Below, in pieces: positions 1 through 35,233 of a stretch of 35,233 bases of DNA. A model generated the notes under the pieces. That model was given only the letters and a program-made list of their open reading frames with translations. It ran no database searches and was not told the origin of the DNA. This stretch comes from a virus. The translations under genes were made by a program, and so were the position numbers. The DNA lies in the IMG/VR virus record IMGVR_UViG_3300024518_000966, positions 1 through 35,233 of that record; one strand, given 5' to 3'. Every line of letters begins with the position of its first letter. Position 1 is the first letter of the stretch.

Positions 1-107
1 ATATACTTAGTAAGTTTATAAATATACCAAGGTAGAAACTTAAAATTAAAAACTTAGTAAGTATATATTCACTGAGTCTATACTTACTAAGTATCTACTT
101 AGTTAGC
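1..107. repeat. ACTTAsTAAGT iteron/operator cluster A
   Basis: The 11-bp near-palindrome ACTTAGTAAGT (or its complement ACTTACTAAGT) occurs at 5-15, 52-62 and 82-92, with a degenerate copy at 97-107. The last two are 15 bp apart. The same element forms a five-copy array at 11751-11823, and a 20-bp run (82-101) is identical to 11798-11817. It is probably a binding site for a phage regulator or replication protein. It lies downstream of leftward terS, so it could control genes to the left of the window. Confidence 0.7.
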
Positions 108-457
108 TGTTGCTTGATTATACCATGTATACCTACCTTCACATTGCGTGTCAACTAAAATATATATGCCCCGCGCATGAGACTCTACCCTTTTTCCTGA
201 AAACACAAGGTCAACTGTCCATAATCCACATGCTTGCAAAATGCAATAGGGGGTAGGGTATGAAAGTTACTCTATGAATGAGCAGACCACTATGTATATA
301 TGATATGCGGGTAGTCGTTCCTCTATATTGGGTGGTGGGGTGTCCTTATTCTTGTTGGCTTTTGTTTCTGGAATGGGGTGGGGTTGTAACAGCGTAGTAG
401 TACGCAGTAGCCTGAGACATTCTCCTATATAGTAGGACTCAGAGATATACCTCTGGA
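108..457. other. Noncoding region downstream of terS
   Basis: No credible ORF is seen in these 350 bases. The region has G-rich runs on the + strand near 248-260, 330-341 and 373-384, and a small hairpin at 394-407 (GCGTA, loop GTAG, TACGC). Its position beside terS makes a terminase recognition (pac or cos) site possible. That is inferred from position only; no known site sequence is recognised. Confidence 0.35.
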
Positions 458-955
458 CTACTCATTGCTTATTAGAGCCATTATCTTAGCCTCGATATCC
501 TCATCTATATCGTCTACTGACCTATTGCCTTTAACCTCGATCTGATCGGTGAACAATCCAATGGTCTTACCAATCAACTCAAGGCTACGAATGCGGGATG
601 AATCAGAGGATGCCTCAAGGCTCTCTTTATATAACTGTGTCATGACATGCTCTCTTAGCCTGACTGCAGATGACAGCGTACTCCGGTCTCTCTTCTCAAT
701 AGCAGTCTGAATGCTTAGTGCTATCTTAGGGTTAGCCATTAACTTACTAGCCTCAACCTCAGTCCACTTGGGAATACCTCCTGTCTTTGTCAGGGTGACA
801 TCGTATGCCTTTGCATAACAAGCTTTATAACTACCTATCTTTCCTTTCACTACAGCGTCTACAAATGCCCTCTGTTTGGGTGTAAGGATTGTGTCCTTCT
901 TATCCACTAACTTCAGTTTAGGTTTACTCTTATCTTGGCTCGTTTTGTCGGTCAT
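458..955 (-). CDS. terS: Terminase small subunit
   Basis: A 165-residue protein of the usual small-terminase size, which would recognise the viral concatemer and hand it to the large subunit for packaging. After a Lys-rich N-terminus, residues about 24-45 read LTPKQRAFVDAVVKGK, the helix that typically opens small-terminase HTH domains, followed by a 'YKACYAKAYDV' segment and 'EASKLMANPKI', a common small-terminase pattern. The C-terminal part is helical and acidic, as expected for oligomerisation. The start is supported by AAGGAG six bases upstream of ATG. It reads leftwards out of the window. The large subunit is not here and would be expected just left of base 1, beyond the repeat cluster, although the 457-base gap is longer than usual between the two genes. 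Confidence 0.75.
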   Translation of the reverse strand: MTDKTSQDKSKPKLKLVDKKDTILTPKQRAFVDAVVKGKIGSYKACYAKAYDVTLTKTGGIPKWTEVEASKLMANPKIALSIQTAIEKRDRSTLSSAVRLREHVMTQLYKESLEASSDSSRIRSLELIGKTIGLFTDQIEVKGNRSVDDIDEDIEAKIMALISNE

Positions 956-1531
956 AAATTACTCCTTATATGTATCCTCCCTAGGGGAATAATATTAACT
1001 GGTTTTAACCTTTTAAGTAATGCTAGACGATAGCTAGCGTAAATGGTTATGAATAAGATGTTGCATATAGTGACTAAGAGAGTAATATTCTAAATGTGGG
1101 TTGTGTCATCACTAAAACACTAGGCAGATATGACCCACAACAGCGACCTGATAGCTGTCCATCATCAGATGCGAAAACACCAGAGTAGGTAGTGCTGAGA
1201 TGCTACTGGAGAATGACTAGGATGATCATCTTCCGACCACAAGGAAGACATACTGGAGGGTTCATAAGAAAGAATGTAGAGATTATTGCATCCTGTTTTT
1301 AAGGCTCAATGAATCTTGCATCGGTAACAGCTTATGCGGAATTAAGTGGATTACTTAGAGGGTGAGGACAGACCGGCTCTCAGTGATAGGAAACACAGAT
1401 TCATAAGTGAAGGCAACTTCAGTACGCAGATTGAGTAACCATTAATAACAATCTGATTAATACCGAGAATAGACCATGTTAGCAACTGTAGGCTAGAGAC
1501 AAACAAACAAGATAATTTAGACGCACATTCA
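956..1531. other. Long noncoding region with RNA-like hairpins
   Basis: About 575 bases between leftward terS and the rightward block contain no convincing gene. Local inverted repeats include 1100-1109 with 1130-1141 (GTTGTG..TCAT with ATGA..CACAAC, two-base bulge) and 1229-1234 with 1243-1248 (TCTTCC, GGAAGA). A weak rightward promoter can be drawn at 1061-1088 (TTGCAT, 16-bp spacer, TAATAT). Divergent promoters for terS and the rightward block, or an untranslated RNA, are plausible. Nothing here matches an RNA family I recognise. Confidence 0.4.
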
Positions 1532-1592
1532 GACACACCTCCATGTGTCATAGTGAAGTTTGGCGATCACTATCTGAAGAGTCCTATCGGAC
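1532..1592 (+). ncRNA. Degenerate hammerhead-like RNA element
   Basis: This has most parts of a hammerhead ribozyme. A closed stem III hairpin (1532-1537 with 1544-1549) ends in the canonical cleavage triplet GTC (1547-1549). Stem I is 7 bp (1550-1556 with 1567-1573). The CTGAAGA core is at 1574-1580 and a stem II-like hairpin GTCC, loop TATC, GGAC at 1581-1592. The GAAA strand that should follow is replaced by ACCA (1593-1596), and the bases 5' of stem III also lack it. It therefore looks inactive or decayed. It precedes the gene at 1649, as the intact ribozymes precede their genes. Confidence 0.4.
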
Positions 1593-1648
1593 ACCAGTTA
1601 TGCCTAGAATCGTTTCTAAATACGAAACACAATATGGAGGATACTCAA

Positions 1649-1897
1649 ATGATACGTTCAAAATATCAAGAAGAATATCAACACAGACCATTCACTACTG
1701 ATCATGCAAATGACAGGGTCTTAAAAGCAGTGAAAAAGATCAACGCTAGTGAGGCTCAAAGAGTCATCGATGTCTTACAAGATATCGTGGTTAATGATGC
1801 CATCATTAAAGCTTTCTCAAAAGAAAGTGTTGAGGTTTCTAAACCTAATCTCTTGGATATACAGTACAGCTATAATAGTGTGCCTGTAACTCTCTGA
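1649..1897 (+). CDS. Unknown small phage protein (82 aa)
   Basis: I do not recognise this protein. The start is ATG 1649, set by the strong site ATATGGAGG at 1632-1640. The reading frame stays open upstream to 1553, but that stretch is taken up by the hammerhead-like element. The protein is charged. Residues about 20-60 (DRVLKAVKKINASEAQRVIDVLQDIVV) look helical, and there is no signal peptide or membrane segment. It is the first gene of the rightward block. Its stop lies in a small hairpin (1889-1903) leading directly into the structured leader of the next gene. Confidence 0.6.
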   Translation: MIRSKYQEEYQHRPFTTDHANDRVLKAVKKINASEAQRVIDVLQDIVVNDAIIKAFSKESVEVSKPNLLDIQYSYNSVPVTL

Positions 1898-1900
1898 GAG

Positions 1901-2002
1901 TTGATCTACATCCTGAGCATGATGCAAAACTGCTCAATTCGCCTTAGTCATATTTATATACAAGTGTGACTAATGGGAATTATCCCAATTCATAACATGG
2001 AG
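1901..2002 (+). promoter_or_regulatory. Structured mRNA leader, copy 1
   Basis: This holds three successive stem-loops: TGAGC..GCTCA (1913-1936), TTAGTCA/TGACTAA (1944-1950 with 1967-1973), and TGGGA, loop ATTA, TCCCA (1974-1987). The ribosome site ATGGAG at 1997-2002 follows. It is homologous over its whole length to 3299-3402. The middle stem differs from that copy by compensating changes, which supports a real RNA fold. Confidence 0.7.
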
Positions 2003-2009
2003 AATTATT

Positions 2010-2291
2010 ATGAATAAAGAAAAAATAAGAATAGAGAAAGTAAAACTACTAGTAGAAAGATCAAATCTAAGAAGAGAGTCTGCAATAGCAGAAGAGAAAC
2101 TTTTTGATCGCTATGTGGAGTTAGAATTTGAATCAAGAAATATTGATCCTACTGATTTGATTGATCACTACGATGAATATCTTGATCAATATCTTGATGT
2201 AGTAGCAGATGTTGTTCAGGAAATAGCTAACTCAGCTATACCACTGATTGAGTTAAACTCAACAAAGACAATAACCTACGAGGCTAACTAA
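2010..2291 (+). CDS. Unknown acidic phage protein (93 aa)
   Basis: I do not recognise this protein. It is highly charged and predicted helical: a Lys/Arg/Glu-rich N-terminus (residues 1-35) and an acidic middle rich in Asp and Tyr (YDEYLDQYLDVV), with no Cys and no membrane segment. The start ATG 2010 follows ATGGAG with a 7-base spacer. The gene stands alone between structured leaders, with a very stable GC hairpin (2306-2325) 14 bases after its stop. Confidence 0.6.
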   Translation: MNKEKIRIEKVKLLVERSNLRRESAIAEEKLFDRYVELEFESRNIDPTDLIDHYDEYLDQYLDVVADVVQEIANSAIPLIELNSTKTITYEAN

Positions 2292-2305
2292 TTGCTTAAT
2301 CTTGA

Positions 2306-2325
2306 GGGGAGGCGAGAGCCTCCCC
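2306..2325 (+). other. Stable GC hairpin after gene 2010-2291
   Basis: Eight perfect base pairs (GGGGAGGC with GCCTCCCC) close a GAGA tetraloop. No T-run follows, so this is not a classical intrinsic terminator. It more likely protects the upstream mRNA 3' end or insulates it from the next leader. Confidence 0.6.
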
Positions 2326-2340
2326 AAATGGTTGTTCACC

Positions 2341-2397
2341 TTAGATACATTCGATGAGTGTATCTAATGGGAATTAACCCAACACAATATGGAGGAT
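2341..2397 (+). promoter_or_regulatory. Structured mRNA leader, copy 3 of the TGGG type
   Basis: A 9-bp stem TTAGATACA/TGTATCTAA (2341-2349 with 2359-2367) directly abuts TGGG, loop AATTAA, CCCA (2368-2381). ATATGGAGG follows at 2388-2396. The arrangement matches the leaders at 1944 and 3343 but with a different, still fully paired, first stem. Confidence 0.65.
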
Positions 2398-2403
2398 CAA
2401 ACT

Positions 2404-2796
2404 ATGTTTGATTTAATATTTAACTCACCATTATTTGATGGTGAGATTTTTGGTCTAATTGACAATGGAATTTTAGCATTGCTTGCATTGCTTGGAATTG
2501 ATCTTGATAAAAGACTCGGTGGTGATGGTGTTTACGGAGCATTATTTGGTGCTTTAATTGGGAATACACTAAGTGATTTTCTCGGAGCAATAAGTGACCC
2601 AATACTCAGAGAAAATGCTCTTGGTATTACCACTGGTTGTATCGAGATTTTAGTATTGGTCTATGTCGGTCTTTGCATCTACAATCGGTTCATCCGAGTT
2701 GATGATAAACTTGCGGGTCTGCCAGTGGTAGACGATGATGGAAAACAAGTAAGACCTACAGCCTTGTTTCCAAAAAATTATGACAAAAATAAATAA
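2404..2796 (+). CDS. Membrane protein, possible holin-like (130 aa)
   Basis: Three hydrophobic stretches are visible: residues about 18-32 (NGILALLALLGIDL), 42-62 (GVYGALFGALIGNTLSDFL) and 75-95 (TGCIEILVLVYVGLCIY). A hydrophilic tail with Asp and Lys follows. The size and two to three membrane segments would fit a holin or another phage inner-membrane protein, but no family is recognised. ATG 2404 is chosen because ATATGGAGG ends 7 bases before it; an in-frame ATG inside that site is probably not used. Hammerhead ribozyme 1 begins at the very base after the stop codon. Confidence 0.6.
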   Translation: MFDLIFNSPLFDGEIFGLIDNGILALLALLGIDLDKRLGGDGVYGALFGALIGNTLSDFLGAISDPILRENALGITTGCIEILVLVYVGLCIYNRFIRVDDKLAGLPVVDDDGKQVRPTALFPKNYDKNK

Positions 2797-2876
2797 ACTA
2801 ACTGATGAGACCTTGATAGGTCGAAAATTTAAAATAGGTATCAGTAATGACCTTACCCAGAAATGGGATTCTTAGT
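2797..2876 (+). ncRNA. Hammerhead ribozyme HHR1 (type I)
   Basis: The conserved core is complete: CTGATGA (2802-2808), stem II GACC/GGTC (2809-2812 with 2819-2822) with six-base loop TTGATA, and GAAA (2823-2826). Stem I is ACTAA (2797-2801) paired with TTAGT (2872-2876). Stem III is AATTT (2826-2830) with GGATT (2866-2870), including two G-U pairs. Inside it AGGT/ACCT (2836-2853) and CCCA, GAAA, TGGG (2856-2867) are possible branch hairpins; the second competes with the G-U pairs. The cleavage triplet is TTC, giving a predicted cut between 2871 and 2872. The 3' product would begin the mRNA of the gene at 3064. Confidence 0.8.
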
Positions 2877-3063
2877 GGAGGCATGAGAAAGCACGATTCT
2901 TGGGGATGCTAAGGTATTACCCAAGGTTAAAGAATGTCTCTAAGAGGCTCTGAGGCGGTCTGAGATTGCAATATTTTGCATTTTCGGACTGCTTTAGGAC
3001 TTCTTGGACATTTGGCTCTCTTATTGCCTCTGTAATATAAACCCATAATATGGAGAAAAAATT

Positions 3064-3291
3064 ATGGAACTAAACAAAGAAGAACTCAATGAAATAATTG
3101 GCAATGTTCAAATAAGTCTAAATAAGACTGGTGTAAACGCGCACTACTTGAAACCTATACTGAATAAAGATGGCTCAGTTAGGAAGAATAGCAGAGTCAC
3201 TTATGAAAGTATTGAAAAATCAAAAGTGAGATACGCTTTTTTAGAAGGTTTATTAACCAAGTTAAACAACTTGGCAAATGTCTATTACTAG
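3064..3291 (+). CDS. Unknown small phage protein (75 aa)
   Basis: I do not recognise this protein. It is basic and soluble, with no Cys and no membrane segment. Residues 1-20 (MELNKEELNEIIGNVQISLN) and 45-72 look helical. ATG 3064 follows ATATGGAG by 8 bases. Its leader (2877-3063) follows the predicted cut of hammerhead 1 and holds a small hairpin TGCAA, loop TATT, TTGCA near 2967-2980, but not the TGGGA fold seen at other genes. The second full-length structured leader starts 8 bases after its stop. Confidence 0.6.
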   Translation: MELNKEELNEIIGNVQISLNKTGVNAHYLKPILNKDGSVRKNSRVTYESIEKSKVRYAFLEGLLTKLNNLANVYY

Positions 3292-3298
3292 ACATTAG

Positions 3299-3402
3299 TT
3301 GATCTCTAATCCTGAGCATGATGAAAAAAGGCTCAATTCACCATGATCATATTCGTTCTGAGTGTGATCATTGGGAATTATCCCAACTCAAAATATGGAG
3401 GT
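3299..3402 (+). promoter_or_regulatory. Structured mRNA leader, copy 2
   Basis: This is a homologue of 1901-2002. It has TGAGC..GCTCA (3313-3335), ATGATCA/TGATCAT (3343-3349 with 3365-3371), and TGGGA, loop ATTA, TCCCA (3372-3385), then ATATGGAGG at 3393-3401. Against copy 1, three pairs of the middle stem change on both sides and pairing is kept (T-A to A-T, A-T to G-C, G-C to A-T). Confidence 0.7.
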
Positions 3403-3409
3403 AAATATT

Positions 3410-3985
3410 ATGAGAAAATTAAGTAAAGAAAAATTAGCTAAGTTAGATGAATTCACTAGGAATTTTAATGAATTCAAAAAGCTTTGGAAACTAATAGAGG
3501 AAAAAAAAGGACATCCTTTTAACTGGAATCGATGGAAGACACCATATCGTTTTGGTATAAAAAGTAGTTTAGGGGATGTTGATGAATTGTTAAGAAATAA
3601 GCTTGTAGAGTATTGTGATGGTCAGATATTAGATGTTGAATTGAAAGAGGCATATGATTCTGAAATTTTCCATTTCGACACCGATTATCCTTTAATCTTT
3701 GTAGCAAATAATCTTAATGGAGAAATAATTGGTGAGTGGATTGCCCCGCATCAGCATTATGATTATCCATCTTTTTGGACAGATGTCGATTGTTCTACTG
3801 GTGAAATAATAGGTTTAACAACACCACTGATAATATGTTCTATCAATCTTCCCGAAGAGTTCGAGGCTAATAGAAAACTAGGTTCGCTGTATAGCAATAT
3901 ATGGCTGTACTCTCGTGATCTTTATGAAGAAGAACCCGAAGATAGGTATGCTGTCTCTGAATATGCTGAAGGCGGTATAGGCTAA
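3410..3985 (+). CDS. Unknown phage protein (191 aa)
   Basis: No family is recognised. The N-terminal 45 residues are Lys-rich and helical (RKLSKEKLAKLDEFTRNFNE). The rest is a mixed, aromatic and acidic globular sequence with a His cluster (APHQHYDY, about residue 115-122) and an acidic end (DLYEEEPEDRY). ATG 3410 is preferred because ATATGGAGG ends 8 bases upstream; the frame continues to 3371 through the leader hairpin and is not likely to be translated there. Hammerhead ribozyme 2 starts five bases after the stop codon. Confidence 0.65.
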   Translation: MRKLSKEKLAKLDEFTRNFNEFKKLWKLIEEKKGHPFNWNRWKTPYRFGIKSSLGDVDELLRNKLVEYCDGQILDVELKEAYDSEIFHFDTDYPLIFVANNLNGEIIGEWIAPHQHYDYPSFWTDVDCSTGEIIGLTTPLIICSINLPEEFEANRKLGSLYSNIWLYSRDLYEEEPEDRYAVSEYAEGGIG

Positions 3986-3989
3986 TTAA

Positions 3990-4071
3990 ACCAACTGAAG
4001 AGTCTTTGAGATAAGACGAAAGAAATTAAAGAGGGGCATCCCTCGCCTTTGAGAAAAGGTTTTCTCTTGGT
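3990..4071 (+). ncRNA. Hammerhead ribozyme HHR2 (type I)
   Basis: This is the cleanest of the three. The core is CTGAAGA (3995-4001) with stem II GTCTT/AAGAC (4002-4006 with 4013-4017), six-base loop TGAGAT, and GAAA (4018-4021). Stem I is ACCAA (3990-3994) with TTGGT (4067-4071), 5 bp. Stem III is AGAAA (4021-4025) with TTTCT (4061-4065), 5 bp. Two branch hairpins lie inside stem III: GAGGG, GCAT, CCCTC (4031-4044) and CCTTT, GAGA, AAAGG (4046-4059). The cleavage triplet is CTC, giving a predicted cut between 4066 and 4067. A terminator-like hairpin starts six bases after the cut and moxR follows. Confidence 0.85.
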
Positions 4072-4072
4072 G

Positions 4073-4103
4073 GACTGGTAAATATTTTACTGGTCTTTTT
4101 TTT
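4073..4103 (+). terminator. Terminator-like hairpin between HHR2 and moxR
   Basis: GACTGGTAAA (4073-4082) pairs with TTTACTGGTC (4086-4095) as RNA, with two G-U pairs and a TAT loop. Eight T residues follow (4096-4103). The stem is AT-rich, so termination may be partial and act as an attenuator ahead of the MoxR gene. The hairpin contains one copy of the recurrent AAATATTTTACTGGT element. Confidence 0.55.
4080..4094 (+). repeat. AT element AAATATTTTACTGGT, copy 1
   Basis: First of seven copies of a 15-18 bp element, AAATATTTTACYRGTAT. It lies in the leader of the MoxR gene and is part of the terminator-like hairpin there. Confidence 0.6.
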
Positions 4104-4105
4104 AT

Positions 4106-4138
4106 GGGGTGGCGAAAGCTACTCCCACAATATGGAGG
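4106..4138 (+). promoter_or_regulatory. Leader hairpin and ribosome site of moxR
   Basis: GGGGTGGC pairs with GCTACTCC (4106-4113 with 4118-4125, two G-U pairs) around a GAAA tetraloop. ATATGGAGG (4130-4138) follows closely. The place and spacing are those of the TGGGA/TCCCA hairpin in other leaders of this block. Confidence 0.55.
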
Positions 4139-4146
4139 ATAATGTT

Positions 4147-5208
4147 ATGACACCAAGTCAAGCATTGTTGGCGTGTTATCACGTCATTAAAGGCGGTAAT
4201 TCGCCTTACCTTATCGGATCAGTCGGTATTGGGAAAAGTGCGGTTGGAAACCTACTTGCTCAAAGACTTGCTGATGAAGATAAACTTAAATTGGTTCGAG
4301 ATGTAATCAATCCAAATGAAAAGCAGTTTTCTGTCATAGACCTACGACTATCATTATTAGAGTCTCATGATCTAGGTGGACTGCCATTTTTGGATGCACA
4401 ATTTCGTCAGAAAAGAGCCTTTCTTGGAAACCTACCTGTAGGTGGAAAAGGATTGCTCATGCTAGATGAATTTGCACAGGCACATCAAAGTATCCAGACC
4501 ATTGCATCACAATTGCTTTATGAAAGACGCATTGGGGAATACAAACTCCCTGATGGCTGGAATATATTGTGCAGTAGCAACAGAATGTCTGATCGTGCTG
4601 GTGCTAATAAGATTCCTACTCAAACCATTGGTAGAGTTTCAATGATCGATTTCCAACACGATTTCGATGATTGGGAGGCGTGGGCAATTGAAAATGATGT
4701 ACTTGCCTCAGTTATCAGCTTTCTTTCATTTAGGAGAGATGGACTACTGGACTGGTCACCTAAGATTGATACTCCGCAAGCTACACCTAGAACATGGGTG
4801 AGGTTGTCGGATACTCTCAAGACAGGTATTCCTGATGATTTAAGAATAGAATTCTTTACGATGGATGTTGGACAGAAATGGGCAATTGAGTTTGATAAAT
4901 TTTTGCTACTATCTGAAGACCTTCCAAATATTGATGATATTTTGAAAAATCCGAGTAAGGCTGAACTGCCAAAAGGGGCGGGTCTAGATTATGCTGTTAC
5001 ATTAGCATTAATGACTACCATTGCCACAGCAAATAAGAAAAAAGTTTATGACTATTTTGATAGTGCTTTAACTTATTTGGAAAGGTATCGACAGGTCGAA
5101 TTTTCGATCTTGTTTGTCCGAATGGTAACTGCCAAAAGAAATGAACTCAGAGAGACTCAAACTTTCACTGAATTCTCAGTTAAGCACAGCGATATAACTA
5201 TCCTGTAG
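4147..5208 (+). CDS. MoxR-type AAA+ ATPase
   Basis: A 353-residue protein of the MoxR branch of AAA+ ATPases, which use ATP to remodel partner proteins and usually work with a vWA-domain protein. The Walker A motif is GSVGIGKS at residues 24-31, starting unusually close to the N-terminus. Walker B is GLLMLDEFAQA near residue 105, and the sensor 1-like LCSSNR is near 143. An AAA+ lid with TPRTWVRLSD is at about 217-226. ATG 4147 is supported by ATATGGAGG 8 bases upstream. It stands first in a three-gene set with an unknown protein (5434) and a metallopeptidase-vWA protein (6485). Hammerhead ribozyme 2 and a weak terminator precede it, and ribozyme 3 separates it from the next gene, so its dosage relative to its partners may be set at the RNA level. 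Function in the phage is unknown. Confidence 0.8.
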   Translation: MTPSQALLACYHVIKGGNSPYLIGSVGIGKSAVGNLLAQRLADEDKLKLVRDVINPNEKQFSVIDLRLSLLESHDLGGLPFLDAQFRQKRAFLGNLPVGGKGLLMLDEFAQAHQSIQTIASQLLYERRIGEYKLPDGWNILCSSNRMSDRAGANKIPTQTIGRVSMIDFQHDFDDWEAWAIENDVLASVISFLSFRRDGLLDWSPKIDTPQATPRTWVRLSDTLKTGIPDDLRIEFFTMDVGQKWAIEFDKFLLLSEDLPNIDDILKNPSKAELPKGAGLDYAVTLALMTTIATANKKKVYDYFDSALTYLERYRQVEFSILFVRMVTAKRNELRETQTFTEFSVKHSDITIL

Positions 5209-5270
5209 TGTTGGCATTAACTGCAAATACTACAGGTGCGTAAAAGTACCTGTAGTGTTGGCATTAACTG
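5202..5270 (+). promoter_or_regulatory. Duplicated leader segment forming two exclusive hairpins
   Basis: A 22-bp sequence is repeated exactly at 5202-5223 and 5249-5270. ACTACAGG (5229-5236) can pair with the CCTGTAGT of the first copy (5202-5209) or, with one extra pair, with the second (5229-5237 with 5248-5256, loop of 10). The two hairpins cannot coexist. The second repeat contains TGGC (5259-5262), which can also pair with the stem I strand GCCA (5274-5277) of hammerhead 3. The first copy overlaps the moxR stop codon. Confidence 0.6.
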
Positions 5271-5273
5271 TAA

Positions 5274-5381
5274 GCCACTGAAGATTCCCATTAGGGTGGG
5301 ATGAAACGGATGTGGTGTATGGGGTTGGAAAATATTTTACTAGTATTATATTTTCCAATCTCTGCGTTACAACTGTATGGT
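5274..5381 (+). ncRNA. Hammerhead ribozyme HHR3 (type I, long stem III)
   Basis: The core is CTGAAGA (5278-5284) with stem II TCCCA/TGGGA (5286-5290 with 5297-5301), six-base loop TTAGGG, and GAAA (5303-5306). The closing 10.1/11.1 pair is T-T rather than G-C. Stem I is GCCA (5274-5277) with TGGT (5378-5381). Stem III is long: 5306-5317 pairs with 5365-5376 with one mismatch and several G-U pairs, then 5323-5335 with 5348-5360 forms a 13-bp apical hairpin. The cleavage triplet is GTA, giving a predicted cut between 5377 and 5378, which is 56 bases before the next start codon. Confidence 0.7.
5330..5346 (+). repeat. AT element AAATATTTTACTAGTAT, copy 2
   Basis: Second copy of the recurrent element. 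It sits in the apical hairpin of hammerhead 3 stem III. Confidence 0.6.
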
Positions 5382-5433
5382 GATACCCTTAAAAAGAGTA
5401 TCTTATTTAACTCAAATATGGAGGTAAATTATT

Positions 5434-6492
5434 ATGAGTAAAAACAAAAAACCAAAGAACGATACTACCAGTGTACTGCACCAAAAAGCTGTGATGATTA
5501 AACTCAAAACAGGGCTTTGGAGTGGTATAAAAAGTAGTAAAAAAGCACGACAGATTCTAGCAGAGCAATCTGATGGTGGGTCTGAAGGTGCTTTCAATGG
5601 TCAACTTAATCTTACAGGTGACAAAAGTAGAGGGAATAATCCTAATACTTATTTTCGTGGAATCCTTACCAAGTTTAAGAACGAATCATTTCATCCGTTA
5701 ACCCATGCTTGGGAAGATGGAAAAGATGGTTGGAGACTATGTTCTGTACACAAGCAATACCAAGTGCTGGATTCCTTCAACAAGGCTAAGATTGAATGGG
5801 AAAAGGAGGTTGATGGTTTCGTCAAAAGACTCCCCAAAATCAAGGCTATGTTTGCAAAAAGTGACTTAGGTATTTTCTATGATGAGTCATTCTATCCGCA
5901 AGGATATAGCTACTACGATGAAAATGAAAAGCTTGTGAAAGTGACTGCCGATGAGGTTCTTCGCTCTAAGTTTAAATTTGATTTAGACACAAGAGAAGTT
6001 GAAAAGGTTGTCAATGTCAAAGACATCCGCCTCGAAGTATCTGAGGAGATGAAGACAAGGCTAGTCAATGATACGAAAGATCGTTTAACAAGAAACCTAA
6101 TTGCTGTTGGAAAAAACGCAGTGGATGAGGTAGTCGATAATATCGAAAACCTCACCACAAGAATGCGAGAATACAACAGTGTAAAAGGCAAAAAGAGAAG
6201 TGGAACTTTCCACAAAACTAATGTGCCGAAGATTGAAAAATCTTTGTCTGTATTAGCTGATCTTAATGCTGAGATTCTTGGTAATGATCCGACAATCAGC
6301 AAGGTGCATAAATCACTTACTTCTAAAGTCAATAAGCTTAAAGATGAAAAGTATTTCTCTGCTTTAAGAGATGATACTTTTGAGGCTCAAGAAGAAAGAG
6401 ATCAAGTGTCAGATAGTTTAGATGATTCTATCACTGACCTAAAGGGTGACTTTTTAAATAAAGCATTCGGAAGGAGTGATAACAATGACTAA
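5434..6492 (+). CDS. Unknown middle protein of the MoxR-vWA module (352 aa)
   Basis: No family is recognised. It is a soluble, Lys- and Asp-rich protein. Residues about 60-170 contain an aromatic globular part (TYFRGILTKFKNESFHPLT, FYDESFYPQGYSYYDE). Residues 190-350 look largely helical or coiled-coil, ending in an acidic segment. ATG 5434 follows ATATGGAGG by 9 bases. The gene overlaps the metallopeptidase-vWA gene by 8 bases (ATGACTAA), so the two are translationally coupled. Its fixed place between the ATPase and the vWA partner suggests an adaptor or substrate of the complex; this is inference from context. Confidence 0.65.
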   Translation: MSKNKKPKNDTTSVLHQKAVMIKLKTGLWSGIKSSKKARQILAEQSDGGSEGAFNGQLNLTGDKSRGNNPNTYFRGILTKFKNESFHPLTHAWEDGKDGWRLCSVHKQYQVLDSFNKAKIEWEKEVDGFVKRLPKIKAMFAKSDLGIFYDESFYPQGYSYYDENEKLVKVTADEVLRSKFKFDLDTREVEKVVNVKDIRLEVSEEMKTRLVNDTKDRLTRNLIAVGKNAVDEVVDNIENLTTRMREYNSVKGKKRSGTFHKTNVPKIEKSLSVLADLNAEILGNDPTISKVHKSLTSKVNKLKDEKYFSALRDDTFEAQEERDQVSDSLDDSITDLKGDFLNKAFGRSDNND

Positions 6493-7909
6493 ATTAGAAA
6501 TGACTGATGCAATGAAAAAGGTTATTAAGGCAAGAGTATTACTCATGCAAGAAAGTCAAGGCATTGCATCTATGCTTATAGGATTAGACCTTGTTGAAGT
6601 ATCATCCGAAAAGTGTCCAACGATGGCTACCGATGGAAAAAGAATATTCTTTTCCGAATGGGTATTAACAATACCCATTGGTGAATTGAAAACTGTTCTA
6701 TTCCATGAAGGCTGTCATGTCATTTGGGAACATCCCATCCGTAGGCAAGAGCGTGATCCATACTGGTTCAATATTTGTTGCGATATAGTAATAAATAATT
6801 GGATCAAGTATGACTTGAGAATGACTCTTCCATCGGATGGTGTTTGGGATTGGAAACATAGAAACAAAACTCCCGAAGATGTCTATCGTACTATCATGTC
6901 TGATCAAGACGAAAAGCAATCATTGCTTGACGAATTATTAGACCTCACTGGTGGTGCGAATGACTCGGATGAATCCGATGCTAATGATGGTAGTGATGGT
7001 GAAGGTGACGGCTCTGATGACGGAAAATCTGATACTAGTAAAATATTTTCAGAGGCTTCTGGCGCACCTACTCGTGACGAAAGACCTGTCCTATCAGGAG
7101 AGGTTTGGGATTTGCAAGATGACGATGGAAAGAAGGCGAACAAAGATGAGGCAAAGGAATTTGCTAAAGTTGTTCGCTCTACTGCATCCTTAAATGCAAC
7201 ACTTGAAAAAGCTATCGGAAACTCAAGCATGGGTGATGCTATGGTAAGTGCGATAAACGCTAACCTAGAATCCGAAGTCGATTGGGTGGAACTATTGAGA
7301 GACTTTCAACTGTCTTCTATTGCCGATGACCCTACATGGTCAAGGCTCAACAAGAGGCATCAATGGAGAGGCATCAATCTTCCTTCCAAGCAGAAGTCGG
7401 CTCATGGTGGTGAAGTTGCCTATATCATGGACACCAGTGGAAGTGTTTCACAACGCGAACTCGATCAGTTTGCTACTGAGGGCGAGGCAATCGCTCTTGA
7501 CTGTGGCATTGAAAGGATCAGAGTTTGTTACTGTGATACTGATTATCACGATACTAGAAATCCTGAAGAGCGCAGAACTTTTGTCAGGAAAACTGGTAGC
7601 AGTGATAGTCTAACTGGTGATGAAGAGTGGTGGCAAATTACAGAGATTGCTCAAGGCGAAGAATTAAAACTCTATCGCATTGGTGGCGGTGGAACTAGCT
7701 TTAATCCACCTTTCAATCTTTTTAATGACCACACCGATGATGCACAAGACTGTGTTGCCATCATCTACTTCACTGATGGAGATGGAAAAGTCAGTGCTGA
7801 GGTCGAACCTGATGTGCCTGTTTTGTGGGCAGTCTATGATGAGCGTGGCATGAGATCGTTCAATCCACCTTTCGGTGAAAAAGTGAGGATAACTTTTGAT
7901 AACTATTAA
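6485..7909 (+). CDS. DUF2201-like metallopeptidase with C-terminal vWA-like domain
   Basis: The 474-residue protein has two parts. Residues about 60-115 contain the zinc-binding motif HEGCH (74-78), then 'WFNICCDIVINNWI', the pattern of the putative metallopeptidase domain of DUF2201 proteins. An acidic Asp/Ser/Gly-rich linker lies near 155-195. From about residue 305 a vWA-like domain shows a MIDAS motif DTSGS (about 316-320), a Gly-rich loop GGGGTSF and FTDGDG near the end. Proteins of this build are usually encoded beside a MoxR ATPase, as here. ATG 6485 is preferred over GTG 6476 because AAGGAG (6470-6475) is correctly spaced only from the former. It may cut or load a metal centre or target protein; the substrate is unknown. 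One AT element lies inside the linker-coding part (7032-7048). Confidence 0.8.
   Translation: MTKLEMTDAMKKVIKARVLLMQESQGIASMLIGLDLVEVSSEKCPTMATDGKRIFFSEWVLTIPIGELKTVLFHEGCHVIWEHPIRRQERDPYWFNICCDIVINNWIKYDLRMTLPSDGVWDWKHRNKTPEDVYRTIMSDQDEKQSLLDELLDLTGGANDSDESDANDGSDGEGDGSDDGKSDTSKIFSEASGAPTRDERPVLSGEVWDLQDDDGKKANKDEAKEFAKVVRSTASLNATLEKAIGNSSMGDAMVSAINANLESEVDWVELLRDFQLSSIADDPTWSRLNKRHQWRGINLPSKQKSAHGGEVAYIMDTSGSVSQRELDQFATEGEAIALDCGIERIRVCYCDTDYHDTRNPEERRTFVRKTGSSDSLTGDEEWWQITEIAQGEELKLYRIGGGGTSFNPPFNLFNDHTDDAQDCVAIIYFTDGDGKVSAEVEPDVPVLWAVYDERGMRSFNPPFGEKVRITFDNY
7032..7048 (-). repeat. AT element, copy 3 (inside vWA gene)
   Basis: ATACTAGTAAAATATTT on the + strand, the exact complement of the copy at 5330-5346. 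It is the only clear copy within a coding sequence, in the acidic linker of the metallopeptidase-vWA gene. Confidence 0.55.
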
Positions 7910-7922
7910 TCGCTAACCTCAA

Positions 7923-7965
7923 GAGAGAGGGTAAATTAGGGTATGTTAGACCCTTACCCTCTCTC
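7923..7965 (+). terminator. Long hairpin after the MoxR-vWA module
   Basis: Twelve perfect pairs (GAGAGAGGGTAA, 7923-7934, with 7954-7965) enclose a further GGGT/ACCC hairpin (7939-7953). It begins 13 bases after the stop of the vWA gene. Only AAACTTTG follows, not a T-run, so it may be a processing or mRNA-stabilising hairpin rather than a strong terminator. Confidence 0.5.
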
Positions 7966-8007
7966 AAACTTTGCCTTACACGCGATCCTGTGGATGAGAA
8001 AATCGCC

Positions 8008-8093
8008 TTAATAGCACCTTTTGGTGTTATTAATGGGATTCTCCCAAACAAGTCTGACAATCCTGTCAGCAATTAATCATTTAACTATGGAGG
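8008..8093 (+). promoter_or_regulatory. Structured mRNA leader, copy 4 of the TGGGA type
   Basis: An 11-bp stem (8008-8018 with 8023-8033, one G-U, TTTT loop) directly abuts TGGGA, loop TTC, TCCCA (8034-8046). A further hairpin CTGACA/TGTCAG (about 8053-8069) lies before the ribosome site ATGGAGG (8087-8093). Confidence 0.65.
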
Positions 8094-8098
8094 TAAAA

Positions 8099-8332
8099 AT
8101 GAATAATAATAACGAAATGGACTTAATTAAAGCTGTCTCTATGGCATCAAGAATTTTTGATGTCGTTGAGGGTGATAAAAGTCCTACAAAATCCATCGAG
8201 CAACGAGCAAAATTCTATAAAATGATAGAGGGAATAGATTTTCCAAATGATTGGGATGATCTAACTCTTGAAGAGAAAAGAAGAAGGCTCGACAAGCTAG
8301 ATAAGCTTGGTTTATCTGGAGGTGGATCATGA
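8099..8332 (+). CDS. Unknown small phage protein (77 aa)
   Basis: I do not recognise this protein. It is helical and highly charged. It begins with an Asn-rich stretch and ends with a basic segment (EEKRRRLDKLDKLGLSGGGS). ATG 8099 is five bases after ATGGAGG. Its stop codon overlaps the next start (ATGA at 8329-8332), so it is coupled to the zinc-ribbon gene. Confidence 0.6.
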   Translation: MNNNNEMDLIKAVSMASRIFDVVEGDKSPTKSIEQRAKFYKMIEGIDFPNDWDDLTLEEKRRRLDKLDKLGLSGGGS

Positions 8333-8553
8333 GTAGCACGACATCGCAGTGGGATTGCCCTGAGTGCAAATCCACAAATGGAGTCAATGAAGACTTCAGG
8401 GATGATGAGATTGGTCATATCTCTGAATGTTTTGATTGTGGTTTCCATGATGTTTACAGAGAGGATTCTGAAACCGAAAAGGTAATTGAAGATTATCAAG
8501 GTTATAAATATCCTACTGTAACTAAAGAGGAAGTGGATCATAAACCAACTTGA
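8329..8553 (+). CDS. Small zinc-ribbon protein (74 aa)
   Basis: A CPEC knuckle at residues 9-12 and a second pair CFDC around residues 33-36 give a four-Cys zinc ribbon of the kind common in small phage and transcription-associated proteins. The C-terminal third is charged and unstructured-looking. It starts by ATGA overlap with the gene before, with GGAGG just upstream. It is the last gene of the rightward block, followed by a strong intrinsic terminator. A regulatory or nucleic-acid-binding role is possible; the exact function is unknown. Confidence 0.65.
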   Translation: MSSTTSQWDCPECKSTNGVNEDFRDDEIGHISECFDCGFHDVYREDSETEKVIEDYQGYKYPTVTKEEVDHKPT

Positions 8554-8580
8554 GCATTAGCAAGTAAACCTAATGCAATT

Positions 8581-8627
8581 GCGCATCTTGCATAGCTAAA
8601 CGCTATGTAGGGTGCGCCTTTTTTTTT
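8581..8627 (+). terminator. Strong rho-independent terminator
   Basis: A 16-bp RNA stem, 8581-8596 with 8602-8617 (GC-rich base GCGC, several G-U pairs), has a TAAAC loop and is followed by a run of T. A smaller hairpin GCATTAG/CTAATGC (8554-8576) precedes it. It ends the rightward block that begins at 1649. Confidence 0.9.
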
Positions 8628-8669
8628 GGTCTAAAAACAGGCAAATGAAACGAAGACTATGAAAATTAT

Positions 8670-8686
8670 ATACTGGTAAAATATTT
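8670..8686 (-). repeat. AT element, copy 4
   Basis: ATACTGGTAAAATATTT on the + strand. With its flanks (AATTATA before it) it resembles copies 5 and 7. Read on the minus strand it ends in TATAAT. It lies between the terminator and the leftward gene at 8710. Confidence 0.6.
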
Positions 8687-8709
8687 TTTTAGCCGGAGAC
8701 AGCCCTCTC

Positions 8710-8880
8710 CTAAACAAGCGGTGAATAATCTTTACTGAGGTGCTTGCATAATGCATTATGTCTTGGTGTGGTTAGGACACGCGCTACTGTAAAATCCTTG
8801 ATCTCTTTTAAGAGTAGACAGTCAAGGTTGTAGATGAAGGTGGGGATAAGAACTAAACCGAGTACCCATACTAACCACAT
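8710..8880 (-). CDS. Small membrane protein (56 aa)
   Basis: One N-terminal hydrophobic segment (residues 1-18, MWLVWVLGLVLIPTFIYN) is followed by a basic, Cys- and His-containing tail. It could be a single-span inner-membrane protein. No family is recognised. The start is uncertain: ATG 8880 lies 14 bases after GGAGG (8899-8895 on the minus strand), while an in-frame ATG at 8901 overlaps that site and would add seven residues. It stands alone in a reversed orientation, and coding status is uncertain. Confidence 0.4.
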   Translation of the reverse strand: MWLVWVLGLVLIPTFIYNLDCLLLKEIKDFTVARVLTTPRHNALCKHLSKDYSPLV

Positions 8881-9011
8881 AATAAAAAACAGCACCTCCA
8901 TGTTGGGTCATATTTTTTGGTAGTTTTTGAAAGACTAAAAAGATAAATAAAACTACCACTACTCCCCAAAAAAGATTTCATTTAGCAATCACTTTGTTGT
9001 ATCATTCTTCT

Positions 9012-9335
9012 ATGTTTGTTGTTGTACGTCATACCTATGTAATAACCAAAGACGATCCTAATCCTTCGTTTCACGATTTTACTGGTACATGGAAACATTT
9101 TGCGTTCCTTGCAGAAACAGACGAAATCGCAATGAACCTAGCCAAAACATTTTTAGATGACCCAATGCTATGTGGTGTTGGTGGTTATGTAAAAGAGAAT
9201 GCAATAGAACAACTTAAACAGAATGGATATTACCAAGTGGGAGGTGAGTCTCTAGCAATTGCTGAACTCATTGATCCCAAAACTTTATTAGAGGAAGAAA
9301 AAGAAGATGAGTCAACAGAAGAACTTGTACATTAG
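9012..9335 (+). CDS. Unknown phage protein (107 aa)
   Basis: No family is recognised. The N-terminal half has a beta-rich look (MFVVVRHTYVITKDDPNPSF). The C-terminus is very acidic (LLEEEKEDESTEELVH). The start is uncertain. ATG 9012 fits the sequence best, but no clear ribosome site precedes it; the frame opens at a TTG at 8994. A TATCAT hexamer lies at 8999-9004, so a nearly leaderless message is conceivable. The 3' end overlaps the ribbon-helix-helix gene by 29 bases. Confidence 0.5.
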   Translation: MFVVVRHTYVITKDDPNPSFHDFTGTWKHFAFLAETDEIAMNLAKTFLDDPMLCGVGGYVKENAIEQLKQNGYYQVGGESLAIAELIDPKTLLEEEKEDESTEELVH

Positions 9336-9525
9336 ATGCCATAAAGATACATATGATCTAGCACATGCGATAGCAAAAGAAGAAAGCAGATCATTAAATA
9401 AACAGATCATTCACATGGTGCATGACAAGGCAAAGGAACTAAACATTAATGTCGAAAAAAAGAAAGAGTCTATAGGTTTACACAAGCTTGCTGAAACAAG
9501 GCAACTGGACTCCGAGACAGGCTAA
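9307..9525 (+). CDS. Ribbon-helix-helix (Arc/MetJ-like) DNA-binding protein (72 aa)
   Basis: The sequence has the order of a ribbon-helix-helix domain: a short strand (KNLYIRCHK, residues 5-13), helix A (DTYDLAHAIAKEE, 14-26), a turn with Ser-Leu-Asn, and helix B (NKQIIHMVHDKAKEL). Such proteins bind operators as dimers through the N-terminal strand. This is a candidate transcription regulator of the phage and a candidate ligand of the ACTTAsTAAGT repeats. It overlaps the acidic gene before it by 29 bases. Its 3' end overlaps the convergent gene 9470-10009 by 56 bases. Confidence 0.6.
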   Translation: MSQQKNLYIRCHKDTYDLAHAIAKEESRSLNKQIIHMVHDKAKELNINVEKKKESIGLHKLAETRQLDSETG

Positions 9526-10009
9526 CTGCCCAATTGTTTAGTAATGCATCTAAACATTCTCTCACACAGACCACTTGCTCATCGTTTATCTGACTAGGAT
9601 TGTTAACCATAATAATCCACAACTCATTTTCTTTTTCAGGAGAACATTCGGTTCTTAGAATTCTTTGTACTGTTAGTAATACCAAACCTCTAGGTAATGG
9701 TTTCGATTTGTTGTTGGTGCTAATGCTAACTCTCTCGAATGGCGGTGAACTAATGAACGCACCACTGGTAGAGATAAGATGATAATACTTGTCGGCTACT
9801 AGGTGTTGGTTAGGTGTGATTTTTTTCTTGGTTAAAAGCTTATCAATAATGTGCTGATCAAGAACAACTGCCCTTCCCATATTCTTGCTAATTTTTTCAA
9901 TCCCAACAGAGTGTTTCTGGTGCAATCGTGGAGTACCAATTTCATTTAGGTAGACCTCGTTATCAGAAGTCTGCCCATTCGTAATCGTCTTCGATTTCTT
10001 GTTCCTCAA
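9470..10009 (-). CDS. Unknown phage protein downstream of helicase (179 aa)
   Basis: No firm family. The middle part (ITPNQHLVADKYYHLISTSG, about residues 64-83) resembles the helical segment of DUF6456-type alphaproteobacterial proteins, but this is a weak impression. The frame overlaps the end of the helicase gene by 47 bases and starts at a TTG (10009), so the true start may lie further in. It is cotranscribed with helicase on the minus strand and overlaps the convergent ribbon-helix-helix gene at its 3' end. A replication-linked or regulatory role is inferred from position only. Confidence 0.5.
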   Translation of the reverse strand: MRNKKSKTITNGQTSDNEVYLNEIGTPRLHQKHSVGIEKISKNMGRAVVLDQHIIDKLLTKKKITPNQHLVADKYYHLISTSGAFISSPPFERVSISTNNKSKPLPRGLVLLTVQRILRTECSPEKENELWIIMVNNPSQINDEQVVCVRECLDALLNNWAVSLSRSPVALFQQACVNL

Positions 10010-11726
10010 TGTATCTACCTGTGGGTTGGTCGAATCCTAATTCTACCATCCCTTGATTTCCTTGCCAAGACCATCGTACTTTCCAACAATGTATTTCAAC
10101 AGTATCTTCTGTCCTGTAAACAGTTACACCGATGTCACTTTTTGCAAACCAAGCCATGCTACCACTGATTGAAACACCATCAGGCACTCTTCTTTTTCCG
10201 TTGTACTCTAAAGGTTTAGAGGGGTGAGCGATGAAAATGGTTAGCACATCAAATTTTTTACAGAACAATTGCACTTCGGTAAGCATGTCAGATATTGATT
10301 GGTGATCAAATGGTTTGCCATCGTTTGTTCTTAGGAAGTTGAAGGGGTCGATCACCAAACATCGGATTCCATTTCTCAGCACAGCCTGTTTAGCTTTCTC
10401 CAAGACTTCACCAATGCTTGGCATGGCTGAAGACATATAGTCTTGAAACAAGAAATGCTCTTTGATCCAATCTTGCGCGTAATCTTTTTCTTCTTGGCTC
10501 ATCCTGTCCTTTCCAAAAAATGGTTTCTTGATGAGCAGTTGAGACAATTCGGCACTGTGCATGACAGGGTCTTTCTCGAAGGAAGTGAAACAAGTTTTCC
10601 ATCCATAGTTTTTTGCAATGTTGACACATAGGGAATTTAAGAATGCGCTTTTTCCGTCAGATGGATAGCCCGTTATGCTCATGAGTTGCCCTGTTTTTAA
10701 TGTAAACAGTTTATCCACACTTTCATAACCAGTAGAGATGCCTTTTGGTTTTCCCTCTTTATAAAGAGTATCAAACTCATCGCTATAGTTATCAATGGTG
10801 TTCACACCATGAAGAGGTAATGGTTCTGCATTGAGTACGATTTCTCTTAGTTTTTCTGCGCCATACTCAAGCAAGTAATCGTTTGAATCTTTTATGTTCT
10901 CGCCATACTTCACTCTATAGCATCTAGCTTTATCGAGTCTTCTTGACAACTCATCTGCAAGTACATCTCCCGCATGATCTGAGTCAGTAGCTAGTATGAT
11001 TCTTTTGATCCCATCAAAAAGGTGTTTCTCATTCCACACATACTTAAACCTTCCATCTTCCTTCGGATCAATCTTCTTATCAGATTTAAATTTGTTCGGT
11101 GCGCCATTCGGCACTGAATAACAATCAATATGAAACACATCCTTAAAAGCAGTTTTAATTGCAAGCGTATCCATCTCACCTTCGGTTAAAACAATGGTGT
11201 CCTCAACTAGAGGAAGACCATTTGCTCTCTCTTTTTCTCCCCACAGTCTTTGGGAACTTCCTTCCCACCAAAAAGACTTCGTTCCATTGGCTGTTCGCCA
11301 CTTAATCCCTTCTAATTTATCCCCATGATTGTACTGAAAACCTATTACTGGTTTATTATTTTTAATATTCAACGCCAGCTTCAAACTCTGTGCGACCTCC
11401 AAATCAATGCCTCTTTCAGTAAGCCACTTAGCTGATTCACCATCATAAATGTTTGGTTGTGTCTGTATTGGTTTGGTTTCTTTTCTTTTTTCTATCATTG
11501 GTTTCCTTTCCTCCATGCTAATGATTCCACTCTCATCACAATTAAAGCAATTGTAAATTATTTTATCGTTGGTAATGTTTACCGAAAGCGGTGTGTCGTT
11601 CTTGTTTTTGTTTTTCCGTGAACTGTGACAAACAGGACACTTTGTTTTGAATTGACCATAGGACAAAGTCGATGTTCTATTTTGCGCCATTATGAAACTT
11701 AAATGTTCCTTATTGTTGACTTCCAT
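9963..11726 (-). CDS. Bifunctional primase-helicase (T7 gp4 / Twinkle-like)
   Basis: A 587-residue replicative enzyme. An N-terminal zinc ribbon (CPVC .. CFNCDESG, about residues 31-65) reads the primer start site. A TOPRIM primase core follows, with TEGEMDTLAIKTAF near 182 and ATDSDHAG near 243. The C-terminal RecA-like hexameric helicase has Walker A GYPSDGKS near 350, Walker B LVIDPFN near 444 and FIAHPSKP near 484. It unwinds the fork and primes lagging-strand synthesis. ATG 11726 is chosen because AAGGAG lies 6 bases upstream; the frame opens 15 bases earlier. The array of ACTTAsTAAGT repeats sits directly upstream (11751-11823), suggesting that its transcription, or a replication origin there, is under control of a protein bound to the array. 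No DNA polymerase gene is in the window. Confidence 0.9.
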   Translation of the reverse strand: MEVNNKEHLSFIMAQNRTSTLSYGQFKTKCPVCHSSRKNKNKNDTPLSVNITNDKIIYNCFNCDESGIISMEERKPMIEKRKETKPIQTQPNIYDGESAKWLTERGIDLEVAQSLKLALNIKNNKPVIGFQYNHGDKLEGIKWRTANGTKSFWWEGSSQRLWGEKERANGLPLVEDTIVLTEGEMDTLAIKTAFKDVFHIDCYSVPNGAPNKFKSDKKIDPKEDGRFKYVWNEKHLFDGIKRIILATDSDHAGDVLADELSRRLDKARCYRVKYGENIKDSNDYLLEYGAEKLREIVLNAEPLPLHGVNTIDNYSDEFDTLYKEGKPKGISTGYESVDKLFTLKTGQLMSITGYPSDGKSAFLNSLCVNIAKNYGWKTCFTSFEKDPVMHSAELSQLLIKKPFFGKDRMSQEEKDYAQDWIKEHFLFQDYMSSAMPSIGEVLEKAKQAVLRNGIRCLVIDPFNFLRTNDGKPFDHQSISDMLTEVQLFCKKFDVLTIFIAHPSKPLEYNGKRRVPDGVSISGSMAWFAKSDIGVTVYRTEDTVEIHCWKVRWSWQGNQGMVELGFDQPTGRYIEEQEIEDDYEWADF

Positions 11727-11750
11727 AAAATACTCCTTCATTATCCGTAT

Positions 11751-11823
11751 ACTTACTAAGTAAATACTTACTAGTTAGATACTTACTAATATTAAAAACT
11801 TACTAAGTATCTACTTACTAAAA
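11751..11823. repeat. ACTTAsTAAGT iteron/operator cluster B
   Basis: Five copies of the ACTTACTAAGT element, exact or with 2-3 changes, start at 11751, 11766, 11781, 11798 and 11813, so spacing is 15, 15, 17 and 15 bp. The two perfect copies are at 11751-11761 and 11798-11808. The cluster occupies the gap between the helicase start and the stop of the 84-residue gene. It is probably an operator array or a replication origin; the regular half-turn phase argues for cooperative protein binding. Confidence 0.75.
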
Positions 11824-11833
11824 AACTCTCTAT

Positions 11834-12088
11834 CTATTTAAAATTCTTTAGTCCTTGTACCATTTCTTCCGTTAGTTTCTTCCTAGAAACAATCGGGTAT
11901 TCAACTAATTGTTTAATCGCCAATAACACATATTTCCTATCAATATCTAAATCACTAGACAGTAATGTAAACGATGGCGAAAAGAAAAAAGCCAGTGCCT
12001 CTTCCCTAAATTTGGGTTTGACACTGGCTAAATCTCTAATTGCCTGAGTTAATATTTTTGCTTGGATTAGTTTCACTTTTTCTTGCAC
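11834..12088 (-). CDS. Small phage protein, possible DNA-binding (84 aa)
   Basis: The pattern 'IRDLASVKPKFREEALAFFFSPSFTLL' followed by 'DLDIDRKYVLLAIKQL' recalls a common small phage family of the 'ALRDLxS..R..A..WF.S..F...C...GLD...V' type, usually found near replication genes. Its function is not known. The start is GTG 12088, or GTG 12076, which has AAAGG at a better distance. A predicted leftward promoter places the transcript start at about 12089, so the longer form would be leaderless. It is the first gene of the leftward helicase transcript. Confidence 0.55.
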   Translation of the reverse strand: MQEKVKLIQAKILTQAIRDLASVKPKFREEALAFFFSPSFTLLSSDLDIDRKYVLLAIKQLVEYPIVSRKKLTEEMVQGLKNFK

Positions 12089-12095
12089 CTTTAAG

Positions 12096-12124
12096 ATACT
12101 AGTTGGGTTGTATTCTTATGTCAA
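12096..12124 (-). promoter_or_regulatory. Leftward sigma70-like promoter
   Basis: On the minus strand a perfect TTGACA (12124-12119), a 17-bp spacer and TAGTAT (12101-12096) are present. The predicted start is near 12089, at the GTG of the 84-residue gene. Its -35 box is one arm of an inverted repeat shared with the rightward promoter. Confidence 0.6.
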
Positions 12125-12131
12125 ATTTATA

Positions 12132-12160
12132 TTGACACCATCAATTAATAAGAGCATCAT
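12132..12160 (+). promoter_or_regulatory. Rightward sigma70-like promoter
   Basis: A perfect TTGACA (12132-12137), a 17-bp spacer and CATCAT (12155-12160) are present. It would start the rightward replication operon at 12190. A direct repeat ATCAATTAAT (12140-12149 and 12159-12168) overlaps the spacer and the -10 box and may be an operator. Confidence 0.6.
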
Positions 12161-12189
12161 CAATTAATCATCATAACAATTTAAAAGGA

Positions 12190-12510
12190 ATGACTAAAAA
12201 AAGAAAACAATACGCACAAACGCTACGATCTAATGGTGGATACGATGAAGGCTATTGTGTTCCTACTGCTAGGTGCAATGCCGATGTAATAAAACAAGCA
12301 GTAGAAATCGAGAGACACTACAGACATAAGGATGAAATTGAGTACATAGATGAAGATGTAGCGGTACTCAATGATGAAATGGACAAGATGTCTGCTGAAG
12401 GAATACTAGAGAAGGCAACGACAACAAAAGGCGCGAGGCGGTATCACATAAAGAGACAAATGGATAAAGAAGAAGAAAATAAAACACCAAATGAATGGAG
12501 AAAAGTATGA
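12190..12510 (+). CDS. Unknown phage protein (106 aa)
   Basis: No family is recognised. It is a charged, soluble protein, basic at the N-terminus (TKKRKQYAQTLRSNGGYDEG) and Lys/Glu-rich at the C-terminus, with a central acidic helix (IEYIDEDVAVLNDEMDKM). AAAAGGA lies directly before ATG 12190. It is the first gene of the rightward replication operon, and its stop overlaps the next ATG by ATGA. Early expression is expected from the promoter at 12132. Confidence 0.6.
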   Translation: MTKKRKQYAQTLRSNGGYDEGYCVPTARCNADVIKQAVEIERHYRHKDEIEYIDEDVAVLNDEMDKMSAEGILEKATTTKGARRYHIKRQMDKEEENKTPNEWRKV

Positions 12511-12752
12511 AGTTTAATATTGAGAAAGGCATACCCATGCCGACCACATCTGGCAAGCCAAGAAAATATGATTTGCCATTAGATGAAATGGAAGTAGAAG
12601 ACCATATAAAAATAGAACTACCAAAAACAAAGATAGAGGCAGAAAGAAAAATCCTTTCCAATTTTTGCTTGCGCCACACCTATAAGAATCCAAGTAAAAA
12701 GTTTTCAGTAAGAAAGCTTGAAGATGGGGTTGGTATTTGGAGAGTTAAATGA
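12507..12752 (+). CDS. Small conserved phage protein of the 'KGIPMP..KYPLDEMEVGD' type (81 aa)
   Basis: The start 'MKFNIEKGIPMP', then 'RKYDLPLDEMEVEDHIKI' and the end 'RKLEDGVGIWRVK', follow a pattern seen in many small phage proteins, sometimes listed as DUF7303. The function of that family is not established; the R..DG..WR end suggests a small DNA- or protein-binding fold. ATG 12507 is used, with GGAGA eight to ten bases upstream. Both ends overlap neighbours by ATGA, which indicates translational coupling. Confidence 0.65.
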   Translation: MKFNIEKGIPMPTTSGKPRKYDLPLDEMEVEDHIKIELPKTKIEAERKILSNFCLRHTYKNPSKKFSVRKLEDGVGIWRVK

Positions 12753-13000
12753 GGTTACTCGGTGTTGTCGTTTTATTAATGGGCATGATTATGTTCGCAA
12801 GCGGTTTAATATTTTTAGACTTAGCCTCTATGGTTCTCAAGGATGACCTCTTCACACTCAGTGTGTTGGGGTTTTTTAACAATATGTTCTCAATGCATAA
12901 ACCAACTGCAATGTTTCAGTCAACACTAAGTTTAATCTTCATTCTTATGGGGTGTTTTATAACTTTTGGTGGTGGCATTTTAATGAGGACAAAACGATGA
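12749..13000 (+). CDS. Two-span membrane protein (83 aa)
   Basis: There are two clear transmembrane segments, residues 2-25 (RLLGVVVLLMGMIMFASGLI) and about 56-78 (LSLIFILMGCFITFGGGIL). An amphipathic middle separates them and the tail is short and basic (MRTKR). It is an inner-membrane protein of unknown role; a holin would be unusual within a replication operon. It is coupled by ATGA to the genes on both sides. Confidence 0.6.
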   Translation: MRLLGVVVLLMGMIMFASGLIFLDLASMVLKDDLFTLSVLGFFNNMFSMHKPTAMFQSTLSLIFILMGCFITFGGGILMRTKR

Positions 13001-13914
13001 CTGTTTTCACGAATAAATATAATGCACCAATTGAGGTTGTAAGGAGTTTAACTAACGATCCCTACCACAAGGGTGAGGGAGTGGACATAAGTGCAACAGA
13101 GATGATCTCATCGCCTCGTATAAGGATGTTAAGAAAGAAGTATGCAGATGAGATGGTTGTTGATGTAAGTGAGCAGATTTGGTCACTACTTGGGCAGAGT
13201 GTTCATTCGATACTAGAAAGAGCAAATGAGAACGAAACCGATGTTAAAACTGAAGAACGAATGTTTGCCTCGGTAGGGGGTTGGAAAATAAGCGGTCAGT
13301 ATGATTCTCTTTCACTAGAAGACAAGATTCTTAGAGACTATAAGGTCACCTCAGTGTGGTCTGTGGTCAACGCAATGAAAGAAGGAAAGGAAGAGTGGGA
13401 ACAACAACTCAATACACTTGCATGGCTATATCAGGCTAACTATGGAGAGAAAATAAACTCACTAGAAATTATTGCAATCTGTAGAGACTGGAATAAAAGG
13501 CAATACCAAAGGAGTCATGATGGTTCTTACCCGCCATCTCCCTGTGCAACAATTCCAATCAAGCTATGGACAACAGAAGAACAAACAGACCATATATTTG
13601 AGCGTGTAAATCTGCATCAGAGTGTGCAAATGCTTTTTGAATCTTCTCGCACATTAGACCAAGAGATACTGCCAAAATGTACAGCTAAAGAACGATGGGC
13701 AAAGCCAACACAGTGGGCAGTAATGAAAAAGGGAAGGAAGTCTGCGGTCAAACTCTTTAGTGAACAGGTGGATGCAGAACTAAGAGTCGAATATGAGAAC
13801 AAAGAAAATAAAAGCAAGTTTCATGTGGTAGAACGCAAGGGTGAAAGCACAAGATGCGTGGGCAACTACTGCGGGGTCTCAAAGTTTTGTGACCAATTCA
13901 AAGAAGAAGATTAA
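12997..13914 (+). CDS. Cas4/RecB-like PD-(D/E)XK exonuclease with Cys cluster
   Basis: A 305-residue nuclease. The active-site strands are visible as GQYDSLSLEDKILRDYKVTS (residues about 99-118): the Asp of motif II and the D-x-K of motif III, followed by the motif Q..LAWLYQ near 135-145. Near the C-terminus three Cys (C-x4-C-x5-C, about residues 287-298) plus an upstream Cys (LPKC, about 228) resemble the iron-sulphur cluster of Cas4/AddB nucleases. It probably makes single-stranded tails for the annealing protein encoded two genes downstream. ATG 12997 overlaps the preceding stop and has GAGGA upstream; the frame opens earlier, at 12952, inside the preceding gene. Confidence 0.75.
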   Translation: MTVFTNKYNAPIEVVRSLTNDPYHKGEGVDISATEMISSPRIRMLRKKYADEMVVDVSEQIWSLLGQSVHSILERANENETDVKTEERMFASVGGWKISGQYDSLSLEDKILRDYKVTSVWSVVNAMKEGKEEWEQQLNTLAWLYQANYGEKINSLEIIAICRDWNKRQYQRSHDGSYPPSPCATIPIKLWTTEEQTDHIFERVNLHQSVQMLFESSRTLDQEILPKCTAKERWAKPTQWAVMKKGRKSAVKLFSEQVDAELRVEYENKENKSKFHVVERKGESTRCVGNYCGVSKFCDQFKEED

Positions 13915-13928
13915 TGAAGGAGAAAAAT

Positions 13929-14264
13929 ATGGAAAAATTTTATGTGGTGCAAACCAAATGTCTAGATGGGGAAAAAGAATATGGTGATATTTTTTGTGTA
14001 AAGGGAGAGAACATCGATCAAGTGAATGATAATTATCTGAACCGAGCAATATTATATTTTAATTACAACGCAAAATATCAATGGGGAGATGATGAACCCG
14101 ATACCTATACAGATGATCACACTAGAGCGTGTTGGGTTGCAAATGTAGAAGAGATTTGTGAAATCGAACATGAGATTCTAGAAAAGCATGTCGGATCATT
14201 TATATATTCAAAAGAAATAGAGAGATTTTTTAAAGAGTTAATACAACAAAAGGAAAGCCAATGA
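13929..14264 (+). CDS. Unknown phage protein (111 aa)
   Basis: No family is recognised. It is acidic and aromatic, beginning with strand-like FYVVQTKCLDGEKEYGDIF and ending in a long helix (EIEHEILEKHVGSFIYSKEIERFFKELIQQ). AAGGAG (13917-13922) places the start at ATG 13929; the in-frame ATG at 13914 overlaps that site. Its stop overlaps the start of the annealing protein (ATGA). The position between a resection nuclease and an annealing protein hints at a recombination accessory. Confidence 0.6.
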   Translation: MEKFYVVQTKCLDGEKEYGDIFCVKGENIDQVNDNYLNRAILYFNYNAKYQWGDDEPDTYTDDHTRACWVANVEEICEIEHEILEKHVGSFIYSKEIERFFKELIQQKESQ

Positions 14265-14971
14265 AAAAGAAAGAAGACCAATTAATATCGGCAGTAAATG
14301 CCATGTCACAACTTGATGACAAGAACAAGGTCAACATCAAGGGCAAACTCTATGCAGAGGTGCATACGAGAGTACAAGCCTTCAGACAGGCATACGGAGA
14401 GGATGGTAAGATTCTTACTAACATCCATGTAGCTGATGAGGATAGAGTTTTAGCAGAAACCACAATCCATGTCATAGTCGATGGCACTTGGAGAAAAATT
14501 GCTAATGACTTCGCTGAAGAGTATCGGGGTGTTGGCATGGTTAACAAGACCAGTGCCTTAGAGAATTGCATTACATCTTCTATAGGAAGGGCATTGTCTG
14601 CTTGTGGTTTATCGGGTGGAAACTATGCCTCATTTGAGGAAGTCGATCATGCGATGAATGGGAAAGCAGAAAGCAAACCAGTCAAAAAGAAAGCTAAGAA
14701 GGAAAGCAAAGAATTAAATAAGCTATCTGATGCTGATGAGATAACAACAGCAGAACAAGCAAAACTTTTTTCTGAGGGGTTTATCAAATATTCTGTTTTC
14801 CATGATAGCAACATAGAATCTTTTACTGATTGGTATAAAAAGAACTTTGCATCGATAAGAAAACTACAGGAGATTGATCCCGAAACGCGAGAAGAATTCG
14901 ATGCTAAAGTAATAGAACTCACTGATAAAATAAAACAAAAACAACAAACTACAGAGGTACAAAATGACTAA
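14261..14971 (+). CDS. Single-strand DNA annealing protein (Erf/RAD52-like)
   Basis: A 236-residue protein. Residues about 88-125 carry 'VNKTSALENCITSSIGRALSACGLSGG' followed by 'YASFEEVDHA'. This is the signature of phage annealing proteins in which a TSALE..TS..GRAL helix packs against the core. The N-terminal domain (about 20-80) is mixed alpha-beta. From about residue 135 a Lys-rich linker leads to a helical C-terminal domain. It would anneal complementary single strands for recombination-dependent replication or repair. The Cas4-like nuclease upstream and an SSB immediately downstream (8-base overlap) complete a normal phage recombination set. Confidence 0.7.
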   Translation: MKKKEDQLISAVNAMSQLDDKNKVNIKGKLYAEVHTRVQAFRQAYGEDGKILTNIHVADEDRVLAETTIHVIVDGTWRKIANDFAEEYRGVGMVNKTSALENCITSSIGRALSACGLSGGNYASFEEVDHAMNGKAESKPVKKKAKKESKELNKLSDADEITTAEQAKLFSEGFIKYSVFHDSNIESFTDWYKKNFASIRKLQEIDPETREEFDAKVIELTDKIKQKQQTTEVQND

Positions 14972-15293
14972 TAATTTTACTCCGCCTAAAGAAAATACAG
15001 GCAATGTTTATAAAAACAGGTACAAGGATAATGATAGAAAACCAGATTGGACAGGCAAGATTGAAGTGTCCAAAGATTTTCTTAAAGACTTGGTAATGAA
15101 AGTTAAAAGCGGTGAAGAGGCTGTGATCGAAATAGCACAATGGAATCGTATAGCTAAGAACACAGGGAATCCATATATGTATACGACACTTGCAGAACCT
15201 TGGAAGAAAAAAGAAGTGGCTATGCAAGCAGAAGAGCCACAAACTATAACTGAAGAAATAGAGGAGTTTGACGAAGATGATATCCCCTTCTAG
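14964..15293 (+). CDS. ssb: Single-stranded DNA-binding protein
   Basis: A 109-residue protein. The N-terminal half (GNVYKNRYKDNDRKPDWTG, then a strand IEVSKDFL) follows a common phage SSB pattern. The last nine residues, EFDEDDIPF, closely match the acidic tip of bacterial SSB (DFDDDIPF), which docks host replication and repair proteins. It coats single-stranded DNA during replication and works with the annealing protein just upstream. It overlaps that gene by 8 bases, and the next gene begins inside its last codons. Confidence 0.75.
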   Translation: MTNNFTPPKENTGNVYKNRYKDNDRKPDWTGKIEVSKDFLKDLVMKVKSGEEAVIEIAQWNRIAKNTGNPYMYTTLAEPWKKKEVAMQAEEPQTITEEIEEFDEDDIPF

Positions 15294-15513
15294 AGTACCT
15301 ATATATGGCAAAGAACTCATACAAGAACTAGAAGAGAACATTGATGAAAACCTTCTATGGAATATTATGAGAGACACAAACGAAGTGTTAAATGGCATTG
15401 AACACATAGCTGAAAGACAGCAAAGACCTGTTGGTGAATTGCTGATTTGGTATATGTCTTATGTTTCCGAAATGCAAAAACACTTTGAAGAAGATGGCGA
15501 AAGAACTCATTAA
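15277..15513 (+). CDS. Unknown phage protein (78 aa)
   Basis: No family is recognised. It is an acidic, mostly helical protein (GKELIQELEENIDENLLWNI; GELLIWYMSYVSEMQKHFEE). ATG 15277 lies within the last codons of ssb, 10 bases after GAGGAG, so it is translated by coupling. It overlaps the following DUF3310 gene by 20 bases. Confidence 0.6.
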   Translation: MISPSRVPIYGKELIQELEENIDENLLWNIMRDTNEVLNGIEHIAERQQRPVGELLIWYMSYVSEMQKHFEEDGERTH

Positions 15514-15760
15514 GATGAAGAGAAAAAAAGAATGGGAGAGGGGAGATAGTATCAATCCCTCCCATTACAAAGATACAGAGATAGAGTTTATTGACTATGC
15601 TAAAGCGTCTATGAGTAAAGAAAGGTTTGAAGGATTTTTAGAGGGCAATATAAAGAAGTACATGCACAGGTGGTCTACTAAAAATGAAAATGGGTTGGAA
15701 TGTCTTATGAAAGCCGAGTGGTATATGAAAAAATTAATTAACGAGGTGTCAGATGAGTGA
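15494..15760 (+). CDS. DUF3310 protein
   Basis: The DUF3310 signature is clear: NPSHYKDTEIEFIDYA (residues about 21-36), FEGFLEGNIKKYMHRW (about 44-59) and ECLMKAEWYMKKLI near the end. These proteins of about 90 residues are frequent in phages and are often labelled as nucleotide-kinase-like, but their biochemical role is not proven. ATG 15494 is the best start available; no strong ribosome site is seen, which fits translation by overlap with the previous gene. It overlaps the following gene by 8 bases. Confidence 0.75.
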   Translation: MAKELIKMKRKKEWERGDSINPSHYKDTEIEFIDYAKASMSKERFEGFLEGNIKKYMHRWSTKNENGLECLMKAEWYMKKLINEVSDE

Positions 15761-15989
15761 TTATAATCCTAAGAAAGTGTGGGATAAGATTATCAGAAAA
15801 CAAAAGAAAGCCTTCAGAAGTGAAAGTGAATACTGGCGAAGAATGGCAAATGCTCTCAGGAAAAGAAACATTAGGAACAGGGAAAAAGTAAAATCCCTAC
15901 AACTCAAGGTTGCCGAACAAGATATGTACATAGAAAAACTAGAGTTAAAGATAGAGCAACTAAACAATCCCAGCATAAGGTTGCTATGA
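15753..15989 (+). CDS. Coiled-coil phage protein (78 aa)
   Basis: Basic helical N-terminus (KKVWDKIIRKQKKAFRSESE) and a heptad-like coiled coil over residues about 40-72 (VKSLQLKVAEQDMYIEKLEL). No family is recognised. It is reminiscent of small phage coiled-coil DNA-associated proteins. GAGGTG lies before ATG 15753, and the stop overlaps the Ref-like gene by ATGA. Confidence 0.6.
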   Translation: MSDYNPKKVWDKIIRKQKKAFRSESEYWRRMANALRKRNIRNREKVKSLQLKVAEQDMYIEKLELKIEQLNNPSIRLL

Positions 15990-16318
15990 AAGGAAGAGAG
16001 GCAACCGAAGACGAACAGATTTATATGTCTAAGGTAGCACAACTCTCTTGCATCGTCTGTGCCAATCAAGGCAAAGAGAACAGAAGGGTAGAGATTCATC
16101 ATGTCAATGGCAAGACCAGAGAGAACGCACATTTCGATATACTCCCCTTATGCTACGAGCATCATCGTCAAGGCAACGCAGAAGAACCCATAAGCAGACA
16201 TCCTTATAAAAAGAGATTCGTCACTGCCTATGGAGCAGAGGAAGAACTAATCAAACAAGTCAGAACAAAGGTTGAGTATCAAGATTTCCTTGAGGAGTTA
16301 GATGAATGTCCGTTTTAA
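15986..16318 (+). CDS. Ref-like HNH recombination nuclease
   Basis: The 110-residue protein shows CIVCANQG (residues about 19-26), then EIHHVNGK, then LPLCYEHHRQG. This is the Cys/His layout of the phage P1 Ref (recombination enhancement) family, an HNH-type metal-dependent nuclease that cuts RecA-bound or displaced DNA. The length fits Ref without its N-terminal extension. It sits in the recombination operon with an SSB and an annealing protein. The stop at 16318 is followed by a 78-base gap with an AT element, the first sizeable gap in this operon. Confidence 0.7.
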   Translation: MKGREATEDEQIYMSKVAQLSCIVCANQGKENRRVEIHHVNGKTRENAHFDILPLCYEHHRQGNAEEPISRHPYKKRFVTAYGAEEELIKQVRTKVEYQDFLEELDECPF

Positions 16319-16353
16319 TAATACTGCTGTTGGCGTATTTTGAAGCAAAATTG

Positions 16354-16375
16354 AATATTTTTTACCAGTATATAA
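16354..16375 (+). promoter_or_regulatory. AT element, copy 5, with TATAAT box
   Basis: AATATTTTTTACCAGTAT (16354-16371) has two more T residues than the other copies. It runs into TATAAT (16370-16375), which would start transcription about 15 bases before the gene at 16397. No good -35 box lies at 17 bp, so a promoter here would need an activator or an unusual sigma contact. Confidence 0.5.
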
Positions 16376-16396
16376 TTTAAGTGATTAGGAGAATTT

Positions 16397-16741
16397 ATGA
16401 GACCAAGTAGTGCAAAAGCCAAAGGTAGAAAGCTACAAAAATGGTTTACAGAAACACTAATACAGCAGTTGGGATTAGACGAAGAAGACCTAGAATCTAG
16501 ACCGATGGGTTCTCAAGGTGAAGACATTATCATGGGGAAACAATCAAGAGAGAAGTTTCCATACAGCATTGAATGCAAGAACCAAGAGCGAGTTAATGTA
16601 TGGACATCCTATGAGCAAGCAAAGGAAAACTGTAAGGGTTATGAACCATTGGTTGTAATTAAAAGAAACAGAACCAAGCCATTGGTCTTGGTTGATGCTG
16701 AACATTTTGTAAATTTATTTAAGGAGAAAGAGAATGAGTGA
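16397..16741 (+). CDS. PD-(D/E)XK nuclease (resolvase-like, 114 aa)
   Basis: Residues about 31-60 contain 'LESRPMGSQGEDIIM' and then 'PYSIECKNQE', the E..D..(E)-x-K arrangement of small PD-(D/E)XK endonucleases related to archaeal-type Holliday junction resolvases. The basic N-terminus (SSAKAKGRKLQKWF) fits DNA binding. It may resolve recombination branches before packaging. AGGAG lies 6 bases before ATG 16397. It overlaps the small zinc-ribbon gene by 8 bases. Confidence 0.7.
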   Translation: MRPSSAKAKGRKLQKWFTETLIQQLGLDEEDLESRPMGSQGEDIIMGKQSREKFPYSIECKNQERVNVWTSYEQAKENCKGYEPLVVIKRNRTKPLVLVDAEHFVNLFKEKENE

Positions 16742-16910
16742 AGAACTATTGGATGAGTTTGAACACATTATGAGAATGGATAAAGAGATAGAAGTAATCT
16801 GTCCTGAGCATGGTTCATTTTTTGTAACACCGAATAATCATTTGGGTTACAACAAAGAGAAAATAGCCTATGGATGTCCAAATTGTGACAAAGATATACT
16901 ATTAAATTAG
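16734..16910 (+). CDS. Tiny zinc-ribbon protein (58 aa)
   Basis: The frame runs ATG 16734 to TAG 16910, with AAGGAG upstream and an 8-base overlap with the nuclease gene. A helical acidic N-terminus leads into ICPEHGSF (about residue 22-29) and GCPNCDKD (about 47-54). This is the C-x2-H..C-x2-C ribbon often found in short phage proteins or fused to phage endonucleases. It may be a DNA-binding accessory of the preceding nuclease; this is inferred from the overlap. Confidence 0.65.
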   Translation: MSEELLDEFEHIMRMDKEIEVICPEHGSFFVTPNNHLGYNKEKIAYGCPNCDKDILLN

Positions 16911-16960
16911 TACCTATTGCTACATTACACGCGCCTGTGGTTGTCCACTGGGACAAAGAT

Positions 16961-16977
16961 AAATATTTTACTGGTAT
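16961..16977 (+). repeat. AT element AAATATTTTACTGGTAT, copy 6
   Basis: The copy lies 26 bases before the ATG at 17003, in the spacer that follows the zinc-ribbon gene. Confidence 0.6.
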
Positions 16978-17002
16978 TGAATTTACGGGAGACAGAAGAA
17001 GA

Positions 17003-17350
17003 ATGAGTTATTTAGAATCAACAGACATACTGACCAAAAGTCTAAAAAAATCCTTACATGAAAGGAAGGTAAAGTGGTGGGGGTGGCACAAGAAAAACCC
17101 TCTGGTTTACGAACTGTTTGAGAAGTACACTTTCGATGCAATAGAAAGCGGTAGAAAGCACTACTCGCATTGGGCGATTATTAATAGGATAAGGTGGGAT
17201 CGTGAGATAGAGACACAGGGAAGTGACTTTAAGATTTCAAATGATTACATAGGATTCTATGCAAGGTTGTTTCATGCACAGCATCCTGAGCATGATGGTT
17301 TCTTTAGACTAAAGCAGTTAAAAGAAGAAGCTTTGATGGAAAGCCTATAA
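17003..17350 (+). CDS. Conserved phage protein of unknown function (115 aa)
   Basis: The pattern 'NPLVYELFEKYTFDAIESGRKHYSHWAIINRIRWD' followed by 'FKISNDYIGFYARLFHAQHPEHDGFF' is one I associate with small phage proteins near replication and packaging genes, with no assigned function. It is rich in Trp, His and Tyr and probably a compact helical fold. ATG 17003 is chosen because GGGAG precedes it. The longer frame from a GTG at 16937 would read through the AT element. It is the last gene of the rightward operon and faces the end of the virion operon. Confidence 0.65.
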   Translation: MSYLESTDILTKSLKKSLHERKVKWWGWHKKNPLVYELFEKYTFDAIESGRKHYSHWAIINRIRWDREIETQGSDFKISNDYIGFYARLFHAQHPEHDGFFRLKQLKEEALMESL

Positions 17351-17355
17351 ATTAT

Positions 17356-17372
17356 ATACTAGTAAAATATTT
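17356..17372 (-). repeat. AT element, copy 7, between convergent operons
   Basis: ATACTAGTAAAATATTT on the + strand, preceded by AATTAT. It lies in the 61-base gap between the rightward operon (stop at 17350) and the leftward virion operon (stop at 17412), where no strong hairpin terminator is visible. Confidence 0.6.
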
Positions 17373-17411
17373 TGATTGAGCTGCGTAAGCGTCAAATTCT
17401 GTCGTCTGTCG

Positions 17412-20400
17412 CTAGTTAAAAAATCTAACAGGTAATTCAGACTGCTCTCTTAACTCAGGAACATATGCAAGCCTTTTTGATTTTTGTAACTGCATTTGTT
17501 GAATCATTTCTTTTTTAACACTAGGACTCAAATCTGAGTTGAGGATTCTATCTCGTCTGTCTCTCCAACTTACTAACCAACGATTTAATGCTAGAACTTG
17601 TGACCTTGTTTTTGCAATTCCTTTTCTGTTTGCCATTAATGCCTTAGCCTCTTTAATTCTGTTCTGCTTTTTCAAAGCGGATAATGTTTGCACATACATA
17701 TTGCTTTCTTTTCTTAGGTCATAGAACTGTTGTTCTAACCCTCTGCCAAATTCAGTCTGAGTAAAAAATCTTTTTAACACAGGCATTTGATCTATTCTTG
17801 GAGATAAGAAATCTCTATCGGTAACTTGCCTGAGCGTTGCATCTATCATCGTTAATAAATAACCACCTAGAGTGCCTCCATACCCTTTCATAATGTATTC
17901 CAGTTTAATAGGGGATATGTTTAGCTGTTCACCGACAAGCCTTGCTAATTCGTTAGTGCTATAACGAGATTGTGCTGATGGTTCTAGACCTTCTCTCATG
18001 TAATAAGGAATGATTTCAGAGCCTGTATAGGTAGACCTATTGTTGACCACCTCTACAATGGGTTTAATTGCTTGAAAGCCCAATGGGTCAATTTTAAGAG
18101 TATTTTTTGCTTGTCTTCTATAACTTTTAACCAAGTCAGGCAAGTCTCCTCCCATCATTACATCAATAAACCTTTCAGGAATAACTTTAAATATTGTGCC
18201 AACCTCAAAAGGTATGGGGATTTTGAGTGCGGGGATTCCTTTCCCAAGTGGAATAACCCAATTATCATCCCTCTCTTCTACAGAAATTTTTTGATATTCC
18301 TCATCGTCACTGACCAAAGCATAGTATATTGCTGTCAAAAACATAAGCATTCCACCACGAGTCAGCATCTTCATTTGTATCTGTCTTGCTATTTCTGATG
18401 ATGTTCCTTCAAGCTGACTACTAACTGCTGAATATTGACCAATTCCACCCCTATAAAGCAAATCAAGACCCTGTATCCTTGCATTTAGAAATGGGATAGC
18501 GGCAGTGATAACTCTGAACAATGGGTCTGCGCCACGCCTACTAAAGTTGATGATCTCTAAAGCTTGATATGCAGCCTCTCTTTGACTGCCTGTTTGTTGA
18601 TAGATAACATCATAAACACCTTTACGAGTAGCACCATCAGACTTTCCTGTTTGTTCACCAAGATAATCCCATACCTTTAAGAATTGATCTTTGGCATTCA
18701 TTGATCCATCAACACCAATACCCTGTTTTCTCATTTCTTTTTGAATAAACTTAACAATATCCATTTCATCGTTTGAGAAATCATATCCACCCAAAACTCC
18801 CCATCTTTCTAATTCAGTAAAGTCTGCGTTAAAGTTTTTAAATGTATCTATAAATGGCTTAAAGTCTGCACCACTTGTCACAAAAGCTGACATTGTGTCA
18901 CGCATCATATTAACCAACATAAATCCGGGATCACGAGTCACCATATCTCTAAGGAAACTTGCAGGCATAGCCAAGAACTTCATTATTCCACTCAGGTCAT
19001 TCATGCCTAATGCTTGCAGTCCATGAATAATTTCTGGATCAGCAACTCTATAAAAAAGTCTTTCGCCATTTATATAAACAGGAATAACATTGATGCCTTT
19101 AGCCTCATTCATATCTGTAATTAATTCTGCCATTCCTGCTGCTTCAAATGTAGTCAGCATTTTTGCTAAACCAGAATTTTTCATGGCTGCCGCTACAATT
19201 GATAGAGCATTTCTTGATATTGCCTCAAGTGGTGCAGGCTCTATTGCTGACTCACTACCTTTAATCTTTATACCCAATGGATTTCCTGCAATAAATCCCC
19301 CTGCAATTTTCGGACCACCGATTGTATCGTCTTGCATTTTTCTATAGAAAGGATAGTAATCTGCATTATCTTTCCATATTTGAGCAGTACCTCTTGTGTC
19401 TAAACCTAGCATTTCAGCTACTTCTATAAGTTGATCATAAGCCAAATTAGACAAACCACTTCTTGTAAAGTCTGTACTTGTATCAAGAATCATAGATATT
19501 AATTCTTTTTCACTCTTGGTTTCACTTAGGATTCCCATTTCAACAGCATAATCAATAAGTGCATTATTCCATTCTTGATAATTATTATATACTTCAACAA
19601 CCTCTGGATACTGTGCTTCTATTTCTTTTGCTTTATCTACTACTTCTTGTGTTACAGGTGTTGGTATTCCGTTTGCATCTAACCTAGTTCCTCTTTGAGC
19701 AATGGCATAAATTTTAAACAAAGATTCTAAATCAATTTTTGCATTTTTATAAAGAGGTGCAAATATTTCTAATAACCCTCCTTTAGCAAAATCTGCAACA
19801 TAAGTGCCACCCTCTTTAATTGTTGGCACTCCAAGCTTAACCATACCTGAAAAAATTCCTCTCACTCTTTCAGAAAATCTAAGGTCTGCCATTGCATTAG
19901 TATCTATTGAGTTTAAAAGAATCTTAGCTTTCTCGCTTTTTTCTCCAGCCTCAAGTAGTTTTTTCTCTACCAAACTTAATTTATCAATTAATGCAACTCT
20001 AGCGTTTTGAAAAAATGTACTTGCTGTTTCTTTTGTTTCAGCCCAATCAATCATGCTTGAACCAAAGTCTTTATCTAAAGCATTTACACCTCCGACATCT
20101 TCAGCAGCTTGTTCAAAACCTGCTGGTGTTTTTGATTGAGTTCTCCTGTCTGTTGGAACATCTCTATTAACTTGATCTAGTATGTTATCAATAGATTTAC
20201 CTTCAGCCATTTGAAATGCTACAGCTATAGCCATAGGATCAGCTTTTGTATTAATTCTAGGTATGTGGTTACGAGAACCTTGTTCTGCTTTACGAACAGC
20301 CCTTGCTTGCCATTCTTCTGGAGAAACTCTTCCGAGTATGCCTTGGTCGTTTAACTGTCCATATAAGGCTGATCGCCTACTATAAATAGGCAGTTCACTT

Positions 20401-23400
20401 ACAGGCTCTACTTCGTGTCTTCTGGCAAATCGTCTGTAGTTTTCAAAGGCTGGGATGTAAAGATCACTGATGATGGCTCGTTGTAAATCGGATGATTTGA
20501 TGAGACCTGCTTTATTCCCAAGGAGGCGTAATGCTCTGCTAGTTCCTTTTGTGTAAGGGGCTTTTTTGTATTGGATGAGTTCTGATTCTTGTCCATAGGT
20601 TTCTAATTGATAATCTGTTTCATAAGTTGCTTGTTGTATTATATCAAGAAACTCATCGATGTCACTTGTCTCATAGTTTTCTTTACCAAATGATCTTGGG
20701 TCAATTAACATAACTGAGTTCTGTTCACTAGGCAATACAGTAAAGTTAATATCTTCTCTGTCTCTAGTTAAATCACTAAAATTACTCATTAAAGATTCTA
20801 ATTCTTCAGGAGAAAACTTAGAATTATCTGGCTTTCTTAACAACAACCCTGTGTGAACACCCTTTGATGTTGGTCTACTAATAATAGCTGAGTCTTGTAA
20901 GAAAGCATCGGTTAACAATCCAGCAATACCTTCGACTGTAGCCTTATCAGCACCCGGAAGTTTTAATACAATATTAGGAGTAAGATTATTTTCAAATGTA
21001 CCTGCTGATATATCTATTGTATGTGGTATACCCAACCTTCTTAATACTCTTAACTGATTGCCTGATGTTACATCCTTTAACAGATTTTCCATATAGTTAA
21101 GATGTTCATCAAAGGTAAGATTTAAATCAGCAGGCAAGTAGCCACGATCTACACCCATTTTAAATTCAAATGCAACCGATGGTGCTAATGCAGTAATTGC
21201 ATTAACAATATCTTCTGATGCACTACTATCAAAAGGATTAGTAGTTCTATTGCTTTTATAACTTGCAGAATGAATAAATATTCCTGATATCGAATGATCC
21301 ATATCAAATAGACCTTCTTCTTTCATTTTATCTATTTTTGCAATTTCTTTTTTAGAAGATTGTATGGCTGAATCTACCGAGCCTTCATTTGCAACAGTAG
21401 ACTTACCATATCTTTCATGCGCCCATAAAATAGCTTGTACTGCTGATGGACCTTCAAACTGCATCTCGATACCATTTTGTTGGTATAGCTCTGAAGCAAG
21501 AAGACTTATTATTCCCTGAGCCATTCTATATTCAACTTCAGTTGGTGATTTAGTATCAAACCCAAGCTTAGTCAACATATGTCTATCTATAACAGACCAA
21601 GGATTAAATTGATTATTAGCATCAGAAAGAATTTGTTGAGCATAAAATGCAGTTTTCATACCACTGCCCTTTTTATTCATCTGTCCTGTTGTATAAATAT
21701 TAGCAAGCATCTTTATCTTATCTCCAGATAAAAAATACTCTGTTTGTTTAGCTGTTAATGCTGCTTTTAACTTAGATATATTTGATTTATTAAAATCAGT
21801 AATATTATTTTTATTTTTTACCTCTCTTGCTGTAATCATTACGCCCAATGCTGCTTTAAGGTTTTTTTCAGGAGTAGCTTGTGCGCTAGTAACACCAAAT
21901 ACTTTTGAAAATTCATTCATATTGGCATCACCAACAATGGTAGGAATTTTAACAGCCCATCGTTTATACCATTGAGAGTCTAATCCTCTGTTAATAGAGT
22001 CTTGTATATCTGCCATTAAGCTGTCATAGCTAGGAAAAGAATGTTTTTTTGTTGACCTTGGTGATAATTTTTTAAACAAATCTGAAAATTGTTTAGAAGT
22101 AATAGTGTCATTCTTTGTATAAAGATCGAGCAATAAATTTTCAACCTCTCCATCATTTAATATACTTTGAGGAATAATTCCTGATGTACTTAATGGACTT
22201 CTATCAGTAGGTGTATCTATAGATTGATCAACTATTGACTCAGCAACAGCAATAGTTCTTTCCAACTCTGCTCGTTCCAAATTACTATAAATAGGATTTC
22301 TAAAGCCTGTTCTTGATATAGGATCATTTTCTCCAGCTAATCTTGCTTTCATTGTGGCTAAAGTTATTTTACCCTGATCTCCTTTCAACATATTAAGCCC
22401 ACCGCCATACCAATCATCAACCATCCCTTTAGCATCTGCCAAGCTATTCCCAGCATCACCGACTTCTCCATCCATAACATGGGCAATGTTCCAACCATAA
22501 CCAGCCTCATCTGGGCGCGATATTATGTGACCCTTATAGTAATAACTACCAACTTCAGGATCATAAGTTGCTGTTGGTTTGAATCCTGTAGCAACCCTAT
22601 CAGTAGGTTGGTCTGTGAGTGTATACATTTCTTTATAAGGAGGTATGCTGCTATTTAACTTACCAGTATTTATAAGCTCTTTTATATAGCTAACCCCATC
22701 TTCTTTTGCTTCAGTAAAACTATCTCCAGATAAACCTATATCGCCATATCCTTTTGCTCTTGGGTCTGTAATGACCATTTGAAACTTATCACCATAAACA
22801 GTCTCTTTAACAATCTCTACATCATACCCATACAGCTTGCCTCCCTGAATGCTATAAAATTCATCAGGTATTTTTTTAAACTTTCCTATTGGCTCTTCTA
22901 TTCTCCTACTAACTCTATCAGTAGGTTGGAATAAATCTCTTTGAACACCACCAAGCTTTTTAATTAAAGCTGCTTTTTGTTTATTAATCTGTTTAATTTT
23001 TTTAGCCGACTGTTTCATCAAGCGATCACCAGCTATACTGTCAGGCTTGTAGTTACTTTCATCTCCAACCTTTTTATCGGCTCTTCCTCTTTGGTAATTA
23101 GCAATATTCTGATCATATGCCTTATTTAAAATTGATAATCGTTCTATATTTTTATTACGATCTGTAGAAGCATCCCCAATTGGTGGGTCAATCCTTTCTA
23201 AAAAGTTTGGATCACGCTCTAATGCTTTATCCAATTTATGCAATGACCTAATTTTTCCTCTTTGTCTTGCACCAATTTTTCCACTGCTTATGTCTGTCAA
23301 AACAGAAGTAGGTGTTGTAAATCCATTGCTAATAGTTCTAGAAAGAGTTGTGAAAAACTGAAGTATTTTTTCAATAATACCTTTTGGTTTAGGTGCTTTT

Positions 23401-26400
23401 ATAAAGTCTGGATTAGCACGATAGTAAGCAAACATTTCTGCAATTAACTCTTCTTCAAAAGCATTGTCTCCTAAATGTGAGTAATCAGCCTTAAAGTCTT
23501 TAATTTGTTTTGTACTAAAAGAACGATGAGCAGTCTCTTTAAGAAGACGAACCTCTTTATCTGTTAATAAACCAAGATCAATTAAAGCATGAACTGCCTC
23601 ATGATCAATGGTCATAGCAAAAGAGTCTTTTAACTCTTGTTCTGATAAAGAACCATCAGGATCAGATTTTTCTAAAGAGGCTAATATCGTTTTCATTGGT
23701 CTGTCGTAAGTTCCTATAGCACCTGATTCTTCAAAATAATAACGCCCTCTTTCATCTTGCTTAACTCTAATAGAATCTTTAAGCGCCCTCTCAAACCTTA
23801 AAGAAATTTGTTTAAGCCCTAATGCATCCAGTCTTTCACGCATCTCTTCAAGTAACTTTCCATACTTCTCTGGATTATCAGGCGGTGGCAATAGCTTTAA
23901 TTCTTGATTAGATATTATTTCAGTATCAATATCTTGTTGTCTTGAAATAATGTCTTCTATTTCTTCATCTTGTAACTCTGTAGTGTTACGAATCCTTTCT
24001 CTTAATTCTTCCAGTGTTTCGTTTAGACCATTCATTTTTCTAGCTTGCTGTAAATCAAAGTCTTGAGTCATTTGTAGGCGATTCTTTGTCTTAATGGCTC
24101 TACCACTTTCAATTAAATCTTTTCTTAATTTTTGTATTTCTTTTGAAGTAAGGTCTTTTCCTGTTTCAGAATTTTTAACCTGTTCTTTAATTTTTTTGGT
24201 TGTTATGTTCTGACCAATATTTGCTTTATACAAATCATCTATTTGCTTTGCTGTGTATGGTCTAGGGGTATAGTCAGGCAATGACTGTTGATCAACATTA
24301 AATCGAGGAAGGGTTGCTATCTTTGCTATCAATAACTCTTTTTGCCCTTTAGTCATTTGACTATAATTATCAGTACCTGTTATGGTTGTTGCAAAATATT
24401 TAAAAGCGTCTGAGTTTAATTCTACTTTTATATTCTTTTTAGATAATGCTTCTTTAAGTGCTGATAAAGTAATATCAACATCACCTTTTTTATTTCTTCT
24501 AACTCCGATATTTTCATTTAATAAAGCTGATATTTGAAAAGTAACGGAAGCTTTTTCTTTTAATAAAGCATCAAAGTCAGCAGGTTTTAATATTTTTTTA
24601 GCTTCAACTAATGTATAAAAATTCTTTTTATCAATGCCTTTTTTATTAACTTTGTCATAAAACAAACTTAATTGGCTGGTAACATCTTCTAATCTCGCTG
24701 CATCTTCTGGAGTAACAGGCTCAAATTGACCAATGATGGGCACTTCTTTGCCATCCTTGCCTATTCTGGTTTTTTGTTTATAAATGGGGAATATATTTGG
24801 GATTTGATCAAGCTGTTCTCTTATGGTGTTAAGGTCAGCCTCGGTCATTGCGTCTACTTGAGGACCAAGCAGTTCTCGCAACATATTATCTTTCATAATA
24901 TTTGACATATTATAAAATTGTTCTCTGTCAATAACTGACTTCTCTTTCTCTGTCAGTTCTGTTTCTTGTTTGTATTGTTCTTTTCTAGCGGTAGATATTC
25001 TAGAATCATAGTTCGCTAAAACTTTTGCATCAAAAGTATTTTGCAAAGGATCAAAAAGCTTTTGTCCAATAAGATATGCAGTTCCATTACCTTCAAGACC
25101 ATTGATCTTTAAAGCATTGTTAACAAGAGTAGATACCCACACACTTCTTACATTTTTATCTAGTTGTAACGCAGTATTTCTAGCCTCTTCATCGGTAGCA
25201 AATGTTCCTTTAGTAAAGCCTGACTTTGCTCCAACAACATTATAAGTTCCGTCTTCGTTAAAGGTAATGTTATGAGTTTCTAGAATAGGAACCTCTCTAT
25301 CGTCAGCAGGAGATGGTCCTTTTCTCTTTCCCATTTCAATTTTTAATGCATCAAATGCATTTACATATGTTTCATATAGCGGTTTTGTCTTAGGATCACC
25401 TTTAAGTTCATTTATATTTGTCTGATAGACAGAAGCAACTTGTTCTAATTCACTGTCTGATAAGGCAGCTATATCTGTGCCTTTAAAATCTCCATAAATA
25501 ACTTTTTGGAAAGGAAGATATTTATCATCTATTGCTTGTTGTTCTGGAGATATAACTTGAGATGGCAATACAACAGAGCCATCAGCTACTGCACGATCAT
25601 AATCTTCTTTATATTGTTCAAACCTTTTATCTTCTTGATTCTGTGCTTCCTGTGCCTGCTGCCTAACATAAGAATTACCCAGTCCTCTTTTGCCCATAAC
25701 ACCACGAAAAACCAAGTCAGATAATGCACCAACTGCACCACCTACTGTTAAGTCATCAAACAGACTTTCACCTAATGGAACTGTATCGCTATAAATACCT
25801 AATGCAACAGCATCTTGAGCAATCCCAGCTAATGCTTCTTGGGCTGCTTCTTTTGAACCAGTTGCTAAAGCAAACCTAATTCTTTGTGGTATCTTATGAT
25901 ACATGCCCGGACCTTTAAGTATCCCTTTAAGCAAATGTTGGACAGTGATGACCTCAGACGCTCCTATAGCGCCACCTAATAGCTCTGATACAATTTCTTG
26001 ACCTTTGCCTACCTCTTCACCCATTGACCTCGCATACTCGATATTTTGGGCTTGCTCAGATATACCAACAGAAACAGCTAATGGAAGTGTTGCTTTGGTT
26101 GTAAGAGAGCCTAATGCTTTTTGTGCTGCTTTTGCTTGTGCGCCTCCAGCTAATACTTTTCCACCAAGCCCACTAATTTTAGTAGCAGCAGCGCCCGGAA
26201 CAAAGAAAGCACCAAATGAACCCAGACCCCCACCTAATTTAGCTGAAAACGCATCTTCATAACCTTCACCTATGCCTAATGCACTTTCATTTAATCCTAT
26301 TTGTAAGTCTTTAAAAAGATTAACGGCAGCACTGTCATTTCCAGAATCAAATAAACTTGATAAACCCTCACCTGCTGATAAAAAAGTAGAACCAAAACCT

Positions 26401-26585
26401 CTAGGTATACCTTTAGCAACTTCTCCTACATGACCTAAAATAGTTCTTTCTGTAGGAGCATCGTATGCAGTATAGGTATCAGGATATACCTTTGCTAAGT
26501 TATTCTGAATATCAATTAACTCTTCCTTAGATGCATTATCTGGAATGTCTAATTGCCTTCCGTCTGGTAAACGATAGAGTGCCAT
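17412..26585 (-). CDS. Giant polyvalent internal virion/ejection protein with zincin protease domain
   Basis: A 3057-residue multidomain protein at the end of the virion operon, where T7-like phages keep ejection proteins. The N-terminus (YRLPDGRQLDIPDNASKEEL) is the small domain that opens many large polyvalent phage proteins. Residues about 110-230 are Gly/Ala-rich and hydrophobic, possibly membrane-active. A zincin site HEAVH lies at about 995-999, with a downstream EEELIAEMFAYY near 1048. Several small beta domains occur between 1140 and 1460, separated by PTDR-type linkers near 1138, 1220, 1327, 1459 and 2143. The C-terminus (about 2530-3057) carries 'NMMRDTMSAFVTSG', a hydrophobic stretch near 2752 and the features of an LPD38-type domain. 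Probable role: a capsid-internal protein ejected into the cell, with self-processing or host-targeted proteolysis. There is no clear ribosome site; it starts one base after the previous stop, so coupling is likely. Confidence 0.75.
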   Translation of the reverse strand: MALYRLPDGRQLDIPDNASKEELIDIQNNLAKVYPDTYTAYDAPTERTILGHVGEVAKGIPRGFGSTFLSAGEGLSSLFDSGNDSAAVNLFKDLQIGLNESALGIGEGYEDAFSAKLGGGLGSFGAFFVPGAAATKISGLGGKVLAGGAQAKAAQKALGSLTTKATLPLAVSVGISEQAQNIEYARSMGEEVGKGQEIVSELLGGAIGASEVITVQHLLKGILKGPGMYHKIPQRIRFALATGSKEAAQEALAGIAQDAVALGIYSDTVPLGESLFDDLTVGGAVGALSDLVFRGVMGKRGLGNSYVRQQAQEAQNQEDKRFEQYKEDYDRAVADGSVVLPSQVISPEQQAIDDKYLPFQKVIYGDFKGTDIAALSDSELEQVASVYQTNINELKGDPKTKPLYETYVNAFDALKIEMGKRKGPSPADDREVPILETHNITFNEDGTYNVVGAKSGFTKGTFATDEEARNTALQLDKNVRSVWVSTLVNNALKINGLEGNGTAYLIGQKLFDPLQNTFDAKVLANYDSRISTARKEQYKQETELTEKEKSVIDREQFYNMSNIMKDNMLRELLGPQVDAMTEADLNTIREQLDQIPNIFPIYKQKTRIGKDGKEVPIIGQFEPVTPEDAARLEDVTSQLSLFYDKVNKKGIDKKNFYTLVEAKKILKPADFDALLKEKASVTFQISALLNENIGVRRNKKGDVDITLSALKEALSKKNIKVELNSDAFKYFATTITGTDNYSQMTKGQKELLIAKIATLPRFNVDQQSLPDYTPRPYTAKQIDDLYKANIGQNITTKKIKEQVKNSETGKDLTSKEIQKLRKDLIESGRAIKTKNRLQMTQDFDLQQARKMNGLNETLEELRERIRNTTELQDEEIEDIISRQQDIDTEIISNQELKLLPPPDNPEKYGKLLEEMRERLDALGLKQISLRFERALKDSIRVKQDERGRYYFEESGAIGTYDRPMKTILASLEKSDPDGSLSEQELKDSFAMTIDHEAVHALIDLGLLTDKEVRLLKETAHRSFSTKQIKDFKADYSHLGDNAFEEELIAEMFAYYRANPDFIKAPKPKGIIEKILQFFTTLSRTISNGFTTPTSVLTDISSGKIGARQRGKIRSLHKLDKALERDPNFLERIDPPIGDASTDRNKNIERLSILNKAYDQNIANYQRGRADKKVGDESNYKPDSIAGDRLMKQSAKKIKQINKQKAALIKKLGGVQRDLFQPTDRVSRRIEEPIGKFKKIPDEFYSIQGGKLYGYDVEIVKETVYGDKFQMVITDPRAKGYGDIGLSGDSFTEAKEDGVSYIKELINTGKLNSSIPPYKEMYTLTDQPTDRVATGFKPTATYDPEVGSYYYKGHIISRPDEAGYGWNIAHVMDGEVGDAGNSLADAKGMVDDWYGGGLNMLKGDQGKITLATMKARLAGENDPISRTGFRNPIYSNLERAELERTIAVAESIVDQSIDTPTDRSPLSTSGIIPQSILNDGEVENLLLDLYTKNDTITSKQFSDLFKKLSPRSTKKHSFPSYDSLMADIQDSINRGLDSQWYKRWAVKIPTIVGDANMNEFSKVFGVTSAQATPEKNLKAALGVMITAREVKNKNNITDFNKSNISKLKAALTAKQTEYFLSGDKIKMLANIYTTGQMNKKGSGMKTAFYAQQILSDANNQFNPWSVIDRHMLTKLGFDTKSPTEVEYRMAQGIISLLASELYQQNGIEMQFEGPSAVQAILWAHERYGKSTVANEGSVDSAIQSSKKEIAKIDKMKEEGLFDMDHSISGIFIHSASYKSNRTTNPFDSSASEDIVNAITALAPSVAFEFKMGVDRGYLPADLNLTFDEHLNYMENLLKDVTSGNQLRVLRRLGIPHTIDISAGTFENNLTPNIVLKLPGADKATVEGIAGLLTDAFLQDSAIISRPTSKGVHTGLLLRKPDNSKFSPEELESLMSNFSDLTRDREDINFTVLPSEQNSVMLIDPRSFGKENYETSDIDEFLDIIQQATYETDYQLETYGQESELIQYKKAPYTKGTSRALRLLGNKAGLIKSSDLQRAIISDLYIPAFENYRRFARRHEVEPVSELPIYSRRSALYGQLNDQGILGRVSPEEWQARAVRKAEQGSRNHIPRINTKADPMAIAVAFQMAEGKSIDNILDQVNRDVPTDRRTQSKTPAGFEQAAEDVGGVNALDKDFGSSMIDWAETKETASTFFQNARVALIDKLSLVEKKLLEAGEKSEKAKILLNSIDTNAMADLRFSERVRGIFSGMVKLGVPTIKEGGTYVADFAKGGLLEIFAPLYKNAKIDLESLFKIYAIAQRGTRLDANGIPTPVTQEVVDKAKEIEAQYPEVVEVYNNYQEWNNALIDYAVEMGILSETKSEKELISMILDTSTDFTRSGLSNLAYDQLIEVAEMLGLDTRGTAQIWKDNADYYPFYRKMQDDTIGGPKIAGGFIAGNPLGIKIKGSESAIEPAPLEAISRNALSIVAAAMKNSGLAKMLTTFEAAGMAELITDMNEAKGINVIPVYINGERLFYRVADPEIIHGLQALGMNDLSGIMKFLAMPASFLRDMVTRDPGFMLVNMMRDTMSAFVTSGADFKPFIDTFKNFNADFTELERWGVLGGYDFSNDEMDIVKFIQKEMRKQGIGVDGSMNAKDQFLKVWDYLGEQTGKSDGATRKGVYDVIYQQTGSQREAAYQALEIINFSRRGADPLFRVITAAIPFLNARIQGLDLLYRGGIGQYSAVSSQLEGTSSEIARQIQMKMLTRGGMLMFLTAIYYALVSDDEEYQKISVEERDDNWVIPLGKGIPALKIPIPFEVGTIFKVIPERFIDVMMGGDLPDLVKSYRRQAKNTLKIDPLGFQAIKPIVEVVNNRSTYTGSEIIPYYMREGLEPSAQSRYSTNELARLVGEQLNISPIKLEYIMKGYGGTLGGYLLTMIDATLRQVTDRDFLSPRIDQMPVLKRFFTQTEFGRGLEQQFYDLRKESNMYVQTLSALKKQNRIKEAKALMANRKGIAKTRSQVLALNRWLVSWRDRRDRILNSDLSPSVKKEMIQQMQLQKSKRLAYVPELREQSELPVRFFN

Positions 26586-26586
26586 A

Positions 26587-28533
26587 TTATTTACTATCTA
26601 TTATATTGGGTATAATATTATTACCTAAAGGTTGAACTGTAGTTGTTGCTGATTCAGGTAAAAGCCGTGATAAAATATAATCAATTTGTTTACTGATTTT
26701 TTCAATATCTTCTGCAGCCTTTTCAGGGTCTAAAGTAGTTTCAGTTACTTGCTTTACCTGATCTAAAAGCAATTCATATGTTTTATTTAGCTGTTGATCA
26801 ACATCACCTTTTATTTGTTGTTTTAAAAGATCAAGCTTAACAATTGCCTCAGCAGCATCAATATTATTTTTATCAGCGCGGATAAACAACTCTTTATGTG
26901 CTATATCAATACCAGCCCAATCTTTCGTCATTTTATCTGCGTGCATATTATATGTTTGACTGATTTGCATCTGTGACTGTATAAGTCCTTCAGCGTGCAT
27001 ACGAGTTTGATTATCTGCATTTCTAGTCTGATTTATTAATTGCTCTGCGTCTGCTCTTAATTTAATTTCTTCCATTTCCATTGATCTGTTAATTTGTGCT
27101 ACAGCATTCGCTTCATCTCTTTGTCCTTTTTTAAGCTTACCTAATTCTGGAACACCTTCACCAATAGTTACAGCAGCTTCGCCAAGATTTCTAGCACCGC
27201 CTATAGCTTTACCTAATAAAGCCAAGCCCATGCCTGATAGTTCTGATTGTCTTTCACGCTCTGTAGGTAATTCATATTGTGGTCCTTGTAATCTATCAAT
27301 TCTTGCCATTAACCCTTCTCGTTGTTTTGGATCAGAAAGCTCTAAATTCAAACTGTCTAAAACCCTTCCTTCAATTAATGTTCTGTTTGTTGTTCTTCGA
27401 TCATCGAAAGTAGGCACTTCATATTCGCCCCCCCTTGCTTCATAATCTTTTGCAAGACGACCAGCTAAACCTAATACTTGTTCTTCGCTTGTAAGTGTTT
27501 CAGGGTTTATAACAGTGTTTCCTTCTTCATCTGTAATATAATTATTGGGTGGTATATTCAACATACTTAAACCAGCATTTTGACTAGAAGGTGAGCCTTT
27601 TAAAATTCTTTGTTGTTGGTTTGCAATACTAAATTGTGATGCATCTGCTTCATCACCTAACAAGCCAGCCAGTCTTACCGCTTCCAATCCTGCCATTGGA
27701 TTAGCATTACCGCCAGCATTGTTGTAAATTTCAAATGCTTGTGGGTTAGATGCAATAAAATTAAATATATCGGTGCTAGTTTTTGCACCACGCTCTCCAA
27801 AATAACCTCTTATGCCACCTCTATCTTGTCTAAAAGCTGCTGTACCTTCTACTTCATCAGTTGGAAACAAAGTTGGCGTTGTTGAATCACTAATTAAGTC
27901 TTGACCTATGTTAGAAAAACCAGCAAATCCTCCGCCATATCCAGCAGTAGTTCCACTAGTAGGTATCATTGATTGAACATCAATAGTTTCTTCGCCTGTA
28001 GGAGACATTCTAGTAGGATAAAAGAGTTCATCCATTACGCTTACTCTATCTTTAACAATTTCTTCGGCTAATTTAGTTACATCAGAACTAGCCATATTAT
28101 TAATGCCATCAATGTTGTAACCCCTTTTCTTTAACTCATCATCGCTAATTTTAAGGCTTCTTAAAATATTAATATTTTTACCTGTAATCTGTGTTGCGCC
28201 ACCAACTTGATAGCCTACACGACCACCCATTGCCATCATCTGTATACCTTCTTCTGGCATTTGTTGATTCATTTCCATCATAGGTTGTGCTTGAGACAAT
28301 CCGTCAGTATTAGCAAATTCATCCATAACACCTTCTACAACAGTTGGTTGTCCGGCTTGATCCCTTGTTTGTTGTGCCGCCATTGCTTTTTCTTCTTGCA
28401 CTCTTCTTTGCATTTCAGTTGCAATCATATAAGTGGGATACTGAGGACTAGGGTTGTTACCCATAGACATTAACTGATCTTTAGGTATTGACCTTAAATC
28501 ATTCTGTATTTTTTCATAAGGTGTTGTAATCAT
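26587..28533 (-). CDS. Virion-associated protein with GGRVGY motif (648 aa)
   Basis: The N-terminus ('IQNDLRSIPKDQLMSM', 'YPTYMIATEMQRRV') resembles a phage virion protein that often precedes the giant ejection protein. The MAMGGRVGYQVGG motif near residue 105 recurs in the 1199-residue protein of this operon. The middle (150-450) is globular and of low similarity to anything I recognise. Residues about 470-620 form long helices rich in Gln, Asn and Lys, probably coiled coil. An internal core or ejection component is inferred from operon position. It is spaced 5 bases from the gene before and 1 base from the gene after. Confidence 0.6.
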   Translation of the reverse strand: MITTPYEKIQNDLRSIPKDQLMSMGNNPSPQYPTYMIATEMQRRVQEEKAMAAQQTRDQAGQPTVVEGVMDEFANTDGLSQAQPMMEMNQQMPEEGIQMMAMGGRVGYQVGGATQITGKNINILRSLKISDDELKKRGYNIDGINNMASSDVTKLAEEIVKDRVSVMDELFYPTRMSPTGEETIDVQSMIPTSGTTAGYGGGFAGFSNIGQDLISDSTTPTLFPTDEVEGTAAFRQDRGGIRGYFGERGAKTSTDIFNFIASNPQAFEIYNNAGGNANPMAGLEAVRLAGLLGDEADASQFSIANQQQRILKGSPSSQNAGLSMLNIPPNNYITDEEGNTVINPETLTSEEQVLGLAGRLAKDYEARGGEYEVPTFDDRRTTNRTLIEGRVLDSLNLELSDPKQREGLMARIDRLQGPQYELPTERERQSELSGMGLALLGKAIGGARNLGEAAVTIGEGVPELGKLKKGQRDEANAVAQINRSMEMEEIKLRADAEQLINQTRNADNQTRMHAEGLIQSQMQISQTYNMHADKMTKDWAGIDIAHKELFIRADKNNIDAAEAIVKLDLLKQQIKGDVDQQLNKTYELLLDQVKQVTETTLDPEKAAEDIEKISKQIDYILSRLLPESATTTVQPLGNNIIPNIIDSK

Positions 28534-28538
28534 TTAGG

Positions 28539-30056
28539 CTATCCTCCCATTCCTCTATACATACCCAACCCACTCAATCCCAAGCCTACCGCTTGTTGGA
28601 ATAATCCGGGTTGTTGCTGATAAGTGCTAATTGTTTGATTTGGCGCTAATGGCAATCCTTGTATCATGTTACTAAACATTCCCAATCTTTGTTGAGGGTA
28701 TGCTTGTTGTCTCAAGAAGTCTTCATAACCAATATCAAGTCCTGCTTGTCTTAATGCTCTCATTTGAGAACCCTGCGATTGCAGTGCATTTATTCTTTGC
28801 ATTGCGTCAGCAGTTCTAGCTTGTCCTAGTCCCATTAGCTGTTGAGAACTTTGTAATCCATATTGATTAGATAAGTCATAAGCAGATTGTCTAAACTTCT
28901 CTTGTGCCTGTCTTGCTGCTTCATTTTGTTGTGCAGCAGTTAAGCCAAGTTTAGCAGCTTCTTGTTTTGCGCTCTCTCCGTATTGGTAAGCTTGCAATCT
29001 AAGTTGTTCTTGTTGCTGTCTACCCTGTTCTGTTTGCCCAAATGCTGCCTGTCTAAACCTTTCTTGTTCTTGTCTAGCTTGCTCAGATTGTCCAAATGCA
29101 GCTTGCCTAAATCTTTCTTGTTCTTGCATAGCTGCTGCTGTTTGTTGTTGTGCAGTCATACCCATAGCTGCTGCTTGTTGTCTTGCTTGTTCAGATTGAC
29201 CAAAGCCTGCTTGTGCAAGTTGTTCTTGTTGTTGTCTTGCTTGTTCTTGTGCTTGAAATTGTGTTAATCCAAATTGTCCACCAGCTAATCCTGCTGCTCT
29301 TTCTCTTTCTAATTGTTGCTGTGCTGATTCAAAACCAGCTTGACTGCCTTGAGCCTGTATATCTCCTAATTGTTGTGCGAGATTACGCTCTCTTTCTGAT
29401 TGCATAATAGCTTCACGATAACCACCCAAACCACCTGCTTGAGTTGCAGCATCAGCAGTTTGATCTCCCAACATTCCTGATTGCCTACTTGCTTCTCTTT
29501 TTTGTATATCAATAACATTTTGTTGATAAGGAGACATAAAACGATTGATATTTTGCTCATACCCCATACCTTGATATTGAGGACCAGCATAACCTGCTTG
29601 ATATTGTGAACCTCTTGTATAAGGATTGTATCCAGAATAAACCCTTTCTCCCTGATAACCACTGCCTATTTGTCCTGCACCATAGCCAGAATTAATCGCT
29701 CCTGCACCATATCCGGGTTGCAAGTTAGCAGCATTGTAGCCTGATCCAACTAAGCCTGCACCATAGCCAGAATACAATGGCATGCCAGCCATAGATGCTC
29801 TTTGGGATGCAATATCAAACTCTCTAGGTGATCCTGCGCCAGCAAAACCCCTAGTCATTGCTTGAGCATTTAACTCATCAGGTGAAAAATAAGCTAATCT
29901 TTGTCCACCATATTGACTATATGGCTGAAGCGATTCAGCTTCAGCTCTTTTTAGCAGTCTCGTAAAATAAGGCTTTGCCTCTTCTGGAAACTGCGTCTGA
30001 GTTACTTTTTGTTCAGTTGGTTGAGAACTGCCACCACTGCTTCCTCCTCCGCCCAT
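28539..30056 (-). CDS. Gln-rich repetitive virion protein (505 aa)
   Basis: It starts with a Gly/Ser-rich stretch and 'VTQTQFPEEAKPYFTRLLKRAEAES', a phage virion pattern. Residues about 95-165 are Gly/Tyr repeats (GYGAGxxxSGYxA). Residues about 245-400 are Gln-rich with repeated units around 'ERFRQAAFGQSEQARQ', likely a long helical rod. The end is Gly-rich. It resembles internal core or tail-associated proteins of short-tailed marine phages; the exact role is unknown. The gene body contains DNA-level repeats near 29030-29130. It lies directly upstream of the 648-residue gene. Confidence 0.6.
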   Translation of the reverse strand: MGGGGSSGGSSQPTEQKVTQTQFPEEAKPYFTRLLKRAEAESLQPYSQYGGQRLAYFSPDELNAQAMTRGFAGAGSPREFDIASQRASMAGMPLYSGYGAGLVGSGYNAANLQPGYGAGAINSGYGAGQIGSGYQGERVYSGYNPYTRGSQYQAGYAGPQYQGMGYEQNINRFMSPYQQNVIDIQKREASRQSGMLGDQTADAATQAGGLGGYREAIMQSERERNLAQQLGDIQAQGSQAGFESAQQQLERERAAGLAGGQFGLTQFQAQEQARQQQEQLAQAGFGQSEQARQQAAAMGMTAQQQTAAAMQEQERFRQAAFGQSEQARQEQERFRQAAFGQTEQGRQQQEQLRLQAYQYGESAKQEAAKLGLTAAQQNEAARQAQEKFRQSAYDLSNQYGLQSSQQLMGLGQARTADAMQRINALQSQGSQMRALRQAGLDIGYEDFLRQQAYPQQRLGMFSNMIQGLPLAPNQTISTYQQQPGLFQQAVGLGLSGLGMYRGMGG

Positions 30057-30057
30057 A

Positions 30058-30474
30058 CTATATCTCCTTCCTACATTTGTAAGTTATTTCATCGTAACCA
30101 TGTGTTATTCCATGATCACGGATTTCTTTTTTAGATGTCCAAAATTCTATACTGGTACAATGCAATCTCTTTGCAAGTTGTTCAATTTCCTTTTGAAATT
30201 TATCTGCACCAGTTTCTTCTTTATACCAAGCTATCCATAACAATAGATATCTTTCTGAAGTAAATTCATTTCTTTGTACTTTAGTAATTAAAAACCCATC
30301 TTTAGGCTCAATATTTTTATCTACCCATATATCTGCTTCATTATTAATACAGGCATAATATATGTCTTCAAGTGTTTCAGCTTCATAACTTTCACCCTTA
30401 ATAAAACCTATACTATCTTTAATACTATCCCAAACATTTCTTATATCTGCTTTAACTAAATTAACTTCACTCAT
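30058..30474 (-). CDS. GNAT-fold-like protein, second of a pair (138 aa)
   Basis: The length, the alternation of strands and helices, and the central 'DGFLITKVQRN', 'RYLLLWIAWYKEET' and C-terminal 'LAKRLHCTSIEFWTS' resemble small GNAT-type acyltransferase-like proteins common among phage tail and core genes. The acetyl-CoA-binding loop (Q/RxxGxG/A) is not evident, so an enzymatic role is doubtful and a structural role is possible. It shares a one-base overlap (TAATG) with the related gene upstream. The two could have arisen by duplication. Confidence 0.55.
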   Translation of the reverse strand: MSEVNLVKADIRNVWDSIKDSIGFIKGESYEAETLEDIYYACINNEADIWVDKNIEPKDGFLITKVQRNEFTSERYLLLWIAWYKEETGADKFQKEIEQLAKRLHCTSIEFWTSKKEIRDHGITHGYDEITYKCRKEI

Positions 30475-30941
30475 TAATTTTTCTCATTAAATTTAACCTC
30501 GTAAACAACATTTGTTTTTTTCCAATTTTCTCTATGCTTAACCCAATGCCAAAATCCGGGTCTAGATATAATTTCAATGCCATCACATTTATTATCTTTA
30601 GCCCACTTATATAGAATATCTAAGCCTAATGAAGCCCAATTATCCATTTTCTTTCCAGCTAATAAATCAATATTCAACATTCTTAATCCTGTAGGATATT
30701 CTTGAAATTGTGTTATACAACAACCGCCAATCTTTAGATCATCAGTATTAAAAACAATCCACAAATGACTTCTTTCATCAATTAAATTGTTATAAATATC
30801 ATTAACACCCATCTTTCCTGATGACCTTTTAACGGCTCTTTTTAAGATAATCTTTGCTTCTTCCCACACAACATCCAATGTTTCTGGTGGCACAAAAGAA
30901 ATATCTAATACTGGTAATATATTTTTAGCTGGCTCATTCAC
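30474..30941 (-). CDS. GNAT-fold-like protein, first of a pair (155 aa)
   Basis: It has the same size and layout as its downstream neighbour: N-terminal helices (LDVVWEEAKIILKRAV), then 'HLWIVFNTDDLKIGGCCITQF', a strand 'RMLNIDLLAG' and 'LDILYKWAKDNKCDGIEIIS'. This is GNAT-like in order, again without a clear acetyl-CoA loop. It begins within the last codon of the 1199-residue gene (ATGA overlap). A near-copy of the AT element (TACTGGTAATATATTT) lies in its first codons, but there it is explained by the protein sequence. Confidence 0.55.
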   Translation of the reverse strand: MNEPAKNILPVLDISFVPPETLDVVWEEAKIILKRAVKRSSGKMGVNDIYNNLIDERSHLWIVFNTDDLKIGGCCITQFQEYPTGLRMLNIDLLAGKKMDNWASLGLDILYKWAKDNKCDGIEIISRPGFWHWVKHRENWKKTNVVYEVKFNEKN

Positions 30942-33900
30942 GCTGGTAATACTTTCCTTGGATTAACTTTCTTTGGTGCTTTTTTAGTTCCTTTGCTCGC
31001 CATTCTAGTACGATCAATCATTGAATCCATTTCTTTTTGCCCTTTCTTTACATCACCATCACCTAGTCCATAAAGCACATCAGCAGGAACAATGTATTCT
31101 TCATTAGATACAGCTATCTTTTCTCTAGCGCCTATAGTTCCGGGAATTGAATCTGACAGTCCAGTGCCTTCACCTTCAATAAGCCCTTCGGTTTGTGCGC
31201 CCGGAGCAATTTGTTGCATTACCATTTCTTTAATCATTTGATAAGTTTCATTGCCATACTTATCAATAAATGTATTTAATACTTCAATATCTTCGGTTTC
31301 TCCTACTAAAAAGCTTATTAACTCTTGTGTTAATGGATCAGACATTATCTCTTCAGGTGTTGCATTATTAGCTTCAGGTATCTTAGTTTGCATAGCTTCA
31401 GATGCCATAGCTTCATTAGGCATAGATGCATTAGCCATCATAGGATCAACAGGAGGTGCTGCTGGAGGTGCTACAGGAGGTGCTACAGGAGGTGCTGGCT
31501 GTATCATTGAAGGATCAACAGGTGGTGCAGCCATCATTGAAGGATCAACTGTCGGTAAAGTAGGTTCAAAAGTTTTTCCCTCTGCATAACCAACTCTGCC
31601 GCCTTCCTTCCAACCGCCCGGACCGCCTATTAGTGGGGGTGGTAAGATTTGCATTGGAGAACCTGTTGGGTGTGGAATTGTCTTGATAGCATTTAGTAAT
31701 CTCTCTTCTGCTGTTGGTGGGATAATGCCTGCCATCCTCTGAGAAGGATCAATAGCTTGTTGTGCAGTCATTTGTCTCCGTATATCTTCTGCCGATGGTT
31801 GTAGGTTCAAGTAATCGCCTTGGTAATCGCCTTGAGTTTCACCTTGAGTTTCTCTTATACCTCTTATATCCCTTGCGCCAATGGTTGGTTGTACAGTAGG
31901 TGGAGCAGTAGTTAGTCGGGAAGGTTGTCCTACATTTGGAACATAACCAGAAGGTGCTGATAAATCTTTTGGAGTACGATCAACATTGGAATACTGACTT
32001 TCAGGAAGATACATATCTGCCAAAGGAATGGTTGGCATATCACTGCCCCCGCCTAAACGCTTTGCTTTTGAAGATGCAGAAATTAAGTTTTGCATTGAGG
32101 ACATAGGGTCTATTGGCGCTGTAGCAGTTATGCCTTGCATATTAGGATCAGGAGTCCAATTAGGGTCTTTTGGCGTTTGTCCTAATTGTTGTGACATTTG
32201 TCCCATCCCCATAGATGGTGGTGGTGCCATCCCACTATCGTCATGCATTATTGGGGATAAACCTTGCATTTCACCTCCAAATGTTAATTGATCGTTAATG
32301 TCACCACCTCCAAATGGATTAGGAGCCATTGGATCACCAACAGGCATAGTAGTCGCTATTGGTCCACCGCCCTGCTGTCTTAATGCCTCTAACGAAGCTA
32401 TTGTTTCAGCAGAAGACTGTTTTCCTTGGGCAGGCATTAGTGTTGGTGGGGGTTGTCCTACATTTGGATCGAATCCGGGATGAATATCTGTCGGCATTCC
32501 CCCAAAAGAGCCTTCGGGAGTCCAATCAGGAATATTTGGCAAGTCATTTCCGATAAAATTATTTTCATTATACCAATTGCCTACATTGCTGGCTTGTTGT
32601 TGTTCTTGAAGTTCTTGTGGTGATACATAACCGCCTTCAAAAATATCTGGAGAAATATTAAAATCATCTCCAAACATAGCTGGAGCAGCAGGTGTAGCTG
32701 GAGCAGCAGGTGTAGCTGGAGCAGCAGGTGTAGCTGGACCTTGAGTTACATAATCTTCATATTGTAAAGATTCATCAGGTCTTCCATTTCCACCCATTCC
32801 AGACTTACCAACAGGAGGTGTTGGTGGTACTACTGGAGGAGTAGGAGGAGTATAAGGAGTAGTAGGAGTAGTAGGAGTAGTAGGAGTAGTAGGAGTAGTA
32901 GGAGGAGGAGGAGGAGTATAAGGATCAGGCTGGAAAAAAGTTTGTCTAGGTGCTTGTGGGAAATAAGAAGGCATCCCTCCAAATGGTTGATTGTAGCCAC
33001 CTCCACCGAATCCACCACCATAACCTCCACCATAGCCTCCACCATAACCTCCACCATAGCCTCCACCATAGCCTCCACCGAATCCACCGCCAAATCTAGG
33101 GCTATCATTATAGCCACCGCCATAACCTCTGCCAAAGCCACCGCCATAACCTCCACCCATTGGAGATGAATAAGGACTGGATATAGGTGCATAAGGATTT
33201 AACATATAAGGTGCGCCTTGTGCGGCACCATAGAAATTCTGATATCCACCAGACTGAGTTGGTGAAAATACTTGGTTAAAATCATAACCAGATTGTGGCG
33301 ATGAGAATTGACCTCCGTCTTGACCTTGACCTCCGTCTTGACCTCCTGTTAATGCAGTAGCACTAGGGTTCAACGAATTAAAGTAACTAAACTCAGGCAT
33401 AAATCCTGATTGCATACCAACTGGTATATTTGATGTAGTTCGCATAGCTGGTGCGCTATATAAATTATTATTTCCAAAGCCACCCACATTAAAGTTACCA
33501 TAGCCTCCGCCACCGCCTTCTATACCGCTATAGCCTCCGCCAAAGCCCATACCTTCACCTCCATCATAACCTCCGCCAAATCCACCATCATAGCCTCCGC
33601 CATAGCCTCTACCGTTATAATTAAACATTCCACCACCCTGATAGCCTTTTCTGTCTTTTTCAGCATTGCCTTTAATAGCGCCACCATCTTTTGCATATCT
33701 AACAGGTATCTGTTCTGGGTTATCTGCATACAACTGAGCGAGTCTTTCTTCTTCCTCTTTTTCTCTTCTGGCTACATCTGCCTCAAATTGTTCTTGAGAA
33801 TCCATTATACCAGTAGCACCCATTCCTAGACCCATAGGTATTGCTGCTCCATATGATGAAGCGCCTTCTGCCAAACTACTTAGACCTGTTCTAAGTGGTG

Positions 33901-34537
33901 TCTCGCCTCCAAACGCACCTGCTATGTTTTTACCGAACCAATTTTCTGTTCCGGCTTTAGCTATACCTTCAGTTGCTGCTCCTTTAACAATATTTGGCAA
34001 ACTTTCGGTGGTAAATTTTCCTAATGCTTGCTGTCCTAATTGGTTCAATGCTCCGGGAGTTGCTAATGCTTGAACATGGGCTGGTGCAGCACCAGTAATG
34101 CCCTGACCAACAGAAATAGATGGTGTTGCCATAGTAGAATCAGAAAGCAACTTTGTAGTTTCAGTTCCAAGAGCCTTTTGTCCTTCAATAGTACCTTTTG
34201 CAATGTCTCCTGCTCCTTGTGCCATATGACCCATACCATAACCAGTAACTGCACCTAACAAGCCTTTTTTAAAGTCACCTGTGACTGCCCATGTTCCAAG
34301 ACCACTCATAAGAGAAGTTCCAAGCAAGCCCATACCCATTGCCCCACCAGCCCATGACGCAAGCATTGGAACAAGGAAAGGAAGAAAAGCTTCAGGCTGT
34401 CCAGTTTCTGGATTGATAGTTAATGGCGCAACTTGTGATAATCCACGCACTTCTGCTGGATTAACATGCATAAGCATAGTATCGCCATAACGACCCTGAT
34501 CTGCTACATTCTGTGTTTGTTGCTGAATACTATTCAT
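30938..34537 (-). CDS. Large Gly/Tyr/Pro-rich virion protein (1199 aa)
   Basis: The N-terminus ('GRYGDTMLMHVNPAEVRGLSQ', 'TINPETGQPEAFLP') and C-terminus ('GLSDSIPGTIGAREKIAVSNEEYIVPADVL', 'DSMIDRTRMAS') match a phage virion family with a GDT.L.HM.P-type start and a SIPG..G....S..EYVVPAD-type end. Residues about 50-110 are Gly/Ala-rich and hydrophobic, possibly membrane-inserting. A 'YAKDGGAI' and a 'GGRVGYAEG' motif occur. The centre is low complexity: GGGYGGG repeats (about 480-515), PTTPTTP repeats (about 545-560) and APATPAAP repeats (about 602-620). These likely make an extended flexible rod. Role: probably an internal or tail-associated virion protein, inferred from the family and operon position. 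Confidence 0.65.
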   Translation of the reverse strand: MNSIQQQTQNVADQGRYGDTMLMHVNPAEVRGLSQVAPLTINPETGQPEAFLPFLVPMLASWAGGAMGMGLLGTSLMSGLGTWAVTGDFKKGLLGAVTGYGMGHMAQGAGDIAKGTIEGQKALGTETTKLLSDSTMATPSISVGQGITGAAPAHVQALATPGALNQLGQQALGKFTTESLPNIVKGAATEGIAKAGTENWFGKNIAGAFGGETPLRTGLSSLAEGASSYGAAIPMGLGMGATGIMDSQEQFEADVARREKEEEERLAQLYADNPEQIPVRYAKDGGAIKGNAEKDRKGYQGGGMFNYNGRGYGGGYDGGFGGGYDGGEGMGFGGGYSGIEGGGGGYGNFNVGGFGNNNLYSAPAMRTTSNIPVGMQSGFMPEFSYFNSLNPSATALTGGQDGGQGQDGGQFSSPQSGYDFNQVFSPTQSGGYQNFYGAAQGAPYMLNPYAPISSPYSSPMGGGYGGGFGRGYGGGYNDSPRFGGGFGGGYGGGYGGGYGGGYGGGYGGGFGGGGYNQPFGGMPSYFPQAPRQTFFQPDPYTPPPPPTTPTTPTTPTTPTTPYTPPTPPVVPPTPPVGKSGMGGNGRPDESLQYEDYVTQGPATPAAPATPAAPATPAAPAMFGDDFNISPDIFEGGYVSPQELQEQQQASNVGNWYNENNFIGNDLPNIPDWTPEGSFGGMPTDIHPGFDPNVGQPPPTLMPAQGKQSSAETIASLEALRQQGGGPIATTMPVGDPMAPNPFGGGDINDQLTFGGEMQGLSPIMHDDSGMAPPPSMGMGQMSQQLGQTPKDPNWTPDPNMQGITATAPIDPMSSMQNLISASSKAKRLGGGSDMPTIPLADMYLPESQYSNVDRTPKDLSAPSGYVPNVGQPSRLTTAPPTVQPTIGARDIRGIRETQGETQGDYQGDYLNLQPSAEDIRRQMTAQQAIDPSQRMAGIIPPTAEERLLNAIKTIPHPTGSPMQILPPPLIGGPGGWKEGGRVGYAEGKTFEPTLPTVDPSMMAAPPVDPSMIQPAPPVAPPVAPPAAPPVDPMMANASMPNEAMASEAMQTKIPEANNATPEEIMSDPLTQELISFLVGETEDIEVLNTFIDKYGNETYQMIKEMVMQQIAPGAQTEGLIEGEGTGLSDSIPGTIGAREKIAVSNEEYIVPADVLYGLGDGDVKKGQKEMDSMIDRTRMASKGTKKAPKKVNPRKVLPA
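32678..32738. repeat. 18-bp tandem repeat (APATPA-coding)
   Basis: Three exact copies of AGCTGGAGCAGCAGGTGT lie at 32678-32731, with a partial fourth. They encode Ala/Pro/Thr repeats on the minus strand. Confidence 0.85.
32856..32901. repeat. 9-bp tandem repeat (PTT-coding)
   Basis: About five copies of GGAGTAGTA encode Pro-Thr-Thr repeats on the minus strand. The DNA is a near-perfect microsatellite prone to length change. Confidence 0.8.
32995..33090. repeat. 12-bp tandem repeat (GGGY-coding)
   Basis: Repeated units close to CCTCCACCATAG encode Gly-Gly-Gly-Tyr on the minus strand. Further diverged copies continue to about 33160 and near 33500-33610. Confidence 0.8.
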
Positions 34538-34875
34538 TATCTTTCCTCTTTGGTTTCACAGCCAAACATATTAAAACTCATGTTTACTGCACTTGTATAT
34601 ACTTTTACTACATCTGTTTGGTTTAATGTTATTCCTAAAATGATTGCTAAAGAATCATTGGCTGCTACAGATTTACCATAATATAAATACTGTTTATCGT
34701 CTGCACTAGCACCGGCTACATGAACACTTAATCTAAAAGTAATGGCAGAACCTGAGCGATTTGCTGCCACAATAGAACTAACTGTAGTTTGGGTCATGTC
34801 TGGAACTGTATAAAGTACAGTAATTGTTGTTGCTGATGGGTCTACTTGTCCCAATACTTTTAAACTATCAGCCAT
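34537..34875 (-). CDS. Small virion protein of the 'LYTVP' type (112 aa)
   Basis: The pattern 'ITVLYTVPDMTQTTVSSIVAANRSGSAITFRLSV' and then 'DDKQYLYYGKSVAANDSLAIILGITL' is a compact beta-sandwich-like sequence common in phages and found among virion genes. It may decorate the head or tail; the function is not established. The C-terminal 'NMSFNMFGCE' also fits the family. One-base overlap with the 1199-residue gene downstream, and 8-base overlap with the gene upstream. Confidence 0.65.
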   Translation of the reverse strand: MADSLKVLGQVDPSATTITVLYTVPDMTQTTVSSIVAANRSGSAITFRLSVHVAGASADDKQYLYYGKSVAANDSLAIILGITLNQTDVVKVYTSAVNMSFNMFGCETKEER

Positions 34876-35071
34876 GTTTCATTCCCATTAATAAAAAGCT
34901 GTGTCTTTTAATTGCTTTACTAACACCAGACTGTTGTAAATTTTTTAGACTACCAATTTCTTGATTTATGTCTTGAATTGCTTGCTCAATTGTTCTTCTA
35001 GTAAATGATTGATCATCAAAATTATAATCTTTTGAAGGTATTGGTAAAGGTATTGTAGATTTTTCTGCCAT
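34868..35071 (-). CDS. Small virion-operon protein (67 aa)
   Basis: A short protein with a Pro-rich start (TIPLPIPSKDYNFDDQSFTRRT) and a helix (IEQAIQDINQEIGSLKNL). Proteins of this size and look often precede the LYTVP-type protein in virion operons; the function is unknown. It overlaps both neighbours by a few bases, which shows tight translational coupling. Confidence 0.6.
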   Translation of the reverse strand: MAEKSTIPLPIPSKDYNFDDQSFTRRTIEQAIQDINQEIGSLKNLQQSGVSKAIKRHSFLLMGMKHG

Positions 35072-35233
35072 TATCTTTTCCCGTCAGGTCTAATTTCTAA
35101 TCTTAAATCGCCTAATCGCCAACCATAATCAACATTATCACTAGATACTCTAATAGCACATTGCCTACTTCTTGCTCTAGTATTAGAAAAAGTAGAATCA
35201 GGAGTAACTGATATAGTCGATAAAGTAGACAAT
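35071..35233 (-). CDS. C-terminal part of a virion protein (truncated by window edge)
   Basis: The frame enters at the window end and stops with TAA at 35073-35071. About 53 residues are visible, ending in 'WRLGDLRLEIRPDGKR', with an Arg/Ser-rich 'NTRARSRQCAIRVSSDN' before it. This R..R...WRLG..R...RPDG(R/K)R end is familiar from phage virion proteins, perhaps tail-tube or stabilisation proteins. Only the tail end is visible, so the name stays open. The stop overlaps the ATG of the next gene by one base. Confidence 0.6.
   Translation of the reverse strand, partial: LSTLSTISVTPDSTFSNTRARSRQCAIRVSSDNVDYGWRLGDLRLEIRPDGKR

Follow-up and report, generated by a model that had tools for sequence, protein, structure and literature searches.

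The window analyzed here, a complete IMG/VR record (35,233 bases), is a tailed-phage fragment whose phage genes encode a MoxR-type ATPase (phrog_1297), a phrog_1314 protein, a DnaG/twinkle-like primase-helicase and a protein of 3,057 aa. The ATPase and the primase share only about 30% identity with Schitoviridae (N4-like phages) and with a cyanophage, and close relatives of the phage were found neither by blastn against phages, nor by related-locus searches with the ATPase and the upstream gene described below, nor by a scan for the leader repeat. A run of small rightward genes (1649-1897, 2010-2291, 2404-2796, 3064-3291 and 3410-3985) leads to the ATPase gene, which begins at 4147. The third of them (2404-2796, plus strand, from the list of open reading frames) is the gene upstream of the element studied here; it encodes 130 aa, has no PHROG match and ends in a UAA stop codon at 2794-2796.

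Several other structured segments were observed in this run. A leader element occurs in three copies (at about 1943-2002, 2335-2396 and 3341-3400) and consists of a hairpin, the arms of which vary yet stay complementary, followed by UGGGAAUUAUCCCAA (or UUAACCCAA), then AUGGAG and then the start codon; it is possibly a structured RNA or a phage promoter. Also, a CCUGAGCAUGAUG...GCUCA hairpin is found in the intergenic segments 1910-1936 and 3309-3335, just 5' of two of the leader elements. A long hairpin at 2932-3013, downstream of the hammerhead motif described below and upstream of gene 3064-3291, gives a sub-threshold match to mir-1290, which probably reflects its shape only.

Type I hammerhead motifs in the small-gene run

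Directly after the stop codon of gene 2404-2796, motif search and covariance model both locate a type I hammerhead ribozyme (HHR) motif on the plus strand (2797-2876). It had been proposed in a sequence-only reading of this DNA, all coordinates of which proved exact, including the start of stem I on the first base after the gene (gap of 0 nt). Motif search places the strands of stem I at 2797-2801 (ACUAA) and 2872-2876 (UUAGU), which form 5 bp without a loop and are flanked by A before and GG after. The catalytic core CUGAUGA (2802-2808) and the GAAA core (2823-2826) are canonical, as claimed in that reading; its stem II GACC/GGUC is present as well, with a length of 5 bp rather than 4 (GACCU/AGGUC, 2809-2813/2818-2822), in a hairpin with a UGAU loop (2809-2822). 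The final A of GAAA, position 15.1, pairs with U2870 and is the first base of stem III, which comprises 5 bp including two G-U pairs between AAUUU (2826-2830, motif search and constrained fold) and GGAUU (2866-2870). Two branch hairpins are predicted within stem III by constrained folding, one at 2836-2853 and one at 2856-2867 (CCCA-GAAA-UGGG). Both G residues of the 3' strand compete with the second hairpin, the alternative pairing being 3 bp plus this hairpin. The strands of stems I and III thus lie where they had been assigned, together with a UUC cleavage triplet (UC at 2870-2871), and the hammerhead position rule predicts cleavage between C17 (2871) and U2872. With the conserved core CUGANGA ... 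GAAA ... UH and three helices of 5/5/5 bp in type I order, stem I being open, the sequence has the topology of a type I hammerhead. The core could also be fitted to a wider pairing, 2798-2903 (4/5/4 bp), but this alternative is weaker and was discarded. An outer 5-bp extension of stem I (UUAUG/CAUGA) was also spotted by eye.

A sister type I hammerhead, identified by motif search and covariance model at 3990-4071 on the same strand, has the same architecture, begins 4 nt past the stop of gene 3410-3985 and has its predicted cleavage site at 4066|4067. Alignment of the two copies, which had been suggested as a check for compensatory changes, revealed that 8 of the 15 base pairs are identical and that the remaining 7 are changed on both sides, all of them still paired. 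These two-sided changes affect all three stems: one falls in stem I (U-A to C-G), two in stem II (A-U to U-A, C-G to U-A) and four in stem III (A-U to G-C, U-A to A-U and, twice, U-G to A-U). The branching of stem III into two hairpins, earlier noted as a possible shared feature, is predicted in both copies by constrained folding. Both observations support the proposal that the copies are probably homologous.

Statistical support and predicted folding

Shuffling controls were used to estimate how often such motifs arise. Dinucleotide shuffling of the window (300 replicates) yielded 4 type I motifs at the looser stem lengths of 4/3/4 bp and none at 5/4/5, and shuffling only the DNA downstream of a fixed core regained stems I and III in 0.27% of trials. 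Pooling types I, II and III gave 18 motifs in the 300 shuffles (0.06 per window); the real window has them in three places. For the covariance scoring that the sequence-only reading had proposed, comparator phage hammerheads were gathered from IMG/VR by two core patterns, and a model (R1) was built from an alignment (A1) of 61 non-redundant phage type I HHRs, all from outside the window. Run on the window with filters off, this independent model scored 23.0 bits at 2796-2877 (E=2e-5) and 33.1 bits at the sister copy (3989-4072, E=6e-9), E-values that are rough owing to a shortened calibration; the next-best match reached 12.2 bits, and only the two copies had E<0.1. The alignment of the class is 99% paired with 270 two-sided cells, a count biased by the selection of its members for stems I and III.

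Rfam, at its gathering scores, reports neither type I copy of the window. Sub-threshold matches to Hammerhead_3 (RF00008) were obtained at 23.1 and 26.0 bits, the former to be compared with a gathering score of 48.5, and since RF00008 describes a type III arrangement, only the core and stem II truly align with the window copies. These copies share the same catalytic core with RF00008 and with Hammerhead_1 (RF00163). Hammerheads of the phage type I class in 19 comparator loci, one of which has seven copies, also went unreported at gathering scores, so the Rfam cut-offs miss this class, at any rate in the scanned loci. The hammerhead of Agrobacterium phage OLIVR1, described below, likewise scores 31.4 bits against RF00163, under the cut-off of 34.

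Thermodynamic predictions are less favorable. RNAfold prefers a fold other than the hammerhead for 2797-2876, with the core buried in a helix of 7 bp (2801-2807/2839-2845), and stem III of this copy is weak. The gap between the hammerhead fold and the ensemble amounts to 6.9-8.1 kcal/mol for the element alone and 8.4-9.6 kcal/mol with flanks, which is worse than in all 136 phage comparators put through the same test (maximum 4.5 kcal/mol without and 7.9 kcal/mol with flanks), RNAfold ignoring the non-canonical core pairs throughout; the sister copy has a gap of about 4.6 kcal/mol. Helices of this core-burying kind turn up in 9% of shuffles, and the one seen here may therefore be an accident. 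On these folding predictions, activity would be less certain for 2797-2876 than for 3990-4071. The element could accordingly be a decaying or slow descendant of an active ribozyme that mostly adopts the alternative fold, leaving only the sister active. Its fold gap, the largest of all copies examined, the buried core, the weak stem III and a model score below that of the sister (23.0 versus 33.1 bits) point in this direction. All core nucleotides are intact, however, and both open stems pair perfectly, where losses would be expected in a decayed ribozyme, and RNAfold is blind to co-transcriptional folding as well as to the non-canonical pairs, so that we regard decay as rather unlikely.

The minimum-energy fold and the silence of Rfam are also what would be seen if 2797-2876 were a plain hairpin region of a 3' UTR that resembles a ribozyme by chance. 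Such a coincidence is hardly credible in view of the E-value from the independent model, the shuffle controls, the compensating changes in the sister copy and a location at a stop codon that is typical of the class.

Hammerheads and stop codons in phages

A locus in which two or three copies divide an operon, one of them abutting a stop codon, pointed to a rule that applies class-wide. Stop codons were located relative to 136 non-redundant type I HHRs of phages, from 86 records. The stop codon of the long upstream frame lies within stem I in 31 of the 136, directly before it in 17 and 1-5 nt before it in 11; in 18 further cases the UGA within the core CUGA itself serves as the stop, a subset that partly reflects tight packing, as one of the three possible phases forces any frame that enters the motif to end there. 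Counting exact offsets (in the core, or 0-6 nt), the stop overlaps or abuts stem I or the core in 49% of the hammerheads, versus 2.2% at random positions drawn from the same contigs. On the other side, the next ATG follows the cleavage site at a median distance of 25 nt. An A precedes stem I in 121/136, and in 94/136 this A is combined with AA after the stem, an arrangement that may provide a tertiary contact; the window copies have the A but GG in place of AA. Many records contain clusters of 2-7 copies, some with types I and III mixed. Three IMG/VR contigs (L120, L045 and L018) were observed to carry six to seven hammerheads each, all on the same strand.

The class extends to a cultured member of the Schitoviridae. 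Agrobacterium phage OLIVR1 (MT234338.1) has a type I hammerhead in its early region (3960-4009; 56.1 bits, E=5e-17), unannotated in the record. In model scans of other phages, cyanophage MinM2 gave merely a 15-bit hammerhead match and Pseudomonas phage inbricus none. The window copies resemble the IMG/VR class represented by the 61 model sequences, OLIVR1 included, in their type I topology, a stem I of 5-6 bp, a loop II that contains UGA, placement at a stop codon and occurrence in clusters. They differ from most of it in having branched stem III regions of about 40 nt and GG after stem I, instead of a simple-hairpin stem III, a GUC triplet and AA after stem I.

Hammerheads coupled to stop codons might serve many phages as a general signal at gene ends: the terminating ribosome would cover stem I and the core and so time self-cleavage to the end of translation, each gene block receiving its own mRNA with a hairpin at its 3' end. 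We offer this generalization tentatively and consider it doubtful as a whole. The literature search, weak evidence in that it barely covered subscription papers and bioRxiv, returned no description of the stop-codon rule or of hammerheads in N4-like phages. Phage-operon hammerheads have been known since 2011; the stop-codon rule is the part of these results that deserves follow-up, and a coupling between the end of translation and RNA cutting is directly testable.

Predicted processing of the operon transcript

Hammerhead cleavage leaves a 2',3'-cyclic phosphate and a 5'-OH end. We judge it likely that a small operon gene carries in its 3' UTR a type I hammerhead (2797-2876) by which the transcript cuts itself into gene blocks. 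In the polycistronic transcript, the element would fold once the ribosome has left the stop codon and would then cut itself at 2871|2872. The upstream mRNA would thereby acquire a 3' end made of the stem II/III hairpins and bearing a 2',3'-cyclic phosphate; a 5'-OH would mark the start of the downstream mRNA. Together with the cut at 4066|4067 in the sister copy, and perhaps another at 1549|1550 in a third candidate (1544-1631), this would leave one transcript in pieces about 1.2-1.3 kb long, the resulting blocks being genes 1649-2796, genes 3064-3985 and the ATPase gene from 4147 onward. The benefit may lie in end protection or in separate control of the pieces. In favor of this reading are the intact core and three stems, the independent model, the seven two-sided changes, the gene-end position throughout the class, the clusters, the short median distance to the next ATG, the OLIVR1 copy and the published active clusters; against it stand a fold gap beyond that of the comparators, the core-burying helix, the weak stem III and a GG where the class mostly has AA.

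A 2011 study described clustered hammerheads in (pro)phage operons, demonstrated their activity and proposed for them the role considered here, in which a polycistronic transcript processes itself into gene blocks (Perreault et al., PMC3088659); 2797-2876 adds to this group. Examples in that study include the ardA triple of Agrobacterium tumefaciens and an intergenic hammerhead of phage PaP3, and cleavage was demonstrated in vitro, with the A. tumefaciens triple also cleaving in E. coli (PMC3088659). Like these clusters, the window appears to combine hammerhead types in one operon, with the same core, flanking single genes or short blocks of phage genes. Its copies, in contrast to those clusters with their demonstrated activity, are predicted to be active, and they also differ in the long branched stem III, the UUC/CUC triplets and the stop abutting stem I. 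If the two type I copies acted as a pair, the RNA from 2872 to 4066 (about 1.2 kb) could be excised as a separate or circular RNA, given that one gene block is flanked by two copies and that hammerhead pairs of animals and plants are described as making RNA circles (PMC7229834). This is very improbable, considering that spliced or circular products of the bacterial clusters were looked for and none detected (Perreault et al., PMC3088659), that other phages have single copies or up to seven, which does not suit a pair framing one RNA, and that the block is ordinary coding sequence.

Processing into gene blocks may also involve the third element, at 1544-1631 on the plus strand, upstream of gene 1649-1897. 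It contains, in permuted order, the parts of a type III hammerhead: GUC, stem I AUAGUGA/UCACUAU, CUGAAGA, GAAA and stem III UGUGU/ACACA. Its stem II has only 2 contiguous bp (GU/AC), its fold gap is 10 kcal/mol and no hammerhead match was returned by Rfam at this place. A motif as strong was met once in 2,500 shuffled windows, and from its sequence the element appears somewhat more probably than otherwise to be a type III hammerhead, an unproven candidate. Stem III extends further, with CCUCCA (1538-1543) pairing to the Shine-Dalgarno sequence UGGAGG (1635-1640) of the first gene. As this CCUCCA partner lies upstream of the predicted cut at 1549|1550, cutting there might free that gene's ribosome-binding site.

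Follow-up and report, generated by a model that had tools for sequence, protein, structure and literature searches.

A type I hammerhead ribozyme is predicted at the head of the moxR leader in the virus record analysed here (the window, 35,233 bases), and hammerhead folds recur at the same place in related viral contigs. We propose that this element, HHR#2, is a self-cleaving moxR-leader device that would trim away upstream RNA and leave a hairpin-capped 5′ end, which would make it a natural counterpart of the synthetic insulator RiboJ; we put the probability of this sequence-based reading at roughly two in three.

A complete type I hammerhead 5′ of moxR

HHR#2 occupies positions 3990–4071 (all features lie on the + strand unless stated otherwise) and was identified by direct reading, by a descriptor compared with shuffled sequence, and by a covariance model. 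Base-by-base reading shows a full set of type I hammerhead parts with an exact core, in agreement with the parts and coordinates given by a first-pass annotation of the same DNA. Three helices surround the core in type I order, with stem I open. Stem I (5 bp) pairs ACCAA at 3990–3994 with UUGGU at 4067–4071. The core strand CUGAAGA (3995–4001), an instance of CUGANGA, is conserved in relatives and leads into stem II (4002–4017), whose 5 bp join GUCUU (4002–4006) to AAGAC (4013–4017) across the loop UGAGAU. The second core strand, GAAA (4018–4021), ends in A15.1 at 4021, which pairs with U16.1 at 4065; C17, at 4066, provides the required H17. As regards a possible tertiary contact between loop II and the stem I region, both loop II and the UAA preceding stem I resemble the RF00008 consensus of viroid-type hammerheads.

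Stem III (4021–4065) is branched. Its base helix of 5 bp, AGAAA (4021–4025) with UUUCU (4061–4065), opens into UUAAA (4026–4030), hairpin A (GAGGG-GCAU-CCCUC, 4031–4044) and hairpin B (CCUUU-GAGA-AAAGG, 4046–4059), an arrangement supported by changed pairs and by like architecture in relatives. The predicted cut, 4066/4067, falls 80 nt 5′ of the moxR start at 4147, in line with the figure of about 80 bases in the first-pass annotation. HHR#2 is classed as a hammerhead by these sequence features, and RNA from 3990–4071 is very probably self-cleaving. One calculation counts against this: in the minimum-free-energy fold of the isolated segment, part of the core is paired (−24.3 versus −18.9 kcal/mol in the energy model).

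The flanking genes place the element precisely. The upstream gene (3410–3985) ends with a stop codon 4 nt before stem I, and moxR, encoding a MoxR-type AAA ATPase (phrog_1297), spans 4147–5208. A start at 4132 was set aside in favour of the ATG at 4147 because the Shine–Dalgarno sequence GGAGG, read directly at 4134–4138, lies just before it. The moxR–vWA module continues with a conserved middle gene that has no family match (5434–6492) and a gene for a vWA or metallopeptidase-like protein (PF13203, PF09967; 6476–7909). Elsewhere in the window, positions 17412–26585 on the − strand encode a 3,057-aa protein with a C-terminal LPD38 polyvalent-protein domain, next to proteins of 1,199, 648 and 505 aa that fall in no PHROGs family; an identification of the 3,057-aa protein as a virion RNA polymerase was not supported, and it is assigned as an LPD38 polyvalent protein.

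Detection and further hammerheads in the window

A descriptor demanding at least 5 bp in each of the three stems matched the window twice, at 3990–4071 and 2797–2876, and matched none of 400 dinucleotide shuffles. We then trained a covariance model solely on three further phage contigs, with the window excluded; it aligned to HHR#2 from end to end at 91.2 bits (E = 4.1 × 10⁻²²) with no non-standard pairs. Where model and HHR#2 differ, the changes affect stem II and hairpin A, each on both strands. The first-pass annotation had proposed scoring the segment with an Rfam hammerhead model, and there the outcome was divided between the model from other contigs, which recognized it, and Rfam, in which no family matched 3990–4071 at the gathering threshold. 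At a permissive threshold the sole Rfam match was RF00008, a type III model (26 bits, E = 0.0014). The gathering threshold also misses clean hammerheads with perfect cores and stems in another phage contig (L008), so the miss of HHR#2 is uninformative and reflects how the library threshold is set, with no bearing on what defines the ribozyme. Rfam at either threshold was dropped as useless for testing the branched form or other phage type I hammerheads.

The second descriptor match, HHR#1 (2797–2876, predicted cut 2871/2872), is likewise an intact type I hammerhead and is recognized by the covariance model at E = 1.7 × 10⁻⁶. Its first base follows immediately on the stop codon that ends the gene at 2389–2796; it precedes the gene at 3064–3291 and shares with HHR#2 a stem III made of UUAAA and two hairpins. 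The 192-nt leader between its cut and gene 3064 holds a long imperfect hairpin at 2932–3013. A degenerate or variant hammerhead with U–U at 10.1/11.1 lies at about 5274–5381, with a predicted cut at 5377/5378 before the middle gene; it is weak on its own, with a score of 11, around which (scores 11–12) about 0.1 shuffled hits arose over the whole test set. The same U–U variant of stem II recurs in L018 and L066–L068. Neither of these elements, nor the hairpin and T run described below, appears in the first-pass annotation.

Hammerhead folds precede moxR across a phage clade

To sample relatives independently of ribozyme sequence, we used a MoxR protein profile, which fetched 26 loci from viral contigs; two of its four input sequences came from contigs first found through their hammerheads, which biases the profile towards that clade. 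Across these loci, full-length matches are 43–46% identical to the window MoxR. A hammerhead fold lies directly 5′ of moxR, between the preceding stop codon and the moxR ribosome binding site, in 26 of 26. The core is standard in 17 and variant in nine: U4C in four, one extra U before stem II in two, and U–U at 10.1/11.1 in three. Hammerheads with U4C are reported to cut poorly in vitro, yet well enough for viroid infectivity (PMC3088659); those with the extra U or the U–U may be inactive. The one-U insertion between A9 and stem II (CTGANGAT before stem II) is seen in L039, L049, L053 and L079, in hammerheads that are otherwise constrained in their pairing.

Selection by hammerhead DNA patterns alone gave 88 elements with a downstream open reading frame, 38 of which precede moxR. 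Elements scoring at least 14 numbered 42 across 30 sequences, against none in ten rounds of shuffling; the 30 comprise the window, relatives and extended records, some of them overlapping, so that the 42 are not all independent. Other searches were negative: blastn of 3900–4180 against phage records gave only short, distant hits that we take as chance (E about 0.9 or worse), and neither a single-sequence MoxR scan of viral contigs nor a MoxR profile scan of genome contigs returned a match.

Hammerheads also stand before other phage genes. Positions 1341–6900 of L008, a 92,726-base contig of an unrelated phage, carry an array of eight clean hammerheads of type I. Each one immediately precedes a small gene, and none of the eight attains the Rfam gathering score. 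Another group, in L003, L004, L006, L009 and roughly twelve more contigs, precedes a conserved small gene (MATTTTTTQATKVIAALENG...) with the cut about 46 nt before the start codon. In leaders of L079 (1719–2480), the Shine–Dalgarno sequence sits in the loop of a small hairpin (GACC-UUGGAG-GGUC), 10–20 nt 3′ of the hammerhead cut.

The ribozyme is conserved with moxR

Contigs with nearly identical ribozymes (identity mostly 0.95–1.00) remain alike in the 150 nt downstream, which cover the leader and the start of moxR (0.78–1.00), whereas identity in the 150 nt upstream is mostly 0.59–0.67, compared with 0.60 for shuffled sequence. The boundary of conservation coincides with the start of the ribozyme. 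Because the ribozyme is conserved with moxR and not with the upstream gene, we regard it as part of the moxR leader, at which upstream genes have been swapped, so that one constant leader stands behind variable upstream sequence, as in RiboJ constructs. Among 52 distinct elements, 24 have the upstream stop codon in the 5 nt that precede stem I; in the others it often overlaps the ribozyme.

The second RiboJ-like trait is the order of parts, in which hammerhead, hairpin and ribosome binding site follow one another. In the window, a hairpin of 11 pairs (4072–4096) begins where stem I ends and would thus lie at the 5′ end that cleavage is predicted to give the moxR mRNA; it is supported by folding, by equivalents in relatives and by covariation. 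A hairpin directly after stem I is found in 30 of 31 distinct moxR leaders. Presence is not significant in itself, given that 74% of shuffled moxR leaders also form one, and we therefore rely on covariation: in ten relatives, all 60 of 60 cells (six pairs) are paired although four positions change. The expected number is 52.3, and no shuffle out of 5,000 attains 60.

The window hairpin is followed by a run of eight T, read directly at 4096–4103. A G+C-containing hairpin with a U run has the form of an intrinsic terminator, and in the window phage this one could end transcription 5′ of moxR, so that the link from the cut to the moxR mRNA is less than certain there; the T run may reduce moxR expression. 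It is accordingly conceivable, though unlikely, that in this phage HHR#2 mainly finishes the upstream message, with transcription stopping at 4072–4103, the 3′ end being trimmed by the ribozyme, and moxR being served by its own promoter or by read-through. The short distance from the upstream stop codon to HHR#2 would suit such a role, as would a hairpin followed by T6 after the cut in L138. Against it, just 4 of the 31 distinct moxR leaders have a T-rich tail; GAAA follows the homologous hairpins in L096, L098, L115, L122 and L170, and other bases follow those in L039 and L052. Conservation of the ribozyme with moxR, and not with the upstream gene, also speaks against this role. We therefore take the hairpin as the conserved element and the T run as a local trait, mostly absent from relatives. 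The proposal of the first-pass annotation that cleavage gives the moxR message a new 5′ end stands as the best reading, on the strength of the 26 loci and of conservation with the moxR leader, with the terminator form as a reservation for the window phage.

Pairing is maintained while sequences change

Among 13 distinct elements with the UUAAA form, pairing is complete (100%) in stem I, stem II and the three initial pairs of stem III even though both strands vary in sequence, a level reached in none of 2,000 shuffles. These pairs were counted from a decomposition by hand, and the count leans towards structure since most of the elements were recognized by their fold; the MoxR-selected set is free of that bias.

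The pairing bears on a different reading, slightly less probable again than a role in finishing the upstream message, in which the hammerheads serve mainly as recombination joints or selfish repeats for gene swapping, cutting is incidental and many copies are decaying. Unrelated upstream genes are indeed joined exactly at the 5′ end of the ribozyme, core variants are common, and ribozyme versions have been exchanged between otherwise similar contigs: L053 and L055 share the leader of L039, L049 and L052 and carry a different hammerhead. DNA homology alone, however, requires no pairing, and the stems remain paired through two-sided changes; the elements also keep their place after the stop codon and ahead of the ribosome binding site. 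That an exchanged ribozyme gives way to another hammerhead at the same site, as in L053 and L055, counts in favour of the moxR-leader reading.

Stem III before moxR comes in two versions, UUAAA with two hairpins in the window, L056, L060 and L069, and a plain hairpin in L039, L045 and L052 and likewise in L041. A MAFFT alignment of both versions, in which the 3′ half was misaligned, was not used. The branched version might be imagined as a sensor, UUAAA and hairpins A and B making cutting and moxR expression dependent on a ligand, a protein or the state of the phage. Two features, UUAAA and a UA-bulged hairpin whose loop is RGURAY-like, do recur in HHR#1 and several contigs while the stems change, yet a plain hairpin occupies the same place in four relatives and no known aptamer in Rfam matched, and we consider a sensor improbable. 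More improbable by far is the release of gene-length pieces by consecutive hammerheads for joining into circular mRNAs: the genes at 3064–3985 are bracketed by two intact hammerheads whose predicted ends would suit RtcB-type ligation, but a look through ten phage records, some of which are fragments, gave no RtcB. Nor did Perreault et al. find the circular products of prophage hammerheads that they sought (PMC3088659).

A model for moxR leader processing

In the leader-trimming reading that we favour, a transcript arriving from the upstream gene would fold HHR#2 co-transcriptionally, once synthesis has passed the 3′ half of stem I, and would be cut at 4066/4067. By the general chemistry of hammerhead cleavage, the downstream mRNA would start with a 5′-OH on UUGGU, followed by the stable hairpin, the ribosome binding site and moxR, and the upstream mRNA would finish in a 2′,3′-cyclic phosphate behind the hairpins of stems II and III. 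Such ends may stabilize the mRNAs, and the moxR leader would be identical whatever gene precedes it. Since other genes of the operon have hammerheads of their own, the RiboJ principle would here be joined with cutting of the operon.

Relation to known systems

Processing of phage transcripts by hammerheads has precedents. Perreault et al. (2011) describe hammerheads between phage genes, often in arrays, and suggest that they process long phage transcripts (PMC3088659). Their examples, HHphage of haloviruses HF1/HF2 and a triple array at Agrobacterium ardA, resemble ours in lying between phage genes, several in a row, with a proposed role in cutting RNA into single-gene or operon mRNAs. The HF1/HF2 hammerhead also lies immediately 5′ of a replication gene (13 nt separate it from a helicase gene), and a transcript 5′ end has been mapped within 3 nt of its cut (PMC3088659). 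The first-pass annotation knew of hammerheads in some phages but of no mRNA-processing one before a MoxR–vWA module; hammerheads ahead of phage genes are already on record, and what appears new is the moxR link together with the stem III architecture. The flanked genes vary in the examples of Perreault et al., in contrast to the single gene, moxR, flanked here across many contigs. The consulted portions of that paper describe neither a stem III branched into UUAAA plus two hairpins nor conservation of a hairpin at the 5′ end that the cut creates.

RiboJ couples the sTRSV hammerhead to a 23-nt hairpin that normalizes the leader, and about 0.9 of it is cleaved in cells (PMC8794103, PMC7536230). 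Both systems order hammerhead, hairpin and ribosome binding site such that cutting removes, or here would remove, variable upstream RNA to leave a constant hairpin-capped leader. RiboJ, however, is engineered from a plant satellite RNA, whereas the HHR#2 leader is natural, of type I, differs in hairpin and stem III, and lies between operon genes; by its arrangement, it may work like RiboJ. The Clostridium cip-cel operon offers a further parallel in stabilization by intergenic cut sites with stem-loops (PMC4423207): a polycistronic RNA is cut between genes, and the level of each fragment depends on the stem-loops that then cap its ends. It differs in that the consulted part of the source describes no self-cleaving ribozyme and places protection mainly at the 3′ end.

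The gene order is shared more widely than the ribozyme. The Schitoviridae records examined contain a related MoxR ATPase closely followed by a vWA or metallopeptidase-like gene; the label ‘N4-like’ for the window phage was dropped, as its MoxR is about 30% identical to the Schitoviridae proteins and its 3,057-aa protein is of the LPD38 polyvalent kind. In four isolates outside the clade, we found no hammerhead before moxR, the gap there being 10–60 nt in N4, Klebsiella VLCpiP4a and the cyanophage S-TIM5 and 194 nt in Rhizobium RHph_I1_6. Within the collection of papers searched, none contains both ‘hammerhead ribozyme’ and ‘MoxR’. As far as checked, three features appear to be new: the clade-wide moxR association, the branching of stem III, and conservation of the 5′ hairpin.

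The literature still treats the function of hammerheads in bacteria and phages as unknown, and their enrichment near phage genes as unexplained (PMC10085705). With a ribozyme leader accompanying one and the same gene in dozens of contigs, and the sequence upstream freely exchanged, hypotheses of mRNA processing and of insulation become directly testable. A stronger proposal, which we offer tentatively and at somewhat less than even odds, is that this clade of uncultured phages uses hammerheads as true insulators, such that exchangeable early genes can carry ribozyme, 5′ hairpin and ribosome binding site with them and moxR expression depends on this device. If so, genes could be swapped into the operon while the mRNA ends of their neighbours stay unchanged. 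The arrangement before moxR suggests that a device of synthetic biology has a natural counterpart in phages.

Follow-up and report, generated by a model that had tools for sequence, protein, structure and literature searches.

Clusters of hammerhead ribozymes that flank single genes or short gene blocks have been described in prophages, and a role in mRNA splitting has been proposed for them (Perreault et al. 2011, PMC3088659); three arrays, those of C. scindens, A. caulinodans and A. tumefaciens, were cleaved in vitro. The methods of the same paper state that mispairs at position 10.1/11.1 were rejected unless activity had been measured, while its section 8, citing earlier work, presents a U-U at this position as a natural variant that supports more cleavage than other mispairs, and as a surprising one because this pair is the most conserved after A15.1-U16.1. 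The hammerhead of phage Bcep176 also has a variant core (A6C) and prefers Mn2+ over Mg2+, and the metal ligands listed for hammerheads in the corresponding paper are the A9 phosphate, the G10.1 nitrogen and the G12 oxygen (PMC7151607). The theta (HDV-like) ribozymes of gut phages (PMC10879173) are likewise small, spread through phage genomes and proposed to make RNA ends. The role of prokaryotic hammerheads is described as an open question in PMC6155905.

The locus analysed here lies in a stretch of 35,233 nucleotides whose source record is a virus (hereafter the window), and centers on a hammerhead between a moxR gene and its two partner genes. Like the Perreault arrays (PMC3088659), the window carries several (three) phage hammerheads on one strand that flank genes. 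In those arrays, however, the flanked genes vary and 10.1/11.1 mispairs were filtered unless active, whereas the moxR family has a constant operon, a ribozyme position kept across hammerhead types, U·U as the commonest state and an AT hairpin at the cut. The natural U10.1-U11.1 variant in that paper is the same mismatch at the same place; there it is surprising, while in this phage family it is the commonest state and is tied to A at position 17. The Bcep176 change affects A6, as opposed to a change that removes G10.1, the listed nitrogen ligand in PMC7151607, and the theta ribozymes of PMC10879173 are HDV-like and adjoin tRNAs, in contrast to hammerheads situated between operon genes. In four Schitoviridae (N4-like) phages (L001, L003, L005 and L007) the same MoxR ATPase gene precedes a gene of the DUF2201/VWA type, with 25-32% identity in the moxR alignment; there, unlike in the window, moxR and its downstream neighbour overlap or are almost contiguous, and the type I descriptor applied to them returned no hammerhead match.

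Phage hammerhead clusters, mRNA splitting as their role, the U·U mismatch and each of the three permutations have already been published (PMC3088659, PMC6155905), while the family-wide U·U/A17 subtype, the exchange of permutations at one junction and the hairpin cassette appear to be new here. The full-text literature searched, which holds few subscription papers, contained no paper that deals with this phage family, links U·U to A17 or describes the hairpin cassette. We consider it probable that positions 5274-5381 form a genuine type I hammerhead, one of a set punctuating the moxR operon in an uncultivated phage family, through which the message would cut itself and each gene would obtain ends of its own.

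A predicted ribozyme between moxR and its partner genes

The features of the region, given in window coordinates, are as follows.

2797-2876, plus strand: HHR1, type I hammerhead with a UUC triplet, predicted cut after 2871 (descriptor, sub-threshold Rfam match)
3990-4071, plus strand: HHR2, type I hammerhead with a CUC triplet, predicted cut after 4066, upstream of moxR (descriptor, sub-threshold Rfam match)
4147-5208, plus strand: MoxR-like AAA ATPase gene (phrog_1297, E 6e-67; 48% to L008, 40% to L009), upstream of HHR3
5202-5226 and 5249-5273, plus strand: two 25-nt direct repeats that could mask stem I (repeat search, folding)
5274-5381, plus strand: HHR3, type I hammerhead ribozyme with U·U at 10.1/11.1 and A17 (descriptor, fold, syntenic relatives)
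5274-5277, plus strand: HHR3 stem I 5' strand GCCA, pairing with UGGU at 5378-5381 (sequence, fold)
5278-5284, plus strand: HHR3 core C3-A9, CUGAAGA (sequence)
5285 and 5302, plus strand: HHR3 U10.1·U11.1 closing stem II (sequence, fold; family-wide state)
5286-5290/5297-5301, plus strand: HHR3 stem II (sequence, MFE fold)
5303-5306, plus strand: HHR3 core G12 A13 A14 (GAA, 5303-5305) and A15.1 (sequence)
5306-5376, plus strand: HHR3 stem III, extended, whose distal part includes the AT palindrome (MFE fold)
5328-5355, no strand assigned: AT palindrome in HHR3, 26 of 28 letters matching, one of nine window sites
5382-5402, plus strand: hairpin 4 nt from where the partner-gene mRNA is predicted to start with a 5'-OH (MFE)
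5434-6492, plus strand: partner gene with no assigned function, downstream of HHR3 (same-place gene 34% in L008, 30% in L091)
6476-7909, plus strand: DUF2201 metallopeptidase/VWA partner gene (PF13203, PF09967; 41% to L091)

HHR3 contains the core C3UGANGA9 ... G12A13A14 of a type I hammerhead, together with the A15.1-U16.1 pair (A5306-U5376) and A5377 as H17. The core bases place the predicted cut, after a GUA triplet, between 5377 and 5378, exactly where the initial annotation had put it, and the reading of this stretch as a type I hammerhead with that triplet is borne out by bases, fold, descriptor and syntenic ribozymes in relatives. Folded alone, positions 5274-5381 reach a minimum free energy (MFE) of -37.4 kcal/mol (z -4.16; equally good folds in none of 200 shuffles), with three stems around the core, of 4 bp, 5 bp plus an inner U-G, and an interrupted 28 bp, stem I being open. 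Stem III had initially been described as 12 bp followed by 13 bp, which is roughly right in extent, although the MFE fold divides it into 4 bp, an A·A mismatch (5310/5372), 9 bp, a 1-nt bulge (5320) and 15 bp. The Watson-Crick pair at 10.1-11.1 is replaced in HHR3 by U5285·U5302; such a pair is highly conserved but stands outside the core consensus in PMC7151607, and, as U·U is a published variant that supports cleavage (PMC3088659), the assignment to type I was made independently of it. Stem I has just 4 bp and no visible extension, and loop II (UUAGGG) lacks the UGANAU-like loop found in most type I relatives, so that the stem I/II tertiary contact which speeds natural hammerheads is not evident.

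A descriptor that tolerates a 10.1/11.1 mismatch found exactly three hammerhead cores in the window, HHR1, HHR2 and HHR3, all on the plus strand, as opposed to an average of 0.017 cores per window in 60 dinucleotide shuffles of the whole window, in which a stem II of at least 5 bp never occurred. Rfam hammerhead families returned no match at gathering score in the window, nor in 12 relatives (139 kb); HHR1 and HHR2 gave sub-threshold matches to Hammerhead_3 only (E 0.058 and 0.38), while HHR3 was unmatched both at gathering score and at E<=5. An alternative type III reading of HHR3, in which CUGUA and UGGC of the upstream repeat could pair with core strands, was rejected by eye owing to four intervening extra bases; it is retained as a hint of a past permutation.

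The two 25-nt repeats raise the possibility that HHR3 acts conditionally: the upstream stretch 5202-5273 would pair with the stem I strand and the core and hold the ribozyme off until a protein, the ribosome ending moxR or a downstream event freed it, so that moxR and its partners were uncoupled only at some stage. In RNAfold, the probability of stem I falls from 0.6-0.8 for the ribozyme alone to 0.0 when the repeats are included, the masked fold is better by 4.7 kcal/mol (5202-5381) or 3.9 kcal/mol (5202-5445), and the first repeat contains the moxR stop codon. Thermodynamic folding, however, ignores tertiary contacts and co-transcriptional order, and in most relatives the spacer between moxR and the ribozyme contains an AT hairpin in place of these repeats; we regard conditional action as unlikely. 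The RNAfold-favoured masking, the short stem I and the atypical loop II may render HHR3 slower than its neighbours. A look-alike of the repeat hairpin (TGCAAATACYACAGGT; window 5202-5273) occurs downstream of a hammerhead in L008 (5965-6020).

Several other elements were observed in the window. Repeat blocks of the ACTTAGTAAGTAT type, both direct and inverted, at 1-115 and 11740-11820 flank the hammerhead-bearing 11.7 kb, and similar repeats were seen by eye in L008 (3000-3150) and L009 (3220-3350). A recurrent leader element precedes four gene starts (1949-2005, 2340-2396, 3345-3403 and 8018-8050), in the order of a hairpin with TTA..TAA ends, TGGGA-loop-TCCCA, and a ATATGGAGG-type ribosome site; by eye, the hairpin arms vary among copies with pairing kept. 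A 3057-aa protein (17412-26585) matches only at its C-terminal part, to the unannotated PHROGs phrog_9854 and phrog_18222.

Hammerheads around moxR in the phage family

Alignment of moxR with distant phages returned two near relatives, L008 (48%) and L009 (40-41%), both of which carry hammerheads in the moxR region. An alignment of the moxR proteins of the window, L008 and L009 was then used to find relatives, and the best 80 of 92 confirmed loci (146 pattern matches) were combined with the window into a survey set of 81 sequences (837 kb; 20 clusters at 90%). Across this set the all-type descriptor gave 225 matches on the moxR strand and 4 on the opposite strand, and at a score of at least 14 the real sequences held 137 type III and 70 type I hammerheads, compared with 0 type III and 12 type I in five whole-set shuffles. 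Type II matches (10) were close to shuffle level (22 in five sets, 4.4 per set) and were rejected; all later counts are restricted to types I and III with a score of at least 13. On this basis the best 80 of the 92 moxR loci and the window contain 212 hammerheads, 119 of them distinct.

These ribozymes keep to the gaps between genes, only 5 of the 212 lying within an open reading frame of at least 75 aa, with a median distance of 59 nt past the preceding stop codon. A hammerhead is present downstream of moxR in 65 of the 78 loci with room for one (14 of 20 clusters), upstream in 49 of 79 loci (15 of 20 clusters), and on at least one side in 17 of 20 clusters. Numbers per locus range from three in the window to as many as six of types I and III in relatives, for example in L091, where six occupy successive operon gaps. 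At the junction after moxR most loci carry a type III hammerhead, while L008 and its near copies, L105, L107 and the window carry type I, and the gene 3' of this spacer is homologous (34% in L008, 30% in L091). Across moxR genes that have diverged to about 40% identity, the ribozymes stay in position while their sequence and permutation vary, which points to selection for a cut between these genes. These syntenic ribozymes also support the initial proposal that HHR3 would split the moxR message from its partner genes.

A descriptor match after moxR was absent from 13 of 78 loci; by cluster, six of 20 were without one. The spacer itself is almost absent in L110/L116 and L154, and L110 and L154 showed no hammerhead by eye; in L143/L144 and L142 the type III fold is complete but includes a single additional base within or next to the core, a configuration seen in 0 of 200 shuffles, and L138 has, by eye, a C in place of G12. 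Clusters L149-L153 and L163, with no descriptor match after moxR, were assigned to neither outcome. By eye, the first 120 nt past moxR in L149 (3324-3443) may form a type I hammerhead in which a large loop of stem II contains an AT element; this arrangement failed the descriptor and was left out of the counts.

A wider scan, from which 80 of 586 confirmed loci were retained, provided 78 distant moxR loci (L010-L087, 727 kb) with 8 descriptor matches, 7 of them on the moxR strand, indicating that the array belongs to this phage family and not to moxR genes generally. Ordinary G-C/GUC hammerhead groups were observed in two distant moxR phages, L025 (4530-5890, plus strand) and L013 (145-969, plus strand). 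Single-protein scans with the VWA and MoxR proteins found no close relative of the window, and the bases of HHR3 itself are consequently not aligned to orthologues. At 60% identity or above, no cultivated relative was found for four window proteins or for the family moxR of L091.

The AT hairpin beside the predicted cut

The AT palindrome GAAAATATTTTACYRGTAAAATATTTTC occurs with at least 20 of 28 letters matching at nine window sites (4078, 5328, 7023, 8661, 11336, 16353, 16959, 17347 and 30899) against a shuffle mean of 0.0, a comparison that is partly circular as the consensus derives from window copies. Two copies lie inside genes, at 7023 (VWA) and 11336 (primase), and the palindrome may also be a DNA binding site; 28 bases identical to the 11336 copy are found at 16078 in L145. 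The location of one copy in HHR3 stem III, as first annotated, agrees with the fold, and the element recurs in stem III of other type I hammerheads (L114, L115, L121 and L122).

In relatives, the 12-base core UUUACYRGUAAA was searched with one mismatch allowed. It occurs within 80 nt upstream of the hammerhead in 59 of 88 distinct type III contexts and downstream in 1 of 88, as compared to 2.4% of random 80-nt windows, and inside the hammerhead in 6 of 53 type I contexts; HHR3 is not among these six because it has two mismatches to the short core. The end of the element is 21-36 nt from the cut in the type III cases and 14 nt from it in the six type I stem III cases, while the core of the HHR3 copy ends 30 nt before the predicted cut. 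Of the AT-bearing upstream stretches, 53 of 54 fold with z below -2; RNAalifold returned no consensus structure for 19 aligned hairpin spacers, probably because the alignment shifts the hairpin arms. In types I and III alike the hairpin lies 5' of the scissile bond, and the upstream message would therefore carry it at its 3' end after cleavage.

The functional unit could conversely be the AT hairpin, for example as a host RNase III site or as an element recognised by a DNA- or RNA-binding protein of the phage, with the neighbouring hammerhead serving as a redundant or subsidiary cutter. In T7, RNase III cuts at long hairpins between cistrons, and the palindrome also occurs away from ribozymes and inside genes (7023, 11336). 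Yet 47 of 53 type I contexts have no internal AT element, so that ribozymes are kept where the hairpin is absent; we regard this explanation as decidedly unlikely.

The U·U closing pair and the proposed use of the cut

The U·U of HHR3 is the commonest 10.1/11.1 state in the family, being found in 68 of 119 distinct ribozymes, with G-C in 42. Position 17 is A in 64 of the 68 distinct U·U ribozymes and in 12 of the 42 with G-C; the remaining U·U ribozymes have C17 (three) or U17 (one). After removal of redundancy at 85%, A17 is present in 14 of 14 U·U and 3 of 15 G-C ribozymes (Fisher p 1e-5, ancestry ignored).

A blind pattern in which only the core, U/U and an AAAA loop were fixed matched 55 viral stretches, many of them close copies. 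All three stem II pairs were formed in 40 of these, and full hammerheads, with stems I and III and a valid triplet, were present in 39 of the 40 versus 0 of the 15 others. The control patterns gave full hammerheads in 0 of 41 stretches with A/A and in 11 of 15 with G/C, and H17, which the pattern left free, was A in 38 of 39 U/U compared to 2 of 11 G/C hammerheads. Furthermore, stem II covariation over the 55 U/U stretches (24 distinct) reached 0.586 versus 0.182 when shuffled (0 of 500), exceeding every slid control. Eight of the contigs with the U/U pattern showed no match to the family proteins compared, and the U·U subtype may accordingly extend beyond this phage family. A scan of genome contigs with the same pattern returned at least 118 stretches; all three stem pairs were present in five, two of which were descriptor-positive, against 1 of 28 stretches with none of the pairs. 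Among the genome-contig matches listed, only L269 resembles a real U·U hammerhead: a type III form at 1328-1384 (minus strand) on a contig from an Aliivibrio bin, which may be of phage origin and hint at a host.

Judged from these sequences, U·U is not decay but a subtype used in more than half of the lineage's distinct ribozymes. That HHR3 is a decaying copy, with its U·U, short stem I and A17 marking activity loss and its stem kept merely as an mRNA hairpin, is very improbable: the U·U does fall at the most conserved stem II pair according to PMC3088659, stem I has 4 bp and loop II is not typical, but U·U with A17 is the commonest state of the 119 distinct ribozymes, their cores are intact and their stems covary, and U·U is the best-tolerated mismatch in section 8 of that report. 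The weak activity initially deduced from the U-U is, for these same reasons of frequency, conserved and covarying stems and published tolerance, not well supported. Since the G10.1 nitrogen is a listed ligand in PMC7151607, a natural U at 10.1 should be without one metal ligand. Compared with the G-C/C17 form, U·U/A17 probably cleaves more slowly or differs in its dependence on metals.

According to the mechanism that we propose, the polycistronic message would fold during its synthesis and cut itself between 5377 and 5378. The AT hairpin, here the outer part of stem III, would remain on the moxR message as a stable structure at its 3' end, which would bear a 2',3'-cyclic phosphate, while the partner-gene message would begin with a 5'-OH four nucleotides ahead of a hairpin and 56 nt upstream of its start codon. 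As the cut would leave transcription running, each gene would gain separate ends with no need for a terminator or an additional promoter. A broader reading, which we advance tentatively as a possibility somewhat short of even, is that AT hairpin and hammerhead together constitute a termination-free 3'-end former, with types I and III exchanged at one junction, which cuts 3' of a protective hairpin and converts an operon into single-gene mRNAs, U10.1·U11.1/A17 being a subtype that works without the G10.1 metal site.

The moxR operon offers a clean test system for the role of prokaryotic hammerheads. As the U·U/A17 subtype is without the guanine whose nitrogen is named as a metal ligand in PMC7151607, natural sequences can be used to test the importance of the A9/G10.1 metal site. 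Phage hammerheads may also be undercounted, given that Rfam gathering scores and 10.1/11.1-mispair filters would miss ribozymes of this kind. If the termination-free 3'-end former is real, a phage operon would become a row of single-gene mRNAs while the polymerase reads on.
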